Program-made: the position numbers and the translations under genes
Shown here: one piece after another, positions 1 to 64,000 of the stretch
How the letters are laid out: each line of letters opens with the position of its first letter
Position numbering within the stretch: the first letter of the stretch is position 1
The notes under the pieces: generated by a model
The model's input: only the letters and a program-made list of their open reading frames with translations
What the model was told of the DNA's origin: nothing
Databases searched by the model: none
Assembly (NCBI GenBank): GCA_023475345.1
Contig: JAMCWD010000022.1
Coordinates: 1 to 64,000 of the forward strand
From: Chloroflexota bacterium
GTDB lineage: Bacteria; Vulcanimicrobiota; JAMCWD01
DNA: 64,000 nucleotides
Direction of reading: 5' to 3'

Positions 1-42
1 AAATGTGGTATCCTCCATAATATTATAACAAAAAATTCGAGC

Positions 43-72
43 AAAAAAAGAAAAGGCGGGGAAATCCCCGCC
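43..72 (-). terminator. Rho-independent terminator of the glycine-zipper cluster
   Basis: Read on the minus strand, a GC-only stem (arms at 55-61 and 66-72, loop of four bases) is followed by a T-rich tract corresponding to the A-run at 43-54. It lies directly after the stop codon of the 322-residue glycine-zipper gene and probably ends the transcript of the three tandem minus-strand genes. Confidence 0.85.
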
Positions 73-95
73 GGGCATTAATATTATCAGGCTAT

Positions 96-1064
96 TTATT
101 TATTATTTTTACCGGCTATAAGGTATTGCTGGCTGATCTCGGAGGCTTCAGGAGGAGCTTTCTGGGCTTTGCTTGCCTTCAGAGTGCCGATAGCGCCTGC
201 TATCCCGCCGATTGCCCCGCCGATTGCTATGCCAAGCGGGCCGAAACAGATCCCTATAGCTGCGCCGGTCAATGCCGTAGCACTGGCTCCGAGGGCGACC
301 TTGGTTTTTGTACCGAGGCCTTTGGGGCCGATATGTTTACTGATTTTTGAATATAACTTATTAACCGAATCTTCGACTACATTTCTCTGGATCTGGCGCA
401 CTCCGGGACCGAGCGCGGCGCCAACTCCGCCTGCAATTGCGCCTTTAACTGCGCCTGCAACTGCACCTGCGGGGCCGCCTATCATGCCGAGAGCGGCTCC
501 GATACCAGCACCTGCAAGCGTTCCCAGGACGATCCTGCCCTTGCCTGTAGCGGCCTTGCCGCCTATGCCCGCGGATACCGCTGACGCAAGAGAACCTGCA
601 GACCCGCCGAGGACTGCGCCGGATCCAGAGACGCCGTAAACCGAATCGCGTGTAACGGCGCGCCTGCTGCCTGAAAGAGTACCTGCTGCACCTGCCAGCC
701 CGCCGACGATTGCCCCGGCAACCATACCGGCAGGTCCCCCGATTACTCCTGCAATTGCTGCTCCTGTCGCGGCTCCTGTAACTGTCCCCGCAAGCAATGC
801 CTTGCCGAACGACTGGGTCTTTTCTCCGACTTTAACGCCGACTACCCCGCCGGCAACACCACCTGCAAGCCCTACCACCCCTCCGGAAATAAACCCGGCA
901 ATGCCGCCGCCTATCCCGGCGTTGGCCTTGCTAGGCGCATAAAGGTCCCCGGTCGTCGTGGGACGCGGCTTTCCGAGATCCTTGAGCTTTTCTCCGAACT
1001 GCCTGACCTTGTCCCCGAGAGTCTGGGGCGGTTTATTGGCTATCCTGTTGATGTTATTATTCAT
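96..1064 (-). CDS. Glycine-zipper-rich protein, 322 residues
   Basis: The protein is almost entirely Gly/Ala helical hairpins. At least six stretches with GxxxG spacing are visible, roughly residues 48-80, 85-125, 145-170, 180-220, 255-290, separated by short basic linkers such as the one near residues 130-140. Such glycine-zipper segments pack closely and often insert into membranes or form oligomers. There is no classical signal peptide: the N-terminus is polar and Pro/Lys-rich for about 45 residues. The start is supported by an AGGA-type site 7-10 bases upstream. It is the last gene of three tandem, same-strand glycine-zipper genes and is followed by a terminator. A membrane-active or pore-forming role is an inference from composition only; no enzyme motif is present. 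Confidence 0.75.
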   Translation of the reverse strand: MNNNINRIANKPPQTLGDKVRQFGEKLKDLGKPRPTTTGDLYAPSKANAGIGGGIAGFISGGVVGLAGGVAGGVVGVKVGEKTQSFGKALLAGTVTGAATGAAIAGVIGGPAGMVAGAIVGGLAGAAGTLSGSRRAVTRDSVYGVSGSGAVLGGSAGSLASAVSAGIGGKAATGKGRIVLGTLAGAGIGAALGMIGGPAGAVAGAVKGAIAGGVGAALGPGVRQIQRNVVEDSVNKLYSKISKHIGPKGLGTKTKVALGASATALTGAAIGICFGPLGIAIGGAIGGIAGAIGTLKASKAQKAPPEASEISQQYLIAGKNNK

Positions 1065-1088
1065 AATCCTTATTCCTGTAAAAGGAAT

Positions 1089-1778
1089 TTACTTTCCCGT
1101 AGCCAGCTTGTGCAGAAGTCCGACGGCTATGCCGCCTGCCACACCGCCGACACCGCCGAGGATAGCGCCGCCGATTGCCCCGGAAGTCGGGCCGAAACGC
1201 TGGCTTGAAATATCCTTGGTAACGGTCTGCATCTTTATGGTGCCGTCGGGATTATATACCGGGACATCCCTGTAAACCGGCTGGCCTCCGACAATATTGC
1301 CCGCTTCATTGATGTGGACATGATCGACGTGATCGCCATACATATCCCAGCCGCCCCACCATGATGTCGGGGAATAATAATCGCTGGGGATGTTGCCCAG
1401 GTTCTGTCTTTCCGTAATCGGAACCTGCCAGGTTTCATGGGACACCTGTGTGCTTGCAGCCTCCAGCTTGCCTGCCTGGTAGCCGACAATGCCACCCGCT
1501 ACGGCGCCTATCCCGCCGCCTGCGATGGCTGCCTTGGTCGTGAAATCCATATCGGCGGCTTTCGCCTTCATACCGCCGGAAGCTTTGCCCAGTATATCTT
1601 TAGCCCAGAAGCCTTTAATCTTGTCCTTGATCCCGGTAAATACGTTACGGCTCTTTTCGAAACCGTCCTTTCCAAGCGAAACTTCCTCTTTCCCGGAAGC
1701 CTTTTTATGCGAGGCCTTCTTGACGTGGAGGTCCGCCTGGATGTTATTCTGGTGCTTAATTCCATCTATGCGCGACAT
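1089..1778 (-). CDS. Glycine-zipper 2TM protein with FlgM-like N-terminal motif
   Basis: 229 residues. A charged, His/Lys-rich N-terminus without signal peptide carries the motif EEVSLG at residues 31-36. Two glycine-zipper hairpins follow, near residues 83-108 and at the C-terminus (about 198-226), flanking a soluble middle part rich in Trp, Tyr, Asp and His (around residues 115-165). The architecture matches the next gene upstream, so the two are probably tandem paralogues that have diverged in the central part. A GGAGG site lies nine bases before the ATG. The gene is 18 bases from its upstream neighbour and 24 bases from the downstream one, so the three are likely cotranscribed. Function unknown; membrane insertion is inferred from the zippers. 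Confidence 0.8.
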   Translation of the reverse strand: MSRIDGIKHQNNIQADLHVKKASHKKASGKEEVSLGKDGFEKSRNVFTGIKDKIKGFWAKDILGKASGGMKAKAADMDFTTKAAIAGGGIGAVAGGIVGYQAGKLEAASTQVSHETWQVPITERQNLGNIPSDYYSPTSWWGGWDMYGDHVDHVHINEAGNIVGGQPVYRDVPVYNPDGTIKMQTVTKDISSQRFGPTSGAIGGAILGGVGGVAGGIAVGLLHKLATGK

Positions 1779-1796
1779 AATTTCATACCTCCTTAA

Positions 1797-2510
1797 TTAA
1801 TGTTCCCTGACAAGCTTGTCAACGACGCCTATTACCGCGCCGAGCCCTGCGCCTACCGTTGCGCCGGCTGCAAGCCCGACAAGCCCGCCGGTAAGAGGAT
1901 CAAACCAGCCGGAATGCTTGAATTCCGGGGTCTGGTAATGTCCGACAACTTTCTGCTCGATGTCCGGACTGAAACGGTGCCAGTAACCGTCGGTAACCCA
2001 GTGCTCCTCGGTTATCGGCTCCTTCGTAATAATAGTATTGCCGTTTTCATCCACGGAGGTCTTGGTTTCATATCCGGTTACCCGCGTCTCGTAATGGCCG
2101 TCTTCCGAAACAGTGTGATCATATCCTGTAAGCTTCGGATGATTTACATCATGATCCGCCATGACCTTGCTGATCTTATCATTAGACATTTCTTTGTAGC
2201 CTGTAGCCATCCCGACGCCGGTGCCTATCGCGCCGCCTGCCGCGGCTCCTATGCCGGCGTAAAGACCTATACGGTCATCCCCGAAATCCTTGTCCGCTTT
2301 AACGGCTTTTTTTGATCCGCCTTTTGCCGCTTTGGTTTCCCCGATGATATTGGCCTTGACCCAACTACCGGCGGAAGAGAAAATGTTTTTCTTCCCGATT
2401 TCCACCCTGTCTTTCGGAGCATCGGTTTTTTCAGCTTTTTCCTTTACCATGGCTTTTGAAGAATGCTGAACCGGATGCGCCGTCTTCGCATTGATCTTGC
2501 TTACATCCAT
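1797..2510 (-). CDS. Glycine-zipper 2TM protein with FlgM-like N-terminal motif
   Basis: 237 residues from the ATG at 2510, chosen because GAGAGGTG sits six bases upstream; a GTG nine bases earlier is also open. The Lys-rich N-terminus carries PKDRVEIG (V at residue 36). A first glycine-zipper hairpin lies near residues 80-102 and a second at the C-terminus near 205-232. Between them is a polar segment with repeated Tyr/Thr/Glu motifs (two TGY tripeptides, two HY pairs) that looks beta-rich. It is the first gene of the three-gene minus-strand cluster and is preceded by a good sigma-70-type promoter. It shares its layout with the 229-residue neighbour. No enzymatic motif; function unknown. Confidence 0.8.
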   Translation of the reverse strand: MDVSKINAKTAHPVQHSSKAMVKEKAEKTDAPKDRVEIGKKNIFSSAGSWVKANIIGETKAAKGGSKKAVKADKDFGDDRIGLYAGIGAAAGGAIGTGVGMATGYKEMSNDKISKVMADHDVNHPKLTGYDHTVSEDGHYETRVTGYETKTSVDENGNTIITKEPITEEHWVTDGYWHRFSPDIEQKVVGHYQTPEFKHSGWFDPLTGGLVGLAAGATVGAGLGAVIGVVDKLVREH

Positions 2511-2542
2511 AATTTTCACCTCTCAAAAAAGAGTCACCGACT

Positions 2543-2571
2543 TTTATACCTTAGTTATATTTTATGCTCAA
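2543..2571 (-). promoter_or_regulatory. Sigma-70-type promoter of the glycine-zipper operon
   Basis: On the minus strand TTGAGC (2566-2571) and TATAAA (2543-2548) are separated by 17 bases, 33 bases before the start codon at 2510. A TTTGTTAAC element lies further upstream at 2606-2614 and resembles palindromes at two other promoters in the window. Confidence 0.6.
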
Positions 2572-2609
2572 ACAACCCCTAAGTAAACAGGGTAAATATG
2601 AACAATTTG

Positions 2610-3560
2610 TTAACTTTTCACTGCATGCTTATCGATGCGCTCGACTTTCGCTTCGGGCAATAATTTTTCGATATCTTCCTTCGTGCCCAGTTGAGTCCCG
2701 GGATGGACGGCGGTAGCGGCTCCCGCCGCAATTCCCAGCCTGAACGCTTCTTCCCACGGCATCCCGTCTATTATCCCGACACATAGACCGGCTACCAGCG
2801 AATCCCCTGCTCCCACCCCGCTCTGTGCCTCGACCTTCGGGGAATATGCCCTGTAAACGCCGTCATCGGTACAGAGGATCGCCCCGTCCGAACCCAGCGA
2901 TATTGAAACGACTTTTATGCCGGTCGCTTTCAGTTCGCATGCCCCTTCGATAATCTCATCCAGTGTTTTCAGTTCCCTGCCGAGGAGCTTCTCGGCCTCG
3001 TAGCGGTTGGGTTTTATCATGTAAGGAGTTTCCTTTAATGCTTCAGTCAGAGGATCGCCGTGCGTATCCAGGACAGCCCTGGCTCCCCGCACCTCCACCA
3101 GGTGGATGAGCCTGGCGTAAGTATCCGCGGGCAGGCCCTTGGGCAGGCTCCCGGCAAATACGAAAAGACTTGCCTCGGGCAGGTAAGTTAAAATCTTTTT
3201 TTCCAGTTCCAGCAACTTGGCCGGGTGTATTTCAGGGCCGGGCGAGTTAAACTCCGTCGCGGGGGGAGTATCGGTTATTACAAGGGTTAAATTGGTCCTC
3301 GTGTTGCCCTCGATTTCCACGAAGTCATGATTCACTCCCCGGCTTTTAAGACACTGGACGATATATGCCCCTGTCTCTCCGCCGCTGAATCCCAGCGCCA
3401 GCGTCTTTCTCCCCAGTTCCACGACCATCCGGGAAACGTTGATCCCTTTCCCCCCCGGATCGGTGCGGAAATCTTTGATCGGGTTGCTTTCCCCAAGTAC
3501 CAGCTTATCCACTACAATGGCTTTATCGAGCGCCGGGTTCAACGTAACTGTTACTATCAT
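2610..3560 (-). CDS. PfkB-family sugar-phosphate kinase (1-phosphofructokinase or 6-phosphofructokinase II)
   Basis: 316 residues, normal for the family. The N-terminal TLNPALD segment, the PGGKGINVSR motif near residues 37-46 and the C-terminal GVGAGDSL motif (anion hole and catalytic Asp) identify the PfkB/FruK/LacC subfamily that phosphorylates phosphosugars rather than free sugars. The end of the protein (AAGAATAVHPGTQLGT) is close to E. coli PfkB, so 6-phosphofructokinase II is possible; FruK or tagatose-6-phosphate kinase are alternatives that motifs alone cannot separate. GGAGG precedes the ATG. It stands downstream of hpf with a likely terminator between them. There is no fructose PTS beside it, which slightly favours a glycolytic PfkB role over FruK. 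Confidence 0.9.
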   Translation of the reverse strand: MIVTVTLNPALDKAIVVDKLVLGESNPIKDFRTDPGGKGINVSRMVVELGRKTLALGFSGGETGAYIVQCLKSRGVNHDFVEIEGNTRTNLTLVITDTPPATEFNSPGPEIHPAKLLELEKKILTYLPEASLFVFAGSLPKGLPADTYARLIHLVEVRGARAVLDTHGDPLTEALKETPYMIKPNRYEAEKLLGRELKTLDEIIEGACELKATGIKVVSISLGSDGAILCTDDGVYRAYSPKVEAQSGVGAGDSLVAGLCVGIIDGMPWEEAFRLGIAAGAATAVHPGTQLGTKEDIEKLLPEAKVERIDKHAVKS

Positions 3561-3576
3561 TTTTCGCCTCCGGAAT

Positions 3577-3610
3577 AAAATTAAAGAAGGAGCCTTTAGC
3601 TCCCTCTTTT
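3577..3610 (-). terminator. Probable terminator after hpf
   Basis: A GGAGC/GCTCC stem (3589-3593 and 3599-3603) with a short loop is followed on the minus strand by a T-rich run. It lies between the hpf stop codon and the start of the pfkB-type gene, so the two are probably separate transcripts or weakly coupled. Confidence 0.55.
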
Positions 3611-3635
3611 CATTTTTGGGAATGAGTTTCCTGCT

Positions 3636-4187
3636 TCACTCCACCATTGGCTCAAGGATCCCGTACCCGGCCGATCTCTTGAACAGGATGTTGATGTAGC
3701 CTGTTTCGCGGTTGGTGAATACCTGGAAGATATGGTCTTCGGCTTCAAGCTGCTTTATGGCCTGCTCGATGGAAAGCCTGGGAGCCCTTATCCTTCTTAT
3801 ATTGACGTCGATATTTTCAAAAGCATACTCGGGCTTATCTTCCTTGCCGGAAGTGAAATCTTCGCCGATGGCAAAGAAATCGTGCTCAGGCGTCTTCTGC
3901 TTGCGGCGGCTTATCTTGTCTTTTTGTTTCTTGACCTGTTTTTCCAGCTTGTCCATTACCTTGTCGATGGAGGTGTACATGTCGCCGGTCCTCTCTTCTC
4001 CACGGAGAGAAAAGCCGTCTCCGAACACGTTCACTTCGACTATATGCCAGTTGCGCTCGGTGCTGAGGGTAACGTCCGTCGAGATGATGTGATCGAAATA
4101 CCTTGTAAGCTTGGAAATGCGCTTTTCGGCATAATCCTTGAGTGCCCCGGTAACTTCCATATTTTTCCCTTTAACGGTAAGCTGCAT
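3636..4187 (-). CDS. hpf: Ribosome hibernation promoting factor, long form
   Basis: 183 residues. The N-terminal half has the HPF/YfiA fold signature (MEVTGALKDYAEKRISKLTRYF, then the basic helix with KQVKKQKDKISRRK); the C-terminal half from about residue 120 is the extra domain of long HPF (RAPRLSIEQAIKQLE ... GYINILFKR), which dimerises 70S ribosomes into 100S particles. Binding is at the decoding centre of the 30S subunit in stationary or stressed cells, known from the family. An AGGAGG site is well placed before the ATG. The gene is divergent from the DUF1232 gene, with about 340 bases between them. Confidence 0.95.
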   Translation of the reverse strand: MQLTVKGKNMEVTGALKDYAEKRISKLTRYFDHIISTDVTLSTERNWHIVEVNVFGDGFSLRGEERTGDMYTSIDKVMDKLEKQVKKQKDKISRRKQKTPEHDFFAIGEDFTSGKEDKPEYAFENIDVNIRRIRAPRLSIEQAIKQLEAEDHIFQVFTNRETGYINILFKRSAGYGILEPMVE

Positions 4188-4528
4188 ATCGTATCCTCCT
4201 TGTATTATTTTATGCGGGAAACTAAAAAATGCGCCCTTCTGTCAACCTGCCAGGAACGCATATAGTTTAAGGCCTGACTTCAATCAGGAGTTCTCCTTTT
4301 CCCGATTTTTCACGATTAAATGATAACACAGCAATTTCCCGATGTCAATTTGAGGAACCGGGGAAAGATCTGTAAAGATCCTGTTGTAAGGACTATCCTG
4401 GAAATATTTTTTTAAACGGCTGATATAATTATGGAAGAAGTCTTATTGTCTTATGTTGTAACATATCTGAAGGAACTTCCGTCCCCCCCGGAGAATTTTT
4501 CAATATAACTGCCGGGGAGGATAAGCCG
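4188..4528. other. Divergent intergenic region between hpf and the DUF1232 gene
   Basis: No convincing gene is seen. The segment should hold the divergent promoters. A short inverted repeat CCTGA/TCAGG lies near 4272-4288 and a TATAAT hexamer at 4424-4429 points toward the plus-strand gene, but a matching -35 box is not evident. The GGGGAGG just before 4529 is the ribosome site of the next gene. Confidence 0.4.
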
Positions 4529-4975
4529 ATGTGTCCTGATCAGATAAACGACATTGAAGAGTCGGAAGTAGTCGGGAAGTTCAAATCCGGTGCGGAAAAA
4601 ATTGCCGCCGACCCTGTTAAAGCCAGCCATCTGGTAACGGAATCCGAGGAAAAAGCCGTGAAGATCAAAAAAGCCCGGGGGATGGTGGACGAAATCTATG
4701 AAAGCCTCCTTACGACGATAAGGTTGGTCAGGGCTTATTACGGAGGCGAATACAGGCAGGTTCCCTGGAAGGTAATCATGGCGGCAGTGCTGGCGCTGTT
4801 GTATTTTCTCAATCCTTTCGATATCGTGCCGGATTTCCTTTACATACTGGGATTCACCGACGATGCCATCGTTATTGCCGTCCTTACCGGGTCGATAAGC
4901 GAGCACCTGGTATCTTTCAAAGCATGGGAAGAGGATCGGGTAAGCCCCGAAAAATCACTGCCTGAAAAATGTTAA
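4529..4975 (+). CDS. DUF1232 (YkvA-like) membrane protein
   Basis: 148 residues. The C-terminal half contains the DUF1232 core: a hydrophobic helix followed by LNPFDIVPDFLYILGFTDDAIV at about residues 93-114, the family signature of a helical hairpin with conserved P-D-x-x-P-D. The N-terminal 65 residues are charged and helical. Members are small membrane-associated proteins of unknown biochemical role, sometimes linked to envelope stress or metal handling. GGGGAGG stands before the ATG. Its neighbour upstream is divergent, and the HEAT gene follows after about 120 bases, so it may be transcribed alone. Confidence 0.85.
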   Translation: MCPDQINDIEESEVVGKFKSGAEKIAADPVKASHLVTESEEKAVKIKKARGMVDEIYESLLTTIRLVRAYYGGEYRQVPWKVIMAAVLALLYFLNPFDIVPDFLYILGFTDDAIVIAVLTGSISEHLVSFKAWEEDRVSPEKSLPEKC

Positions 4976-5098
4976 ATTAGCGGCCCGTTGTATTATTGAA
5001 AAATCAATTCCACCTGAAATTTACAGGCGGCTTGACTGAAATTCTCAAAGGTTATATTACAACGCGGTAAAAATAAACAAAAATAATTAAGAGAGTTT

Positions 5099-7102
5099 AT
5101 GCCCGGCAATAAATATGATATATTTTGTTCCATCGATATGGATAAGCTGTTGAATACGAAAAAATATTTTTTCATAGCATTGATCGCGCTCATCGCTTTT
5201 TCCGCAGGCTGCTCAAGCCGGGATCTTCCTCAAGACGATGTTGCCAGGAACGCGCCTCCCAAAATCGCCGCACCGGTAAAAGAAGCCGGAAAGCCTGCCG
5301 GAGAAGATGATTTTATGCCTGCCAACCAGGCGGAAGACAATACGCCGTGGCAGATCCGTGAGGATCTCCTGGTTCAGGTATCAGCGAAGGTGCTCGACGA
5401 AAAACAGTTGAACGACGCCTGTTTCCTGATAAAATCATTGAATGATAAAAACTCTAAAATAAGGGCCGATGCCGCATGGGGCCTGGGGAAGATTAAAGAA
5501 AAAAAAGCCGTCGAATCGATTATTGCGGCGCTGGAAGATGAAGATGCCGAAGTAAGAAACATGGCCGCATGGGCGCTCGGCAGGATGCCTGACAAAAGAT
5601 CAGTCATGCCGCTGATAGCGCGCCTCAAGGATGAAAATTCCGAAGTCCGCCTGAGAGCCGTCGAGGCGCTACACTACATCAGGGATCCGCGTGCCGTGCT
5701 TCCTATCATCGAAATGCTCAGGGACAAATCGCCCGATGTCAGGAGGTGGACTGCCTGCGCATTGGGGGTAATGAATGACAGCCGGGCGGTCGGGCCTATG
5801 ACGGCAACGCTTGAAGACGAAGACTGGTATGTACGCAGGATGTCAGCCGATGCCCTGGGCAATATAAACGACCCGGCGGTTGTCCCGGCGCTCATAAAAC
5901 ATCTCCAGGATAACCACCTTATGGTCAGGATGTGGTCGGCATGGGCGCTCGGCGCAATAAACGACTACCGGGCCATAAACCCCCTGATCAAGGCTCTTAA
6001 TGACGAGGACTACAGTGTACGCAGAGAAGCCGTGGAAGCCCTTGGGAATATCGGCAGCCCGGCAGCCGTCCCCGCATTGATATCGGCCCTTGGAAAAGAG
6101 CATGAAAGGGTTCGGGTGGAGGCCGCAAGATCTCTGGCGTGGATACGGGATAAGAGAGCGGTAGAGCCACTCCTGTCCGCCCTAAAAGATAAAAGTTCGA
6201 GAGTCCGTAACGAAGCGGCGATAGCCCTGGGCAAATTCGATGACCCGGCGGCTGAAAAGGCATTGGTTGAATATTCCAAAGTTCAAAATTCAAAAGTTGA
6301 AAAACCTGATGAGCCGGATCTTGCAAAAAACGGAAGCGCTATAGAATCTTTAAAAACAGCCCTTAAAAACGAGAACCCTTATATAAGGAGAAAAGCCGTC
6401 GAAGAACTGGGCGGGTTGAAAGACAGCCGTACCGTTGATTTGCTGGTTAAGGCGCTCGGCGACCGGCACACAAGGGACGAGGCGGAGCTTGTCGTTGAAG
6501 ACCTGGGAGGGGCGGCGGTCCCGGCCTTAATCGAAGCATTGAAAAACGACGATTACGGTGTCCGCCAGAGAGCCGCAAGGGCGCTGGGAGATATCAGGGA
6601 CAAGCGCGCGGTGGAGCCTCTTATAACCGCTGCAGGGAAAGACTTTGAAGGCCCTGTCCGGTTTTGGTCGGTACGGGCGCTCGGCCTGATCGGGGACAGG
6701 CGGTCGGTCGGGACGCTTGTCCTGGCGCTTAAAAATGACTGGGGACCCCATGTCCGCAGGGAAGCGGCAAGATCCCTGGGATTGATAGGCGACAAGCAGG
6801 CCGTGGAACCTTTAATGGAAGCTCTTCAAAATGACAAAGAAGCACATGTCCGCAGGGAAGCGGCAAGGGCGCTGGGCTTTATAGGAGACAAACGCGCCGT
6901 CCCGGCGCTGATTGAAGCATTGAATTACAGGGAGCCGCGCGCCCGGAGAGAAGCGGTTAAGGCCCTGGGCCGCTTGAATGATAAAAGAGCGGTTGAGCCT
7001 TTGAAAAAATTACTGAACGATGAAAATCAAGAAGTGCTTATCATTGTAGTATTTGAATCGCTTAAAATAATAACGGGCAGAGATTTCGCCCCGGAAAAAT
7101 AA
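5099..7102 (+). CDS. HEAT-repeat lipoprotein with about 17 repeats
   Basis: The first 35 residues look like a lipoprotein signal (hydrophobic stretch ending SAGC, with Ser rather than Leu at -3), so the protein is probably exported and lipid-anchored; start at 5099 or at the ATG at 5138 is open, both giving the same mature form. The remainder is a solenoid of about 17 repeats of roughly 31 residues with the PBS-lyase HEAT consensus (AVEPLIxALxDxxxxVRxxAAxALGxIxD). The array is broken once around residues 392-416 by a polar linker, dividing it into about ten and eight repeats, the second starting with weaker copies. Such solenoids bind other proteins. It converges with the GH57 gene, 16 bases apart. 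Partner unknown. Confidence 0.85.
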   Translation: MPGNKYDIFCSIDMDKLLNTKKYFFIALIALIAFSAGCSSRDLPQDDVARNAPPKIAAPVKEAGKPAGEDDFMPANQAEDNTPWQIREDLLVQVSAKVLDEKQLNDACFLIKSLNDKNSKIRADAAWGLGKIKEKKAVESIIAALEDEDAEVRNMAAWALGRMPDKRSVMPLIARLKDENSEVRLRAVEALHYIRDPRAVLPIIEMLRDKSPDVRRWTACALGVMNDSRAVGPMTATLEDEDWYVRRMSADALGNINDPAVVPALIKHLQDNHLMVRMWSAWALGAINDYRAINPLIKALNDEDYSVRREAVEALGNIGSPAAVPALISALGKEHERVRVEAARSLAWIRDKRAVEPLLSALKDKSSRVRNEAAIALGKFDDPAAEKALVEYSKVQNSKVEKPDEPDLAKNGSAIESLKTALKNENPYIRRKAVEELGGLKDSRTVDLLVKALGDRHTRDEAELVVEDLGGAAVPALIEALKNDDYGVRQRAARALGDIRDKRAVEPLITAAGKDFEGPVRFWSVRALGLIGDRRSVGTLVLALKNDWGPHVRREAARSLGLIGDKQAVEPLMEALQNDKEAHVRREAARALGFIGDKRAVPALIEALNYREPRARREAVKALGRLNDKRAVEPLKKLLNDENQEVLIIVVFESLKIITGRDFAPEK

Positions 7103-7118
7103 AGCAGTGATGAGATTT

Positions 7119-9590
7119 TTACGGGATCGGGACAGGGATGGGGAGGATAACGGCTTTTCTGCCGCCGGTACCGGGCTCGTAGCCGCTCAGGACTTTCTCC
7201 TGGATGCCGCGCTTTTTATAGAGCAGGTCGTAAACTCTGGGACAGTTGACATCACCGCCGCCGCCTGCCCAACGGCTCCTGTTTTTCCCGATCTCGCGGT
7301 AATAGTCGTTCATGCTGAAGCCGTCCATTGAACCTATCATAACGTAGTGGTTCCATGTCTTTCCCCCGGGGCTGCCGATAATATCGAGGGGGACGGCTAC
7401 CATAACCTGTTTTCTTTCCGGGTTCGACCATGTTTTTACATAGTACGGGTATTCCCTCCCTTTTGCCGAGGCCAGGAATTGGCCGGTATCGGGCCAGCCG
7501 TTTGCCCGGATAAAATAATTCCAGGGGTTCCTGGGAGAAAATTTTACGTTTGATCCCGGTTCAAAGGTAGTGGTCCTCCCGCCTTCTTCACCGGTGGATA
7601 AATAAATATTGATCAGCGGGTGAGAAAATCCCAGGGGGCCGTACCAGGGGTTTTTCACATCTCCGAATGTAAGCCTCATGACCATCCAGTCAGGCACTAC
7701 GAAAACTTCGTACCGGACGAGATCCAGCAAATCCCGGTATGGCTTGAAGCTGGGGTCGGTCGGGTAAGTATAAGTTCCTGGGCCGTAGTCGTCCCCGACG
7801 GGGTCTTCCATGACGAAATCGGGGATCCCGGGAAGAGAGATCTCTTCCTTATCTTCGCTTTCCGCAGGAGGGGTAACTATCGGCCGGACCAGGTAATCCG
7901 GCGGCTTCTCGCCCAGTGCCAGGTACACGTTCCTGAGATGCGTTCTGAAAATATTATCGAACGGGAGCGCGTCGGGATAGGGGGTGGAATCGAACCACCA
8001 AGGATAATCGCTGCCTTCGGACGCATATAACGATTCCCATGCCTTTATCTTTTTGCTTTCAGGTTTCCCTTCCTGTATCCGGACCAGATCGTTCCTGACG
8101 CTCTCGAGGATATCCCATACCCTGTTTTTCGAAGGGGTGCCTATCCACCGCCCGAGGTTGCCGTTATTCCATGAACCGGTCGCCAGTTTTTTCAACGCCG
8201 GAAGCTTCCGGTTTTCCTTGAGGAATTCCGAAGGCGTAATGACCCTGAAGCGGGGATGCTCGGAAAGGCGCTGGAATAAGGAGTTCAGGAATTCCGTTTT
8301 TTCCCCGGAATAATTTTCCCATGCATTTTCGCCGTCAAGCGCGATAGTTACCAGGTGGGGGCCGGGGGACTTTTTTAATTGCCTGTCGATCTCTTCAAGG
8401 CGCCTGATAAAATCCAGCGCCGCTTTCGAGCCTTCGTATTTGCTGTATTCGAAGCCGATGAGATCTGAAAGATATTGGTCTCTGAACAGCGCTACAATGC
8501 TCTTGCCGTTTATCGTTACCCTGTAAGGCCGGTATAAAAGCTCGGGATGGAGAAGTGTCGGGCCTGCATCGCCTGTAACATAAAGTTGTACATTTTTAGA
8601 ACCTTTTAAATTGCGGGGTTCGCGGAGTTTCTTGCCCATTGTATTCTGGAGTATTTTTTCATCTGTAACCATCCATCTGAAGCCGTTATCGCAAAGGATG
8701 GGAACGACTTCGGGGCTGACCGCCTGCTCCGACGGCCAGATGCCTGAAGGGACCGTCCCGAAAACTCTCTTGTGGAATGAGCGTGCCCTGTTGACCTGGG
8801 TGTCCGCATCTTCGGGATGGCGGAACCTTGATTTCGGCATTGTAATGCCGGACTGGGGACGGCGTGCGCAGTTAGTATCGATCAGGAGCGGAAGGATAGG
8901 GTGATAGAACGGCGTCGTTATAAGCTCGATCCTGCCCATCTCCTGCAGCCTGTTGTGGAGGGAAATAACCTGGGCGACCAGTCTCCTTTGAACCCTGAGA
9001 ACTTTTTCCTTTTCCTGCTCCGTAAAATTTTCTTTCTTCTTCAGGACAGGTGTAAGTTCAGGGCTGCCGGCCGCTATCTCGGGATCTATCCAGGCAAGGT
9101 TGAACAGCGTAACCAGGTCGCGGTAATCCTGCTCGCCGTATTCTTCCCTTCTTTCGTGTTTCTTTAACAATGCCATCAGGCGGCCGTTCCTGGCATACCT
9201 GGGGACTATGAAAAAATTTTCCCTGACAAATTTTCTGTCCCTGACTGAAAGCGCCGCCGCCGGGAGTTCGCTGACCGAAAGATACGGGTCTTTTTTCCCC
9301 TTGCCGTGTTCGAGGAGTTGGACTATCAGGGAGGGGGTGAGGTTTATGGTCTGGTGGATTTTGGGATACTTCATGGAAAAGTATGCTATCTGGTAATAAT
9401 CCTTGGAAGCGTGGAGGCGTGCCCAGGGCTGTAAGATCCTGCCGGACAGGGGGTCCTGGTAAGAAGGCTGGTGCTGGTTCCATATAATACATATTGAAAG
9501 CGGGTTATCTTCTATGGCGGCATTAACACCTGCGAACATGGAAAAAATAAATATTGCAGATAATAATATACGCATCGGGCTCTTTACCAT
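7119..9590 (-). CDS. Secreted glycoside hydrolase family 57 with C-terminal glucodextranase-like domain
   Basis: 823 residues. Residues 1-24 form a cleavable signal peptide ending GVNA. The GH57 catalytic barrel follows: region 1 HQP at 40-42, region 3 WPSEQ with the expected nucleophile Glu288, and region 4 ALDGENAW with the expected acid/base Asp419. Residues about 590-810 match the glucodextranase C-terminal / DOMON-like domain seen in amylopullulanase-type enzymes (VMRLTFG, GFSHPLINIYL, WNYFIRANGWPD). Known members cut alpha-glucans such as starch, pullulan or glycogen; the exact linkage here is not predictable. GGGGG lies seven bases before the ATG. It converges with the HEAT gene. Confidence 0.9.
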   Translation of the reverse strand: MVKSPMRILLSAIFIFSMFAGVNAAIEDNPLSICIIWNQHQPSYQDPLSGRILQPWARLHASKDYYQIAYFSMKYPKIHQTINLTPSLIVQLLEHGKGKKDPYLSVSELPAAALSVRDRKFVRENFFIVPRYARNGRLMALLKKHERREEYGEQDYRDLVTLFNLAWIDPEIAAGSPELTPVLKKKENFTEQEKEKVLRVQRRLVAQVISLHNRLQEMGRIELITTPFYHPILPLLIDTNCARRPQSGITMPKSRFRHPEDADTQVNRARSFHKRVFGTVPSGIWPSEQAVSPEVVPILCDNGFRWMVTDEKILQNTMGKKLREPRNLKGSKNVQLYVTGDAGPTLLHPELLYRPYRVTINGKSIVALFRDQYLSDLIGFEYSKYEGSKAALDFIRRLEEIDRQLKKSPGPHLVTIALDGENAWENYSGEKTEFLNSLFQRLSEHPRFRVITPSEFLKENRKLPALKKLATGSWNNGNLGRWIGTPSKNRVWDILESVRNDLVRIQEGKPESKKIKAWESLYASEGSDYPWWFDSTPYPDALPFDNIFRTHLRNVYLALGEKPPDYLVRPIVTPPAESEDKEEISLPGIPDFVMEDPVGDDYGPGTYTYPTDPSFKPYRDLLDLVRYEVFVVPDWMVMRLTFGDVKNPWYGPLGFSHPLINIYLSTGEEGGRTTTFEPGSNVKFSPRNPWNYFIRANGWPDTGQFLASAKGREYPYYVKTWSNPERKQVMVAVPLDIIGSPGGKTWNHYVMIGSMDGFSMNDYYREIGKNRSRWAGGGGDVNCPRVYDLLYKKRGIQEKVLSGYEPGTGGRKAVILPIPVPIP

Positions 9591-9812
9591 TCCTTAACCC
9601 CCTTCAAAGCCTCCTGAGTCGGGGATTAGGCACAAAAATTAAATATCCTCTTTATAACCGTGCCCGGACAGTCTGCTGATGCTTTATAAATGCGCGATCT
9701 TATTGTAAATCAGCGGAGTAAAATTCTGAAAATCGTGAGGCAGGATTTCGATAGACAGGCTTATGATGCGTCAAGACATTTATGTATAAAAGATCAAGAA
9801 GGAGATCCCGTA
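9591..9812. other. Leader region upstream of the ferredoxin/AOR operon
   Basis: No gene longer than the small leader ORF is convincing here. The segment lies between the divergent GH57 gene and the ferredoxin-AOR genes and should carry both promoters. I looked for a molybdenum/tungsten cofactor riboswitch because such RNAs precede some AOR genes, but could not match its consensus by eye. Confidence 0.35.
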
Positions 9813-9878
9813 ATGAAGGAGAAGATAGGTTTTCTGTTTGCCACCTCTTCAGAGGGGAATGTTATTCTCTTATTCTGA
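9813..9878 (+). CDS. Possible 21-residue leader peptide
   Basis: A short ORF (starts MKEKIGFLFATS, ends ILLF) has a good AAGGAG site with eight-base spacing and is followed ten bases later by a strong intrinsic terminator, all within 70 bases of the ferredoxin start. An internal CCTC-TTCA-GAGG hairpin (9844-9855) could pair alternatively with the terminator stem. The arrangement looks like an attenuator or a small separate transcript. No similarity to a known leader peptide is recognised, and the composition does not point to one amino acid as the signal. Confidence 0.35.
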   Translation: MKEKIGFLFATSSEGNVILLF

Positions 9879-9887
9879 TCAGGGAAG

Positions 9888-9912
9888 CTGAGGGGCGCCT
9901 CAGTTTTTATTT
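9888..9912 (+). terminator. Intrinsic terminator before the ferredoxin/AOR genes
   Basis: A CTGAGG/CCTCAG stem (9888-9893, 9898-9903) with a four-base loop is followed by TTTTTATTTAT. It sits only about 30 bases before the ferredoxin gene and after the small ORF, so it either ends a short upstream transcript or regulates read-through into the operon. Confidence 0.75.
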
Positions 9913-9945
9913 ATATTAAGGCCGGTTGCAACCAAGGAGGACATG

Positions 9946-10332
9946 ATGCGGGCGAAAATAGATAATTTTAAGTGTACGGGCTGCCGGCTTTGCGAGGTAG
10001 TTTGCGCCGAGGCCAAATTCAAGGAATCCAATCCTCGCAAGGCGGCATTAAGAGTACAGGGCAAATTCCCTGCGCCGGGAACTTACCAGGTGAAATTTTG
10101 TACCCAGTGCGGCATGTGTGCGGAAGTCTGCCCGGAAGGCGCCATCGAGGAAAAGGACGGGGTCTATCGTATCAATCCCGACCTTTGTACCGGGTGCCTT
10201 GCCTGCCTTCCGGTATGTCCTGAAGAAGTTATATTTACGCACCCTGATCTCCGCACGCCTATAAAATGCGATTGGTGCGGAGAGTGCATGGTAGCCTGCC
10301 CCCGGCGCGTGATTCGCCTGAAGAACAGCTAG
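9946..10332 (+). CDS. Four-cluster ferredoxin-type iron-sulfur protein
   Basis: 128 residues from the second of two adjacent ATGs, preferred because AAGGAGG is then five bases away. The protein has four complete CxxCxxCxxxC sets (16 cysteines), enough for four [4Fe-4S] clusters, three of them followed by Pro as in bacterial ferredoxins. This resembles the polyferredoxin subunits found next to AOR-family enzymes and in hydrogenase or formate-lyase complexes, where they carry electrons between the catalytic subunit and a partner. It lies ten bases before the AOR-family gene, so the two products probably form a complex. The partner has lost its own cluster ligands, which makes the electron route unclear. 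Confidence 0.9.
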   Translation: MRAKIDNFKCTGCRLCEVVCAEAKFKESNPRKAALRVQGKFPAPGTYQVKFCTQCGMCAEVCPEGAIEEKDGVYRINPDLCTGCLACLPVCPEEVIFTHPDLRTPIKCDWCGECMVACPRRVIRLKNS

Positions 10333-10342
10333 GAGGATTAAA

Positions 10343-12160
10343 ATGTACGGATACGGCGGAACAATTCTTCGTATAAATTTAACGACAGGGACGATTGTTA
10401 AAGAGCCTCTTTCGGAAGACATGATCCGGCAGAATATAGGCGGAAGAGGGTTTAATGCAGCATTGCTCTTTTCGGAAACCAAAGAGGGCTGTGACCCGCT
10501 CGGCGCCGATAACAAGCTCATAATCGCTACAGGACCTCTTACGGGAACTTCGATCCCCTCTTCGGGCAATGCTGTTTTTTCATCGATTTCTCCTCTTACC
10601 GGCGGGTACGGGGAAGCCGTGCTTTCGGGACATTTCGGGCCTGAGGTAAAGTATGCGGGCTACGATGTTGTCTTGATTGAGGGGAAAGCTGATGTCCCAA
10701 GCTACATCTTCATCGACGACGAAAAAGTGGAAATAAGAGACGCCTCAGCCTACTGGGGGAAAGGTTGTATCCAGGCGGAAACGTTCTTGAAAATATCCCT
10801 GGGTGAAAAGTTCCAGATGGTTTGCATCGGGCCTGCGGGGGAAAATAAAGTAAGCTTCGCTACAATATCTCATAATTACGGGGTACTGGCGGGCCGTTGC
10901 GGCCTGGGCGCCGTGATGGGAAGCAAAAATCTGAAGGCCGTCGCAGTCAGGGGAAACGGTGGCGTCAAGCATGCCAACCCGGATTCATTCATAAAAATTT
11001 CACGCGAGATGCACCACGACATGGTCAAGCATCCCGAGCTTAAAGAGTGGCAGGATTTCGGCACCGCAAGGTGGCTTGCATGGGCCAACGAGCACGGCGC
11101 TCTTCCGACAAACAACTTTTATACAGGTTCCTTTGAAGGTGTCGAAGGGATAACTCCTGAGATAATGAGAAAGCATATCGTTCTCAACGACAGGGCGGCT
11201 TTTGCCAGCGTAATGGCGCTCGGCAAATACAGCCATGTTAAAACTCGCGATACCGAGTTCTGGGTCGAAGGCCCGAACTACGATTGTCTTGTTTCCCTGG
11301 GAAGCAATCTGGGGCTCGGCAAGATACACCAGGTGGCGAACCTGACGTATTTATGCGAAGAACTGGGCATGGACCCGGTTTCAGCAGGGGGAGTTCTTGC
11401 GTTTGCCGCCGAGGCGTCGGAGAAAAAAATCCTCTCCGCCAAGAAAGCCGACGGTCTTAACCCTGGGTTCGGGAAGGTGGATGTATTCGTTACACTGCTG
11501 ATCAAAATAAGCCGTCGTGAAGGCATAGGGAACTTAATGGCCGACGGCGTCAAAAAATTTGCAGCTTCCCTGGGCAAGGGAGCAGCCGAGTTCGCAATGG
11601 AAATGAAAGGCCTTGAAGTAGGCGGTTTTGAAGCCCGCTGCTACCCGGTGGCGCTGCTTGCCTACCGTACCGGCGATATAGGCGGCCTTTACCAGCGCAG
11701 CCACAGCGTCGAATATGACATCGAAAAGCATAAAGGCGTAAGCGAAGAGAAAAAGGCCGAAATGGTAATTGAACAGCAGCATCTCCGGACTATTTTCGAT
11801 ATGCTCGGCGTTTCCGAGCTTGCATGGAGCGAACTGGGGCTGGAAATTGAACGCTATGTCGATGCTTTTAATGAGGTAACAGGCCTCAATTTGAAGCTTG
11901 ACGATTTCATCAGGGCTTCCGAGCGCGTATGGAATATGACCCGCATCTTGTGGGAACGTTGCGGGGCAAAGAAACTCGGTAAGCTCGATTATATCCCACC
12001 CAGGTGGGAGAACGAGCCCATCCCCGACGGCCCGAATAAGGGTTGTAAGTATAATGCCGCCGAAGGTGAAAAGCTGCTCGCGGCTTATTACAGGATACGC
12101 GGATGGGATGAATCCGGCAAGCCGAAAGACGATATGCTCAAAGAACTGCAGCTTGTCTGA
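10343..12160 (+). CDS. AOR-family (tungstopterin aldehyde oxidoreductase-like) protein lacking the four [4Fe-4S] cysteines
   Basis: 605 residues, full length for the aldehyde:ferredoxin oxidoreductase family. The N-terminal AOR_N domain is clear (GYGGTILRINLTTG, GGRGFNAALL, ATGPLTGT, MGSKNLKAVAVRG at 192-204), and the C-terminal end keeps the typical AYYRIRGWDESGKP. In characterised enzymes such as Pyrococcus AOR the cluster is held by CxxCxxxC plus one distal Cys. Aligning by the flanking EGPNYD block, those positions here read Ala286, Ser289 and Leu293, and the distal one, in the LGVxxL context, is Ser491. None is Cys. So either the Fe-S cluster is absent or bound differently. Neighbours are the four-cluster ferredoxin upstream and a strong terminator downstream. 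Substrate unknown; family membership is firm. Confidence 0.9.
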   Translation: MYGYGGTILRINLTTGTIVKEPLSEDMIRQNIGGRGFNAALLFSETKEGCDPLGADNKLIIATGPLTGTSIPSSGNAVFSSISPLTGGYGEAVLSGHFGPEVKYAGYDVVLIEGKADVPSYIFIDDEKVEIRDASAYWGKGCIQAETFLKISLGEKFQMVCIGPAGENKVSFATISHNYGVLAGRCGLGAVMGSKNLKAVAVRGNGGVKHANPDSFIKISREMHHDMVKHPELKEWQDFGTARWLAWANEHGALPTNNFYTGSFEGVEGITPEIMRKHIVLNDRAAFASVMALGKYSHVKTRDTEFWVEGPNYDCLVSLGSNLGLGKIHQVANLTYLCEELGMDPVSAGGVLAFAAEASEKKILSAKKADGLNPGFGKVDVFVTLLIKISRREGIGNLMADGVKKFAASLGKGAAEFAMEMKGLEVGGFEARCYPVALLAYRTGDIGGLYQRSHSVEYDIEKHKGVSEEKKAEMVIEQQHLRTIFDMLGVSELAWSELGLEIERYVDAFNEVTGLNLKLDDFIRASERVWNMTRILWERCGAKKLGKLDYIPPRWENEPIPDGPNKGCKYNAAEGEKLLAAYYRIRGWDESGKPKDDMLKELQLV

Positions 12161-12183
12161 TCTTTAAAACTTATGATAAAAAA

Positions 12184-12210
12184 GGCGGCTTTTCGAAGCC
12201 GTCTTTTTTT
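12184..12210 (+). terminator. Strong intrinsic terminator of the ferredoxin/AOR operon
   Basis: An eight-base-pair stem (12184-12191 with 12196-12203) closed by a TTCG tetraloop is followed by seven T residues. It lies 24 bases after the AOR stop codon. It also shows that the next gene does not start at the upstream in-frame ATG at 12173, which would run through the hairpin. Confidence 0.92.
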
Positions 12211-12325
12211 GCGGGCGAATTTTCACGACAAAACGAAATCCCCCTGCCACAGGATGAATCGACTTTATACGCAGGAGATCTTCCCGCATTGGGGAATTAA
12301 TCCTGATATTATCCGGAGGGACTTG

Positions 12326-12757
12326 ATGCAGGAAGAAATACAACTGTTCGGATCTCCCGTTACTGACAGGATGCTGAAAAAAGGCAGGGCGGCTCTTTTT
12401 ACTTTCACCCTTATATGGGGGATAGGGTTTTTATTATTCTTCAGGATAGTGGTTTCCCGCTACGAGCTTTTATTTACCGGCTCCAAAATGTCCCTGCCGC
12501 CTTCAGTAGGTTTGCTGCTGAACCTGGGCATCAGGCTGGCCGAGCCTGTCGGCCTGCTGGTATTCCTGATATTGATCCTGGCTTTTGCGCTCGTCCAGGA
12601 CATGTATTTCAAGGCGCTGGGGCATAGAAACCCCGACGACGCATACGTCAACCAGGATTTATGGGTACTCGGCGGCGCCATACTTTTCCCGTTTATTTTA
12701 TTCATGATCCAATTGATAATGATATTGCCCTATTACAGGGTTTATCTGCCGGGATAG
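12326..12757 (+). CDS. Small three-helix membrane protein, unknown function
   Basis: 143 residues from the ATG at 12326, supported by CGGAGGG seven bases upstream. Three hydrophobic helices are visible at about residues 22-43, 63-92 and 113-136, with a charged loop (ALGHRNPDDAYVNQD) between the second and third. No signature residues identify a family. It is followed after eight bases by another small membrane gene with the same topology, and then by the CoA-transferase gene, so the three probably form one transcript starting after the AOR terminator. Function not predictable. Confidence 0.7.
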   Translation: MQEEIQLFGSPVTDRMLKKGRAALFTFTLIWGIGFLLFFRIVVSRYELLFTGSKMSLPPSVGLLLNLGIRLAEPVGLLVFLILILAFALVQDMYFKALGHRNPDDAYVNQDLWVLGGAILFPFILFMIQLIMILPYYRVYLPG

Positions 12758-12765
12758 GGGGAGAC

Positions 12766-13218
12766 GTGTCCGTCAATAAAGAAAAACCTGTTAAGAAGTT
12801 CCCGCCCGAGCATTATATCACCCGTTTCGGCACTTTCATTGCGCTTGAAGTCGTGCTGGTTTCGTTGTGGTTGTACCTGCTCATAGCGGTTGGCTTTTCC
12901 TCGCTTTTCAGTTCCTCTGCGGCTGCTGCGGCTGCTGCTTCACAGAGGCACGCGGCTGTGAATATGCTTGGTTACACCGAATCCCTCCTGGATCCCGTAT
13001 CCATAATAATCTGGGTGGTGGCTACAATAGGCATCCTGGTTCTGATATTATTCCTGATCAAGCCCAAGGGCGAAGGGGGCAAGGGGACTATCGTTTCCTG
13101 CTACCTGCGGGCTTTCAAAAAGGTTTCGATAATTCTTTTAACGGCAGGCTGGATAATTACGATAATCAGCATCTGGATTATGAAAGCCGTCGTTCCCTGG
13201 AGCAATATAAATCCCTGA
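12766..13218 (+). CDS. Small three-helix membrane protein, unknown function
   Basis: 150 residues from a GTG start at 12766, chosen because GGGGGAG is close upstream and the preceding gene stops at 12757. Hydrophobic helices lie at about residues 20-48, 74-96 and 115-140. A run of eight alanines preceded by Ser residues lies between the first and second helices. It has the same size and topology as the gene before it, but no clear sequence identity, so they may be subunits of one small membrane complex. Family not recognised. Confidence 0.65.
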   Translation: MSVNKEKPVKKFPPEHYITRFGTFIALEVVLVSLWLYLLIAVGFSSLFSSSAAAAAAASQRHAAVNMLGYTESLLDPVSIIIWVVATIGILVLILFLIKPKGEGGKGTIVSCYLRAFKKVSIILLTAGWIITIISIWIMKAVVPWSNINP

Positions 13219-13242
13219 TAATACACGTTCCCGGAGGTTCGG

Positions 13243-14427
13243 ATGGCGATACTTGAAGGCATAACGGTCGTTGATCTTTCGCGCGCCCTTGCAGGGCCTT
13301 ATTGTACCATGCTGCTGGGCGACATGGGAGCGGATGTCATCAAGGTGGAACGCCCCGGCAAGGGGGATGACACCCGGGGCTGGGGGCCTCCTTTCATAAA
13401 AGGGGAGAGCGCATATTATCTCAGTTGTAACAGGAGCAAGAAAAGCCTGACCCTGGATCTGAAATCGTCCGAAGGCAGGGAGATATTGAAGAGGCTTGTT
13501 TTGAAGGGCGATGTTCTTGTTGAAAATTTTACGCCCGGGAGCATGGCCCGCCTGGGATTCGATTATGATGCGGTTCACAGGATGAACCCCCGGCTGATAT
13601 ACGCTTCCATTTCGGGGTTCGGGCAGACCGGGCCTTATGCCGACCGTCCCGGCTATGATCTTATCGCACAGGGTATGGGCGGCATGATGGGGATAACCGG
13701 CGAGCCGGGAGGCGGCCCTGTAAAGGCGGGCGTTGCCATCGCCGATATAGGCGCAGGGATGTTTGCATTTTCAGGGATACTGGCGGCGCTTTATTACAGG
13801 GAAAAAACAGGCGAGGGGCAGTGGATTGACACTTCACTCCTGGAAGGCCAGATGTCCTGGATGACTTATGCCGCCGGTTCTTATATTGCAACGGGCGAGA
13901 ACCCGCCGAAGCTGGGATCCGCCCATCCCCTCATAGCTCCATACCAGGCGTTCAATGCGGCTGATCAATATTTCAACCTGGCCGCGGGCAACCAGAAATT
14001 ATGGGAAGCATCCTGCAGGGTCATGGAGAGGGAAGATTTGATAGAAGACCCTCGCTTTAAGACAAACGCAGACAGGGTAAAGAACCGTGAGACCCTTGCC
14101 GGGATCATGAACGGCGTTTTTAAACAAAAGCCCGCCGGTTACTGGCTTGAGCGGCTCCGGGAGGCATGTGTGCCGTCCGGCCCCGTATATACGATGGAGC
14201 AGCTTTTCAGCGACCCCCAGGTCGAAGCAAGAGATATGATATGGGAATTCGATCACCCTGAGATCGGGAAATGGAAGATGCCGGGGAACCCGATAAAATT
14301 TTCTAATGAAAAACACGGGCCGGGTCTTCCCCCGCCTCTTCTGGGACAGCATAACGGGGAGATATTATCGTCCCTGGGATATTCAAAAGAAGAGATCCTT
14401 GAATTGTCCGAAAAACAGGTAATCTGA
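13243..14427 (+). CDS. CaiB/BaiF-type (class III) CoA-transferase
   Basis: 394 residues, typical length. The N-terminal motif VVDLSRALAGPYCTMLLGDMGADVIKVE and the block with the catalytic Asp168 (AGVAIADIGAGM), equivalent to Asp169 of formyl-CoA transferase, are intact, as are the glycine loop GMGGMMGITGEPGG and the C-terminal PVYTMEQLFSDPQV. The enzyme moves CoA between carboxylic acids through an aspartyl-CoA thioester. Acyl substrate is not predictable; the nearest metabolic neighbour is the AOR-family gene, which in other genomes makes carboxylates from aldehydes, but a terminator separates the two. A GGAGG site precedes the ATG. Confidence 0.93.
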   Translation: MAILEGITVVDLSRALAGPYCTMLLGDMGADVIKVERPGKGDDTRGWGPPFIKGESAYYLSCNRSKKSLTLDLKSSEGREILKRLVLKGDVLVENFTPGSMARLGFDYDAVHRMNPRLIYASISGFGQTGPYADRPGYDLIAQGMGGMMGITGEPGGGPVKAGVAIADIGAGMFAFSGILAALYYREKTGEGQWIDTSLLEGQMSWMTYAAGSYIATGENPPKLGSAHPLIAPYQAFNAADQYFNLAAGNQKLWEASCRVMEREDLIEDPRFKTNADRVKNRETLAGIMNGVFKQKPAGYWLERLREACVPSGPVYTMEQLFSDPQVEARDMIWEFDHPEIGKWKMPGNPIKFSNEKHGPGLPPPLLGQHNGEILSSLGYSKEEILELSEKQVI

Positions 14428-14476
14428 TTATCGCACCGGTTTAAGCGCAGTAAGCGGTTGGATATTGATCAAGCGG

Positions 14477-15895
14477 CTATAACGGGTATTTCCAGTTGGC
14501 CATTGTTTTGACCAGCCTGTCCTGAAAATTATGAATATCCCAATTTGAGGCTTTGAAGTCGTTTACCAGGATCGAGAATGTCAGTGTCTGCCCGCCCGCC
14601 GTTACCACATATCCCGAAAGGGTGGAATGTCCCAGCAGGGAGCCTGTTTTGGCCCTTACGGGGATATTATGGAGCCGGTATTCGAGAGTGCCTTCGCCTC
14701 CTGCGGGGAGGGAATCCATGAATTCCTGGCCGTACCAGCCGTGGAACATCGCCGTCAAAAGCCCTACGAACTGCCTCGCCGAACAGCGGTTCATCTCCGA
14801 AAGCCCACAACCGTCGGCGATTTCCAGGGACGTTGTATCTACATCATGGGAGTTGAGAAATTCTTTAATGACGGCTATAGAGTTCTCCCTGGTGCCCTTG
14901 CCTTCCATCCTGGCGCCGAGGCTGCGGAAAACCTGCTGTGAATAAAAGTTGTCGCTTTCCTTGTTTATGTCCTTGATCATATCCGCCAGGGGGGGAGAAT
15001 TGTGCTCGGCATATTTCATCCGGGAAAATGTAATGCCTTCCTCTGTGGGATAAATAAGCCGGGTCTTGCCGCTTATGGTTATCCCGTTTTCTTTAAGGAT
15101 TCGGGCGAAAGCAAATGTTGTAAATTTCGCCGGGTCTTCGACGGTTACGGTATCGACAAGCGAATCGCCCCAGCCGACACAACCCGTCAATACTATCTCG
15201 TTCGTTCCGGGAGTCCGGTTTATGCTTACTTCGGAGTAACCGGCCGGGCGGGTGTTGTTTTTTATAGATATGATGGAGCATGCCGGTGTAAACTGTGTTT
15301 TATTAGGCTCGATCTTTAATGTAATTATATTCCGGCAAAGGGAAAGAGACGAGCATTGAGCGGCATACTCGAGGCTGGTGTACCTGGATTTCCAGCCTAT
15401 GCCGCTGTGGTCCCTGTCGAAATAAGAATCGTCTCCGACGACATCTCCTTTGATATGCTTTATGCCGTTTTCTTTGAGCTTGAGGGCGAAGCCTTTGAGT
15501 TCGTCTTCCGTCATGGTAGGGTCGCCGTTGCTCCACAGGTACAGGTTCCCGTCCATGACCGAGGAATTTTCGCGCGGCGGCGGGCCGTAAACGGCCGTGG
15601 TATAACGGTATTCGGGTCCCAGCAGTTCCAGCGCCGCGGAGGAAATAAGGATCTTCAGGTTGGAGGCCGGGATCATTGGCCTCCCTGCGTTCCGTTCGTA
15701 AATTTCTTTTTTGCTTTTTGCAATTGTTATACAGACGCCGAGGTTCGAATTATTTATCTCCCATGATGATGATATTACGGCGTCGATTTTCTGCCGGAAC
15801 TTTTCCCTGGAAGAGACCGGTTCATTGCCGCAAACGCCCCCGGGCAATGTAAGTAATGTTATCAGTATTAACGATGTCAGAAAAAACTTTCTCAT
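14477..15895 (-). CDS. dacB: D-alanyl-D-alanine carboxypeptidase/endopeptidase, PBP4 type (peptidase S13)
   Basis: 472 residues with a signal peptide (residues 1-23). The active-site motifs of family S13 are present in order: SNLK with nucleophile Ser78 and Lys81, the DGCGLSEMN segment (usually DGSGLS) near residue 360, and KTGS with LGHSTLSGYV near the C-terminus. The long insertion between the first two motifs, typical of PBP4, is present. The enzyme trims or cleaves peptide cross-links of peptidoglycan in the periplasm. It follows the DUF4126 gene by eight bases, so they are probably cotranscribed. Confidence 0.93.
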   Translation of the reverse strand: MRKFFLTSLILITLLTLPGGVCGNEPVSSREKFRQKIDAVISSSWEINNSNLGVCITIAKSKKEIYERNAGRPMIPASNLKILISSAALELLGPEYRYTTAVYGPPPRENSSVMDGNLYLWSNGDPTMTEDELKGFALKLKENGIKHIKGDVVGDDSYFDRDHSGIGWKSRYTSLEYAAQCSSLSLCRNIITLKIEPNKTQFTPACSIISIKNNTRPAGYSEVSINRTPGTNEIVLTGCVGWGDSLVDTVTVEDPAKFTTFAFARILKENGITISGKTRLIYPTEEGITFSRMKYAEHNSPPLADMIKDINKESDNFYSQQVFRSLGARMEGKGTRENSIAVIKEFLNSHDVDTTSLEIADGCGLSEMNRCSARQFVGLLTAMFHGWYGQEFMDSLPAGGEGTLEYRLHNIPVRAKTGSLLGHSTLSGYVVTAGGQTLTFSILVNDFKASNWDIHNFQDRLVKTMANWKYPL

Positions 15896-15903
15896 AGGTA
15901 TAT

Positions 15904-16554
15904 CTATCTGAGTTTCTTAAGTCTTTTTACCTTGGTAACTTTCGGATCGGCCTTGCGGGCCTGTTCCGCTTCGGCAAAATGCTCAAGCAGGGAAAACTTG
16001 ACTTTTCTCATCTCTTTCAGTGTGAAGAATACGACGAAGAACATTATGGGGAAAGAAGGGACGGGCAGTGTAAATGCCAGCACAAGCCCGACAATACAGA
16101 TCGCGTCTTCCAGGAGGCTGGAATTAAAGTTGAAGCTTAGATAGTGTTTTGCGCGGGAAAGTATCCTGCTTCGGACCTTGGTTACATGGACGGAGGTTGT
16201 AAATAAAAGGCTGATGACAAAAGCCGCGATAATGTTTTCGACAGGTGTGGAAAAACTGTTTATCTGGGAGGCGACCGCCAGGAAGCTTGCCACAGGGCGC
16301 AGAAGGAGAAATATGTTATCGATAAAATCGTCCAGGATGCGGAACATGTCAACCACGATCTCGCCTATGGCCAGTAAGAAATAAACCGGGATCATGAATT
16401 TGGCGAAAAAGAAGGCGAAATAAGGCACGACTTCTATCTTCCCCGCCTGGTACAATATTGCCAGCAACAGCAAAGGCAAAAACGCCCTCAGGCCCGAGCA
16501 TATTGCAAGCGTTGCCGGGAAGAAAAGCTCCAGTAGTTGAGTCAATACAGGCAT
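15904..16554 (-). CDS. DUF4126-like integral membrane protein
   Basis: 216 residues from the ATG at 16554, preferred over an ATG at 16632 because GGAAGAAA lies five bases upstream and the longer version adds only a basic, SD-less extension. About five hydrophobic helices are visible, beginning PVLTQLLELFFPATLAICSG, with the family-like GLRAFLPLLLL segment and a conserved acidic turn (LDDFIDN). Function of DUF4126 is unknown. The gene leads into dacB on the same strand, so it may act in the cell envelope. Confidence 0.7.
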   Translation of the reverse strand: MPVLTQLLELFFPATLAICSGLRAFLPLLLLAILYQAGKIEVVPYFAFFFAKFMIPVYFLLAIGEIVVDMFRILDDFIDNIFLLLRPVASFLAVASQINSFSTPVENIIAAFVISLLFTTSVHVTKVRSRILSRAKHYLSFNFNSSLLEDAICIVGLVLAFTLPVPSFPIMFFVVFFTLKEMRKVKFSLLEHFAEAEQARKADPKVTKVKRLKKLR

Positions 16555-16652
16555 CAGGTTTCTTCCTTCAAGTGAATAATACGAAATAATTCTTCCCCCC
16601 CGCTTCTCCTTCCTCCTTTGATTAAAATTCATATAAATTTCAATTTAGGATG

Positions 16653-16681
16653 TTGTCTAAAATAGTATTAATATTTATAAT
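16653..16681 (+). promoter_or_regulatory. Promoter of the PPC-domain gene
   Basis: TTGTCT (16653-16658) and a perfect TATAAT (16676-16681) are exactly 17 bases apart and lie 31 bases before the ATG at 16712. The -10 box is enclosed by a nine-base inverted repeat, indicating repression at this promoter. Confidence 0.75.
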
Positions 16682-16693
16682 GAGATTAATACT
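16664..16693. promoter_or_regulatory. Inverted-repeat operator over the -10 box
   Basis: AGTATTAAT (16664-16672) and ATTAATACT (16685-16693) are perfect inverted arms separated by 12 bases, with TATAAT in the middle. A dimeric repressor bound here would block RNA polymerase. Which protein binds is unknown; the PPC/DUF296 product itself is one candidate. Confidence 0.6.
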
Positions 16694-16711
16694 GAGTGTG
16701 GGAGGGGAGTT

Positions 16712-17152
16712 ATGGTTACTTATGAAATGAAACCGGGGCGGAATTTCATGATCAGGCTTCCTAAAGGTGGGGATATCCTTAATGTAATCGAAGAGTTTTG
16801 TACCCAGGAGGATATCAGGTCCGCGGCATTATGGGGCATCGGCGCCCTCGATAAAGCCGTGATCGGGTTTTACGACGGAAAATCCGGCGAATATCTCCCG
16901 ATAACGGTTGACGGCCCACTGGAGCTTGCCAGTTGTATCGGCAACGTGTCCATGAAGGATTGGAAATCGCATGTTCATCTCCATGCCGTATTGTCGGACA
17001 GGGAGGGCAGGTGCTACGGGGGGCACCTGATGCCGGGGTCCGTGATTTTTGCAGGAGAATTCTATGTGCGGTCTTTGACAGGCTCTCCGCCGGAAAGGCA
17101 ACCTGACGCCGAAACAGGACTTTCTCTCTGGAGCAAGGGAGAAAAATCGTAA
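16712..17152 (+). CDS. PPC/DUF296-domain protein (putative DNA-binding or metabolic-associated)
   Basis: 146 residues. The whole protein is one PPC (plant and prokaryote conserved, DUF296) domain: an N-terminal LPKGGDILNVIEEFC strand-helix, the GIGALDKAVIGFYD core, and the metal-binding-like SHVHLHAVLSD...GGHLMPG block with several His residues. In plants this domain follows AT-hooks; bacterial single-domain proteins are trimeric and of uncertain role. GGAGGGG stands before the ATG, and a strong promoter with a palindromic operator lies upstream. A bidirectional terminator separates it from the convergent P-loop gene. Confidence 0.88.
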   Translation: MVTYEMKPGRNFMIRLPKGGDILNVIEEFCTQEDIRSAALWGIGALDKAVIGFYDGKSGEYLPITVDGPLELASCIGNVSMKDWKSHVHLHAVLSDREGRCYGGHLMPGSVIFAGEFYVRSLTGSPPERQPDAETGLSLWSKGEKS

Positions 17153-17240
17153 ACGGGTCGGGCGGCCTGCATGGAACCGAAATAAATTTTTACAGGTTAT
17201 CGCCTGTATTGTTGTATTGATTTTGTTTCGGTCATGCAAT

Positions 17241-17274
17241 AAAAAAAGACCCGCATCTCGGCAGGCCTTTTTTT
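17241..17274. terminator. Bidirectional terminator between convergent genes
   Basis: An AAAAAGACC/GGCCTTTTT stem with one mismatch and a 12-base loop is flanked by an A-run on one side and a T-run on the other, so it can work on both strands. It lies between the PPC gene and the convergent P-loop gene. Confidence 0.7.
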
Positions 17275-17289
17275 GCGATTAAAGTTAGA

Positions 17290-18282
17290 CTACACTTTTA
17301 TCGCCATGTAGGCTTCGATGAGCTTGCCGGCGGCCTCTTTGAGGCCGTTATGGAGCGACTTGATCTCCTCATCTTTCCATTCCTTTTTACGGATGAAGGA
17401 AGTCTTGTCAACGCGGTTATCGAACCTTGCGAGCGGGACGAAGGTATCTCCTCCGGCGGTTTTGATTTTAACCATGTTTTTCTTGCCGGATGTTTCAAGG
17501 AGGTAATCGATGTCATCACAACCGTAATCGTTCATCATGACGTCTATGGGGACGCCGTGGGCAAGTATGCTGCCGGGATCATTGGGGTCGGCACGGTCGA
17601 AATTTTTCCGGCGGGATTCCTCAGGAGAGACCCATATATATAATATGGCGGCGGCTTTGAGGATATCTGGGCTTAAGACGCCCAGGGAATATTCGTATCC
17701 CAGGGGAGCGGGAAGAGGCATGGAAGCGCCGTCCGGGCCTCCTCTTGCGAATTCGATTATAACTGTTTTGCCTTTCATGTCGGCCGGGTATTCGTCAAAT
17801 TTCTTCCGGTAAAGATCCCTTGTTTCATCTTCAAGCTTTTCAAGGAGCTTTTCGAATTTTTCCTGTGATATTTTCGGCCTGCCGCCTTCAAGCAGCAGCG
17901 GAGCCGAGCCCAGCTTTATCCTTGCATTGTCAAACCTTCTCAGTAAATTTTCGGCGGCTTTTTCAGGCATCGATTTCCTGTTGGCCTTCATGTCGGCGTA
18001 ATCTTCGTTCAGCATCTCGATTAAGATGCCCCACGATACCGGGTCTATGAAAGGCTTGTCCGGCGAATAGAAAAACACGGGCTTTTCTCCAAGCGCTTTA
18101 AGCTCGTCATCGATCCGGCGCATCATGTGGACATAAGGGAAGTCATCAAGCTGGACCATATCGCCGATATGGAACTCTTCCCTCAATGCCTCCGGCGAAA
18201 GGCTTTTCAGGTACGTGCGGACTTCGGACTTGCCCGAAGCAGGCAGTGCTATAAGCAGCACGTTGTCAAATGTTTCGCTCAT
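17290..18282 (-). CDS. P-loop NTPase/kinase-like protein, unknown function
   Basis: 330 residues. Near the N-terminus the sequence LLIALPASGKSEV (residues 9-21) is a Walker A-type loop of the small-kinase kind, and FHIGDMVQLDDFPYVHMMRR follows as a likely substrate region. Later blocks KTVIIEFARGG (Walker B-like strand) and AAAILYIWVSPEESRRKNFDRAD (a lid with clustered Arg) resemble nucleoside- or adenylate-kinase folds. The protein could phosphorylate a nucleotide or small molecule; no substrate is identifiable. AGGAGG precedes the ATG. It lies 43 bases after cutA on the same strand. Confidence 0.75.
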   Translation of the reverse strand: MSETFDNVLLIALPASGKSEVRTYLKSLSPEALREEFHIGDMVQLDDFPYVHMMRRIDDELKALGEKPVFFYSPDKPFIDPVSWGILIEMLNEDYADMKANRKSMPEKAAENLLRRFDNARIKLGSAPLLLEGGRPKISQEKFEKLLEKLEDETRDLYRKKFDEYPADMKGKTVIIEFARGGPDGASMPLPAPLGYEYSLGVLSPDILKAAAILYIWVSPEESRRKNFDRADPNDPGSILAHGVPIDVMMNDYGCDDIDYLLETSGKKNMVKIKTAGGDTFVPLARFDNRVDKTSFIRKKEWKDEEIKSLHNGLKEAAGKLIEAYMAIKV

Positions 18283-18325
18283 TTTAATCCTCCTGTATTT
18301 TCTCCCGCAAAAATGCGGTTTATTC

Positions 18326-18652
18326 CTAGTAAACTATATCCCCTTTTTGCGTTGTAGCTTCCTTGAGCCAGTTTGCATAAGGAGCGCTGTATTCTCGGAT
18401 TTCGATGGTTGCTATCTCCGGTATTTCAAAGCTGTTGAGCTGCGGGATGCGTTCTTCCAGTTTCCAGACAAGCTCGGAGCGGGTTCTCATGATGAGGAGA
18501 GTTTCTTCCTGCGTGATACACTCATCTTTGAACCTCACCCTTGTTTTCCCGCCAGGGATCATATTGACGCTTGCGACAAGGCGCTCATCTACAAGGGCAT
18601 TTGCTATTTTTTCGGCTTCTTCCGGGCGGCAGGTTGAAATTACAAGACGCAC
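18326..18652 (-). CDS. cutA: CutA divalent-cation tolerance protein
   Basis: 108 residues beginning at a GTG with AGGAGG six bases upstream. The family pattern is clear: ISTCRPEEAEKIANALVDERLVASVNMIPGG in the first part and ETLLIMRTRSELVWKLEERIPQLNSFEIPEI in the second, then the YANWL end. CutA forms a very stable ferredoxin-like trimer in the cytoplasm; a role in copper tolerance was proposed, but the biochemical function remains unsettled. Upstream is divergent from the OB-fold-like gene. Confidence 0.95.
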   Translation of the reverse strand: MRLVISTCRPEEAEKIANALVDERLVASVNMIPGGKTRVRFKDECITQEETLLIMRTRSELVWKLEERIPQLNSFEIPEIATIEIREYSAPYANWLKEATTQKGDIVY

Positions 18653-18776
18653 GACAAACCTCCTGGAGAGTTTATGACCTCTTACTTTCGATTTATATAA
18701 GTTTTCCCCTTCCCTAAACGAGGAATCTTAATGACTATAAAGAAATATAAAACGTAAAGAAAGGGGGATGAAAAGC

Positions 18777-19331
18777 ATGGATAAATGGCTGACCAGGATT
18801 AAGGATATCGTTGACGACCCGCATAAATTCGTGGACAAGGAAAATGTCATATTAAAGGGGATCTGCAGGAGTTGGCAGCACGAAGAGGGGAGGGCGGTGA
18901 ACCAGGGGCCGCCTGTCAGCAAAAGCGACTGGATTTTAAGGGATTCAACCGATGCGATCTATGTTCAGGGAGCGGTCCTTTTTTATCCGAAACATTTACA
19001 CCCTGTAGAAGACCTGGACAAGGAAGTCCTGCTTGCAGGCCAGGTGGTAATGTCTGAATCAGCTTCCCCGTTCCCGTTCATAAGTATGCCGGAGGAACCG
19101 TTGCCTTCGTATAAAACGATTAAAGGCAAGCTGAGATACGTTTCATTAAACGAGGGCGGATGGATACTGGACGGGTTCGATCTTAATTCATACCAGCTTG
19201 CAGGCGAAAGCGAAGAGCTTCATCAGCAGGATCTACACGTGGAAGTTACCGGTTTTGTCAGACCCGAACTGGAAAGCATCCTTGAAGATGAGATCGTTAT
19301 TCTCCAGGTTTGCGATTATAAGATTCTATAA
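18777..19331 (+). CDS. OB-fold-like protein with two domains, unknown function
   Basis: 184 residues from the ATG at 18777, chosen because the AGGGGG site is then nine bases away; an ATG at 18768 is too close to it. Residues about 20-95 read like an OB-fold nucleic-acid-binding or tRNA-anti-type strand pattern (VILKGICRSW, SDWILRDSTDAIYVQG, EVLLAGQVV). A second copy-like part follows (TIKGKLRYVSLNEGGWILDGFDL ... LHVEVTGFVRPEL). This is an inference from pattern only. The gene is followed by an intrinsic terminator and converges with the radical SAM gene. Confidence 0.65.
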   Translation: MDKWLTRIKDIVDDPHKFVDKENVILKGICRSWQHEEGRAVNQGPPVSKSDWILRDSTDAIYVQGAVLFYPKHLHPVEDLDKEVLLAGQVVMSESASPFPFISMPEEPLPSYKTIKGKLRYVSLNEGGWILDGFDLNSYQLAGESEELHQQDLHVEVTGFVRPELESILEDEIVILQVCDYKIL

Positions 19332-19369
19332 AGGCTTACGGGGCCGATGGTCCGGGACGATGACTCGAA

Positions 19370-19398
19370 GGGGCGAAAATTTCGCTCCTTTTTGTTTT
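19370..19398 (+). terminator. Intrinsic terminator after the OB-fold-like gene
   Basis: A nine-base stem, GGGGCGAAA paired with TTTCGCTCC (one G-T), is followed by TTTTTGTTTT. It lies about 40 bases after the stop codon. Confidence 0.85.
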
Positions 19399-19467
19399 GG
19401 GGCGGGGTCGTTGGATATGCAGGTTTGTAAAAAATTATTTCAGGCGCTGATGTGTCCGCTGATATTT

Positions 19468-20775
19468 CTATGTAAAATAATTATGGGGGCAGAAATTATC
19501 GCACGGCATAGGCCCGGGGCAGCGAATCTTTTCGATACAACAGATGCATTTATCGCTGGGTGAAATTACAGCAGGTTTCATGGCCCCCCATTTTTTCAAA
19601 ATGCTTTCACTTTCAGAATCTTCTTTTTTACCTGGGGGCAGCCTGCGGCATTGTAGGAGCCTGCCGTCGGGCAGGAGGGTCGCCTGGTTCGACCCGGCGG
19701 GACAACGGAAAGGCTTTATGCGGAGCAGGTCTTCATATTCCTTGCCGTGCCATCCGCATTCGGCAAGTATGACGGGGCATTTAAAATTTCCATCTCTGGA
19801 TTTCATGGTGAAAACTTTCATCTCTTCAAGGAGCCTGCGGTACTCTTCCCGTCCGGGGCGCTTCTGCCCGCTGTCGGAAAACGGGTGTGCCAGTACCACT
19901 TCGATGCCCCTTGCCCCGCTGTCGGCGCATGACGTTACGAGCGTTGTAAATTCGCCGATATTGTCTTTGTGGATGACGAGACGGATGCCGACGGGGAGCC
20001 ATGGGAACTTTCCGGTCAGATTTTTTATCAACGCCAGAGGCGGCGTTATATCGGGATATTTTTCAGGTTTTTTTTCGCTTCCGGAAATTTCAACCATTAA
20101 TGCACCCAGTCCGCGTTGCACCAGGTTTATGAGGCGGTCTTCCTGGGACAGCATCCCGGTTATATCGAGCCTTGCCGGGATGCCCAGGCCGGTAGCGGTA
20201 TCTATTATCCCTTCGAGATCCCAGGACAGGAGGGGTTCACCGCCTGTCAGGTAAAGCTCCACTTCGGGATATTCGCAGATTAGATCGAGGAGATGTTTTT
20301 CAACATCGTTCAGGTCGAGCCTTTTTTCGATTGATTCGACCGCCGGGCAGTAATAGCAATCAAGCGGCCTGTATGATGTAACCTGCCAGATGACGGCTTC
20401 CAGTTTTCGTTCCTGGCGGGGAATGAGGAAAAATGCAGGCTCAACTGTAAGCCGGGAAAGCAGTGATGAATCCGGGGATTTTTCCAGTCCGTCGCCGATG
20501 GTTGCAAGGAACCTGTAAATGGCAAGAAGGTTACTTGCAGGCTCCACCAGGTTCTTGCCGTGTCTGCGCAGGCTTTGTTCAATATCGATAAGCTGGCGGT
20601 AGCCCTTTTCAAGCCGCCTTGCGGCCACGTAGCGGTCGGTTACCTCGTAGGTCTCGGGCGACATGGAAAGCGAAGCCCCGACCGGAACATCGGAAGCCGA
20701 TTCTTCAGCGAGTTCTCTGGCCTGCTGGGGAGGGAAAGGCGACAGGAATGACCCCGGTATTAAATAGCTGCCCAT
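19468..20775 (-). CDS. Radical SAM/SPASM-type protein with a degenerate CxxxCxxC motif
   Basis: 435 residues. An N-terminal helical part (1-120) precedes a radical SAM-like barrel: the cluster loop reads RPLDCYYC, so the first cysteine of CxxxCxxC is Arg136, with only Cys140 and Cys143 left. The GGEP motif (178-181) that contacts S-adenosylmethionine is intact, as are later strands (PVGIRLVIHKDN). The C-terminus (330-435) is a SPASM-like cysteine-rich region with Cys 333, 340, 358, 376, 410, 412, 413, 419, 425 and 429, able to hold two further clusters. SPASM proteins usually modify peptides or activate sulfatases; here canonical cluster binding is doubtful. The codon is AGG, two base changes from Cys. 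No substrate-peptide gene is evident beside it. No clear SD site. Confidence 0.8.
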   Translation of the reverse strand: MGSYLIPGSFLSPFPPQQARELAEESASDVPVGASLSMSPETYEVTDRYVAARRLEKGYRQLIDIEQSLRRHGKNLVEPASNLLAIYRFLATIGDGLEKSPDSSLLSRLTVEPAFFLIPRQERKLEAVIWQVTSYRPLDCYYCPAVESIEKRLDLNDVEKHLLDLICEYPEVELYLTGGEPLLSWDLEGIIDTATGLGIPARLDITGMLSQEDRLINLVQRGLGALMVEISGSEKKPEKYPDITPPLALIKNLTGKFPWLPVGIRLVIHKDNIGEFTTLVTSCADSGARGIEVVLAHPFSDSGQKRPGREEYRRLLEEMKVFTMKSRDGNFKCPVILAECGWHGKEYEDLLRIKPFRCPAGSNQATLLPDGRLLQCRRLPPGKKEDSESESILKKWGAMKPAVISPSDKCICCIEKIRCPGPMPCDNFCPHNYFT

Positions 20776-20926
20776 ATTATTTCAATCCGTAGATTTTGAA
20801 CTTGTTTTATAGATATATGATAAAGCATCAGGTGCTCCCGGTCAAATTAATGAAACTCCAGGTTGACTTGAATGATGCTATAATTACCCGCTTCTTGTAA
20901 TTTCCCTTTAAAAGGCCGGACTGGTA

Positions 20927-21322
20927 TTATTCGCCCAACAACTCTTTGATCTTATCGGCGAGGACGGTAATGTCTATAAGGGGTTTGGGGAAATAGTAGT
21001 CGGCCCCTGTCTGGGAAATCAGCTTTTCATCGTCCCCTTCCATGGCGAAAGCCGTAAGCAAGATTATAGGTATATCGCCTTTTTCCGGCATTTCCCGTAT
21101 AAGCCCGGCGATTTTAACACCGTCAACATTCTGGTCCTGGTAAATGCTGTTCGCAAGAGAGATGTCGAGGACAATAAGCTGAGCCCTGTCTTCTTTGACG
21201 ATGCTCAGGATGCTTTCAACATCTTCTTCCACGACGGCTTTGAAATCGCCCATCTTGGGAAGCGCCACTTCCATGAGCTTTGCATTCAGAGGGTCGTCTT
21301 CGACTATCAGGATGGTCTTCAA
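20927..21322 (-). CDS. Stand-alone response regulator receiver
   Basis: 131 residues, one CheY-like domain: acidic pair in IVEDDP at the N-terminus, phospho-acceptor Asp in IVLDIS, LLTAFA with the conserved Thr, and FPKPL with the conserved Lys. An insertion (NSIYQDQNV) follows the phosphorylation site. No output domain. Likely a cytoplasmic signalling protein or phosphate sink; its kinase is not adjacent. The gene is isolated between the divergent operon at 21.7 kb and the radical SAM gene, about 150 bases upstream of the latter. Confidence 0.92.
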   Translation of the reverse strand: MKTILIVEDDPLNAKLMEVALPKMGDFKAVVEEDVESILSIVKEDRAQLIVLDISLANSIYQDQNVDGVKIAGLIREMPEKGDIPIILLTAFAMEGDDEKLISQTGADYYFPKPLIDITVLADKIKELLGE

Positions 21323-21404
21323 TTTCAGTTTTCTCCTTCGGCTTATTTTAGCGACGGGGAAAATTCTCTCTTAAGAACCGGTACCCTTCTATTTCCATAA
21401 TAAA

Positions 21405-21623
21405 TTACCTTCTCCGGTTTGAACAACAGGGTACAAAGATGTCGGGCTGTAATTTTATTTTATCCTTTTCCAGGCAGCCATTCAAGTAAAATTCCAATAA
21501 CCGTCTGAAAGAACTAGGGCCAAAGCCTGATATTTCTCCGGCATTACGCATGGAGAGGGCCGGGTGCAGAAGTTCAGAAACATATTGTCCGGGGAAAAGA
21601 GGGATAAGGATGAACGTCCACAC
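21405..21623 (-). CDS. Doubtful small ORF or gene remnant
   Basis: A 72-codon frame from GTG at 21623, with GGAG close upstream. The translation has a natural composition in its centre (HPALSMRNAGEISGFGPSS, then FRRLLEFYLNGC), and the frame stays open for about 20 codons upstream of the GTG. It could be the tail of a decayed gene. No family is recognised. The rest of the 21323-21769 gap holds only the promoter of the next operon. Confidence 0.25.
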   Translation of the reverse strand: MWTFILIPLFPGQYVSELLHPALSMRNAGEISGFGPSSFRRLLEFYLNGCLEKDKIKLQPDIFVPCCSNRRR

Positions 21624-21706
21624 CAGGCTCCGGGCTGCAAAACGCCCCTGGATGTTGCTTGTGAAAATAAGCCACAGTCCAATATGTTACGGACTTATAT
21701 TCCGTA

Positions 21707-21735
21707 TTGAGTTTTTTCCTGAATAGTAATATAAT
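21707..21735 (+). promoter_or_regulatory. Sigma-70-type promoter of the truB-amrS-HK/RR operon
   Basis: TTGAGT (21707-21712) and a perfect TATAAT (21730-21735) are 17 bases apart, 34 bases before the ATG at 21770, which has GAGGAGG upstream. Confidence 0.8.
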
Positions 21736-21769
21736 ATTCAACATGTAACGATCGAGGAGGCTTCAATCA

Positions 21770-22300
21770 ATGTCCATAAAGGCCCCCAAGGTATTTATTG
21801 TAGCAGTTCTGATATTTATAGCGCTTGTGGTTTCGGTGAATGCCGCCCAGGAAAAAGAAGAGTACGCCGCAAGCGGCGTCTTGATAAACCAGCAAATGAT
21901 TTCGCCGGGAGAATCTCTCCTGACGCTTATAGGTGTAGCGGGGTTCCCGGATCATATCCGTGCCATGAGGGGCAAGGAGAATGAGAACGACTATATCCTT
22001 ATGAACTATTACACTTACGGGGTATCTTTCGATATAACCAGCGATACGAACGTCATAAAAGGGATTTTAATAGAAGAAAATAATATCGAGATACAGGGGG
22101 TGCCGTTTAAAATAGGCGAACCTTACAAGAAAGCGGTTGACGAATGGGGCAAGCCCGATAAGGAATACCCGGGGGTCATCGTTTTCTGGAAAAGGGGCAT
22201 TTACTTCGGCGTTGAAGAAAAGGGGAAGATTTCCCATATATTCATAACTTCGCCGGGCAAGTTTGATGATGAAAAAAAACCGGCAGGAAAAAAGGGATAA
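21770..22300 (+). CDS. Secreted protein of unknown function, 176 residues
   Basis: A signal peptide (residues 1-25, ending VNA-AQ) is followed by a small soluble domain. Two similar segments, LLTLIGVAGFPDHIR at about 51-65 and YKKAVDEWGKPDKEYPGVIVFW near 122-143, look like the repeated helix-turn of SmpA/BLIP-type folds, in which a GxP (here GKP, GFP) turn recurs. This fold assignment is tentative. GAGGAGG stands before the ATG. Its last 35 bases overlap the start of truB, so translation of the two is probably coupled. Confidence 0.75.
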   Translation: MSIKAPKVFIVAVLIFIALVVSVNAAQEKEEYAASGVLINQQMISPGESLLTLIGVAGFPDHIRAMRGKENENDYILMNYYTYGVSFDITSDTNVIKGILIEENNIEIQGVPFKIGEPYKKAVDEWGKPDKEYPGVIVFWKRGIYFGVEEKGKISHIFITSPGKFDDEKKPAGKKG

Positions 22301-23213
22301 GATCCCTTACTTCGGATTTATAAATTTAAAAAAGTCGCCCGGCAAGACTTCTCATGATTGTGTAAATATAATCAGGTGCCTGTTCGGAACAAAGAAAGTC
22401 GGCCATCTCGGCACGCTTGATCCACTGGCTTCGGGTGTTCTCCCCGTTGCAATCGGCAGGGCCACGCGCCTTATCGGGTATGTGCGGAAGGAACCCAAAA
22501 TATACCGTGCGGAATTCATCCTGGGAATCACGACAGATACCGACGATTTAGAAGGCGAAATCCTGAAAAAAGCGGATGTCCCCGATTTTGCCGAAAGCCT
22601 TATACTTTTGACGCTGGAACAGTTTAAAGGCAAAATCATGCAAAGGCCTCCTTTGTTTTCGGCCGTCCATCATAACGGTAGGAGGCTTTACCAGCTTGCC
22701 CGCAGAGGAGAAAGCGTAGAGCCTGAAACGCGCGCGGTGGAATTGTTCAGGATCGAGCTTCTCAGGTGGGAGAAGCCGAAAATCGAGCTTGAAATAGAAT
22801 GCGGGAGCGGGTTTTACGTTAGATCCCTTGCAAGGGATGTCGGCGAAAAACTCGGATGTGGCGCCTGCCTTGCGTCACTTGAAAGAACACGAAGCGGCCC
22901 CTTTTCGATTGAAGATTCATACTCGGTTGAAGACCTTGCCGGCATGGAAGACGGAGAGGAGCTTGAAAAAGCCGTCATTTCCCCTGAAGATATTTTGAAA
23001 AATCTGCCGTCCGTTATAGTGGACAAAGCAGGGGAGGATGCGCTGGCTTACGGGATAAGGATAAGCGCGCCTGAAAATTTCAATGTCCCCGAGGGGGAGG
23101 CGGTCATGCTCCTGAATGAAAGCAATAAAATTCTCGCCGTGGGTAAGATCAATACAGATGAAATAGCGCCGCTGCGGGTATTTGTCGAGCCTTACAAAAG
23201 AGGGGATTTTTAA
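22266..23213 (+). CDS. truB: tRNA pseudouridine-55 synthase
   Basis: 315 residues from the ATG at 22266, overlapping the previous gene by 35 bases. The TruB signature is intact: INLKKSPGKTSHDCVN, then GHLGTLDPLASGVLPVAIGRATRL with the catalytic Asp, later KGKIMQRPPLFSAVHHNGRRLYQLARRG and CGSGFYVRSLARDVG. The enzyme converts uridine 55 in the T-loop of tRNAs. It is the second gene of a five-gene plus-strand operon. A C-terminal PUA-like extension is present (residues 240-315). Confidence 0.97.
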   Translation: MMKKNRQEKRDKIPYFGFINLKKSPGKTSHDCVNIIRCLFGTKKVGHLGTLDPLASGVLPVAIGRATRLIGYVRKEPKIYRAEFILGITTDTDDLEGEILKKADVPDFAESLILLTLEQFKGKIMQRPPLFSAVHHNGRRLYQLARRGESVEPETRAVELFRIELLRWEKPKIELEIECGSGFYVRSLARDVGEKLGCGACLASLERTRSGPFSIEDSYSVEDLAGMEDGEELEKAVISPEDILKNLPSVIVDKAGEDALAYGIRISAPENFNVPEGEAVMLLNESNKILAVGKINTDEIAPLRVFVEPYKRGDF

Positions 23214-23249
23214 CCTGTACGGTGAATCTCTAAAGGGAAGGTGATTTTT

Positions 23250-24314
23250 ATGGCGCTGGAAAAAGAGGCCCTTTATTACAGGAAAGAAGACGATTCTTTA
23301 CGCTGTCTCTTATGCCCACATGGCTGCCTGATTAAAGACGGAAGGGTTGGCATCTGCCGCGTGAGGGAAAACAAGGGCGGCAGGCTCATAGCCCTGACTT
23401 ACGGCCGCGTTACCTCCGCAGGGCTTGACCCGGTTGAAAAGAAGCCGTTATATCATTTCAAGCCGGGTTCCATGATCCTTTCCGTAGGGACGCTTGGCTG
23501 TAATTTCAAATGCGCTTTCTGCCAGAACTGGAGCATAAGCCAGTGCCCGCCCGCCGAAGATGCGGAAGAAGTAATAAAGGCCGGAACGAAGATTTTAATG
23601 CCGGACGACCTGGTTAAGGCCGCGGCGGATACCGCCGGGGAGGGGAATATCGGCATAGCTTATACTTACAACGAACCGTCGATATGGTTTGAATATGTTC
23701 TGGAATGTTCAAAAAAATCCGTCGAGAAAGGCCTGGATAATGTCCTTGTAACCAACGGCTATATAAACCGGGAGCCCCTGAAGGAGCTTCTCCCCTATAT
23801 TTCGGCCATGAACGTGGATTTGAAATCCATTAAAGACGAATTCTACAGGAAACTGTGCGGAGGCCGGGTCGGGCCGGTGCTTGAGACTTTGAAAACGGTC
23901 AATGGAAAAGTCGAGCTCGAAATAACCAACCTGCTTATTACAGGAGAAAACGATTCGGAAGAAGATATAAAAGGGCTTGTTGACTGGGTTGCGGACAACC
24001 TGGGGGCGGATGTCCCGGTACACTTCTCCAGGTATCGTCCTGATTTTCGTTTCGATGCTCCTCCCACACCCGCCGGAAGCCTGGAGACGGCATACCGTAT
24101 CGCCAGGGAAAAATTGAAATATGTTTATATCGGGAACATGCCGGGGCATCCCGGCGATAATACGTATTGTCCCGGTTGTAATGAGCCGGTGATGACCCGT
24201 TACGGCTTCACATTAAGCGATTATGCAATTGACGGCGAGGGCAGGTGCCGCCATTGCGGAGAGCCGATAAACCTTAAGGGTCCGGGGAGGCCTCATAAAG
24301 CTTTTTTTATATAA
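23250..24314 (+). CDS. amrS: AmmeMemoRadiSAM-system radical SAM protein
   Basis: 354 residues from the ATG at 23250. The canonical radical SAM motif CNFKCAFC is intact, preceded by the N-terminal cysteine set CLLCPHGC...GICRVRE typical of AmrS, and the C-terminus adds two further CxxC pairs (CPGC, CRHC). The usual partners, AMMECR1 (AmrA) and MEMO (AmrB), are not in this window. A biological role is not firmly known, though the three proteins co-occur widely. The RBS GGGAAGG lies upstream; the gene is between truB and the two-component genes. Confidence 0.92.
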   Translation: MALEKEALYYRKEDDSLRCLLCPHGCLIKDGRVGICRVRENKGGRLIALTYGRVTSAGLDPVEKKPLYHFKPGSMILSVGTLGCNFKCAFCQNWSISQCPPAEDAEEVIKAGTKILMPDDLVKAAADTAGEGNIGIAYTYNEPSIWFEYVLECSKKSVEKGLDNVLVTNGYINREPLKELLPYISAMNVDLKSIKDEFYRKLCGGRVGPVLETLKTVNGKVELEITNLLITGENDSEEDIKGLVDWVADNLGADVPVHFSRYRPDFRFDAPPTPAGSLETAYRIAREKLKYVYIGNMPGHPGDNTYCPGCNEPVMTRYGFTLSDYAIDGEGRCRHCGEPINLKGPGRPHKAFFI

Positions 24315-24335
24315 CGAACGAACGGGGATAAGCAG

Positions 24336-25931
24336 ATGAGACTGCGATCTCAAATCGTAGGGATACTTTTCTTGCTTTTCGGCATCGCCATCTTTTCGGT
24401 GGCATACCTTAACATGTCTATTTTGAAAGGGACGCTGGAATCTTTATCGGTACAACAGGCACAGAGTGAATCTTTCATGGTAAGCCAGTTGATAGAGCAG
24501 GTGATTCCACCTGAATATTATAGTGAAGAATTCAAGCCGGCGACCCCGGCCCAGAAATCGACTCTGCTTGCTTATTTAAGCAGGCTTTCGAATATCAGGA
24601 GCCTGGATATTTTTGACAGGAAGGGGCAGCGCATATACGATTTTTCGCGCAAAGGGCAGTATTCGTTTCAGCCCGAACTGCTCAAGGAGACATTTCAGGA
24701 GGCAAGGCCGGTTTCCGGGCTTTTCGCATATAATGACGAAGATGACAGGAAAGGCGAAAAAATTGAAGGGTTTAATATTTTTGAAAAAAGGGTAGTGGCC
24801 TACGAATATTATTACCCGGTATTTTATGACAGCAGTCATGTAGCGGTTATTCACCTGTCGCTGGGCGTAACTCGGGTGAGCTGGCTATTGAGGATCATAC
24901 TTGCGGGCAACATGTTATTGACGTTTATTTTTCTTCTTACTGCATTTCTCGCCATTTCCATCTGGGGCGAGAATGCGATAAACAGGCCTATCCGTTATAT
25001 ACTGGATGCCCAGGAAAAGCTTGGCCGCGGAGATTTCGGAGTCCAGGTGGAACTGGATATGAACCCGTCGAACGAGATGGTCCAGATGTCGAATTCGTTC
25101 AACCGGATGGTCGGGGAGCTTAATAAGATCCAGGCACAACTCCAGGAAAAGACACAACACCTGGAGCAGCTTAACGAGGAATATCACCGGCTTAACGAGA
25201 GCCTCGAGGAAGAAGTTGAAAGAAAAACTCAGGAACTCAGGGATTTCTTCTCGATACTTACGCATGACCTGAAAGTCCCGCTTGCGGCGATACAGGGATA
25301 CACCGATCTTCTTTTAAAAACAGGCGAAGAGGGCCTGGGCGAAAAGAAATACCAGTATGTCAGGAATATTTCCATAGCCACCCGCAACCTGTTACAACTG
25401 GTAAGGAATATGCTCGATTCCGTCAAATACGAAGCAAGAAGCATAAAGTATTACCAGGAGGACTTTGATCTTGACGAATTGTTGGAGGAAGTGAAATCAA
25501 ACTTCCAGGTGCTGCTTGAAAGCAAGGGCATAAGGTTGATTGTCGATATCCCGCCTTTCTGCAGGATGGTGCATGGGGACAGCGGTAAAATAGGGCAGGT
25601 GTTTGCCAATCTCATCAGCAATTCGATGGATCATACCGGCCGGGACGGTGAGATAAAAGTATCGGCCAGGGCCAAAGCCGAATATGTGGAGGTTGAAGTC
25701 AGCGATACCGGGGCGGGGATTCCTTCAGACCAATTGGAACAGGTATTTGACAAGCTGACACATTTTTCAAGGACGGGTTCTGGTCTGGGGTTGTATATAG
25801 TAAAAGTAATCATAGAAGGTCACGGCCAGAAATTGAGAGTCGAAAGCAAGGAAGGCAAGGGGACGAGTTTTTACTTCACCCTGGCCCGCGCCAGGAAAAG
25901 AGAGGAAGCTTCGCCGTTAATGGGGAATTAG
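24336..25931 (+). CDS. Membrane sensor histidine kinase
   Basis: 531 residues: TM1 at about 8-28, an extracytoplasmic sensor of about 155 residues (no named fold seen, with a conserved-looking RSLDIFDRKGQ turn), TM2 at about 184-208, HAMP 207-262, a coiled coil to 300, HisKA with phospho-acceptor His310 (SILTHDLKVPLA), and a HATPase_c domain with N-box (FANLISNSMDHT), G1 (DTGAGIP) and G2 (TGSGLGLYIVK). It phosphorylates the regulator encoded six bases downstream. GGGGATAAG lies before the ATG. Confidence 0.95.
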   Translation: MRLRSQIVGILFLLFGIAIFSVAYLNMSILKGTLESLSVQQAQSESFMVSQLIEQVIPPEYYSEEFKPATPAQKSTLLAYLSRLSNIRSLDIFDRKGQRIYDFSRKGQYSFQPELLKETFQEARPVSGLFAYNDEDDRKGEKIEGFNIFEKRVVAYEYYYPVFYDSSHVAVIHLSLGVTRVSWLLRIILAGNMLLTFIFLLTAFLAISIWGENAINRPIRYILDAQEKLGRGDFGVQVELDMNPSNEMVQMSNSFNRMVGELNKIQAQLQEKTQHLEQLNEEYHRLNESLEEEVERKTQELRDFFSILTHDLKVPLAAIQGYTDLLLKTGEEGLGEKKYQYVRNISIATRNLLQLVRNMLDSVKYEARSIKYYQEDFDLDELLEEVKSNFQVLLESKGIRLIVDIPPFCRMVHGDSGKIGQVFANLISNSMDHTGRDGEIKVSARAKAEYVEVEVSDTGAGIPSDQLEQVFDKLTHFSRTGSGLGLYIVKVIIEGHGQKLRVESKEGKGTSFYFTLARARKREEASPLMGN

Positions 25932-25937
25932 GAAGAT

Positions 25938-26624
25938 ATGGCCGAGAAAAAAAGTAAAGATATTATCCGCGTGGTGATTGCGGACGATCATGCTCTTTTC
26001 CGGGAGATGTTGTATCATGCATTGATGGAAGAGGAAGACCTTAAGGTCGTGGATCAGGCGGTTGACGGGAAGCAGGCGCTGGAGATGGTAAAGCTGCACA
26101 ATCCCGATGTCCTGGTTCTGGATATAGACATGCCCAGGATGAACGGCATAGAAGTAACGCGCAGCATCAGGGGATCTTCATCGGATACCAGGGTGGTCAT
26201 CCTAACGGCCTTTGATGAGGACGATTATATTTTCCAGCTTGTGGAGGCGGGCGCGAGCGGCTACCTTTTGAAAGACACCTCGCTTGAAGAAGTCATCCGC
26301 GCCATAAGGATCGCTTATTCGGGAGAATCCCTCATCCAGCCCAGGGTCGCCGACAAGATCCTGAGAGAGTTCGCAAGGCTGATACAGAAGAAGAAAGCGC
26401 CGCCTGAAAAAGAAAAGAAGATCCTGGAGCGCCTGACCGAAAGAGAGCTGGAGGTTTTGAAGCTGGTCGCCAGGGGCATGAACAACAAGGAAATATCATC
26501 AAGGCTGCACATCAGCGACCCCACGGTGAAATCGCATGTGAGCAGCATCATGCATAAGCTGGATTTGCGCGACAGGGTTGAAGCGGTGGTTTTCGGGATA
26601 AAGGCGGGAGTGCTGGAAGAATAG
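25938..26624 (+). CDS. NarL/FixJ-family response regulator
   Basis: 228 residues: receiver domain with ADD acidic pair (residues 15-17), phospho-acceptor Asp62 (LDIDMPRMNG), LTAFDEDDY and LLKDT; then a LuxR-type helix-turn-helix (LTERELEVLKLVARGMNNKEISSRLHISDPTVKSHVSSIMHKL). It binds DNA as a dimer after phosphorylation by the kinase encoded immediately upstream. A kinase of HAMP/HisKA type paired with a NarL-type regulator is less usual than with an OmpR-type one. AGGAAGAT precedes the ATG. Confidence 0.96.
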   Translation: MAEKKSKDIIRVVIADDHALFREMLYHALMEEEDLKVVDQAVDGKQALEMVKLHNPDVLVLDIDMPRMNGIEVTRSIRGSSSDTRVVILTAFDEDDYIFQLVEAGASGYLLKDTSLEEVIRAIRIAYSGESLIQPRVADKILREFARLIQKKKAPPEKEKKILERLTERELEVLKLVARGMNNKEISSRLHISDPTVKSHVSSIMHKLDLRDRVEAVVFGIKAGVLEE

Positions 26625-26675
26625 CGGAAATTAAATTAGCGCTGTCCGATAAAAAGTTTCAGGCATACCATAATA

Positions 26676-28460
26676 TTACATATATCTGACACCGGATGTA
26701 GTACTAGTACGAACATGCTCTGTAATCACTTGAGCAAGTAATCCTGCAAAAAGTTCCAATATTGCCTGGTCACTTTGGCTGAAAACATGATTCCTGTTGA
26801 AATATTTGATATAAAGTACACCACACGGCGATGTAGTCATAGGCTGTTGATCTTTCTGAATGGGGACAACAGCAACCGAGGATAGTCCTGCATCTTTGAG
26901 TTTTGAGGTGACGCGTGGGGACAATTTTCTGCGATTCCAGGTATGGACATCGGGAACGAATTCTCCCCTACTGTTACTCTTTTGTTCAAGGATACGATGT
27001 GTCATACCGTAGGGACTAATATCCAGATCCTCTAACTTATTCTTCAGACTTTCATTTTTAGCTGCAACAGCCAATCTCCGAAAAGACTTCTTGTCTTGTT
27101 TATCAGGTAACACTATCATGCAGGCATCAGCATTCACCGCCGTTCTACATTTCTCGGCGATATCATGAAACATCTTTAAAATTTCATCGTACTTCGTAGT
27201 TAGTGCCCATTTATTATATATATTGCGAGCATCGCTATATGCGTCAATCTTTATTCTCAAATCTGTATTCGCATCCACAGGAAGGATTCTTTGTAAAAGT
27301 ATTGCAATGTGAGGAGCGAGGTAGGTTAGATGTCTGATATGATATGGTTTAAACTTTCCTTCAATCGACGATTCCAGGTTAAGAATTCCGATTACTTCAA
27401 CGTCACTTTCACCAATAGGCAGTGTGATAGGAACTACAATTTCAGATTTCGTTTCGGGATTAAATTCGATATAATCAGATTCGTAATAACAGGAATTTTT
27501 AATATCAGGTGGTGAGAGGAAAGGAGTTTTTGCTTCTTCAACCAGCCCGACAATTCCTCTCTTGTGGCCGGGGTTATAATCAAGGTCATCCAGCCGCAGA
27601 ATACTGCCCAAGCCGCTCTCTGCTCCGGGATTATGGCATGCCACAACTTCCAAGAATTTCTGATCTCGCCCTTTTCTCACCATATGAAGAGTACAAAGAC
27701 TGTTTTCCTCTTCATAAATGCCACATGTTTTGCGGGCACATGAAAGAATCTGTTCAAGGGAACTTGTAGCATCGACAATACTTACAGCTTGTGGAATCAA
27801 GCGATTAAGATCGAATACCGCCTCCAGGATCTTTTCTCTTTCGTCTCTTTCTTGCTTTAAATGTTTATAATAGTAATTTCCTACTAAAGCAGCAAAAGTT
27901 GCAAGTTCCTTTTTGTAACTCTTCTCAAAACTTGTTTTGGAACTTCTCTTGTCGCCGTCTTCAGTATAATTGAAAATCAAGATGTATTCCGGTCGAACCT
28001 GGCTTCTGTTATCTATAAAAGCAGCTATGCTTTTGATGCTCTCCCTCTTGGTAAATGTACTATCTTTGGTCAAGGGGTGCGTTGAAGTATCATCGATATA
28101 TACGGGCTCATAAATATATGTTCTTCCTGTCGAGTTGAGTGCTTCCGTATCTTTTGAATCAGTGATTCTATAAATGAAGCGGTTGGTTAATACCCTTCCA
28201 TAAATGAGTTCTTTTATCTTGACTCCTGATTCCTCCATCATAATGTATTCTTGCATATATGGATTCCAAACATACAATAAAACAATATCCAGATCTAAAG
28301 TTTGATCTTTCAGCATTTTCTTGCCTGACGGATCATCGGGATCCTTCCCTCTGCCCCATAGAAATACTTTATTAAGCGGTGTGAATCCATCTTCGGAAAT
28401 GAAGCCTTTTTGTTCCTCGGCAAGTAAATTAAGTGGTTTTTCCCAAACTATCTCACCCAT
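26676..28460 (-). CDS. Multi-GAF-domain cytoplasmic sensor-like protein
   Basis: 594 residues. No signal peptide or membrane helix. GAF-type segments are visible: one near residues 220-400 and one near 410-585, plus a weaker GAF-like N-terminal part (40-200, with a TKRESIKSIAAFI-type segment). No kinase, cyclase or effector domain follows, so it may sense a small molecule and act through partners. The gene is clearly AT-richer than its neighbours, with more ATA/TTA and fewer GC-ending codons, for example one 60-base row (27181-27240) of only 20 G+C; this fits recent acquisition. GAGGAGGGG lies upstream of the ATG. Converges with the response regulator gene. Confidence 0.8.
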   Translation of the reverse strand: MGEIVWEKPLNLLAEEQKGFISEDGFTPLNKVFLWGRGKDPDDPSGKKMLKDQTLDLDIVLLYVWNPYMQEYIMMEESGVKIKELIYGRVLTNRFIYRITDSKDTEALNSTGRTYIYEPVYIDDTSTHPLTKDSTFTKRESIKSIAAFIDNRSQVRPEYILIFNYTEDGDKRSSKTSFEKSYKKELATFAALVGNYYYKHLKQERDEREKILEAVFDLNRLIPQAVSIVDATSSLEQILSCARKTCGIYEEENSLCTLHMVRKGRDQKFLEVVACHNPGAESGLGSILRLDDLDYNPGHKRGIVGLVEEAKTPFLSPPDIKNSCYYESDYIEFNPETKSEIVVPITLPIGESDVEVIGILNLESSIEGKFKPYHIRHLTYLAPHIAILLQRILPVDANTDLRIKIDAYSDARNIYNKWALTTKYDEILKMFHDIAEKCRTAVNADACMIVLPDKQDKKSFRRLAVAAKNESLKNKLEDLDISPYGMTHRILEQKSNSRGEFVPDVHTWNRRKLSPRVTSKLKDAGLSSVAVVPIQKDQQPMTTSPCGVLYIKYFNRNHVFSQSDQAILELFAGLLAQVITEHVRTSTTSGVRYM

Positions 28461-28805
28461 ATGCTACCCCTCCTCAGTATTCTAAATTAATGTCAGGGTA
28501 GATTTCATGATTCTTATAAACCCTCTCCCCCGCAATATTATAAAGGTGATTCAACATAAAGTACAGATAGTTATTGTTAACAAAAGGTTAACAAGTTGAA
28601 TGTTTAGGCTTGAGCTCATTTTTTGACCCATAATTAATCGTCACGTCATTCGGGAAATGTAAAATGTCATTAGCATGCTTGAGTTTGTATAATTATGCAG
28701 TCAAAGGTGATCATATCCATCTGTTTGATTTTCTTAAGATGGGGTTTGCCGCAGAATAAATTTCGCCGTTCCGGTATCCCAACGGCTCCATATCTATTTT
28801 CCCCG
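28461..28805. other. Intergenic stretch with GTTAAC palindromes
   Basis: No gene seen. It lies upstream of the GAF gene and downstream of the interrupted zinc-ribbon gene. Two adjacent GTTAAC-centred elements (28574-28596) stand about 115 bases before the GAF start codon. The composition is as AT-rich as the GAF gene. Confidence 0.45.
28574..28596. promoter_or_regulatory. Twin GTTAAC palindrome
   Basis: TTGTTAACAA (28574-28583, a perfect ten-base palindrome) is followed three bases on by a second GTTAACAA (28587-28594). The same ten-base palindrome occurs at 33895-33904 beside another promoter. A helix-turn-helix dimer site is possible. Confidence 0.4.
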
Positions 28806-29543
28806 CTAAATTTCGTGGATTTTTTTTACAAGCTGGGTCCCGCATGCTTTACAGAAGCTTGCTTCGGGAGTTACAGGTCTTCCGCAGGTGGGGCAGTGCC
28901 GGGCTTTTTCGTCTTCGTCATCCGGATTTTCCAGCAGCCTGGTTTCCGCCCCTGGGCGTGTCAACTCGGCGAGGGAACTGACTTTGCCGCCGCATTTCGA
29001 GCAGAAATCGGCGTTCTAGGGCGCAGGGGCGCCGCATCTTGTACATATGTATTTTATGACGCCGTGTCCCGCCTGTGCCTTTTCAAGGATAAAATTGGTT
29101 ATATTGTCAACGTTCTGGTAAAGGGTCCTGGCAATGGCCGCGATGGGAAAGACGGCGGCTACAATGAAAGCAAGCTGGTAAATCCAGAGTTTTTCATTGA
29201 GATGGCGTTTTGCAAAAGGCATGTAAATCTGGTAAGCGGCGACAAAGGTTACAAGGAATACGAATGCTTTTGCCATGTAGCCGGCTTCAGGTATTTTAGG
29301 CAGCGTCTTATCGAATGCCCGGGCTATTTCAAAACCGAAATTGATCCAGATCGCCAGCAGAACGGTTGAGAAAAGAATATTTATCGATTCTGCAAGCGGC
29401 ATGGCTTCTTTGTTTATGGTTATTTCTGCGATCATGGGAAGAAGCAGCACTATAAATTTTATTACCAGGACTATTCCGAACAATACGATAAATTTTATTA
29501 CAGGTCTGCCAAGTTCGTTTTTCAAATCTGTTGTATTGTTCAT
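28806..29543 (-). pseudogene. Membrane protein with double zinc ribbon, interrupted by an in-frame amber codon
   Basis: The frame starts at 29543 (AGGGAG upstream) with three or four membrane helices (residues about 16-38, 50-72, 88-106, 118-136), then a CxxC pair (CTRCGAPAP). At that point a TAG stop (29016-29018) occurs. Reading on in the same frame gives NADFCSKCGG, which completes the zinc ribbon, then an acidic linker, a second complete ribbon (HCPTCGRPVTPEASF and CKACG) and a natural TAG at 28806. So 246 codons form one coherent protein with a single stop in the middle of the first ribbon. A GAG-to-TAG or similar single change explains it. Recent nonsense mutation, strain-specific decay, sequencing error or programmed read-through are the options. 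Confidence 0.85.
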
Positions 29544-29632
29544 TTGCGGTTACTCCCTTTTATGCATGGATATAAATTTCGATAATGCGTCTTTATTTAA
29601 TGCTTCAAGCACAACTGAATGTTCCGCCGCAT

Positions 29633-29661
29633 GATAATATTTTATCGAAAAAAATATTATC
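29633..29661. repeat. 11-base perfect inverted repeat
   Basis: GATAATATTTT and its exact complement AAAATATTATC, seven bases apart, in the gap between the divergent zinc-ribbon and PilX-like genes. It could be an operator or an AT-rich hairpin. Confidence 0.55.
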
Positions 29662-29799
29662 CTTCAATGATTGTAGGTCATATTTATCAAATCATTCAAA
29701 TTGCAAAACTTCAAAAGGGGGGGTGCGGCCCCTGAATATAAAAGAATTAGCCTGTTGCTACTCTTTCTTAATCAATAGGAGGGGGCAAATAATTACCTG

Positions 29800-29822
29800 G
29801 CCGGATTAGATATTAATCCGGC
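29800..29822 (+). repeat. Nine-base hairpin upstream of the PilX-like gene
   Basis: GCCGGATTA and TAATCCGGC flank a five-base loop, about 54 bases before the ATG. No T-run follows, so it is not a standard terminator; it may belong to a regulatory leader. Confidence 0.5.
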
Positions 29823-29875
29823 GGAAAATAATTGCATAAAGGCTTTAAAAGAATTAAAATAAGATCGGATGTAAT

Positions 29876-31171
29876 ATGCATAGAGGCTGTGATACAGGGC
29901 AACATAGATTGTATTCGAAGCGATCCCGAAGAGGGATAGCTTTTGTGGTTATACTTATGCTGTCGGTTATCCTGTTTCTTCTTGCGATAACCATTGCAAC
30001 AGTTTCAACCAGGGTGCGGATTACCGGGAAGCTTTATGGGGTAAGGGCCGTCATACGTCAGCAGGCGCTTGGAGGCGTGGAAGAAGCGCTCCATCATCTT
30101 GAAAAAAATACGGACTGGGAAAGCGCCGGGGGCCAGCATGGTTTTATTCCGAAAGCCGAAGCCGCTGTCGATATAGGAGGATTGACTGTTTATCACCGTC
30201 TTACCGTCCTGGATTACGGCATTGATAAAGTAACGGTCAGGTCGGAAGCATATACCAAGGACGTAATAGGAAACCCTGCTGTAAAACGCAGCGCCACTTT
30301 TACCGTCATAAGAGACCTCGGGCCTTTCCAGCACGGGGTATTCGGTTCCCAGAGAATTTATATGAGTTCCAGCTCGATAGTTGACAGCTATAATTCCTCC
30401 GAGGGCACGTATCAACAAACAAAAAGGCAGACAGGAGGCGATGTAGGCACCAATTCGACTTTCTTGTATTCGATCGTGTTATATTATTATTCCTGGATTT
30501 ACGGGGATATTTACATACACCCCAAAGCGGCCCCGAGTAAGGTCATATATAAGGGATGGGGCTCCGGGTATTCAGGCAGTATAAAGAAAATGACGGCTTC
30601 TTTCCCGATCCCTCCGGTTACCCCGCCGACGGGGACCAGCCTGGGGAATATAACGGTCAATGCAAAGACCGTCGAACTGACGCCGGGGATATACAGTAAC
30701 CTGGTAATCAGGAATAAGGGGAGCCTGGTTCTCAGGGACGGCACTTATGTTTTTAACCGTATAACCATGTATGACGGTTCCGAGATCCGCCTGAAAGAAG
30801 TAACCAGTCCTGCAATCGTTTACTTGAAAGATAATATTGAGGCCGCCCGCGAAGGTTCCGGAGGAGTTATTATCAACGGCGGCAGTATTGTAAATACGAC
30901 AGAAAAGCCTCCGCTGCTTTTCATAATGGCCGGCACAAATTGCCGGACTATTCAAATGATGGGCAGCCGGGGAACAGGGCCCAGTTGTTATTTTTCCATT
31001 TATGCCCCTAACGCTAATATAATGATGTACGGGAATTCCGAGATTTACGGTGCCCTTGTCGGCAAGTATGTTTATATATACGGCAATTCGGCGGTCCACT
31101 TCGACCGGGCATTGAGACATTGTGTCCTGTCGCCTTTGAACATGAGGTTTATAAGCTATCAGGTCGAATGA
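29876..31171 (+). CDS. PilX-type pilus assembly protein with large C-terminal domain
   Basis: 431 residues. A basic leader ending RRG (residue 20) precedes a hydrophobic helix (IAFVVILMLSVILFLLAITI) and an amphipathic continuation, as in PilX N-terminal minor pilins; Glu at position 5 of the mature form is absent, as is common in PilX. Residues 145-431 form a beta-rich domain with repeated short strands and Gly/Asn turns (TPGIYSNLVIRNKGSLVLRDGTYVFN), similar to the DUF7305-type part found in PilX-like proteins. It is probably processed by prepilin peptidase and placed in a type IV pilus or secretion pseudopilus. The PilT genes follow on the other strand. Confidence 0.8.
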   Translation: MHRGCDTGQHRLYSKRSRRGIAFVVILMLSVILFLLAITIATVSTRVRITGKLYGVRAVIRQQALGGVEEALHHLEKNTDWESAGGQHGFIPKAEAAVDIGGLTVYHRLTVLDYGIDKVTVRSEAYTKDVIGNPAVKRSATFTVIRDLGPFQHGVFGSQRIYMSSSSIVDSYNSSEGTYQQTKRQTGGDVGTNSTFLYSIVLYYYSWIYGDIYIHPKAAPSKVIYKGWGSGYSGSIKKMTASFPIPPVTPPTGTSLGNITVNAKTVELTPGIYSNLVIRNKGSLVLRDGTYVFNRITMYDGSEIRLKEVTSPAIVYLKDNIEAAREGSGGVIINGGSIVNTTEKPPLLFIMAGTNCRTIQMMGSRGTGPSCYFSIYAPNANIMMYGNSEIYGALVGKYVYIYGNSAVHFDRALRHCVLSPLNMRFISYQVE

Positions 31172-31326
31172 AACGGCGGATTACTTACTCTCCCGGCATT
31201 GATTATCTGTGCGGCGATCCTTACGGGCGGCAGCTTGTTATACTCTTCGGCCACTTCCGGTTTGCCAAGATATTTTTCCCTGATGCTTTTCCAGTTTTTC
31301 TTGTTTTTATTTATAGACTTTGACAT
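31159..31326 (-). CDS. Small 55-residue protein, unrecognised
   Basis: An ORF on the minus strand between the two pilus loci, starting ATG at 31326 with AGGTG five bases before it. The translation begins MSKSINKNKKNW and contains REKYLGKPEVAEEYNKLP, a pattern reminiscent of the N-terminal helix of HigA-type antitoxins, but no helix-turn-helix follows and it ends after NPPFHST. It overlaps the 3-prime end of the PilX-like gene by 13 bases on the opposite strand. Could be a genuine small gene or a truncated antitoxin relic. Confidence 0.45.
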   Translation of the reverse strand: MSKSINKNKKNWKSIREKYLGKPEVAEEYNKLPPVRIAAQIINAGRVSNPPFHST

Positions 31327-31367
31327 AAATACACCTAACTTATCAGGGTTTCCGTGTTGAAAGGGAG

Positions 31368-32615
31368 TTAAAACTTCTGTTCCTGTTTCTTGGTTATCTG
31401 GACGCCCATTTCGCCGAAGAATGAGTGGTCATGGGCTTTTTCCATTACGGTAGCGAGGCTGATTTTTCCGGCCCGGTACAAATCGAGGATCGCCATGTCC
31501 ATAGTCTGCATGCCTTCCTGGACGCTCATCTGGATATAAGTGGGGATATGGCTGGTTTTCTTTTCTCTCAATAATGACGCCAGGCTGGGCGTGTTGAGCA
31601 TTATTTCGACGGCCACACAACGGCCGGGGATATCCGACCTGGGGAGCAGTGTCTGGGCCACGACGGCCCTCAATGAATCCGAAACCATGCTGCGTATCTG
31701 TTCCTGGAGACCGGCCTGGAAAATATTTATGATGCGATCAACAGTTTTAGACGCGCTGTTGGTATGCATGGACGAGAGCACTAGAACGCCGGTTTCAGCC
31801 GCCCTGACGGCCTCGTACACCGTGTCGAGGTCTCTCATTTCACCGACCATTATTACGTCGGGATCTTCGCGGAGCGCGGCGCGGATGGATTCGGCGAAAG
31901 AGTTGGCATGAGTCCCTATTTCCCTGTGATCCACAAGGCAGTTTTTATTGCCGTGGATGAATTCGATGGGGTCCTCAATCGTAATTATATGTCCCTGCCG
32001 GGTCCTGTTGATTTGATCGACAATCGCCGCAAGAGTGGTGGATTTGCCGCTGCAGGTGGGTCCCGTAGTCAGCACAAGGCCGGACCTGTATTCGGCGATA
32101 GTTTTCAAGACGTCCGGGAGGCCGAGGTCATCGAGGATGGGAACATGGGCCGGTATTACGCGGAATGCCGCGGCAAGCCCGTTATAATCCGAATAAAAAT
32201 TGGCGCGGAACCTCCCTATGCCTATCGCTTCATAAGTGAAATCAAGGTTGCCGGTATTCAGAAAGCGCTCTATCTTGTCCCACGAAAGCAGGGGGAACAT
32301 CAGCTCTTTTGCTCTTTCCGGAGTTATTAAGGGAGCCGTAGTTTTTACCAACTGCCCGTGAATTCTCATGAGGGGTGGGTTTTTCACCGTTATATGAAGA
32401 TCGGATGCGTGATACCTGATAGTAAGATCAAAAAGATCATCGAGCTTATAGTCGTCTTTCAGGGGAATAAATTTTTCTTCTCTCAGTTCAGGCGGCGCTT
32501 CGGGTAATGCTGCGGCATCGAGAGCGCTGATTTCCTCCTTGCTCATTTGCCCGGCTTCCTGGGTCTCCCGGAAAGCTATTCTGCCGCTGTCCAGAGGGTT
32601 ATTCTCATTAAACAT
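31368..32615 (-). CDS. pilT: Type IV pilus retraction ATPase, PilT family
   Basis: 415 residues. After a 60-residue acidic, poorly ordered N-terminus come the PilT N-domain (LTIRYHASDLHITVKNPPLMRIHG) and the RecA-like core: Walker A GPTCSGKST, Asp box TIEDPIEF, Walker B IMVGEMRD with catalytic Glu, and His box SSMHTNSASKTVDRII. The C-terminal part (PTYIQMSVQEGMQTMDMAILDLY) is like PilT. The hexamer powers pilus retraction. Its start overlaps the end of the upstream PilT paralogue by eight bases, so they are translationally coupled. Confidence 0.93.
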   Translation of the reverse strand: MFNENNPLDSGRIAFRETQEAGQMSKEEISALDAAALPEAPPELREEKFIPLKDDYKLDDLFDLTIRYHASDLHITVKNPPLMRIHGQLVKTTAPLITPERAKELMFPLLSWDKIERFLNTGNLDFTYEAIGIGRFRANFYSDYNGLAAAFRVIPAHVPILDDLGLPDVLKTIAEYRSGLVLTTGPTCSGKSTTLAAIVDQINRTRQGHIITIEDPIEFIHGNKNCLVDHREIGTHANSFAESIRAALREDPDVIMVGEMRDLDTVYEAVRAAETGVLVLSSMHTNSASKTVDRIINIFQAGLQEQIRSMVSDSLRAVVAQTLLPRSDIPGRCVAVEIMLNTPSLASLLREKKTSHIPTYIQMSVQEGMQTMDMAILDLYRAGKISLATVMEKAHDHSFFGEMGVQITKKQEQKF

Positions 32616-33699
32616 CCCAGGCTTCTCCTTTCATTTCAGGAGATTCTTCGAACAATGCCTTGTCGGAACAGCGCGCCAGGGCGTCTTCCCTGGTAATCTT
32701 GCCCTCGTCATACAACTCGTAAAGCGTCTTATCCAGGAGGTGCATTCCCATCATGCGGCCCGTCTGTATATGAGAATTAATCTGGAATGTCCTGTTCTCC
32801 CTGATAAGGTTGGATATGGAATATGTCCCTACAAGGATTTCAGTGGCGAGTATCATCCCCGGGCGGTCTGTCCTGGGTATGAGCTGCTGGCAGATGACCC
32901 CGCGGAGTATTTCGGCCAGGGTTATGGAGATCTGGGCCTGTTTTTCATACGGGAAAGCGTCGATGAGCCTATTGATTGTAGTTACGGCGCTCCTGGTGTG
33001 CATGGTGCTGAAGACCAGGTGACCTGTTTCTGCTGCGGTAAGCGCAAGCTCGATAGTCGGCAGGTCTCTCAGGTCGCTGATTACTATAACGTCGGAATCC
33101 TGGCGCAGCGCGCCCTTGAGGGCAAGCGCGAACGATTCTACATGAAGCCCCACCTGTCTCTGGTTGATAAGGGCGGTTTTGTTTTCATAAAGAAATTCGA
33201 TGGGCTGCTCGATGGTGGTTATATGGATTGAATCGCGCCGGTTTATAATGTCAACGAGAGCCGTCATGCTGGATGTCTTCCCCGATCCTGCAGGCCCCGT
33301 TACAAGGACAAGGCCGTTTTGATGGAATGTAAACCTTTTGACGACTTCGGGAAGTCCCAGCTCTTCTACCGAGGGGATATAATTCGGGACATGCCTGAAT
33401 ACCAGGTTGAGGCCGTTTCGCTGGTAAAAGGCATTTCCCCTGAAGCGGTAAAGCTTGCTGTCTTCAAGGACGGTTTCATAAGCAAAATCCACATTCAACA
33501 GTTTCGGGAGCTTTTCTTTATCGTCAACGCTCAAGACTTCCTTGGCAAGCTCCTTGATCCTCGAAGGTGTGAGCGGGGGCTCGTCCAGCGGGAAGAGCTT
33601 CCCGTAAATCCGGATCCTTGCAGGTGAGCCTGACGGGAGGTGTAAATCGGAGCCCCGGTGTTGTATCAGTTGATATAAATATTCATCTACCCTTGCCAT
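32608..33699 (-). CDS. PilT-family ATPase paralogue with altered Asp box and Walker B
   Basis: 363 residues, a PilT/PilU-type protein. Walker A (GPAGSGKT, residues 135-142) and the His box (STMHTRSAVTTINRLID) are intact. The Asp box reads IEQPIEF, with Gln165 where family members have Asp, and Walker B reads VISDLRD, with Ser-Asp in place of Gly-Glu, so the catalytic Glu is Asp209. Nucleotide binding should remain, hydrolysis may be slow or altered. It overlaps the start of the standard pilT and probably forms mixed or regulatory complexes with it, as PilU does with PilT in other species. Confidence 0.88.
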   Translation of the reverse strand: MARVDEYLYQLIQHRGSDLHLPSGSPARIRIYGKLFPLDEPPLTPSRIKELAKEVLSVDDKEKLPKLLNVDFAYETVLEDSKLYRFRGNAFYQRNGLNLVFRHVPNYIPSVEELGLPEVVKRFTFHQNGLVLVTGPAGSGKTSSMTALVDIINRRDSIHITTIEQPIEFLYENKTALINQRQVGLHVESFALALKGALRQDSDVIVISDLRDLPTIELALTAAETGHLVFSTMHTRSAVTTINRLIDAFPYEKQAQISITLAEILRGVICQQLIPRTDRPGMILATEILVGTYSISNLIRENRTFQINSHIQTGRMMGMHLLDKTLYELYDEGKITREDALARCSDKALFEESPEMKGEAWDV

Positions 33700-33894
33700 A
33701 TCCTGGTAAATACATTTTCCTTTCGTCTGAATAAACCGCTATTTAAATTCTGATAATTCTCTGAAAATACCTTTACCGCCTGCAAGAAAAATAAAAAATT
33801 ATCGATAAAATAAATTCTGTTAAAAAAAAGGCGGCAGGCATCCGGCAGGGATGTGAAATTTGTTTGATTTTCCTTGAAAATATTAATTAACATT

Positions 33895-33904
33895 TTGTTA
33901 ACAA
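33895..33904. promoter_or_regulatory. TTGTTAACAA palindrome upstream of the peptidase promoter
   Basis: A perfect ten-base palindrome located nine bases before the -35 box of the next promoter; identical to the element at 28574-28583 and similar to TTTGTTAAC at 2606-2614 upstream of the glycine-zipper operon. Confidence 0.45.
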
Positions 33905-33912
33905 GTTCCCGA

Positions 33913-33941
33913 TTGATCCGGCTTATGCGCTCTGATATTAT
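33913..33941 (+). promoter_or_regulatory. Promoter of the HExGH peptidase/clostripain operon
   Basis: TTGATC (33913-33918) and TATTAT (33936-33941) are 17 bases apart, about 50 bases before the start codon at 33993. Confidence 0.65.
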
Positions 33942-33992
33942 ATTGATGGCGGAATGTCTCGTTCGCTGTATATTTTGTTGTTAGGAGAACTT

Positions 33993-35582
33993 ATGGACAA
34001 GATAAACAAGCCCGGTATGGAGCAAAAGATTCCCGATTTAAAGCCGGATTTGCCCCAGGGCGTCCCGGCGGATGCAGATAAACAACCTGCTGTTGAAGAC
34101 AAAGTCGAGATAAGCAGGAACGCGAGGAAAGCCAGACAATACATTTCTGATAAAGAATATAAATATACGATTGAGCATTACGGTCCCGAAAAAGACAATG
34201 TTCCGAAACAGATAGCCGGCGGCGTGGCGGGTTTCGGAGCCGAATATATCAGCGAGGCAGGCGGCTTTTCCACTTATGTCCACGAGCAGGGTCATGCATT
34301 GACTTTAAAGGCACTTTACGAAAACGCCGATCCCCGGGTACAGGTTGACGGGATAGAAAATATTCAGAATTTCCTTAAAGACCCTTCGAAAGAGAACCTG
34401 TCGAGGGTGCTTTCCGCTTACGATACTCACCAGGATGGGGCGGCAGGTTATACCACTTTAAGTGCCGACGGCCCTAATGCGCTGGGAAAAAAGCTCGGCG
34501 ATAACGGCAGCATGGCGGCGATTTCAGCCGCAGGCTGTCTGGCTACAGAGATCCCCGCCCTTGCAGGTTTCGGAGCGGGATTTGCAATCCGCAAAAAACA
34601 TCCCGCGCTGGGCTATCTGCTGATGACGATGGGCGCGGTCCATCATCTGAGCAATTCGCTTTATCCCATATCGGCGGCTTTTATGAGCGCCGAGGAAATA
34701 GCCAAGCCCTCCGGCCATGATTGGGCTTCTTTTGCCAGGGAGACAGGCATAAGCCCTGTCGTAACGGCGGCGGTATTCTCTCTCAGCCTTCCTGCGCTGG
34801 GAGCAGCTCTTTATTTCAACGAGAAGCATCATGAAAACCAGGTAAAAGACCGCCTGGCTCTCGGCCGCCTTATCAACGACGGAAAAATCACCGAGCAGCA
34901 GATTAATACCACAATGGAAAATTACAAGGGCAAAGATAAGATAACCGAGCTTGAAGACCGGATGCATGCCCTTTACAACGCGCCTCATGTTGAAGGTGAT
35001 AAAAAGTTTGAAAAAGAAGTTGGAAAGCTCGTGGATAAGCTGGGCAGGGAATATGATAAATTCAGCGACGAGCTTATCGGTCAGAACAAAGACCTTGTCA
35101 AAGAAGAAAGAAAGAATATCGATGAGCCTGTAAAATTCAATTTTAAAAGCACGATCGCCGATACGGCAAAAGATATTCAGCTTTCATACAACAAGGACAA
35201 GACGGGCACGATCCTTAAGGGAGCGGGGATAGGGGCAGGCATTGCCGCTACAGCCAGTGTCGGTTTGAAGGGGCTGGCGGCCGCCGTGCCGAAACTTGCT
35301 CCCGGACTCATAGGCACGGGCGCCAGGGTCGCAGGCAGTCTTGTTCCGGGTCTTGGCGTACTGGGGGCGGCAGGAGCCATTTACCAGGCCGGTAAAACTA
35401 TCGGCAACCCCGATGCGTCAAAGATTGACAAGGCATCAGCCGTAAGCCTTGCGGCATTTGCCGGCATAGGCGCTGCGGGTCTCTGTATCCCGGGTCTCGG
35501 CCTGCCGCTTGCCGTGGTCAGCATAGTGGGAACGCTGGGGACACTGGGAGCCAAATGGCTGGCTCATAAAATACAAGGTTAA
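33993..35582 (+). CDS. HExGH-motif membrane protein (M50-like) with FlgM-like N-terminal motif and Gly/Ala-rich tail
   Basis: 529 residues from the ATG at 33993, preceded by TAGGAG; an earlier in-frame ATG lacks an SD. The first 50 residues are charged and Pro/Lys-rich, without signal peptide, and contain EDKVEIS (35-41) followed by a basic helix. Residues 75-275 hold a zinc-metallopeptidase-like unit: HEQGH (97-101), then hydrophobic segments (172-200, 205-230, 254-275), with NSLYP and GHDW (241-244) as possible further ligand sites, recalling site-2-type (M50) peptidases. Residues 280-400 are charged and helical; 405-529 are glycine/alanine-rich membrane-like helices similar to the glycine-zipper proteins at the window start. 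The clostripain gene follows 42 bases later. Activity is inferred. Confidence 0.75.
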   Translation: MDKINKPGMEQKIPDLKPDLPQGVPADADKQPAVEDKVEISRNARKARQYISDKEYKYTIEHYGPEKDNVPKQIAGGVAGFGAEYISEAGGFSTYVHEQGHALTLKALYENADPRVQVDGIENIQNFLKDPSKENLSRVLSAYDTHQDGAAGYTTLSADGPNALGKKLGDNGSMAAISAAGCLATEIPALAGFGAGFAIRKKHPALGYLLMTMGAVHHLSNSLYPISAAFMSAEEIAKPSGHDWASFARETGISPVVTAAVFSLSLPALGAALYFNEKHHENQVKDRLALGRLINDGKITEQQINTTMENYKGKDKITELEDRMHALYNAPHVEGDKKFEKEVGKLVDKLGREYDKFSDELIGQNKDLVKEERKNIDEPVKFNFKSTIADTAKDIQLSYNKDKTGTILKGAGIGAGIAATASVGLKGLAAAVPKLAPGLIGTGARVAGSLVPGLGVLGAAGAIYQAGKTIGNPDASKIDKASAVSLAAFAGIGAAGLCIPGLGLPLAVVSIVGTLGTLGAKWLAHKIQG

Positions 35583-35624
35583 GTTTTAAAATTACAAATA
35601 AATAAATTATGGGGAGGAAAGAAA

Positions 35625-36977
35625 ATGGATATCAAGAGAACCGATGTAGCGAAAATGCCGGAAGCCGTAAAACCCCAGGTTAAGTCGGAAACGAAGAATA
35701 CTGAAAAAGAAGCCGCCATGCCGAAAGACACGGTTACCATCTCCGGCGGGAAAGCGGATACAGGCGCCATAAAGCCCAAAGCCAAGTGGCTGTTCCTGAA
35801 CTACGTGGCCGCCGATTGTAACCTTACCGAGCAGCAGTTGAAAAACCTGGACCAGCAGGAGCTTGTCGGCTCTGATAAAAATACGCACATCGTCGCCTAT
35901 GTCGATGTAGGGCCTAATAAAGACCCGCTGAACAACCAGTGGAATAATGCCCGCTCGCTGTATATTACCAAGGACAGCACTCCCAACAAGTTGAACAGCG
36001 AATTAATCGAGGATTTCGGGCCTGTCGATATGTCAAGCCCGGAGACGTTGAAAAGGTTCATCGTCGATGCGATAAAGAAATTTCCGGCCGATCACGTAGC
36101 GCTGATATTGAACGATCACGGCGGCGGGTTCACAGGTGCGATGGCCGACGACACCAACGGCAATTTCATGTCGATGCCCGGTGTGGGCAAGGCTTTGAAA
36201 GAAGCCGAAAAAGTTACCGGCAAAAAGATAGACATAGTCGGCTTCGACGCGTGCCTCATGGCGGAGACCGAGGTCGCTTATGAAATCAAAGACAACGCCG
36301 ATATCATGCTGGCTTCCGAGGAAAGCGAAGGAGGCGCAGGCTGGACTTACGACCCGATGCTGGGCGGCCGCACGCTGAAAGAAGCCATAGGCAAGACACA
36401 GAAGCTTTTGAGTCATAAGATTGCAGTAGGGCCGGAAGATTTTGCAAAGATCGTCGTTGACGTCAATGCGCAGCACCAGGGCGATATCCCGACTTTCAGC
36501 GCGACAAGGCTGAACAAGATCGACGACCTGTCCAAATCGACGGATATGCTGGCTGAAACGATTTTGAAGACCGGCGATAAGGATTCGATTAAACAGGCTA
36601 TCAAGGAAGCTGAAGCTTACGGCGGAGGCTGGGCTCCTTACAAGGACATCCACGATCTCCATCATGTCTGCACGAATATCATAGGCAAGTCCTCGGATGA
36701 AGTCGTAAAGAAGGCCGCGGAAGGAGTGCTGACGACTCTCAACGATGTGATTCTTGCAAATGAGAACAACCCGTCATCGTATCCCAATTCACGCGGCATA
36801 AGCATCTATGCGCCCGAGACTTCCAGCTTCGGGTATGACTACAAGGACCTGGCGTTCGCCAAGAAAACCAAGTGGGATGAGGCTGTCCAATCGCTTTATT
36901 CCACGACCGCCAAGGCGACGGAAAGCACACCCTCGGTATGGCCCGACGGCTCGCCCAGGAAACCGAAAAAGTCATAG
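35625..36977 (+). CDS. Clostripain-family (C11) cysteine peptidase with FlgM-like N-terminal motif
   Basis: 450 residues. The caspase-like fold of family C11 is clear: KWLFLNYVAADCN, then LILNDHGGG with catalytic His165, and VGFDACLMA with catalytic Cys210, then ASEESEGGAGWTYDPML. Members cut after basic residues, often after self-processing. The family is usually secreted, yet no signal peptide is present; instead the Lys/Pro-rich N-terminus contains PKDTVTIS (33-40), like three other proteins here. This suggests export by another route. It is the second gene of the operon with the HExGH protein and is followed by a strong terminator. Confidence 0.92.
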   Translation: MDIKRTDVAKMPEAVKPQVKSETKNTEKEAAMPKDTVTISGGKADTGAIKPKAKWLFLNYVAADCNLTEQQLKNLDQQELVGSDKNTHIVAYVDVGPNKDPLNNQWNNARSLYITKDSTPNKLNSELIEDFGPVDMSSPETLKRFIVDAIKKFPADHVALILNDHGGGFTGAMADDTNGNFMSMPGVGKALKEAEKVTGKKIDIVGFDACLMAETEVAYEIKDNADIMLASEESEGGAGWTYDPMLGGRTLKEAIGKTQKLLSHKIAVGPEDFAKIVVDVNAQHQGDIPTFSATRLNKIDDLSKSTDMLAETILKTGDKDSIKQAIKEAEAYGGGWAPYKDIHDLHHVCTNIIGKSSDEVVKKAAEGVLTTLNDVILANENNPSSYPNSRGISIYAPETSSFGYDYKDLAFAKKTKWDEAVQSLYSTTAKATESTPSVWPDGSPRKPKKS

Positions 36978-37005
36978 CGCAGGCAAAACTGAACCAGGAC
37001 ATCGA

Positions 37006-37037
37006 ACAGGGGCTTAAATCAAGCCCCTGTTTTTTTA
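37006..37037 (+). terminator. Strong intrinsic terminator after the clostripain gene
   Basis: A ten-base perfect stem (ACAGGGGCTT with AAGCCCCTGT, 37006-37015 and 37021-37030) with a five-base loop is followed by a T-run. It ends the two-gene peptidase operon. Confidence 0.93.
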
Positions 37038-37068
37038 ATAGAATATCCCCCTTCCGCCCAAGCTCCGG

Positions 37069-37107
37069 ATCATGCCCGATTTATATGCCTGATTTATCGG
37101 GCATGAT
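37069..37107. repeat. 12-base perfect inverted repeat
   Basis: ATCATGCCCGAT and ATCGGGCATGAT are separated by 15 bases. The hairpin is followed by a weak T-rich end. It may be a second terminator or an operator upstream of the DUF1844/S41 pair. Confidence 0.55.
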
Positions 37108-37212
37108 TTCTTATAACATGCTCTCATTAACAGCGCCGGATTCCTGCAGTCGCAGGATTTACATGTAATTTAATGAATTAAAAACCAATAAATAATTATC
37201 GAGGTGGTAATC

Positions 37213-37602
37213 ATGGCGGAAAACGAAAAAAATGAGGTGGACTACGGGCCTTTCGAAGATCCCGGCAAGAAGGAAGAGCCGGAATCGGAGGAGATGGACT
37301 ATTCATCGGCGGAAGAACAGCTTGCGGCAATGTACCCCAGGGATGTAACGGCGACACTTCGCGCAATGTACACCCTGCTTGCTTCACAGGCCTGGATTTT
37401 TATGGGGCTTATTATGAACCCCATAGAAGGCAAAATCACGAAAGATCTCGCCCAGGCAAAGCTGGCAATCGATACCATGGACTTCCTCTTCCCCAAAATT
37501 TCTCCTCACCTGAACGACAATGAAAAAAATGAAATTAAAAACCTGCTGGTCAACTTACAGCTTAATTTCGTTCAGCAGAGCAGCACGCCTGAGAATAATT
37601 AA
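37213..37602 (+). CDS. DUF1844 protein
   Basis: 129 residues from the ATG at 37213, with GAGGTGG upstream. After an acidic N-terminal tail (about 35 residues) comes the DUF1844 helix bundle: LRAMYTLLASQAWIFMGLIMNPIEGKITKDLAQAKLAIDTMDFLFPKI, then LNDNEKNEIKNLLVNLQ. Family members are small cytoplasmic helical proteins of unknown function. The stop codon is immediately followed by the ATG of the S41-family gene, so the two are translated together. Confidence 0.88.
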   Translation: MAENEKNEVDYGPFEDPGKKEEPESEEMDYSSAEEQLAAMYPRDVTATLRAMYTLLASQAWIFMGLIMNPIEGKITKDLAQAKLAIDTMDFLFPKISPHLNDNEKNEIKNLLVNLQLNFVQQSSTPENN

Positions 37603-38952
37603 ATGTTAAGGCGCGCCTTTCTCGTTTTCCTGATCGCGGTATTGACTGCGGCAGGCTTATGTGCCGCCGTGGAAAAGGAGGAGGCCGCCGCCGAAAGCCG
37701 GAACCAAGCGGCATCAGGCATTGATCCTCGGGTCAGGGAGATACGGCAGGTGTGGGATTGTATCCTTGATAATCATGTTTCTTCTCCTTCGCCTGCATCG
37801 CTTCTTAAGGGCGGCGTCAACAGCTTGAACAAACGCAGCAAGATTTCTAAATGGCCTGAATTCCAATATAGCGATGCCTTTAAAGCCGCGTCAAATAACG
37901 ATTGGAAGAACCTTCAAAAGATCCTGGAAAAATATTTCAAGAAATTAAACCCGTCTCAGGGGAAGTATGCATATCGCTCTTTCATAAGCGGGATGCTTGA
38001 TGTCCCGAAAGAGGGCGTCTCTTTCGTCAATTACCTCCCCGACCCGAATGTGCTAAAAGCAAGGTTTGAAGCGGGATCGGGGATCTTGATCGGGAAAAGC
38101 CGGCGGGACCACCGCCTGACGGTGTATTCGGTTCTACCCGGCGCTCCGGCGGCCAAGGCAGGCATCCGGCCGAGCGATGTAATTGTCAATATCGACGGGT
38201 ATAAAGTACAACAGGAAGATCCCGTGACGGAATTACAGGCCAGGCTTATAGGCGCTGAAAATTCAAAGCTGAAATTGACAGTCGCCCGAGGTGAAAAAAA
38301 GATCGGAGTCCGCCTGGCACGAAAGAAATTCAAATTTCCCTGTTATAACGTTTACAACGGTACCGGCGGGATGTGCCGCATCAAGTTCAATTATTTCCCC
38401 GCCACTGCAGGAGACGGCCTGAGACTTCTTTCAAAAACGCTCGACGAACTGATGAAAAACGGAACGAAAGGGCTTATCCTGGATTTACGCGGTTGTACCG
38501 GCGATAACTACGAAGGAGCCGTCGGCATGACGGCGGTATTTTTGGACAAGGGGGAAAATTACGGGATTATCAAGCGGAGGAACGGGGACAAAGAAAAGCT
38601 TTATCCGAATTTTTACGGGGAAAAAGAATTGCCTCTGGTTATCTTGATTGACGGGACCACATCAGGAGCCGCGGAGATTATGGCAGGGGCTTTAAGCGTA
38701 CAAAGAAAGGTTCCGCTTGTAGGCGATAATACCGAAGGTGCGGCATGTGTGCAGAAGGAATTTATCCTTAATTCGGGCGATACTGTAGAAGTTGCGGTGG
38801 CGTCATTATTGACGCCGGACGGTAAAAATATAAGCGCGGGCGGGATTGTGCCCGGTTATAAAGTTAAGATGCCGTTGTGGGAAAGAGAGGGGCCGTCCGA
38901 TATCCAGCTCTTAAAAGCAAAAGAGTTGTTGAAGAAAATGCTGCGCAAGTAA
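37603..38952 (+). CDS. Exported S41-family (CtpA-like) protein with PDZ domain, catalytic residues lost
   Basis: 449 residues with a signal peptide (1-22). A PDZ domain spans about 155-240 (LTVYSVLPGAPAAKAGIRPSDVIVNIDG) and a C-terminal-processing-peptidase domain about 250-440 (GLILDLRG, PLVILIDG). In active members the Ser lies in SASASE and the Lys in TFGKGxVQ. The aligned stretch here is GTTSGAAE...NTEGAACVQ: spacing from Glu358 to Gln384 is as in the family, but the Ser position is Gly355 (a Ser is one residue earlier) and the Lys position is Ala380. It may be an inactive scaffold or peptide-binding homologue. DUF1844 precedes it directly. Confidence 0.82.
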   Translation: MLRRAFLVFLIAVLTAAGLCAAVEKEEAAAESRNQAASGIDPRVREIRQVWDCILDNHVSSPSPASLLKGGVNSLNKRSKISKWPEFQYSDAFKAASNNDWKNLQKILEKYFKKLNPSQGKYAYRSFISGMLDVPKEGVSFVNYLPDPNVLKARFEAGSGILIGKSRRDHRLTVYSVLPGAPAAKAGIRPSDVIVNIDGYKVQQEDPVTELQARLIGAENSKLKLTVARGEKKIGVRLARKKFKFPCYNVYNGTGGMCRIKFNYFPATAGDGLRLLSKTLDELMKNGTKGLILDLRGCTGDNYEGAVGMTAVFLDKGENYGIIKRRNGDKEKLYPNFYGEKELPLVILIDGTTSGAAEIMAGALSVQRKVPLVGDNTEGAACVQKEFILNSGDTVEVAVASLLTPDGKNISAGGIVPGYKVKMPLWEREGPSDIQLLKAKELLKKMLRK

Positions 38953-39004
38953 ATCCGGCTGTAGTTAAAGCCGCTGTTTACCTGAGCGAATTTCGACCGT
39001 CGGG

Positions 39005-39592
39005 TTATTTGCCTTTCAATACCTGGAGCACGGTTTTGCCGAATTCTTCAGCCGCGGCGGGACCTGATCCCGTTACTATCTTGCCGTCCCTGACACAGGG
39101 CTTATCGATGTAAGTCGCCCCCTTTTTTATTATTTCGTTGCTCACGCCGGGCCAGCATGTCGCCTTAACATTTTTCAATATCCCGGCCCTTGCGATTATC
39201 ACAGGGGCGAAACATATCGCGCCGATGGGCTTACCGAGGGCTTTTGCGTCTCTTCCAATTTTTTGGGCATCGGCATTGTCCCATAAAACCTGTGCCCCGG
39301 GGCCGCCTATAAAAACGACGCCGATATAATTCTTTATATTTGCACGATCCAGTGTAAACTTTGATATGGCAATGCCTCCCATCACACCGGTTATCTCCCC
39401 GGTCGCCGTCGATGCCGTATCGACCTGGAAGCCGCCCCTCTCAACGATGTTCTTCGTCGTGAAATATTCTTCGTCCCTGAAATCCGAAGGCGCGATTATG
39501 AACAATACTTTATTGTCGGCGCTTAAGGCGGGAATTATCGCCCCGATAATAAGCACAGACAGGAGAACGATTAATATAACGACTCTTTTCAT
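39005..39592 (-). CDS. Exported DJ-1/PfpI-family protein
   Basis: 195 residues: a signal peptide (1-24, ending ALSA) followed by one DJ-1/PfpI domain. The nucleophile elbow AICFAP with Cys, the acidic residue in SDFRDEEY, and the GGPGA strand are intact. Members include chaperone/deglycase-like and protease-like proteins; activity is not certain. A paralogue without signal peptide is at 50.7 kb. AGGAGGAGAG precedes the ATG. The gene converges with the S41 gene and is divergent from the A2M gene. Confidence 0.88.
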   Translation of the reverse strand: MKRVVILIVLLSVLIIGAIIPALSADNKVLFIIAPSDFRDEEYFTTKNIVERGGFQVDTASTATGEITGVMGGIAISKFTLDRANIKNYIGVVFIGGPGAQVLWDNADAQKIGRDAKALGKPIGAICFAPVIIARAGILKNVKATCWPGVSNEIIKKGATYIDKPCVRDGKIVTGSGPAAAEEFGKTVLQVLKGK

Positions 39593-39831
39593 ACTGCTCT
39601 CCTCCTTGTAGTTAATTTGCCGCTATTATGATATACCCGGGATTATGGTATTTCCAAACATTTTTTCGGCAGGATTGTGAAAATCCTTGCTTTTCACAAA
39701 TGTAGATTTAATGCTCTAAAAAAGTATTTTTAAATAATTCCGGCAATTCAAGGAATTGGATAGGGGAACGATGAAAATTTCATTATCTGTTAAGTGGTCG
39801 TAAATCTTATATTTACGTGGAGGTAGTGGGG

Positions 39832-42800
39832 ATGAAGAGCCGGCGTCTGTCTGTACTTGTTATAATCGTAGTGCTGTTTTTCGGGCTTCTGGCCTGGGGC
39901 CTGTTTTTCAAGCCTCATCCCGGGGCGGTAATGCAGGCGGGCATTATCCCGGAAGTTTCCGGCCGTCCACTCCAGGTGCTTATGGCGGTGCCCTCCGGCC
40001 CCGTTACTTCAAGTGATGATACGGATACCATCGTGGTTTCTTTCAACCAGCCGATGGCCCCGCTTACAGTCGTCCCACAGGACAGCGGCTCCGGGCCTTT
40101 GAAATTCAAGCCCCCGGTCACTGGTAAATACAGATGGAACGGTACCGCAACGCTGGTCTTTACACCGGATGAAAAGCTTCCGCTTTCAACCGAATTTGAA
40201 GCAACTGTTCCGAAAGGCGCCGAATCGCTTTCCGGCGCAAAGCTTGATAAAGATTATACATGGAAATTCGAAACGCTCCGCCCGGCGATTGTTGATCACA
40301 TTCCGGGCAGTGACGAAAAGTGGCTGTCACAGCGTCCCAATATTTATCTTTATTTCAATATGCCCGTAACTCCTGAGCGTTCGAAAGATTATATTGAGCT
40401 TACGGACAAAAGCAGTGAGAAGGCTAATATTTCCATCATGCCTGTCGATAAGGAAAAGCTGAAGAAATTGAGGTCGGACTGGGCGGTGGAGAATACCCTT
40501 CTCGTCATACCTGTTCAGGCTCTTAAAAAGGGCATGGATTATATGCTTCAGGTCTCCAGAGGGATGACTGCGAAAGAAGGCAACCTCGGAACAGGAGCCA
40601 ATATTTTTTTTACTTTCACAACGGCGGGCGAATTTAAATTCACCGGGATGTCCGGCAGCGATAAGCCGATTGATCCGGAAGACAGCTTCTACCTGGATTT
40701 CACGAACCCCGTTAAATTAAAAGACCTGGTTAAGAATATCAAGTTCGATCCCCCGGTGGATCTTTCACGTTACCGGGATAACGAAGATGACGATTCGAAC
40801 GATGAACTTTATCTTTCAGTTGACCTGGCTCCTGAAAAAAAATACACGCTGACGATATCCCCCGAACTGAAAGACATACTGGGAAACAGGCTGGGCAAGG
40901 AACAGATCGTAAATTTCAAGACTGCCCCATACAACCCGAACCTGTATATGCCCACCGGCCTCGGCGTTATCGAGGCTTACGGAGATCTCCGCCTGTCCGT
41001 CGGTTTTGTAAATATTTTCAAGGCAGATAGAAAAGCTGCCAGGATCGATAAAAATAATGTTATCCCTCTTTTGAAGACTTATAGTTTCCTTGGATACGGG
41101 GATTACGCGGAATACCTAAATTACAACTCTGTTGCTCATCTGGATTATATCCAGGACAGTACCTGGCATTTAGGTATTCCGAAAAATAAAAGGTTGTATC
41201 TGCCCTGGGAGTTAAAGGCTCTGCTTCCTGCCGACCATTGCGGCTTCCTTTACATGAAGCTGAGCTGGCGGGATATGTTGAATAAGAAAAATGGTGCAGT
41301 CCAGAATTTTGTCCAGGTAACGAACCTCGGTCTGACGGGGAAATTTGCTCCCGAAAATACTCTCGTGTGGGTTACGAGGATGAAGGATACGGCCCCGGTA
41401 ACAGGCGCAAAAGTCCAGCTGCGTGATGATGACAACCGCGTTTTATGGAACGGTAAAACAAACTCGGAAGGTCTCTGCATGGCTCCAGGCTGGGCGGCTC
41501 TTGGACTGAAGAAGAGAGGAGAATGGTACTGGAGCGAGGCTCCCCGCCTGTGGGCTTTCGTGGAATATAAGGGTGATAACGCGGTGATATCATCGGATTG
41601 GGGGACCGGCATTTCGCCCTGGCAGTTCGATATAGCTTATGAACCGGGACTTGATACCAACTCCGATTATGCAGGCGCAGCAACCTCGGAGCGCGGTCTT
41701 TACCGTGCAGGCGAAACAGTCCATCTGAAGGGGGCCGTGCGGCAAAAGAAGCTGGGGAAATGGCTTATTCCTTCGCTTAAGACGGTCAATATAAAAGTTT
41801 CGGATTCTCGCGATAAGGTCATTTTAAAGAAAAACGTGAAACTCTCGAGCTTCGGCACATTTGACGCGGATGTAGACATCAAGCCCGATGCGCCCACGGG
41901 TTATTATAACGTCGGTGTTTCCAGCAAAGGTGCAGGAGAAAAAGATCCGCTGAATGTTTACTGTTCGTTCAGGGTGGAGGCTTATGTACCGACGTCTTTT
42001 AAGGTAACGGTCGAAAGCCCGAAAGAAGAATATGTTTTCAGTGATGAGTACAGGGGGAGCGTCAAGGGCTGGTTCCTTTTCGGCGCGCCCATGTCGGACG
42101 ACAATGTCGAATGGAACGCATCCCTTGTCCCGTATGATTTCACGCCCAAAAACCGGGAAGGCTATGTCTTCGGCCTGAGCAGTTATCTCGACTGGGATTC
42201 CAGGGATCAGACGAAATCAATCGGGAGCGGCCGCGGTAAGCTTGATGCGAAAGGCCTGATGAATATCGCGGCCAGACTTGACGGCTCCTCCTTCCGGGGC
42301 GATGCATCGCTCTCGGTTGAAGCCACGGTAACGACGAAAGACCGGGAGAGCTTATCGGGCAACGCCGATTATGTAATTCATCGCGGAGACTATTGTATCG
42401 GCCTGAAGCTCGATAATTATTTCGTACAGGCAAACAAGAAAGTACAGGCAAAAATCGTTACATGTGATTTTAAGGGCAAATCATTGCCGGGCAAATCATT
42501 GAAGGTCAAAGTGTTCGAGAGAATATGGAATTCGGTGAGGAAGGTGGGGCTTGAAGGCCGCCTGGAATGGCAGACGGAAAAGCAGGACAATGTTATAGAG
42601 GAAGCAGCCGTTAAAACCGGCAAGGACGGCGGGATTTTCGAATTCATGCCGAAAAAGCCCGGCCTTTATTACATAGAGATCGAAGGCAAGGACACAAGGG
42701 GCAACACGATAATAACCAGCGACAGCTTTTATAGCTGGGGTGACGGCTATATCCCCTGGGAACGCACAGACGACGACCGGATAGAGCTTGTCAGAAACAA

Positions 42801-45528
42801 AAACAAGTACGCGCCGGGCGATACGGCGCTTATTATGGTGAAGTCGCCTTATGAAAAAGCAAAAGCGCTTGTTACCGTCGAGCGGGAATATATAATCGAC
42901 CGTTTCATAGTTGAACTGAAGGGGAGCGCCGATGTCGTAAAGATCCCGATAAAAGAGGATTACCTGCCCAATGTTTATGTTTCGGTCGTGCTTCTCAACG
43001 GGCGAACGCCCGCGCCAAAATTCAACGATATCGGAGAAGATCTCGGGAAGCCTACGTTCAAGATAGGCTATGTAGAACTCCCGGTTACACCGGACGACAA
43101 GAGGCTCAAGGTAAGCGTCAAATCGGATAAGGAAACGTACAGGCCGGGAGGCACCGTAGTAGTGGATATAGATGTCAGGGATGCAGGCGGGAAAGGCGTC
43201 CCGGCTGAGGTTACGCTTATCGCCGCCGATGTGGGAGTCCTGAGCCTTATCGATTTCAAGACGCCCGATTTCTTCGACAGTTTCTACGGGGAGCGTCCTC
43301 TTTCGGTATTGACTTCTGAATCGCTCCTCCATATTATCGGCCAGCGCAACTACAGCCAGAAAGGCGAGAATACGGGCGGCGGCGGCGGCATAGAAGGCGG
43401 CGACCGCATTTTCCGCAAGAAGATGAAGTCAACCGCTTACTGGAACCCGTCGATCAAAACCAATAATAACGGGAAAGCCCGCGTCTCTTTCACACTGCCC
43501 GACAACCTGACCACTTTCAGGCTTATGGCTATTGCGATTACCAGGGATTCTCTTTTCGGCTCGGGCGAAAATACTTTCATAGTCAACAAGCCGCTTCTTA
43601 TACGCGGCGCGATGCCCCGCTTCTTCAGGCCGGGGGATCGTTGTATTGCCGGCATCACTGTCCATAACGGGACGAAGCGGGACGGGACGGTTACAGTTGA
43701 TGTAAGCGTGAAGGGCGTAATTCTCGAAGGCGAAAATAAGAAAGTCATAAATGTTAAAGGCGGCCAGGAACAGGAAGTTACTTTCAGTTTTTACGCAAAA
43801 TCGCCGGGTGATGCGGTGTTTAAATTTTATGCGAAGATGGGAAAGGAAACCGACGGCCTGGAGATGACCGTCCCCGTTGAAAAGCATACTATGAAAATAG
43901 CCGCGGCGAGCATCGGCGTTACGAAGAAATCCACCGAGGAACAGATCCTTGTCCCGCCTGATGTCGTGCCGGATGCCGGGGGGCTTGATGTAACGGCTTC
44001 GGGGTCTTCGCTCGTCAATTTAAAAGGGGCGGTCGATTATCTTATGGAGTATCCTTACGGCTGTCTCGAACAGAGGCTCTCGAAGATAGCGCCCAAATTG
44101 CTGGATCCTGATTTTATAAAGATCCTGGGGATGGACGATAAAGGGATCGATAAGTTTAAAAAATTGGTACAGAGCAGCCTTAACGAGTTGTATCAATTCC
44201 AGAAAAGCGACGGCGGCTTCGGTTACTGGACGGACGACCCGAGCGATGAATACATCACCGCTTACGCGCTCCAGGTTTTCAAAAGAGCTGATGACATGGG
44301 ATACAGGGTTGATAAAAGTTCTATCAAAAGAGCTTTGAAATACTTGAGGAACCGTATCGGGGATAAGGATAACAGTTATGACGAATATTACCGGTTCGGC
44401 GTGAAAACGTCGCTCATGTATGCGCTGGCATACTGGGGAGCAGGCGACGAGAGCAAGCTGTCTTATCTGTTCGAGCATAGAAACGAGATGCCGCTTTTCG
44501 GGAGAGCGTTTCTCATGAAAGCATGTCATTACATGAAGAAGAAGAATATGGAAGATACGCTGGCCGTGGAACTGCTGAACAATATCAAGGTGTCGCCGAG
44601 ATCCGCCCATTTTGAAGAGCAGGACAATCCATACCTTTGCTGGCTGTTTTCAAGCAATGTAAGGACATCGGCCATAATCCTGGAGTCGCTGCTTTCATGC
44701 GATTACGAATTCCCGCAGGCTCCCCTTGTAGCAAGCTGGCTTATAGACAAGCAGGAGAACGGGCGCTGGATCAACACCCAGGAGAATTGCTATGCGGTAT
44801 TTGCTTTGAACGAGTATTACATGAAATATGAAAAAGAAGTTCCCAATTTTAATCTTAAAGTCTTCCTCTCAGGGGACAGGATACTGGAAGGCGCTATTAA
44901 GGGGTACGATTCTACGCCGCTTTCCGCGGAAGTGCCGATGATCAAGATTAAAAAGGGAACCAGCCTCCCCGTCGTCTTCGACAAAAAAGGGAAGGGGATG
45001 CTCAAATATTCGATGTGCCTGAAATACTCCACTGTCGGAAAAGTCATTCCGTCGGATGAAGGCTTTACCGTGCTGCGCGTAATAAGGGACCTCGATACGG
45101 GGGTCGCCGTTATGCCCGGCAAGGACATGGAACTGGGAAAAACATACGTCGTTACGTTATATGTCCTGACGCCCCAGGAAAGGTCGTTCGTGGTGCTGGA
45201 CGACCCGCTCCCCGCGGGATTTGAAGTAGTGAATACAACATTCGCCACCGCGCAGAAATCACAGATACGGAAGCTGAGCGCCATAGAGCGAAAAGACGAT
45301 GAGGAGTCCGACCGCTGGTGGTACTGGGGGACTTTCAATCACTGGGAAATATATGACGACCGCGTGCTTCTTTTCGCGAACAGCCTTTATGCCGGGGAGC
45401 ATACCTATTCCTACATGGTTAAAGCCATGAGGACAGGTGCGTTCTTCCAGCCGGAAACAAAGGCCGAAGAAATGTACAACCCCGAAGTATTCGGCAACAC
45501 GGGCAGCGGCTGGGTGAGGATAAGGTGA
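39832..45528 (+). CDS. Bacterial alpha-2-macroglobulin with thioester motif
   Basis: About 1898 residues from the ATG at 39832 (GGAGG upstream). The N-terminus is a signal anchor (residues 5-25) without a lipobox cysteine. Several macroglobulin-like domains follow, then the bait-region surroundings (AYWNPSIKTNNNGKARVSFTLPDNLTTFRLMAIA) and the thioester motif YPYGCLEQ (Cys1411), the TED helical domain, and a C-terminal domain (TYSYMVKAMRTGAF). The protein traps peptidases that cut its bait region. It is followed by pbpC with a four-base overlap (GTGA), the classic arrangement in which A2M and PBP1C guard the periplasm and repair peptidoglycan. Confidence 0.95.
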   Translation: MKSRRLSVLVIIVVLFFGLLAWGLFFKPHPGAVMQAGIIPEVSGRPLQVLMAVPSGPVTSSDDTDTIVVSFNQPMAPLTVVPQDSGSGPLKFKPPVTGKYRWNGTATLVFTPDEKLPLSTEFEATVPKGAESLSGAKLDKDYTWKFETLRPAIVDHIPGSDEKWLSQRPNIYLYFNMPVTPERSKDYIELTDKSSEKANISIMPVDKEKLKKLRSDWAVENTLLVIPVQALKKGMDYMLQVSRGMTAKEGNLGTGANIFFTFTTAGEFKFTGMSGSDKPIDPEDSFYLDFTNPVKLKDLVKNIKFDPPVDLSRYRDNEDDDSNDELYLSVDLAPEKKYTLTISPELKDILGNRLGKEQIVNFKTAPYNPNLYMPTGLGVIEAYGDLRLSVGFVNIFKADRKAARIDKNNVIPLLKTYSFLGYGDYAEYLNYNSVAHLDYIQDSTWHLGIPKNKRLYLPWELKALLPADHCGFLYMKLSWRDMLNKKNGAVQNFVQVTNLGLTGKFAPENTLVWVTRMKDTAPVTGAKVQLRDDDNRVLWNGKTNSEGLCMAPGWAALGLKKRGEWYWSEAPRLWAFVEYKGDNAVISSDWGTGISPWQFDIAYEPGLDTNSDYAGAATSERGLYRAGETVHLKGAVRQKKLGKWLIPSLKTVNIKVSDSRDKVILKKNVKLSSFGTFDADVDIKPDAPTGYYNVGVSSKGAGEKDPLNVYCSFRVEAYVPTSFKVTVESPKEEYVFSDEYRGSVKGWFLFGAPMSDDNVEWNASLVPYDFTPKNREGYVFGLSSYLDWDSRDQTKSIGSGRGKLDAKGLMNIAARLDGSSFRGDASLSVEATVTTKDRESLSGNADYVIHRGDYCIGLKLDNYFVQANKKVQAKIVTCDFKGKSLPGKSLKVKVFERIWNSVRKVGLEGRLEWQTEKQDNVIEEAAVKTGKDGGIFEFMPKKPGLYYIEIEGKDTRGNTIITSDSFYSWGDGYIPWERTDDDRIELVRNKNKYAPGDTALIMVKSPYEKAKALVTVEREYIIDRFIVELKGSADVVKIPIKEDYLPNVYVSVVLLNGRTPAPKFNDIGEDLGKPTFKIGYVELPVTPDDKRLKVSVKSDKETYRPGGTVVVDIDVRDAGGKGVPAEVTLIAADVGVLSLIDFKTPDFFDSFYGERPLSVLTSESLLHIIGQRNYSQKGENTGGGGGIEGGDRIFRKKMKSTAYWNPSIKTNNNGKARVSFTLPDNLTTFRLMAIAITRDSLFGSGENTFIVNKPLLIRGAMPRFFRPGDRCIAGITVHNGTKRDGTVTVDVSVKGVILEGENKKVINVKGGQEQEVTFSFYAKSPGDAVFKFYAKMGKETDGLEMTVPVEKHTMKIAAASIGVTKKSTEEQILVPPDVVPDAGGLDVTASGSSLVNLKGAVDYLMEYPYGCLEQRLSKIAPKLLDPDFIKILGMDDKGIDKFKKLVQSSLNELYQFQKSDGGFGYWTDDPSDEYITAYALQVFKRADDMGYRVDKSSIKRALKYLRNRIGDKDNSYDEYYRFGVKTSLMYALAYWGAGDESKLSYLFEHRNEMPLFGRAFLMKACHYMKKKNMEDTLAVELLNNIKVSPRSAHFEEQDNPYLCWLFSSNVRTSAIILESLLSCDYEFPQAPLVASWLIDKQENGRWINTQENCYAVFALNEYYMKYEKEVPNFNLKVFLSGDRILEGAIKGYDSTPLSAEVPMIKIKKGTSLPVVFDKKGKGMLKYSMCLKYSTVGKVIPSDEGFTVLRVIRDLDTGVAVMPGKDMELGKTYVVTLYVLTPQERSFVVLDDPLPAGFEVVNTTFATAQKSQIRKLSAIERKDDEESDRWWYWGTFNHWEIYDDRVLLFANSLYAGEHTYSYMVKAMRTGAFFQPETKAEEMYNPEVFGNTGSGWVRIR

Positions 45529-47918
45529 GAAAAAAAATTCCGTATCACGTCAAATGGCTTGTGGGAATTTTAATATTCCTTGCATTGTTGTGGTTCGGGA
45601 TATATCTCATCCCTGTCCCGCCGGAGGCATATCCCAATTCGGAAAATCTCCGGACGATCAGGATAGAAGACCGTAACGGCGGCCTTTTGCGGGAAGTGGC
45701 AAGTGATCCCCGCGGGTACGGGAACTGGGTCCCGCTGGCAAAAATATCTCCCCATCTCATCAATGCAACTTTATGCCAGGAAGACCGCCGCTTTTACAGG
45801 CATCCCGGCGTCGATTTCATATCGGTCGGGCGTGCCGCTTTCCAGAATTTAAAAGCCGGGCGGATAATTTCCGGCGCATCTACGATAACCATGCAGGTTG
45901 CCCGGCATGTATATCATATCGGGAGCCGTTCCGTTCCGGGGAAGTTATACGAGATGCTGTGCGCCTTGAGGCTTGAGCGCAAATTTACGAAGGAGCAGAT
46001 ACTCGAGCTTTATCTGAACCGAGTTTCATACGGCAACATGTGCCTTGGGGCGGAAACGGCATCGGAATTATATTTCAATACGGCATGCTCGAGCCTTTCC
46101 CTTGCACAGGCCGCGTTCCTTGCAACCCTGCCCAGGGCGCCTTCGATAATGGACCCTTACAGGAACCCCGGCAGGGCCGAAGCCGGGGCGAAGTCACTTC
46201 TTTCCGACATGGAAAGGCTGGGCTATGAGGATAAAGGCTCCGTCAGGATTGCGCTCGATGAAAAAATCAAGGTTGTCCCGCCTGAAGCCAATTTCCGCGC
46301 TCCCCATTTCTGCGATTTTATCCTGGATTATCTGAAAGAAAATAAAATAACGGGCGTAAGCAGGCTCAGGACGACGCTTTCTCTCCCTCTCCAGAAAGAA
46401 TCTGAAGCGCTGCTTGAAGACCAGCTCCTCCAGGTAAAAGACAAGGGAGTAACAAACAGCGCGGTCCTCGTGATGGATAACGCGACCGGCGAAATACTTG
46501 CCATGGTGGGATCGGCGGATTATTTTTCAAAAGAAAGGGACGGCCAGGTCAACGCGTGCCTGTCTCTACGCCAGCCCGGTTCGGCCATGAAGCCTTTTAC
46601 TTATGCCCTTGCGCTGGAATCGGGATATACGCCGGCCGACCTTTTGCCCGATATACCGCTTCCCGGCACGGGTGACCGCCAGGGATATTCGCCGAAAAAT
46701 TACGACGAGACATACCACGGGCCTGTCCGTTTCCGCGAGGCTCTGGCCTGCTCTTTCAACGTTGCATCGGTGAACCTGCTGGATACATTGGGGACACAAC
46801 GGCTTCTGGCCCTGCTTCAAAAAGCCGGGTTTTCCCATCTTGAGAGGTCTGCTTCATTTTACGGCCTCGGCCTGACTCTGGGTTCCGGCGAGGTGACCCT
46901 GCTCGAGCTTGTCAGGGCTTATTCGGCGTTCAGCAGGGGAGGCGAGTTGATACCGGAGAGATTCATACTTGCCGCGTACGATGCAGGCGGCAAAAAGCTC
47001 TCTCTTTCTTCGACAGGCAAAAATACGACGCTCTTTTCATCCGAAACCGCTTACACTATCACGGATATCCTGGGAGATCACCAGGCCCGCGCCCCGGCTT
47101 TCGGGCAGTGGTGTGTTCTGAACCTCCCGTTCCCATGCGCCGCCAAGACAGGCACATCGAAGGCGTTCAGAGACAACTGGACTGTCGGTTATACGACTGA
47201 ATACACCGTCGGCGTATGGGCGGGCAATTTCGATGGGAAGGAGATGAAGCGCGTGTCGGGCATAACAGGGGCGGGGCCTCTGTTCGCCGATGTCATGCTT
47301 TACCTTCATAAGAATTCTCTACCGCCCGATTTCCCTGTCCCGGCGGGCATCGGAAGGGTTCCTGTATGTCCCGATTCCGGTTGTATTCCGGGCAGGCATT
47401 GTAATAATTACATCATGGAAATTTTTCCAAAAGGACGCGAGAAAAATGAAACATGCAGCGTACACCGGGCGGTCATGATAGATTCTTTAACGGGCATGCC
47501 TGCGGCGGCCGATACGCCGCCTTACCGGGTCAGGGAAAAGATATACCGCGTTTTCGATCCCATGTACGACGAATGGATGAGCAAGAATGGCGAGAAACCG
47601 CCGCCTGCAGCGTATGCCGTCGTGAGGCCAGGCTTGGCCGCTGTGAATAAGCCTGAAATCTGCTCGCCTTCGGACGGATCGATTTTTGTGCGGGACCCGG
47701 TGCTGAGAAAAGAATACCAGAGCATCCCGCTCTCGGCCGTCGTTCCGCGCTCTTCCCGCGGCCTTACATGGTTTATCAACGGAAAAAAAGTTTCACAAGA
47801 AGGTGACCGCTCGCCCAGGTGGGCTCTCAAGCTAGGCCGCCATACTTTCCGGGCTGAAGTAACACTGCCGGGGAAAGGGAAAGTTAAAAGCTCCCCGGTT
47901 GAGGTGACGGTGTTATGA
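45525..47918 (+). CDS. pbpC: Penicillin-binding protein 1C
   Basis: 797 residues, GTG start overlapping the A2M stop. TM helix 11-30, glycosyltransferase domain with the catalytic Glu86 in EDRRFYRHPGVD, transpeptidase with PGSAMKPF (SxxK), ACSFNVASVN (SxN) and AKTGTSKAFRDNWTVGYT (KTG), and a C-terminal BiPBP_C domain (from about 705, ICSPSDGSIFVRDP). It polymerises and can cross-link peptidoglycan in the periplasm. Encoded with A2M as in enterobacteria. ComEC follows after about ten bases. Confidence 0.95.
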   Translation: MRKKIPYHVKWLVGILIFLALLWFGIYLIPVPPEAYPNSENLRTIRIEDRNGGLLREVASDPRGYGNWVPLAKISPHLINATLCQEDRRFYRHPGVDFISVGRAAFQNLKAGRIISGASTITMQVARHVYHIGSRSVPGKLYEMLCALRLERKFTKEQILELYLNRVSYGNMCLGAETASELYFNTACSSLSLAQAAFLATLPRAPSIMDPYRNPGRAEAGAKSLLSDMERLGYEDKGSVRIALDEKIKVVPPEANFRAPHFCDFILDYLKENKITGVSRLRTTLSLPLQKESEALLEDQLLQVKDKGVTNSAVLVMDNATGEILAMVGSADYFSKERDGQVNACLSLRQPGSAMKPFTYALALESGYTPADLLPDIPLPGTGDRQGYSPKNYDETYHGPVRFREALACSFNVASVNLLDTLGTQRLLALLQKAGFSHLERSASFYGLGLTLGSGEVTLLELVRAYSAFSRGGELIPERFILAAYDAGGKKLSLSSTGKNTTLFSSETAYTITDILGDHQARAPAFGQWCVLNLPFPCAAKTGTSKAFRDNWTVGYTTEYTVGVWAGNFDGKEMKRVSGITGAGPLFADVMLYLHKNSLPPDFPVPAGIGRVPVCPDSGCIPGRHCNNYIMEIFPKGREKNETCSVHRAVMIDSLTGMPAAADTPPYRVREKIYRVFDPMYDEWMSKNGEKPPPAAYAVVRPGLAAVNKPEICSPSDGSIFVRDPVLRKEYQSIPLSAVVPRSSRGLTWFINGKKVSQEGDRSPRWALKLGRHTFRAEVTLPGKGKVKSSPVEVTVL

Positions 47919-47928
47919 GAGGCGGCAG

Positions 47929-50253
47929 GTGAACCGTCCCCTGTTATGGATAGGTGTTTTTTTTACACTCGGCATTCTCGTTTCCCGATGGTCGCCGTTT
48001 TTCTTCAATCCCGGAAATGACATAATCCTCTGCTTCATAATTGTTTTTGCCCTGCTTGCATCATGGCTCATAAAGGCGCCGGACCGGATGATAATAGCTT
48101 TGATATTTGCAGGCTTCTTTTTCCTGGGGCTTTTGAGGGCGGATATCACCATGTTCCAGGAAAGAAGCCGGGCCGATCTTACAAAGTTGGACGGGCGGGA
48201 GGTAACGATAAAAGGGCATGTTTACGGCTTCCCGGAGCACAGGGAAGGGATGACTGTATTTCTTTTCAAACCTTCCGCGCCGGACTTTCGGGGGTCGTTA
48301 TTGAAAATTTTCATGAATGAAATAGGGGAGCCGCTTCCGCTTTACTGGGGAGATTATTTGAAGATTTCAGGGAAGCTCATGCCTCCGCCGAGGCAGAGGA
48401 ACCCCGGCTGCTTCGATTACAGCGAATACTTGAGCCGCCGCTCCGTCATGCTTTTCATGTATTCCGACAGGGCCCGTGTACTTGAACTGGAGCGGTCGGG
48501 GAGCCTGGCGTCGCTTGTTTCAAGGTTCAGGGAACGGATTTATAAAGCGGGTCAGATGGGTCTGAGCAAGGAGCAGGGAGCTCTTCTGCTAGGCATAGCG
48601 CTTGGGGAGGAGCGGCTTTTGCCCGCAGAAAAGATGGATGAGTTCAGGGTTACGGGCACCCTCCATGTCCTTGCCGCAAGCGGCACGAACGTCGGAGCAG
48701 TTACGGCCTTCCTCTTCTTGTTCCTTTCATGGGCCGGTTTGAAAAAGAAGTGGAGCGCTCTCCTGTGTCTTCCTTTCGTGTTCCTGTACGCGGCCATCGC
48801 CAATTTTTCTCCATCGGTCATGAGGGCCGCCATAATGAGCTCCGCGGCGCTGCTGGCGGTATTTTTCGGCAGGGAAAAAGAAATTCTCAGCGCCCTGTTC
48901 CTTGCAGCCCTGGCGCTGTTGTTCCACAACCCCATGAATATTTACGATGTCGGCTTCCAGCTTTCGTTTTTATGTGTCATTGCGATTTTCTGGCTTTCCG
49001 AGCCTGTCAGCAAAAAGCTTTCTTTTCTCCCCCGCTGGCTGGCCCTGCCGGTTGCGATAACCTTCTCTGTCCAACTACTGCTGACACCTGTTCTCGCATA
49101 TTATTTCCACCAGTTTTCGCTGATCACCGTATTTGCAAACCTTGTAATCGTACCGCTGTGCGTCGTGGTACTCATCACCGGCATGATCCAGTGCCTCCTG
49201 GGAAGCATAGGTATGATCCTGGCGGTTCCGTTTATATGGGTGAACAAGGTCATGCTTTCCTTGATATTTGTATGCGTACACCTGTTTTCAGTTATCCCGG
49301 GGGCGTTCCTGTGGGTGATAAAGCCATCGTGGTATTTCGCGGTCGCTTATTACGGAAGCCTTCTTCTCGGCTTCCTTGCGCTTAAAGGGTTGTACCGGGA
49401 TAAAAAATTCGCCGCGGCTTTAGCCCTGGTGTTTATAGTCGCCGTATCAGGCTGGGGCATGGACTGCCTGGCGTCCCGGAGCCGGATGGAATGGACGTTC
49501 CTGGAAGTGGGGAAAGGCGATGCGTCGGTATTGCTTTTGCCGGGCGGCAGAGCGCTCCTTTTCGATTGCGGCCCTCCGGGAAAAAAGCCCGAGTTCAGCC
49601 CTGCAGCAAGAATTATCGCGCCTTTTTTATTCAACGCCGGGCAGAATAAAATAGACGTTTTATTTTTATCCGGGTCTTTCCCCGAATATACAGGCGGCCT
49701 TGAGAAACTGGCCGATAGAATTCGTATTGAAAAAATCTGCCTGCCCGAATCGAAACCGAATTATTTTACCGGGATGGTGGAAAAGATTGCGAAGGAAAAG
49801 AAGATCCCGTTGATAAGGGTAACTTCAGGCGATGAGGTCGATGCTGGCGGAGGTATAAAAGTTAAGGTGCTGGCGCCCGGCAAAAGCGGGGACGCCGACC
49901 CCCAGTACAGGATCCTGATTTTATCGGTCGGCATAGATTCTCAGGAGGCGCTCATCTCAGGCGAATGGAACGAGGAAATATCACAGGTAGCGCCGGGAGA
50001 CGGAGGCCCGTTGTTTCTAAGGGTCGGCTCCGACCCGCTGAATAAGGACTCCGTATCTTCTATAGGCTACAGGTGGCAGGATATCCTTGTCGTAGGGAGA
50101 GACGCACTCAATCAAAATACGTTTTTCAGATACTGGCCGGTCAATGAAAAAGGCGCGCTTATCCTCTCACGGCGCGGTGGAGTATGGGAAGCGCTTGACT
50201 GGAAGGAACGGCCTATCCCCGATTTTAATCCCGGCCAGGGGCGAAATTTTTGA
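47929..50253 (+). CDS. comEC: ComEC/Rec2-type DNA-uptake channel with degenerate metallo-beta-lactamase domain
   Basis: 774 residues, GTG start. The N-terminal OB-like domain (80-180), the competence domain with many membrane helices (215-480; SGTNVGAVTAFLFLF, NFSPSVMRAAIMSS, GFQLSFLCVIAIF) are typical. The C-terminal MBL domain (from 520) has the usual strands (FLEVGKGDASVLLLPGGRALLFDCG) but the HxHxDH motif is replaced by SGSFPEYTGG (581-590), and the later LLTGD reads LISGE. Metal binding seems lost, so the nuclease-like activity is doubtful, while the channel looks complete. It follows pbpC by ten bases. Confidence 0.93.
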   Translation: MNRPLLWIGVFFTLGILVSRWSPFFFNPGNDIILCFIIVFALLASWLIKAPDRMIIALIFAGFFFLGLLRADITMFQERSRADLTKLDGREVTIKGHVYGFPEHREGMTVFLFKPSAPDFRGSLLKIFMNEIGEPLPLYWGDYLKISGKLMPPPRQRNPGCFDYSEYLSRRSVMLFMYSDRARVLELERSGSLASLVSRFRERIYKAGQMGLSKEQGALLLGIALGEERLLPAEKMDEFRVTGTLHVLAASGTNVGAVTAFLFLFLSWAGLKKKWSALLCLPFVFLYAAIANFSPSVMRAAIMSSAALLAVFFGREKEILSALFLAALALLFHNPMNIYDVGFQLSFLCVIAIFWLSEPVSKKLSFLPRWLALPVAITFSVQLLLTPVLAYYFHQFSLITVFANLVIVPLCVVVLITGMIQCLLGSIGMILAVPFIWVNKVMLSLIFVCVHLFSVIPGAFLWVIKPSWYFAVAYYGSLLLGFLALKGLYRDKKFAAALALVFIVAVSGWGMDCLASRSRMEWTFLEVGKGDASVLLLPGGRALLFDCGPPGKKPEFSPAARIIAPFLFNAGQNKIDVLFLSGSFPEYTGGLEKLADRIRIEKICLPESKPNYFTGMVEKIAKEKKIPLIRVTSGDEVDAGGGIKVKVLAPGKSGDADPQYRILILSVGIDSQEALISGEWNEEISQVAPGDGGPLFLRVGSDPLNKDSVSSIGYRWQDILVVGRDALNQNTFFRYWPVNEKGALILSRRGGVWEALDWKERPIPDFNPGQGRNF

Positions 50254-50281
50254 AATCAGGGTATAATATATACGGGTGATA

Positions 50282-50614
50282 ATGTTGTATTATGATCCTG
50301 ACAGGTATGCAGACTGGCCCGGCGGAAGAATAAAGAAGAAGGCTGAAAAATCCAGGAAGCCTACGAGGTTTCCGCGCATTTGCGCTACGTGCAGGCACCT
50401 CAAGGTACTGGAGACGGGCAGGGAATTTGCCGCCATAATCGATACCGAATACACCCTCTTTTCATGCAGCAAGCTGGGCTGGGAGACAAAAGAATTTTAC
50501 CTTATGAAAACGGACATCGATATAGCGGAATATACCTCATCGCAGGAAGAATGTCCTCACTGGGAGCCGTGGTATGAAGATATCGAAAAGGACCACGGCA
50601 CAGGACAGGAATAA
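50282..50614 (+). CDS. Small Cys-containing protein of unknown function
   Basis: 110 residues from the ATG at 50282, with GGTGA close upstream. A basic N-terminus (RIKKKAEKSRKP) is followed by CATCRHL, a Cys in LFSCSKLGW and another in EECPHWEPW, so four cysteines could bind zinc or an Fe-S cluster. No family recognised. It follows comEC by 28 bases and may be the last gene of that transcript. Confidence 0.65.
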   Translation: MLYYDPDRYADWPGGRIKKKAEKSRKPTRFPRICATCRHLKVLETGREFAAIIDTEYTLFSCSKLGWETKEFYLMKTDIDIAEYTSSQEECPHWEPWYEDIEKDHGTGQE

Positions 50615-50640
50615 AAAAAAGACGCCTTTCGAGGCGCCTT
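50613..50640 (-). terminator. Intrinsic terminator of the cytoplasmic DJ-1 gene
   Basis: On the minus strand GGCGCCT-CGAA-AGGCGTC forms a stable hairpin followed by eight T residues. The A-run overlaps the end of the convergent plus-strand gene. Confidence 0.88.
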
Positions 50641-50675
50641 TCGTAAAAATCCGGTTGATCCGAACTTATAAAAAC

Positions 50676-51218
50676 TTATTCCTGTGGGGCTTCTGCTTTC
50701 TCTTTAAGAAGCTTGAGTATGGCTTCGCCGAATTCCTTTGAGGCATCGGGGCCATTGGCCGTTACGATACAACCTGAAACTTCGACGGGAACGACCTTGG
50801 GCGATACTATCGCGCCCTGGTTTTTCAGTGTCATAAGCTCGGTTGCGTAAGCCGTGGCCTTCTTGCCTTTCAATATTCCCGCATTTGCAAGCGTCGAAGG
50901 CGCAATACAAATAGCCGCCACTATTCTGCCTGCATTATAAAAATTGTTGACGATCTGATGCGCGAGCATGTTGCGGAAAAATTCCTGCGCGCCGGGGCCG
51001 CCGACCAGGATGATAGCATCAAATCCCTCATGCTTTACGTCTTCTATTTGTAGGTCGGGAGTTACTTCCAGCCCGAACCGTCCTCTTATATTCCTTACAG
51101 TGGTCGATGCTACTTTGATGTTATATCCTGCTTCTTCCAGGATTTTCCGTGGTTCCGCATACTCCTCATCCCTGAAATCTCTTGCAGGAACCAGGAATAG
51201 TACATTGATTTCCGCCAT
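50676..51218 (-). CDS. Cytoplasmic DJ-1/PfpI-family protein
   Basis: 180 residues without signal peptide. The DJ-1 nucleophile elbow reads AAICIAPS with Cys, the acid is in RDFRDEEY, and the ILVGGPGAQ strand is intact. It is clearly related to the exported copy at 39.0-39.6 kb (shared FRDEEY, GGPGAQ, AGILK). Such proteins have proposed roles in repairing glycated molecules or in protein quality control. GGAGG lies upstream of the ATG, and a terminator follows. Confidence 0.92.
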   Translation of the reverse strand: MAEINVLFLVPARDFRDEEYAEPRKILEEAGYNIKVASTTVRNIRGRFGLEVTPDLQIEDVKHEGFDAIILVGGPGAQEFFRNMLAHQIVNNFYNAGRIVAAICIAPSTLANAGILKGKKATAYATELMTLKNQGAIVSPKVVPVEVSGCIVTANGPDASKEFGEAILKLLKEKAEAPQE

Positions 51219-51288
51219 TTTTACTAAGACCTCCGTGTTATGAATTTTGATAATATTGAGAATATATTATCTCAAAATTAAATTTTGG

Positions 51289-51465
51289 TCAATTCTTCCC
51301 GAGTTTGACTATGACGTGGCTCCCGGTGGGGTCTTTCAGTACCGACATGAGCTTAACCACCATGTATTCGAGCTTTTCATGCTGGGATTTAAGCTCCTCA
51401 AGCTCTGCTTCAAGCCGATCCAATTTGCTTTGAATGTTGTAATCGCTGTCTTTCCCGTCGTGCAT
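51289..51465 (-). CDS. Small coiled-coil protein
   Basis: 58 residues from the ATG at 51465, chosen because AGGAGA is seven bases upstream. Residues 13-42 form one heptad-rich coil (SKLDRLEAELEELKSQHEKLE). The gene lies 31 bases after efp on the same strand and probably ends that transcript. No family recognised. Confidence 0.65.
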   Translation of the reverse strand: MHDGKDSDYNIQSKLDRLEAELEELKSQHEKLEYMVVKLMSVLKDPTGSHVIVKLGKN

Positions 51466-51496
51466 CAATATCTCTCCTTTCAAGCGTACCGTTGTA

Positions 51497-52054
51497 TCAT
51501 ACCCTTTTCAAGTATGTGCCGGTCCTGGTGTCTATCTGGAGCTTCTCCCCCATATCGACGAAAAGCGGTACCTGTATGACGGCTCCCGTTTCCAGGGTTG
51601 CGGGCTTGGTGCCGCCGGTTGCGGTATCGCCTTTGTGTCCCGGCTCGGTGAATTCCACTTTGAGTTCGACGAAGTTGGGGATATCCACCCCGACTATTTC
51701 ACCCTCATATATCTGGACGTTGATTTCAGAGCCTTCCTTGAGCCATTTCATGCCGTCTCCCATCTTGTCAATGCCGATATTGATCTGGTCGAATGTATTC
51801 ATATCCATGAAAACGGCCTCGTCGTCCGACGTGTAAAGAAGCTGCATGGGCTTATTCTCGATGTAAGCGCTCTTGACTTTTTCGCCTGCCCTGAAAGTTT
51901 TTTCAAGCGTGAGGCCTGTCCTGATATTTTTTAATTTTGTGCGGACGAACGCATTTCCCTTGCCCGGCTTGACATGCTGGAAGTCGGTAACAGTGAATAT
52001 ATCGCCGTCCAGCTCTATACTGTTGCCGTTACGAAAATCGTTGCTCGAAATCAT
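51497..52054 (-). CDS. efp: Elongation factor P
   Basis: 185 residues with the three-domain EF-P pattern. The modification-loop Lys32 in HVKPGKGNAF is present, as are FRAGEKVKSAYIENKPMQLLY and the C-terminal GAVIQVPLFVDMGEKLQIDTRTGTYLKRV signature. EF-P helps ribosomes past polyproline stalls. AGGAGG stands before the ATG. No lysyl-modifying gene is adjacent. It follows the EIIC gene by 47 bases. Confidence 0.97.
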   Translation of the reverse strand: MISSNDFRNGNSIELDGDIFTVTDFQHVKPGKGNAFVRTKLKNIRTGLTLEKTFRAGEKVKSAYIENKPMQLLYTSDDEAVFMDMNTFDQINIGIDKMGDGMKWLKEGSEINVQIYEGEIVGVDIPNFVELKVEFTEPGHKGDTATGGTKPATLETGAVIQVPLFVDMGEKLQIDTRTGTYLKRV

Positions 52055-52101
52055 ATTTTTCCTCCTGTTCGGTATGATGTTTGCTTCTATCTTAAGCCTG
52101 A

Positions 52102-53418
52102 CTAATCCTCTTTGATCTCATTTTGTGGTTGTGATTCCTGTTCTATCATTTTTTGCTCGTAGGCCTTGAAAAACGGGTAGTATATAAGCCCGCTAAGGAA
52201 GAAGTTAAACAGCGTCAGCAGTACCGCTTTGCCGGAAAGGCCGCATGCCAGAAAAGCGCCTACAGGGCCGGGGAGTATCCAGGGGGGCATGGAATAAAGC
52301 GGCCCGACCCAACCCAGCGCCAGCACCATATAAGCTATGACGCCGCTGAGAACGGGAGCCAGTATAAACGGTATAGCCAGGACCGGGTTCATTACTATGG
52401 GGAGGCCGAAAATCACAGGCTCGTTGATATTGCATATCCCCGGTATCAGGCTCAGTTTGCCGAGTTTTTTCAGGAAACCGGATTTTGAAAAACACATCAA
52501 AAGAACAAGGCTCAAAGTAGCCCCCGATCCTCCTATCCATACGAACCACTGGTAAAAGGGCAGCGTCGTGATGTGGGGAGCGGCCATGTGGGAGGCCACC
52601 GCGGCGGAATTCGCCTCTAGATATTCCATCCAGAAAGGCAGGAATATTGCGACCATCACCGATGCCCCGTGGACTCCCGCAAGCCATATTATCTGCATCA
52701 CCAGGTTGACGAGGATTACAGCCCATATAGTGTCGCCCAAAAATGTGAGCGGGGAGAGTATCTTTGAAACGAGGCCGATTATATTTATGCCGAAAAGGTG
52801 AACCACTACCCAGATCGTTGTAATTATTACGGTTACCGGCAGCAGGTTGGCGAAAGCCTGCACGACGCTGGGCGGCACGCTTTCAGGAAAAGAGAAAGAA
52901 AGTTTTTTGCTCTTACAGAACCTTCCGACTTCCACGGCGAAAAACGCCAGGAATATCGCCGTAAAGAGGCCTGCCCCGCCGAGGTCTTTCAGGGGCAGTG
53001 CGGGTTTTCCGCTTTCCAGTAAAGCCGGGGTCTGTGTGATCAGGAACCCTGCGGATGAAGCCAGGGCCGAAGGCAGCCCTTCCATGTCGTAAGACCGGGC
53101 AAGGAAATAAGCTACGGTGAACGATGCGAACAGGGCCATAAGGCCCATTGAGAGGCGGTAAGGGACTAAAAGGAGCGCCGTATGAGACGAGTACCAGGAA
53201 GCGGCGGTTTTCAGCCAGGGGATTGAGTCTCCCCATTGTTGGGCGAACCAGTCGAGGTTAAGCGAGCCGAGGAGAAGAAAAAGGCTCCCTATTATGACTA
53301 AGGGCAGTATAGATACAATGCCGTCGCGTGTCGCTCTCAGGTGGCGCTGTTCTCCCAGCACTGCGATTTTTGACAGCACGGTTTTTTCAAGCCAGGGCAT
53401 AAACTCAACTTTCGTCAT
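52102..53418 (-). CDS. PTS EIIC permease, lactose/cellobiose type, orphan
   Basis: 438 residues with about ten membrane helices. The EIIC (CelB-like) signature is clear: WLAGVHGASVMVAIF and INEPVIFGLPIVMNP, with the catalytic-type Glu in the NEPV motif, plus ARSYDMEGLPSALA near residue 110. It would phosphorylate and import a beta-disaccharide or similar sugar, but no EIIA, EIIB, HPr or EI is in the window. It starts three bases after tsaD and precedes efp, an odd place for a sugar permease. Confidence 0.9.
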   Translation of the reverse strand: MTKVEFMPWLEKTVLSKIAVLGEQRHLRATRDGIVSILPLVIIGSLFLLLGSLNLDWFAQQWGDSIPWLKTAASWYSSHTALLLVPYRLSMGLMALFASFTVAYFLARSYDMEGLPSALASSAGFLITQTPALLESGKPALPLKDLGGAGLFTAIFLAFFAVEVGRFCKSKKLSFSFPESVPPSVVQAFANLLPVTVIITTIWVVVHLFGINIIGLVSKILSPLTFLGDTIWAVILVNLVMQIIWLAGVHGASVMVAIFLPFWMEYLEANSAAVASHMAAPHITTLPFYQWFVWIGGSGATLSLVLLMCFSKSGFLKKLGKLSLIPGICNINEPVIFGLPIVMNPVLAIPFILAPVLSGVIAYMVLALGWVGPLYSMPPWILPGPVGAFLACGLSGKAVLLTLFNFFLSGLIYYPFFKAYEQKMIEQESQPQNEIKED

Positions 53419-53421
53419 TGT

Positions 53422-54444
53422 TCATCCTTGGTTTTCATTAGAGTAATTCTCCAGGTCAAATGTCGCATGGGCATCAAGGCCGAAGCCGCTTTTGATCCCC
53501 GCCTTGTTCATGTAATAAGCCGCGCAGGCCACCATGGCGGCATTATCGGTACAGAGAGCGGGGGAGGGGACGAACAGCCTGATCCCTTTTTTCTCCAGAT
53601 TCGATTTCATAGCGTTCCTGAGAGATCTGTTGGCGGCGACCCCCCCGGCCATCAATACTCTATCTATGCCTGTTGATTCCGCGGCGGAGAGAGTCTTTGT
53701 AACCAGGACATCTATCACCGCATCCTGGAAAGCCCTGCATACTTCTGCCGGGGTGGTTTTTTCCCCTTCCCTGGAGCGGAGGTGATTTATCACCGCGGTT
53801 TTCAGCCCGCTGAAGCTGAATTCAAAAGTGCCGGATTTGAGCATGGGCCTTGGAAAAGTTAACCCTTTGCCTTCGGCCTTTTCCGCCAGTTTTTCTATTA
53901 TCGGGCCTCCCGGGTAACCCAGCCTCATATATTTTGCGACCTTGTCGAACGCTTCGCCAGCGGCATCGTCTCTTGTTTCTCCGAGTATTTTGAAATTGTG
54001 ATGTCCTCTCATTTCTATGATCGAAGTATGACCGCCTGAGACTACCAGCGCCAGCAGGGGGAAATCGAATTCGCCGAATTGTATTGAATTAGCATAGATA
54101 TGGGCGGCCAGGTGGTTCACTCCGTAAACAGGGATGTCCAGGGCAAAAGCAAGAGTTTTCGCAACGGTGACGCCGACAAGCAACGCGCCTATGAGTCCCG
54201 GCGCGTTACTGACCGCTATCGCGTCGATATCTCTGAAAGAAAGGCCGGCCTGCTTCAATGCCCGGTCTATCAGCGGGTTTATTACTTCCAGGTGACGCCT
54301 GCAGGCTATTTCCGGCACCACCCCGCCGTAAATTCGGTGAAGATCGACCTGGGAGGCCACCAGGTTGACGGTAACATCCTGCGGGCCGGAAAGTATCGCA
54401 GCCGAACATTCATCACAACTGGTTTCTATGCCGAGTATCCTCAT
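53422..54444 (-). CDS. tsaD: tRNA N6-threonylcarbamoyladenosine transferase subunit
   Basis: 340 residues, normal for TsaD/Kae1. IETSCDECSAAIL at the start, metal-binding HLAAH (His111, His115), VVSGGHTSI, and KVAKYMRLGYPGGP are all intact. With TsaB (encoded 1 kb upstream) it transfers threonylcarbamoyl to A37 of ANN-decoding tRNAs. A terminator-like hairpin lies 13-36 bases before its start codon, and the start has GGAG. Confidence 0.97.
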   Translation of the reverse strand: MRILGIETSCDECSAAILSGPQDVTVNLVASQVDLHRIYGGVVPEIACRRHLEVINPLIDRALKQAGLSFRDIDAIAVSNAPGLIGALLVGVTVAKTLAFALDIPVYGVNHLAAHIYANSIQFGEFDFPLLALVVSGGHTSIIEMRGHHNFKILGETRDDAAGEAFDKVAKYMRLGYPGGPIIEKLAEKAEGKGLTFPRPMLKSGTFEFSFSGLKTAVINHLRSREGEKTTPAEVCRAFQDAVIDVLVTKTLSAAESTGIDRVLMAGGVAANRSLRNAMKSNLEKKGIRLFVPSPALCTDNAAMVACAAYYMNKAGIKSGFGLDAHATFDLENYSNENQG

Positions 54445-54456
54445 CCGTTTCTCCGA

Positions 54457-54480
54457 TAAAAAAAATCACCCGGAAGGTGA
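54457..54480 (-). terminator. Terminator-like hairpin just before tsaD
   Basis: On the minus strand a TCACC/GGTGA stem (54476-54480 and 54466-54470) is followed by eight T residues and then, only 13 bases on, by the tsaD start. It may end the tsaB-rimI transcript or attenuate tsaD. Confidence 0.7.
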
Positions 54481-54653
54481 AAGGATTTTCTGGTAAGCGG
54501 CCTTTAAATCCTGCATGGAATTATTAAAAGGCTGTTAAAATTTCAGCGCCGTCCTGTAAAATATTGTTCGAGCCTGTCGGGAACTTCTCCATCCTCTCCA
54601 TACGCTTACCTGGTCGAAGAATGATCGGCGGCAGCCCGGGCACTATTAAAATA

Positions 54654-54944
54654 TCAAATCTTGCTGCGCAGGAATAATATTAATTCGCCTATCTGGTTGA
54701 TAATATTTCTCATGCGCTGTTTGGGAACATCCGGTTTCTCATAATCTTCTCTTGTAATGTCCTGAAGGGGCAGAAACTTTTCCAGGTAGCCCCGGGGCCA
54801 GTTTTCTTTCGCGGCTATTAAAAGGTCATTATATTTTTTGATAAACGTCGATGCCCCGCTGTAGTCCTTGCTATGGTAGGCAAGCTCGGCATTTCTTCTC
54901 AATTGCTCCGTTTTTCTTAAAAGGACAGGTCCGCTTTCTCCCAT
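54654..54944 (-). CDS. Small helical protein, unknown function
   Basis: 96 residues. Two predicted helical parts (LLRKTEQLRRNAELAYHS, and RMRNIINQIGELILFLRSKI at the end) join a polar linker with several Pro/Trp. No recognised family. GGGGGGAT lies upstream of the ATG. It stands between rimI and tsaD, 77 bases after rimI, on the same strand. Confidence 0.6.
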   Translation of the reverse strand: MGESGPVLLRKTEQLRRNAELAYHSKDYSGASTFIKKYNDLLIAAKENWPRGYLEKFLPLQDITREDYEKPDVPKQRMRNIINQIGELILFLRSKI

Positions 54945-55021
54945 TTTTTATATCCCCCCTTTTTGGAAGACAGTGTAAAATAACCCTTATACCGGGTTTT
55001 ACCCATAATCTAAATTTTTGC

Positions 55022-55525
55022 TCACTTTTTTAGTTGTTTATTAAGTTTTTTCAACCTTTCATTGTACGACTTATTTTTTAGCGAGCCTGCCCACATTATG
55101 AGTGCATTGCGGTTCAGGTCGTAATAGTTTTTCCTGAACCCCGCCCGGACGAAGCCGAATTTTGTATATAAGGCAATTGCAGGCTTGTTTTTTTCCCACA
55201 CTTCCAGCGTTATCCAGTAACAGCCCCGCTCTCTGCAGATCTCTATCAGGCGATACAGGAGCAGGCTCCCCAGGCCCAGTCCCCGGAATGATTTGCTTAC
55301 GGACATGGTTGCGATATGAGCTTCGTCTTTGAATATCCAGGCTCCGGCAAATCCTGTGAGATCTCCTTTTTTGCTGCGGACCGCCAGGTATAATGCATTT
55401 TTATTATTCAAAAGCTCGAACAGGAAAGATTCTCTCGACCAGGGAGATAATTCAACTTCCTTTTCGATTTTTAAAACATCTTCCAGGTCATCGACGGAAA
55501 GCTCGTTGATTATATACCTGCTCAT
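55022..55525 (-). CDS. rimI: Ribosomal-protein alanine N-acetyltransferase
   Basis: 167 residues, one GNAT domain: acetyl-CoA loop SFRGLGLGSLLLYRLIEICRERGC and the ALYTKFGFVRAGFRKNYY end are typical of RimI. It acetylates the N-terminal alanine of ribosomal protein S18 in E. coli. Its ATG overlaps the tsaB stop (ATGA), the widespread tsaB-rimI pairing. Confidence 0.93.
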   Translation of the reverse strand: MSRYIINELSVDDLEDVLKIEKEVELSPWSRESFLFELLNNKNALYLAVRSKKGDLTGFAGAWIFKDEAHIATMSVSKSFRGLGLGSLLLYRLIEICRERGCYWITLEVWEKNKPAIALYTKFGFVRAGFRKNYYDLNRNALIMWAGSLKNKSYNERLKKLNKQLKK

Positions 55526-56247
55526 TTCAGTACCTGTTTTTCCAGGGGGATGGCGTCAGGTTCTCTCAGGTAAAAAACATCTATATCCTTATACGAGGAA
55601 CCTCTTCCTTTTGCAATGATTTTCTCGGTTTCAACGGCCACTGTCTCTGCTTTCGGATACCAGAAATTGTCGGGCAGAATATGAATTTTATCATTGTCCC
55701 GGAGCGTACCGGCTATGAAAGGAACCCCTGACCCCAGAATATATATTCCATCGTTATGACCGGAGATAAAGCTCGCCAGCTTATCAATACCACCTATATT
55801 ATAATTGCTTATTCTTTCGATTTTTCCCGATTCGTATATGTAAGCGGCAAAGAAAAACTCTTTTTTTCTTGCATCCATGACCGGGATAATACAACCATTT
55901 CCCGGCGGGGCATTTTTAGCGATGATATCGAGGGTGTTCAACCCGACAACGGGCACATCCAGAACCTGTGCAAGAGTTTTTGCGGTAGCCAGGCCCAGCC
56001 TCAGGCCGGTGTAGCTCCCGGGACCTGTAGTAACCCCGACGCCTGTATAGCCGCTCCTGGAAAGGGACGTTTTTTCCATTAAATCATTTATTAAAGGTAC
56101 GAGATATAACAGTTGATTGCCGGGGGCATTCTTCGTAGCGCTATTCAATACCAGCCCGTCCCTGACGAAGGCGACAGAACAATTATCCCCGCTGGTATCC
56201 AGGCCGATAACATAGCCGGGCGGGTTATTTTCTTTGGGATTAGTCAC
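55522..56247 (-). CDS. tsaB: tRNA threonylcarbamoyladenosine biosynthesis protein
   Basis: 241 residues, GTG start. The TsaB pattern is plain: VIGLDTSGDNCSVAFVRDG, then TGVGVTTGPGSYTGLRLGLATAKTLAQVL and IIPVMDARKKEFFFAAY. It lacks the metal motif of TsaD, as expected for the regulatory partner. It overlaps rimI by four bases. No strong SD site is apparent. Confidence 0.95.
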   Translation of the reverse strand: MTNPKENNPPGYVIGLDTSGDNCSVAFVRDGLVLNSATKNAPGNQLLYLVPLINDLMEKTSLSRSGYTGVGVTTGPGSYTGLRLGLATAKTLAQVLDVPVVGLNTLDIIAKNAPPGNGCIIPVMDARKKEFFFAAYIYESGKIERISNYNIGGIDKLASFISGHNDGIYILGSGVPFIAGTLRDNDKIHILPDNFWYPKAETVAVETEKIIAKGRGSSYKDIDVFYLREPDAIPLEKQVLK

Positions 56248-56527
56248 AAATTCATTTTAAAGCATATTTTAATGGAATGAACTATATCCATAGAACGGTT
56301 TTTTCCTGGAGAATAGTAGTTCTTTAGGATTAATACTTACAGGCATTTTATTATGATAAATAAATATGTATAATTTCGCCGGCAGATGCAAAATTAAGGA
56401 AAAACGGCTTGAAATGAGGGTTTGTGGGTGCCGCCCGGTATTCGGCGGGGATTTTATTATGTAAAAGAAGCCTGTTCGGGGGGTATGGTTTTTATGATTA
56501 TTTTTCAATAAAAGGCGTATAATTATG

Positions 56528-56555
56528 TTGACAAATCTAAATAAGAATGTAAAAT
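56528..56555 (+). promoter_or_regulatory. Sigma-70-type promoter of the first PilB/GspE-like gene
   Basis: A perfect TTGACA (56528-56533) and TAAAAT (56550-56555) are 16 bases apart, about 95 bases before the start codon. Confidence 0.75.
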
Positions 56556-56562
56556 TATAGTT

Positions 56563-56640
56563 GGACAATTATATCAAGTTGGCCTTTAAGGTTTGTTGTA
56601 ATTTGATATAGTATTTCATTTTAATAACGGTTAATTGTCC
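56563..56640 (+). promoter_or_regulatory. Inverted repeat in the leader, next to the ribosome site
   Basis: GGACAATTA (56563-56571) and TAATTGTCC (56632-56640) are perfect complements 60 bases apart; the second arm abuts the GGGAGGAG site of the ATPase gene. It may be an mRNA structure or two half-sites of an operator. Confidence 0.4.
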
Positions 56641-56650
56641 GGGAGGAGTT

Positions 56651-59600
56651 ATGGCGCGAAAGCGTGTTGGAGATCTTTTGCTTGAAGCGGGGGTTATAAC
56701 TGCTGAGCAGTTGGGCACCGCGCTTAAAGAGCAGAAAAAGACTCATGATCGGCTTGGCAACGTCCTTCTGAAGCTTAACTTTATTGATGAAGATAAGCTT
56801 TCCGAAGTGCTTGCTCATCAATCAGGTGCCAATTTTGTTGATCTCACAGAGATTTCTATTTCTCCGGAAACGGCGAAGCTTTTGCCGAAAAGTTTCTGTA
56901 TGGAGAACAAAGTCATTCCGCTTTCGAAAGATGGAAACCGTATAGTAGTGGCGATGAGCGACCCATTCGATATCGTAACTCTCGATATGGTTACACTTTT
57001 CACAGGCAGCGAAGTACAGGTTGCTGTGGCGAGAGAAAGAGAAATAGTTGACGCCATTGAAAAGTTTTGCTTTGAAGAAGAGCTTGAGCTTGTCCCTTCA
57101 GGAGGAGGAGAAAGAAAGGAAGATCTGTCGGATATAGCTTTCAGGTCAGAAATTAAAGACGGGCAGGATCTTTCGAAAATCAGCCCTGAAAAAATATTCA
57201 TACCTCTTGAAACATTGCGTATGGTGCCGCAGGAATTCTGCACCAATAACAAGATCATCCCGCTTCGAAAGGGAGATAATTACCTGCTCATCGGGATGGC
57301 GGACCCTTCCGATATCGTTACCCTCGATATGCTTAAAGTTATGACGGGTCTTGAAATAAGGACGGTTCCTTTTTCCGAAGAGGATATCATGGATCTCCTG
57401 GCCCGTTTTTATCATGATGACCTGGCCCTTGAAGAGCTGGTATCTGTAGTTTCCGATGAGACCTCGGTTGAAGTTGTCAGGAGCGATTTCGGGGGAGATT
57501 TTGATTCATCGGAAAGCAGCATTAAAAACATTGATCTGCAGAGCCTCCGGAACAAGAGTGAGACCGGCCCGGTAATACGCCTTGCCAACTCCCTTGTTAT
57601 CGAAGCCATAAAAATGAGAGCTTCGGATATACACATCGAGCCGAGGGAAGCGGCGACACAGGTCCGCTGCCGCGTTGACGGTCTTTTGAAGAACATGACT
57701 TTCCTCCCGTCCTTCGTCCATGCGCGCCTTATTTCAAGGTTCAAAATTATGAGCGGCATGGATATATCCGAGACCCGGAACCCCCAGGACGGCAGGTGCC
57801 GTGTCCGCATGGGCAAAAACGAGTATGACATGCGTGTCTCAACCGTGCCCACGTTCTACGGCGAAAAGCTCGTTATGCGTATCCTGGACCAGAGTGCCGG
57901 ATCAATCGGTCTTGAAAACATCGGTTTCTGCCAGGAAGATTACGACAAGATTATAACGGCAATAACGCAGCAGCAGGGGATTATTCTCGTAACGGGTCCT
58001 ACGGGAAGCGGTAAGTCTTCGACGCTGTTCAGCATCCTGGAAGTCCTTAAGTCCGAGACCAAGAATATAATCACGGTCGAGGATCCTATAGAATATGATA
58101 TCACGGGCATTAACCAGATGCAGGTTAATGAGAAGGCCGGGCTTACCTTCGCATCGCTTTTAAGGCACATCCTCCGCCAGGACCCCGACGTGGTGATGGT
58201 CGGTGAAATCCGTGACGAGGAAACCGCCGAAATAGCGTTCCATGCCGCTATGACGGGCCATCTTGTGCTTTCAACTCTACATACCAACGATGCTCCCACG
58301 ACGGTCATACGCTTGAGGGAGCTTGCGGTCAGCCCTTATCTTGTAGCCGCTTCGCTTAAAGCGGTAGTAGCCCAGAGGCTTGTCCGCACAATTTGCTCCA
58401 AATGCCGCGAAGCGTATCCCGCTCCACGGGAAGTTGTCGAAATGCTCGGCATGGACTATTCCGATGATCTGAAATTTTACAAGGGAAAGGGTTGTAAGAC
58501 CTGCGGGTTTACCGGTTATCACGGAAGGACAGGCATTTTCGAAGTCCTTACTCTTGACGATAAAATCCAGGATTTGATTTACAAGGAAGTATCGACTATA
58601 GAGCTTGCCGATGCGGCGTCCAAACAGGGCATGAAATTCCTTATGCAGGATGCGATGAACAAAGTCAAAAAAGGCATAACGACGCCGGAAGAAGTCCTTC
58701 GCGTAATATCACGGGCCGAAATAATACAACACGGCAGGGTATGCCCGCGTTGTAATACGCGCATCCAGCTCGATTATACGGTCTGTCCCAAGTGTGGTCT
58801 TGATCTTGAGAAGAGAAAATGCCCCAACTGCGGCAAGGAGCTTGAGGAAGGCCTGGATATCTGTCCGAATTGTGACGTTCCCAAAGCTTCCATCGATATT
58901 TCTCAAAGGCAGCCTGCCATGGCAATGTCTGCGGGAGTTATTCCGCCTCCCGGCGCCCCCGTTAATGTCTCTCCGGTCCAGGTGCAGGAAGCTCCTCCTT
59001 CTGCGGCTGTCTGTCCGAATTGTGGGGCCGATGTTGACCCCAACTGGGTTAGATGTGCATTTTGCGATCATGTTATCGCGGAAAAAGCCGATGAGCCTGA
59101 TCCTGCAGAAGAGCGGGAGTGCCCCGGCTGCGGCAGGATGTTGAGTTCAGACTGGGTATCCTGCCCGTTCTGCGGAGCTTCGTTCGTTACAAAGGAAGAA
59201 CCCGAGCCTGAACCTGTCGCCGCTCAACCACAGCCTTCGTACCAGGCAGGGTTGTATCAGCAGGCGCCTCCATACCAGCAGCAATATCAGCCGCCTTATC
59301 CCCAGGCGTATCCTCCGCCGATGGGCTACCCGGCATACGGACAGCCCGGTTATTACCAGCCGGCTCCTTATGCTCCCCCCGCCCCTTATCCTTACCAGTA
59401 TCCTCCTGCGCCACAGACTTATCCTGCGGCCCAGAAGGTATGTCCTTCATGCAACCAGCCCGTCAATCCCCAGTGGAGGCTTTGCCCGTATTGTGCTGCA
59501 AATCTAGGGCAGAATATGGTGCAACAGGGAGCAGTCTGCAGCAATTGTAAAAGTCCGCTCCAGCCCGGGTGGAAAATTTGTCCTTCATGCGAATCGCCTG

Positions 59601-60454
59601 TAGAGGCGGCCAAGCCCCAGGCTTATTCAAAATGCCCTTCCTGCAATTCGCAGGTTAAGGCGGAATGGAAAATGTGTCCCACCTGCGCGATGCCTTTAAC
59701 CGCTCCTTCTTACGAATCAAGTGCGAAAAAAGAGCAGATGTGTTCCAAGTGTTCGGCAAAATTGAACCCGGAATGGGCCGCCTGTCCTTTCTGCCAGACA
59801 CCGGTGGGTGTTGCCAAAAAAGAAGAAACCGGCAATTCCTGCCCGTTCTGCGGCGCCAGGGTGGAGGCTGGATGGAATTTCTGTTCCAACTGCCAGAGGA
59901 GAATCGATACCAGGGAGATGGACAAGGGATTGCCGCCAAAACCCGTCATACCTGAACCACAAGTTGAGGCGGAAGTCGTTCCCCTGAGAAAAGATAAATC
60001 CCGGACCAGGGACAAAAAAAGAATCCTTGTAGTGGACGATGAGGCCAAAATCCAGAACCTTTTGAAAAAAGTGCTCGAAAGCAACGGCTATGAAGTTGAG
60101 GTGGTTTCCGACGGCAGTCAGGCATTGCAGAAAATAACATCTTCAAGACCGGACCTTGTAATAACGGATACTACGATGCCCGGTTCGGACGGGTTCGAGT
60201 TGTGTTCGAGGATCAAGCAGAACTCCCAGCTTGCTTCTATCCCGGTCATCATGCTTTTCTCTTGGGAACATCCCGACCATGAATTGAAAGGCATGGAAGC
60301 GGGTGCTGACGATTTCATACAAAAGCCTCTATACCAGGATAAAATATTGACCAAAGTCAACCTCGTCCTGAAAAAATTCAAGAATGATCAAGCTTCCAAG
60401 GAAACCACCCTTGACAGGGTTCAAGAACAGGGCGGCTCAAGTCCTTCTCCCTGA
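56651..60454 (+). CDS. PilB/GspE-type ATPase fused to nine zinc ribbons and a receiver domain
   Basis: 1267 residues. Residues 5-145 are an MshEN (cyclic-di-GMP-binding type) module, and a second partial copy spans about 173-255. The ATPase core (300-690) has Walker A GPTGSGKSST (449-458), Asp box VEDPIEYD, Walker B VVMVGEIRDEET (514-525), His box STLHTNDAPTT, and the assembly-ATPase tetracysteine (582/585, 615/618). Then come nine CxxC...CxxC zinc ribbons starting at 698, 724, 788, 824, 931, 963, 995, 1031 and 1064, most with a conserved Trp, interrupted by a Pro/Tyr/Gln-rich linker (850-925). A receiver domain (1123-1245) ends the protein, with acidic pair 1129-1130, Asp1173 and Lys1225. 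It powers pilus or type II-like secretion assembly. The tail is very unusual. Confidence 0.9.
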   Translation: MARKRVGDLLLEAGVITAEQLGTALKEQKKTHDRLGNVLLKLNFIDEDKLSEVLAHQSGANFVDLTEISISPETAKLLPKSFCMENKVIPLSKDGNRIVVAMSDPFDIVTLDMVTLFTGSEVQVAVAREREIVDAIEKFCFEEELELVPSGGGERKEDLSDIAFRSEIKDGQDLSKISPEKIFIPLETLRMVPQEFCTNNKIIPLRKGDNYLLIGMADPSDIVTLDMLKVMTGLEIRTVPFSEEDIMDLLARFYHDDLALEELVSVVSDETSVEVVRSDFGGDFDSSESSIKNIDLQSLRNKSETGPVIRLANSLVIEAIKMRASDIHIEPREAATQVRCRVDGLLKNMTFLPSFVHARLISRFKIMSGMDISETRNPQDGRCRVRMGKNEYDMRVSTVPTFYGEKLVMRILDQSAGSIGLENIGFCQEDYDKIITAITQQQGIILVTGPTGSGKSSTLFSILEVLKSETKNIITVEDPIEYDITGINQMQVNEKAGLTFASLLRHILRQDPDVVMVGEIRDEETAEIAFHAAMTGHLVLSTLHTNDAPTTVIRLRELAVSPYLVAASLKAVVAQRLVRTICSKCREAYPAPREVVEMLGMDYSDDLKFYKGKGCKTCGFTGYHGRTGIFEVLTLDDKIQDLIYKEVSTIELADAASKQGMKFLMQDAMNKVKKGITTPEEVLRVISRAEIIQHGRVCPRCNTRIQLDYTVCPKCGLDLEKRKCPNCGKELEEGLDICPNCDVPKASIDISQRQPAMAMSAGVIPPPGAPVNVSPVQVQEAPPSAAVCPNCGADVDPNWVRCAFCDHVIAEKADEPDPAEERECPGCGRMLSSDWVSCPFCGASFVTKEEPEPEPVAAQPQPSYQAGLYQQAPPYQQQYQPPYPQAYPPPMGYPAYGQPGYYQPAPYAPPAPYPYQYPPAPQTYPAAQKVCPSCNQPVNPQWRLCPYCAANLGQNMVQQGAVCSNCKSPLQPGWKICPSCESPVEAAKPQAYSKCPSCNSQVKAEWKMCPTCAMPLTAPSYESSAKKEQMCSKCSAKLNPEWAACPFCQTPVGVAKKEETGNSCPFCGARVEAGWNFCSNCQRRIDTREMDKGLPPKPVIPEPQVEAEVVPLRKDKSRTRDKKRILVVDDEAKIQNLLKKVLESNGYEVEVVSDGSQALQKITSSRPDLVITDTTMPGSDGFELCSRIKQNSQLASIPVIMLFSWEHPDHELKGMEAGADDFIQKPLYQDKILTKVNLVLKKFKNDQASKETTLDRVQEQGGSSPSP

Positions 60455-60603
60455 TAAATGAAGGGGGCCAACTGATTTAATTACTTTATTGGTTGTAAAA
60501 AGCTAGTTCAATAGCCTTATATGAAATATCGTCTTAGCGGATGGCTTTTTATATTATTCAAGATGATATAATTATATAGGATCATTATTTATCGGAGGAT
60601 TCA

Positions 60604-63600
60604 GTGGCTCGCAAGCGTGTCGGCGAGTTGTTGCTGGATGCGGGTATTATAACCGAGGAGCAGCTTGCAACAGCTCTTAAAGAACAAAAAAATACGCGTG
60701 AGAAATTAGGCAAGATCCTGATTAATAGAGGTTTTCTAAACCAGGAGAAGCTTGCCGAGATACTGGCGCAGCAATCGGGTTTCCCTCTTATAAGCCTTGA
60801 TGATATCTCGCTCGATTCAAATGTAATTAAAACCATACCCAAGAATTTCTGCCTGAATAACAAAGTTGTCCCGCTCTCGATTAAAAGCAGCAAAGTTACC
60901 CTTGCGGTGGCCGATCCCTTCGATGTTGTAACCGTTGACCTCGTGGCCCTGATGACGGGTTGTGAAGTTGAATTAAAAGTGGCTACCGAAGCAGATATTT
61001 TAAATGCCGTAAATAAATTCTACGAGGGCGATGAAGAGGAGATCAAGGTTGTTACTCACGATATTGCTGCCGAAGATCTTCCCGGGGAAATGGAGGGTGT
61101 TGAGGAAATCCAGTTCGCCCCCCTGTTTAATGAAACCCAGGAACAGGATCTTTCAAAAATCGATACCGAGAAAATCTATGTCCCCATGGATACCCTTCGC
61201 CTGGTGCCGAGGGAATTCTGTGTCAGGAACAAGCTTATCCCTCTTCGCAAAGGCGACAATTATTTGCTGGTTGCGATCGCCGACACTTCTGATGTCGTAA
61301 CTCTCGATATGCTCAAGGTTATGACCGATTTCGAAATTAAAACGGTCCAGTTCCCCGCAAGCGCCATAGAAAATCTCCTGGAACGGCTCTATAGCAGTGA
61401 GATGGCAATCGACGAGTTGGTATCGATTATATCGAGTACGAGCAAGCTTGAGGTAGTCAAGGAAGACGAAAACGGACACTCGCTCGACGATTCGTCTAAA
61501 AGCGTCGATCTCCAGAATTTAAGGTCGGAAAGCGAAACCGGGCCTGTAATACGCCTGGTCAATTCCATTATCCTTAATGCAATCAAGGCTCGCTCATCCG
61601 ATATTCATATCGAGCCGAGGGAGGCGGCGACGCAGGTCAGGTATCGTATCGACGGCCTTTTGAAGAACATAGCTTTTCTTCCTTCTTTCGTTCACCTCAA
61701 GCTCATCTCGCGCTTTAAAATCATGGCGGGCATGGACATTGCGGAATCCCGCGCTCCCCAGGACGGCAGGTGCCGCATAAGGATGAAGAAAAAAGAGTAT
61801 GATCTCCGGATGTCAACCGTGCCTACTTTCTACGGCGAAAAGCTGGTTATCCGTATCCTCAACCAGGATGCGGCTTCGATAGGCCTTGAGAAGCTGGGGC
61901 TTGCACAAAAAGATTACGATGCCATACAGACCGCCATAACCGCACAGCAGGGGATACTCCTCGTAACGGGACCTACCGGCAGCGGCAAATCATCGACGCT
62001 TTTCAGCATCCTGGAAGTCCTCAAGTCCGAAACAAAGAATATAATCACCGTCGAAGACCCCATCGAATACGACATCGCCGGCATCAACCAGATCCAGGTG
62101 AATGAGAGAGCAGGGCTGACTTTCGCAACCGGCCTGAGAAGCATACTCCGCCAGGACCCCGACGTTGTCATGGTTGGAGAGATCCGGGACGAAGAAACCG
62201 CGGAGATAGCCTTCCATGCCGCGATGACCGGGCATGTGGTCTTATCTACTCTTCATACCAACGATGCGCCGACTACCGTCATAAGGCTGAAGGAGATGGG
62301 GCTGAGCTCTTACCTTATCGCGGCTTCTCTCAAGGTAATTCTCGCACAACGGCTTGTCAGGACGATATGTCCCGATTGTAAGGAAGATTATCCTGCGACT
62401 GAAGAAATGTGCGATATGCTCGGCATAGAGTGCGGGGAAGATATGAAATTTTACAAGGGAAAGGGTTGTAAAAATTGCGGGCATACCGGTTATCGCGGCA
62501 GGATCGGCATTTTCGAAGTGCTTGTCCTTGACGATAGTATAAGCGATCAGATTTACAGGGAAGCCTCTATCTCCGATATCAGCGAGGCCGCGCGAAGAAA
62601 CGGCATGAAGCTGCTGATGGAAGACGCCATAGAAAAGGCGCTCAGCGGCGTCACCACCCCGGAAGAAGTTTTAAGAGTTATTTCCCAGGCTGAGATTGCC
62701 AAGCATTTTAAGACCTGTCCCCGCTGCAGCACACGCGTCAAGCCGGGCGTCTCCAAATGTCCCAAATGCGAGCTGACTCTTGAGAGGACAACCTGTCCTG
62801 GCTGCGGGAGAGTTCTGGATAAGGGAGTGGGAGTCTGCCCTTACTGCAGCACTGAAAAAACAGATAAGATTAAGCCCTTGAAAGATATGGAAGAGCCCGG
62901 CGTCCCCGCTCGGTTTGAGCCTGATGAAGTTGAAGAGCTTGTCTCAATGCCGGTTGACCCTGAAGCTAAAGAACTGCCGCCTTACCGGGAAGTACACATT
63001 AAGGAGACGCATCCGAAACAGCCGGCTGCGCATTATGTGCCGCCCGCTGCTCATCATGCGCCTCCGGAACAACAATATGATCCGGCTCCGAACCTCTGTC
63101 CCAATTGCTACCAGCCCGTGAACCCGCGCTGGCAGGTGTGCCCGACCTGCATGATGTCCCTTAAATATGCAGGCGGCCGCAAAGAACCGTTAACAGGCAG
63201 GATATGTTCGATTTGTTCGGCAAGCTTGAACCCGGAATGGGCCGCGTGCCCCTTCTGCCAGACCCCGGTCGTTTCCGGGAGGCGGACAACAAGGGGAAGA
63301 TGCTGTCCTTTCTGCGGAGAAGAAGTTGAAAACGGATGGAATTTCTGCCCGAACTGCCATAACAGGATAGATACCAGGGGGATGGAAAAAGGCGTTCCTC
63401 CCAGATCTCTTGCTTACCCCCAGGGTGGCGAAGGTGAAATCATACCTTTCAGGAAACCCCAAACTTTTAACCTTTCGCCTTCCGTCAACGGTAAAGGTAA
63501 GAGAAGAACCCAGGACGACGACCAGGATATGGAGGTTCTCATAAAAAAAGTACAGGGATATAAAAGTTTCGAAGCGGCCATAGTAACCGAAGGGTATGAA

Positions 63601-63681
63601 CAAATACAGAAGATTAACCATATAAATTCCGAGCCGGAAGATATCCTCCATCCGAAGAAAAAAGGCCGTTCGGCAAGCTGA
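60604..63681 (+). CDS. PilB/GspE-type ATPase with five zinc ribbons, paralogue of the preceding gene
   Basis: 1025 residues, GTG start with GGAGG. The same MshEN modules (5-140 and about 184-262), ATPase core with GPTGSGKSST (456-465), VVMVGEIRDEE, STLHTNDAPTT and tetracysteine (589/592, 622/625). Five zinc ribbons follow, beginning at Cys 705, 731, 832, 868 and 901. The last two are nearly identical to two ribbons of the neighbour, showing common descent by tandem duplication. A proline-rich linker (760-828) divides the ribbons. There is no receiver; the end is a 55-residue charged tail. Probably the two proteins act at the same or paralogous pilus machines. Confidence 0.9.
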   Translation: MARKRVGELLLDAGIITEEQLATALKEQKNTREKLGKILINRGFLNQEKLAEILAQQSGFPLISLDDISLDSNVIKTIPKNFCLNNKVVPLSIKSSKVTLAVADPFDVVTVDLVALMTGCEVELKVATEADILNAVNKFYEGDEEEIKVVTHDIAAEDLPGEMEGVEEIQFAPLFNETQEQDLSKIDTEKIYVPMDTLRLVPREFCVRNKLIPLRKGDNYLLVAIADTSDVVTLDMLKVMTDFEIKTVQFPASAIENLLERLYSSEMAIDELVSIISSTSKLEVVKEDENGHSLDDSSKSVDLQNLRSESETGPVIRLVNSIILNAIKARSSDIHIEPREAATQVRYRIDGLLKNIAFLPSFVHLKLISRFKIMAGMDIAESRAPQDGRCRIRMKKKEYDLRMSTVPTFYGEKLVIRILNQDAASIGLEKLGLAQKDYDAIQTAITAQQGILLVTGPTGSGKSSTLFSILEVLKSETKNIITVEDPIEYDIAGINQIQVNERAGLTFATGLRSILRQDPDVVMVGEIRDEETAEIAFHAAMTGHVVLSTLHTNDAPTTVIRLKEMGLSSYLIAASLKVILAQRLVRTICPDCKEDYPATEEMCDMLGIECGEDMKFYKGKGCKNCGHTGYRGRIGIFEVLVLDDSISDQIYREASISDISEAARRNGMKLLMEDAIEKALSGVTTPEEVLRVISQAEIAKHFKTCPRCSTRVKPGVSKCPKCELTLERTTCPGCGRVLDKGVGVCPYCSTEKTDKIKPLKDMEEPGVPARFEPDEVEELVSMPVDPEAKELPPYREVHIKETHPKQPAAHYVPPAAHHAPPEQQYDPAPNLCPNCYQPVNPRWQVCPTCMMSLKYAGGRKEPLTGRICSICSASLNPEWAACPFCQTPVVSGRRTTRGRCCPFCGEEVENGWNFCPNCHNRIDTRGMEKGVPPRSLAYPQGGEGEIIPFRKPQTFNLSPSVNGKGKRRTQDDDQDMEVLIKKVQGYKSFEAAIVTEGYEQIQKINHINSEPEDILHPKKKGRSAS

Positions 63682-63731
63682 AAAAAATATCGACAACCGG
63701 AGCGCGCTTTAATTAATAATTATACCGGGCC

Positions 63732-64000
63732 TTAATCCCCGGCATTTTCCAGGCTGTCATGCAATGCATACCCGGATTTTTGCGCTTCAGCCCGTCTCAG
63801 CGCTTCCAGGACATTGGGCGGCAGGTTCCTGTTGACGCCGGGAGGAAGCGCTTCATTTTCATCGACGAGGGGCATTTCTTTTGCTTTTTGCCTGGGTGGC
63901 TCCTGATGAATATCGGTTTTACGGATTTTACCGGGCAGGGGAGAAGCCGGCTCCGGCTCGTTTTTACTCTTGATTTCGGAAGGCACAGGGAACTTCTGGA
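63732..64000 (-). CDS. Partial protein, C-terminal end only, unknown function
   Basis: The frame is open from the window edge to a stop at 63732. The visible 89 or so residues are polar and Pro/Glu/Lys-rich (KSKNEPEPASPLPGKIRK), then end with LPPNVLEALRRAEAQKSGYALHDSLENAGD, a helix. A GTG inside the frame at 63986 has no good SD, so the gene probably begins outside. It converges with the second ATPase gene. Confidence 0.55.
   Translation of the reverse strand, partial: QKFPVPSEIKSKNEPEPASPLPGKIRKTDIHQEPPRQKAKEMPLVDENEALPPGVNRNLPPNVLEALRRAEAQKSGYALHDSLENAGD

Follow-up and report, generated by a model that had tools for sequence, protein, structure and literature searches.

Does a protein of the AOR family that has lost every cysteine ligand of its [4Fe-4S] cluster still transfer electrons, or does it serve another purpose? 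The question is raised by a locus on contig JAMCWD010000022.1 (GenBank assembly GCA_023475345.1), of which we analysed a stretch of 64,000 nucleotides, in the following called the window. Such a large subunit, hereafter the variant WorL, is encoded there next to a polyferredoxin (WorS). The preliminary description of the locus offered two readings, namely direct electron transfer from the pterin to the polyferredoxin, or a protein that is no longer a redox enzyme and has another role. The coordinates of all features are collected in Table 1. Residues of the variant WorL carry their own numbers, whereas conserved columns and substitutions are numbered according to PfAOR.

Table 1. Location of the features discussed in the text, in window positions unless another sequence is named.
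Feature	Position	Strand	Basis
worL of the variant, AOR/WOR-family large subunit, 605 aa	10343-12160	+	Pfam, alignments, AlphaFold
Asn76 (K/R76), Ser95 (G95), Val181 (R182): pterin/phosphate contacts lost	10568-10885	+	Alignment; contact list of PMC10413684
Former CxxCxxxC, now A286-x-x-S289-x-x-x-L293	11198-11221	+	Alignments, codons
Asp314 in place of catalytic Glu313 (PfAOR)	11282-11284	+	Alignments
Phe429 (PfAOR Tyr427) to Tyr450 (PfAOR His448): substitution of two second-shell catalytic residues	11627-11692	+	Alignment
Ser491 in place of Cys494 (distal cluster ligand and pterin contact)	11813-11815	+	phmmer, alignment, codons
worS, 129-aa polyferredoxin, four intact CxxCxxCxxxC motifs	9943-10332	+	Pfam, alignment
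Divergent GH57 glycosidase (GH57 + Glucodextran_C)	7119-9590	-	Domain content, synteny with G012
Degenerate moaA (GTP 3',8-cyclase homolog)	L200:8633-9577; own contig C17:74635-75576	-	Synteny, alignment

All four cluster ligands are replaced in an intact protein

The columns of the CxxCxxxC motif and of the distal cysteine hold Ala286, Ser289, Leu293 and Ser491 in the variant WorL, which align to C288, C291, C295 and C494 of PfAOR both in phmmer comparisons with solved AORs and in MAFFT alignments with 100-160 relatives. All four columns are ungapped and lie within conserved flanks, as the preliminary description had stated. The corresponding codons (GCT, AGC, CTC and TCC) are mostly more than one base away from TGT or TGC, so that sequencing error provides no explanation. 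The source genome is a single draft (71 contigs, 86% complete), which might point to an artefact of alignment, sequencing or assembly, but many separate codons are changed, several of them by two to three bases, the frame is intact and independent methods agree on the ungapped placement; we give an artefact next to no credence. The protein contains nine other cysteines, which are scattered and of which only C338 is usual for its position. As no CxxC is found among them, an alternative cysteine motif elsewhere in the variant WorL was rejected.

This degree of loss is exceptional. Of the AOR-family sequences, 99% are reported to carry the four-cysteine motif of the cluster (FS0; PMC10413684). 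In the 159 full-length family members that we collected, the ligand patterns are CCCC (146 members), CCTC (11), CCSC (1) and, in the variant WorL, ASLS. It alone has lost more than one ligand.

The reading frame is nevertheless complete, and AFOR_N (250.6 bits) and AFOR_C (328.9 bits) cover its full length with Pfam scores far above the cut-offs. Codon usage is normal and equals that of the neighbouring genes. The structure predicted with AlphaFold (AF2) reaches a pLDDT of 95.4 and superimposes on Pyrococcus FOR (1b25) over 591 aligned residues at 1.4 Å (Z 56.6) and on AOR (1aor) with a Z of 54.8 (rmsd 1.4-1.5 Å for the pair). In this model, the three-domain AOR fold is intact.

The tungsten pocket has changed together with the cluster

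Among 53 columns with a conservation of 93% or more across 106 homologs, the variant WorL keeps 47 residues and departs at six, and these six are exactly the four cysteines, Glu313 and His448, which excludes chance. A closer comparison with the 52 nearest relatives, in which 106 columns are at least 90% conserved, gives 85 columns kept and 21 changed. Cofactor-site columns, for which contacts were taken from PMC10413684 and PMC12096430 and to which we added a few flanking positions, T344 and R495 among them, are changed at 14 of 16. Of the remaining 90 conserved columns, 7 are changed (Fisher p = 1.1e-10). The changed cofactor-site columns are K/R76, G95, R182, E313, D338, T344, Y427, H448, W/Y452, R495 and the four cysteines. 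At clade-specific conserved columns, 21 of 33 residues are kept.

The pterin and Mg contacts R/K76, G95, R182, D338, D489 and C494 are occupied by N76, S95, V181, E339, D486 and S491, so that D489 is the sole unchanged residue of this set. In the second shell, Thr243 is kept and E313D, Y427F and H448Y are found; Y312 and D343 are kept as well. As judged from the aligned residues, the protein has lost its tungstopterin site and its acid-base residues along with the cluster ligands, and the preliminary description had missed the pterin/Mg and second-shell part of this change.

Several replacements (H448Y, W452H, R495E, D338E, R76N) are polar and specific and do not look random, and Y312, D343 and D489 remain. 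The pocket might thus have been rebuilt, with D314, H454, Y450, E339, E492 and others serving a reaction without Fe-S chemistry or the sensing of a ligand. However, the new pocket residues occur in no relative, nothing points to a substrate or a partner, and no clear pathway emerges from the neighbouring GH57 and CoA-transferase III genes. We consider such a new function quite improbable.

WorS is unaffected and the locus is inherited

The preliminary description had correctly noted a 16-cysteine ferredoxin gene just upstream of worL. This gene, worS, ends 10 bp before worL, has kept all 16 cysteines and retains 26 of 27 conserved columns; the variant WorL is accelerated, and WorS is not. Its presence had been set against the lost cluster, but it is no special answer to that loss: a worS-worL pair is the ordinary layout of class II WORs (PMC13328260), and an upstream four-cluster WorS gene accompanies nearly all cysteine-containing members of the clade. 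WorS ends 10 residues past its last cysteine and accordingly shows no sign of the C-terminal helix by which AorA builds filaments.

In the same-phylum genome G012 a GH57 gene diverges from worS-worL as it does in the window, which indicates that the locus was inherited. The window yielded no worX (MoaD/ThiS-like) gene; such a gene is present at 39 of 54 sister loci, and since the other 15 likewise have no detectable worX, its absence was rejected as strong evidence. Downstream of worL, two overlapping open reading frames (12173-12757 and 12661-13218, plus strand) encode hydrophobic proteins with no Pfam match. Elsewhere in the window, three consecutive frames (96-2519, minus strand) encode glycine-zipper-like hydrophobic proteins that are apparent paralogs of one another. 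The frame at 5099-7102 (plus strand) encodes a large protein with HEAT repeats and an N-terminus like that of lipoproteins.

The loss is derived and known from one genome

In a quick tree built without the trait columns, the variant WorL forms a single long end branch (1.05) nested among four-cysteine, WorS-linked WorLs from Chloroflexi, Eisenbacteria, Bacillota and Desulfohalobiaceae-type genomes, although its position inside this clade is not fixed given the long branch. The nesting among four-cysteine proteins implies that the ligand loss is derived. The preliminary description had proposed to look for a cysteine-less clade invariably paired with a polyferredoxin. No such clade appears: the variant WorL stands alone on its branch, and its relatives in the clade generally have WorS too.

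We found no second cysteine-less WorL in 149 genomes of the same phylum, nor in genomes from the phyla to which an Eisenbacteria genome (8 searched), a Chloroflexi genome (400), a Fermentithermobacillus genome (398) and a Desulfohalobiaceae genome (395) belong. Viral contigs gave no relatives of the variant WorL with either a protein or an alignment query, and genome contigs gave none with the protein query alone; in the alignment-based scan of genome contigs, relatives were among the matches listed. No close ortholog was found, and the cysteine-less WorL is known from one draft genome. The closest WorS found is that of G012 (186 bits, 60.5% identical). The WorL of G012 is cut by a contig end after 98 residues, before the ligand motif, and is canonical as far as it goes (K76, GDSNMGG); its C-terminal remainder was searched for and not found. 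Given this canonical N-terminus with K76, the losses look derived and have probably arisen once the locus was in place.

Partial departures from the canonical pattern occur elsewhere in the family. The CCTC pattern marks a WorS-linked subclade (L149-L152, L155, L156, L158, L160, L163, L165 and L169), which comes from the phylum of a Fermentithermobacillus genome, with the motif ACFACPMATGK (C295T) and T243L, whose cluster, by analogy with WOR4, is possibly 3Fe-4S or otherwise altered. This subclade was rejected as an intermediate on the branch of the variant WorL because the tree, quick and with a long query branch, places it elsewhere. Single-ligand changes are also seen in L135 (CCSC; Desulfofundulus genome, frame at +1462) and L065 (DCCC; frame at +3177). 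The AOR of L045 (frame at -667) keeps the four cluster cysteines and has a changed second shell (T243P, E313D, Y427W, H448S), which makes it a candidate for altered catalysis and a mirror image of the variant WorL. Finally, at L143 (genome G176, from the phylum of the Eisenbacteria genome G151), a sister worL carries an in-frame TAA within the CxxC motif.

Cofactor supply and selection on the gene

The genome of the variant WorL encodes MoeA and a degenerate MoaA. The frame of the latter is open (314 aa) and overlaps moeA, but five of its six Fe-S cysteines are lost, including all three of the C-terminal cluster; CNxxCxYC has become YNILCIKS, 41 of 94 conserved columns are changed and the score is 189 bits against a MoaA cut-off of 284. 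Among the 149 genomes of the phylum, 129 have a MoaA at the threshold used. The gene order gatB-moeA-moaA-moaC of G012 corresponds here to gatB-moeA followed by the degenerate moaA and then rsfS/nadD, with no moaC at this site, and MoaC was not found in the 86% complete genome. The degenerate MoaA together with the missing MoaC suggests that, as far as gene content tells, de novo synthesis of molybdopterin (the tungsten cofactor) was probably lost in this lineage.

In conflict with such a loss, the genome contains a second AOR (contig C12) that is canonical, with four cysteines and a pocket matching that of its own clade, so that the cofactor is perhaps still available, through genes in the unsequenced 14% or through uptake. 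This second AOR adjoins a dihydropyrimidine dehydrogenase-like pair and dihydropyrimidinase-like and class III aminotransferase genes; the apparent pyrimidine-degradation cluster (L187:632-8733) suggests that it may oxidise a semialdehyde product. Another genome of the phylum, G005 (7.4 Mb, 97% complete; L011, L021 and L201), encodes two MoeA and five members of the AOR family, the majority of them with canonical ligands, but no match to the MoaA C-terminal domain or the MoaA protein was found in it.

The variant WorL might still be a tungsten redox enzyme that binds a W-bis-pterin and from which electrons jump directly to WorS. WorS is intact and adjacent, the pterin residues D343 and D489 are kept and the second AOR suggests that the cofactor may be present. 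However, R76, G95, R182, C494, E313, Y427 and H448 are all lost, and the state of MoaA and MoaC speaks against it. Moreover, with FS0 missing the direct gap to WorS would be long: in AORAa, the Aromatoleum enzyme, FS0 lies 3.5 Å from the W cofactor and 11.9 Å from FS1, the nearest WorS cluster (PMC10413684). FS0 is the only close relay in AORAa, and its removal leaves a much longer gap. Together with the lost pterin site, this makes direct transfer the weakest reading of the protein's mechanism. We hold it to be very improbable. Of the two readings offered at the outset, the direct path is disfavoured, and a protein that is no longer a redox enzyme is favoured.

Such a protein might be a decaying relic without function that, after the loss of cofactor synthesis, has not yet acquired a stop codon. 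The long end branch would fit, and the degeneration of MoaA and the absence of moaC make it plausible that the pathway went out of use. Against a relic, the changes in the variant WorL are confined to the pocket, which holds two thirds of the losses at otherwise well-kept columns, and WorS is unscathed. In addition, simulated neutral decay to 21 departures, which starts from a sister gene, ignores indels and is indicative, produced 5.9 stop codons per run on average; every one of the 200 runs acquired at least one stop, showing selection against stop codons in worL. A stop-free frame with changes confined to the pocket speaks for a fold that is still under selection and for a pocket on which selection has weakened or changed. 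A relic therefore appears unlikely.

A putative pseudoenzyme

We suggest, with somewhat more confidence than doubt, that the variant WorL is a pseudoenzyme that has kept its fold and probably its partnership with WorS and has given up its redox role. The lineage would have inherited a typical aldehyde oxidoreductase of class II, with WorL and WorS, and then lost de novo molybdopterin synthesis. In WorL, the tungsten site would have disappeared, and with it the neighbouring [4Fe-4S] site and the acid-base residues; the fold and the intact four-cluster WorS were retained. On this account, the protein would bind neither tungsten nor an Fe-S cluster, its retained job would be non-catalytic, most simply that of a structural partner or housing of WorS, and WorS would act as a stand-alone electron carrier supplied with electrons from elsewhere. 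The pseudoenzyme is favoured by the pocket-confined changes, the stop-free frame, the normal codon usage, the intact fold, the intact WorS, the degenerate MoaA, the missing moaC, the canonical N-terminus of the G012 copy and, weakly, the absent worX. It is less certain given the second, canonical AOR and the possible availability of the cofactor. Residual pterin binding is conceivable because D489, D343, T243 and Y312 persist and the residue that replaces D338 is a Glu. More tentatively, and as a possibility that we would not call probable, a cofactor-free WorL might serve as housing or insulator of WorS (or contain a rebuilt non-metal active site) and, together with a cluster-less MoaA, represent parts kept after tungsten chemistry was abandoned.

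Comparison with known systems

A literature search found no earlier description of an AOR-family pseudoenzyme, and the loss in the variant WorL is real, derived, clearly beyond chance and apparently undescribed. With it, one can ask whether polyferredoxin subunits such as WorS function without WorL, and what becomes of tungsten enzymes once cofactor synthesis is lost. It also cautions that annotation from IPR/Pfam domains includes dead copies among the tungsten enzymes.

With class II WORs (PfASOR/WOR5 and C. bescii GOR; PMC13328260) the locus shares the worS-worL order, the 16-cysteine WorS, a full-length WorL and the clade; the other members, however, keep three to four cluster cysteines and the second shell, and the variant WorL keeps neither. 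It shares the fold with P. furiosus FOR (1b25; 40% identity) and AOR (1aor; 36%) as well as T243, Y312 and D343, and D489 as in AOR, but is without C288, C291, C295, C494, E313, Y427, H448, R/K76, G95 and R182. The CCTC subclade consists, like it, of WorS-linked WorLs of the same large clade, in which one ligand is replaced (C295T), but its second shell is intact apart from T243L and it branches elsewhere. Natural ligand loss within the family is also known from P. furiosus WOR4, in which one cysteine is replaced by Gly and which has a 3Fe-4S cluster, an altered second-shell Tyr and no known activity, and from WOR5, which has three cysteines and an Asp (PMC12096430). Whereas these proteins keep three cysteines, the cluster and tungsten, the variant WorL is without all four ligands and the tungsten pocket. 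If our interpretation is right, it would be the first AOR-family pseudoenzyme that we could find; in the exceptions described so far, a single ligand is missing and a cluster is still bound.

Follow-up and report, generated by a model that had tools for sequence, protein, structure and literature searches.

The window, by which we mean the whole stretch of 64,000 nucleotides that was analysed, contains two adjacent genes for large ATPases of the secretion and pilus-assembly type, here called protein A and protein B (Table 1). The reading frame of A is uninterrupted from its ATG at 56651 to the stop at 60454, and a GGAGGAG ribosome-binding site is located just 5' of the start codon. Pfam searches assigned four kinds of domain to A: MshEN in two stretches (2.2e-35), T2SSE (PF00437; 1.6e-131, residues 303-684, full profile), DZR (PF12773; 2e-30, 105.1 bits, four stretches) and Response_reg (PF00072; 1.1e-30). 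All signature motifs of the motor are intact, with Walker A at residue 449, Walker B/GEIRD at 514 (GEIRD from 518), HTND at about 543-544 and a tetracysteine at 582/585 and 615/618, and A is accordingly a member of the type II/IV secretion ATPase superfamily. The MshEN-ATPase part also matched PilF/PilB structures at 1e-129 or better. The initial annotation had described a complete MshEN and PilB/GspE core, and both the Pfam matches and the motifs agree with this. It overlooked B, a tandem paralogue situated directly 3' of A that is 76% identical to A over the ATPase core. Elsewhere in the window, two adjacent PilT-like ATPases (T2SSE matches) are encoded on the minus strand at 31368-33699; judged by eye, the gene beside them at 29876-31171 may encode a pilin-like protein.

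Table 1. Features of proteins A and B, and kinase-like genes next to related ATPases in the phylum. Positions refer to the window unless a locus is named.
Feature	Position	Strand	Basis
Protein A, 1267 aa: MshEN-T2SSE ATPase, nine zinc ribbons, receiver	56651..60454	+	Reading frame, Pfam, ribosome-binding site
MshE-type c-di-GMP motif pair of A, residues 5-28 and 34-57, 5-residue spacer	56663..56821	+	NF053729
PilB/GspE-like ATPase core of A	57557..58702	+	PF00437 and motif positions
Ribbons 1-4 of A, residues 698-841	58742..59173	+	CxxC positions, DZR
Pro/Tyr/Gln-rich low-complexity linker of A, residues 849-930	59195..59440	+	Composition; pLDDT <50
Ribbons 5-9 of A, residues 931-1081	59441..59893	+	CxxC positions
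Receiver of A, residues 1125-1236	60023..60358	+	Pfam, PleD alignment, fold match
Protein B, 1025 aa, tandem paralogue with five zinc ribbons	60604..63681	+	Reading frame, Pfam, identity
Five zinc ribbons of B, residues 705-918	62716..63357	+	CxxC positions
Vestigial first half of receiver in B, residues 971-1015	63514..63648	+	Local alignment to A receiver
Kinase-like genes after receiver-ATPase genes	L032:8373-10061, L034:4104-5765, L035:4131-5912		No Pfam match

Behind the ATPase, A carries exactly 18 CxxC motifs, which form nine units of the paired CxxC-x10-CxxC type expected of double zinc ribbons (PF12773), in agreement with the number first proposed (residues 698-715, 724-741, 788-805, 824-841, 931-948, 963-980, 995-1012, 1031-1048 and 1064-1081). 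They are arranged as four plus five, divided by an 82-residue linker that holds 25 Pro, 15 Tyr and 15 Gln. A linker of this composition had been placed ahead of the receiver; it is indeed present, but sits between ribbons 4 and 5. The identity among the A ribbons at the DNA level is only 39-67% and GC3 is similar throughout the gene (0.53-0.55). Since GC3 is even, the ribbons have diverged and the frame is single, it is unlikely that the C-terminal half belongs to a separate reading frame or represents a repeat-assembly artefact.

An AlphaFold model of the A tail, built on nine sequences and with zinc absent, shows compact ordered beads whose pLDDT is about 70-85, joined by linkers that stay below 50, and a receiver that exceeds 90; the overall pTM of 0.35 indicates no fixed arrangement. 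Compact beads joined by linkers of such low pLDDT, together with this pTM, are compatible with a flexible array. The initial idea of a flexible docking array therefore fits the model in terms of flexibility, whereas docking itself is a putative role. Despite ribbons down to about 40% DNA identity, no half-broken ribbon was seen in the tails of A and B. We found no solved structures related by sequence to the array, and a search for its source elsewhere in the genome gave weak matches only. When the nine-ribbon array was searched against 149 genomes of the phylum, it matched strongly only itself and B. One further array match was an M48-type protease (by eye) carrying several A-like zinc ribbons (L207:961-2766), indicating that such arrays attach to unrelated enzymes.

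The receiver of A retains D1129, D1130, D1173 and K1225, whereas the Thr/Ser switch is replaced by Phe1203, with a Ser adjacent to it. Comparison with CheY places Phe1203 at the switch position, and the alignment with PleD (E 2e-26) agrees, the switch region reading IPVVLITA in PleD and IPVIMLFS in A. The modelled receiver superimposed on that of MtrA with a TM score of 0.93. Thus, A has the receiver fold and belongs to PF00072, but lacks the full phosphorylatable signature on account of Phe1203; the initial annotation, which credited it with all phosphorylation residues, was right about the acidic pair, D1173 and K1225 and wrong about the switch. With four of the five signature residues, it is nevertheless the best preserved among receivers of this kind seen in the phylum. 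Judging from such residues, receivers without the full signature may either be docking modules, as FrzS is (PMC11580455), or still be phosphorylated.

The five ribbons of B have their best matches in ribbons 1, 2, 5, 8 and 9 of A, in the same order, which indicates that the two arrays share ancestry and differ by gain or loss of units between. The tail of B aligned locally to the A receiver with a score of 67, as compared to 26 ± 4.6 for shuffled sequences, none of which (0/2000) scored as high. This half receiver keeps both acidic residues and ends ahead of the phospho-Asp. The simplest inference from the sequences would be that the ancestor had a receiver and that B lost most of its own, while the ATPase domain of B is complete. 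On a tree of the ATPase core, the A/B pair forms a deep, isolated branch.

At the N-terminal end, both proteins scored well above the 38-bit cut-off of NF053729, the NCBI model for the c-di-GMP motif (72.3 bits for A and 71.8 bits for B). MshEN domains consist of two 24-residue motifs with a 5-residue spacer (PMC5013675), and A resembles the MshE/MshEN assembly ATPases described there in both respects. Its two RLGxx..LxxxLxxQ motifs depart from the published motif in having Val for Leu in motif I and Asn for Gly in motif II, all other positions being in agreement, and A is a putative c-di-GMP binder. The same work notes that MshEN domains co-occur with receivers and says nothing further on such fusions (PMC5013675). 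The genome encodes 10 GGDEF domains. A c-di-GMP-type sensor domain, a motor, a ribbon array and a receiver are thus joined in one chain in A, just as had been claimed at the outset. MshE itself is not known to have a ribbon array or a receiver.

The best curated match of A was the PilB equivalog TIGR02538, for which A reached 629.6 bits and B 624.1 bits, below the cut-off of 675.65 bits. Both proteins also fell below the cut-off of 630.25 bits for the GspE equivalog TIGR02533 (A, 581.8; B, 596.7). The curated PilB and GspE models thus assign neither protein to a particular machine. A is similar to PilB in its MshEN and T2SSE core, its Walker and His boxes and its tetracysteine, but differs from it in the score, in lying outside a PilC/PilT operon and in having a long C-terminal tail. 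A canonical PilB is encoded on another contig (C36), inside a PilB-PilT-PilC operon, and passes TIGR02538 with 692.8 bits. No pilus, kinase or MglA gene was found adjoining A and B, and no PilC on their contig (C29). PilC loci occur on other contigs, three of which (C19, C35 and C47) have no ATPase in the stretches read. The C47 locus (L209) comprises a PilC-like platform gene and several prepilin-like genes (by eye), with no ATPase nearby. An Arf/MglA-family gene was not found in the genome, which is 86% complete and encodes 33 HATPase_c domains.

An earlier protein-based scan of contigs found no relative, and a degenerate DNA pattern comprising the ATPase end and three CxxC pairs was used instead to scan GTDB contigs, after validation on known loci. 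The pattern is limited to GAG-GTN codons at its anchor, so the counts given here are lower bounds. ATPases with a C-terminal double zinc ribbon were found in at least seven named phyla. Among the matches listed, they occur in Nitrospirota, Actinomycetota, Myxococcota, Thermodesulfobacteriota, Planctomycetota, Acidobacteriota, Cyanobacteriota/Melainabacteria and a UBP9 bacterium, as well as in two records labelled Pseudomonadota. Of these two, at least L138 may carry a wrong label, given a tail almost identical to that of the UBP9 protein. A receiver is present at the C-terminus in at least about 20 of these ATPases and at the N-terminus in at least 11. Among the matches listed, relatives usually have two ribbons and at most three, and long arrays are restricted to A (nine) and B (five). 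The order MshEN-T2SSE-DZR-receiver is shared by six proteins from four other genomes of the phylum (L032, L033, L034, L035, L045 and L054), each with one double ribbon, and by proteins from Myxococcota (L087), Planctomycetota (L100), Acidobacteriota (L188) and Actinomycetota (L144, with no MshEN in the stretch read). The latter four differ from A in having one double ribbon instead of nine ribbons and a complete receiver signature. With one double ribbon the layout is therefore widespread, and the architecture as such is not unique. Our search of the open-licence literature turned up no paper on these ribbon-bearing ATPases, which does not prove that none exists.

The preservation of the receiver differs within this group. 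The N-terminal receivers carry the DD, D, T and K residues in all 11 cases among the matches listed, and the listed C-terminal receivers from outside the phylum, with L189 counted here despite its truncated ATPase, include nine whose signature is complete or closely equivalent, two degenerate ones and one that is cut off. The six comparable receivers from four other genomes of the phylum have all degenerated, with the acidic pair or the Asp lost. One protein with the domain order of A (L045:5438-7774, genome G034) has its Walker A lysine replaced (GPAGSGR), no GEIRD or HTND, and a receiver with Asp changed to Glu and Lys to Arg; by these residues, both its ATPase and its receiver seem to be dead. 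The G034 protein is close to that of UBP9_UBA1432, which may point to an Eremiobacterota-type lineage. In the tree, the double-ribbon ATPases are mostly placed apart from canonical PilB. With long branches removed they fall on one side of a branch with an SH-aLRT of 97.6, a value that applies to a set chosen after viewing the tree, with L085 and L162 left out and two DZR-less rows included. A topology that unites every ribbon-bearing row in one clade was rejected (p-AU 0.0005).

In six loci from Thermodesulfobacteriota (L089, L132, L172, L173, L186 and L094), a receiver gene is followed by genes for an MglA-like GTPase, a histidine kinase and the receiver-MshEN-T2SSE-DZR ATPase, in full or for the most part. 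The ATPases of Desulfoluna (L132) and Oryzomonas (L186) thus have the domains of A, but with the receiver N-terminal and intact, and with kinase and MglA-like GTPase genes alongside that A and B are without. Within the phylum, three receiver-ATPase genes are directly followed by a gene whose product begins with a kinase-like part and also has a likely membrane span and one more domain (Table 1). The kinase-like part resembles (5e-11) the kinase found in separate kinase-ATPase fusions, and the product is probably a pseudokinase, the catalytic loop appearing degenerate by eye. Fusions of a Ser/Thr protein kinase domain to the N-terminus of T2SSE ATPases were seen in several genomes of the phylum (L037-L043) and were confirmed by Pfam for L038 and L042.

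On balance, we lean towards the view that A is a regulated orphan assembly motor whose tail serves as a flexible docking and signalling scaffold. A and B are tandem duplicates, which we read as orphan motors of the PilB/GspE kind, and they belong to a widespread group of ATPases in which a double zinc ribbon follows the motor, in many cases together with a receiver. Most likely, the motor domain would form a hexamer and act on a PilC-type platform whose gene lies elsewhere in the genome. A pilus or pseudopilus would be assembled once the N-terminal domain allows it, probably after it has bound c-di-GMP. Zinc-bound beads, with the receiver at their end, would hang flexibly from the motor ring and recruit or sense partner proteins. 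A single double ribbon would have grown to nine ribbons in A, which kept its receiver, while B has five ribbons and a decayed receiver. The ATPase-less PilC loci, one of them with prepilin-like genes, speak for the orphan-motor reading, as do the GGDEF domains and the NF053729 scores of both proteins. Further points in its favour are the intact motor motifs of A and its match to PilF/PilB structures, the beaded model of the tail, the receiver remnant in B, the breadth of the group and its mostly separate place in the tree, and the kinase and MglA-like neighbours of the receiver form in Thermodesulfobacteriota. Against it stand the lack of pilus, kinase or MglA neighbours, the failure to find an Arf/MglA-family gene in this 86%-complete genome and the scores below the curated PilB and GspE cut-offs. 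Close relatives also lack a long array, so the importance of the additional ribbons cannot be judged from conservation. Control of PilB by receivers that act in trans has precedents: PixE, a PATAN-REC protein, binds PilB1 (PMC9090330), and the pseudo-receiver of FrzS acts through SgmX on PilB (PMC11580455); these are, however, separate proteins lacking zinc ribbons, whereas A has both receiver and ribbons fused to the motor.

Within the orphan-motor reading, the receiver could work in two ways, whose likelihoods are not to be added together. It may be a non-switching binding platform like FrzS (PMC11580455), with the ribbons extending the docking surface. This is a tentative proposal, to which the missing Thr/Ser of A and the degeneration seen throughout the phylum, including the protein with ATPase and receiver both seemingly dead, lend weight, although A retains more signature residues than the other such receivers seen there. 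Alternatively, a histidine kinase would phosphorylate D1173 and the receiver would gate the motor in cis. Phosphorylation control of A, as initially suggested, is weakened by Phe1203, by the degenerate receivers in the phylum, by the lack of an adjacent kinase and by B, which lost its receiver yet keeps a complete ATPase domain. It is still plausible given the acidic pair, D1173 and K1225, the intact N-terminal receivers of relatives, several of which adjoin a histidine kinase, and the 33 HATPase_c domains in the genome. We consider such a switch rather unlikely, the non-switching receiver being somewhat likelier. The array might also have grown by drift in an orphan duplicate, with no specific role and with a motor independent of it. 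The differing array lengths of A and B, the short tails of the listed relatives and the ribbon-bearing protease in another genome of the phylum are consistent with this, but the lack of half-broken ribbons suggests selection on each unit, a weak argument, given that a ribbon is identified by its cysteines in the first place; we regard neutral growth as improbable. More speculative still, and in our opinion quite improbable, is a mixed A/B ring in which the share of A would set the number of receivers and arrays, c-di-GMP at one end and the receiver signal at the other would together choose among several ATPase-less PilC platforms and the array would act as a multi-client clutch. If true, pilus motors would have a means of control for which no description exists.

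Separate receivers, c-di-GMP and polarity GTPases are known to control PilB-type motors. The ribbon-bearing group fuses such control to the motor and, in Thermodesulfobacteriota that can be cultivated, has kinase and MglA genes alongside, so that control of a pilus-type motor by a receiver could be tested directly. PilB/GspE-type ATPases are already known, MshEN domains with receivers have been noted before (PMC5013675) and sequence data contain many examples of the basic architecture; the nine-ribbon array of A and the half-lost receiver of B are new. With the A/B pair, this group gains an extreme case of ribbon expansion and a receiver in the middle of its loss.
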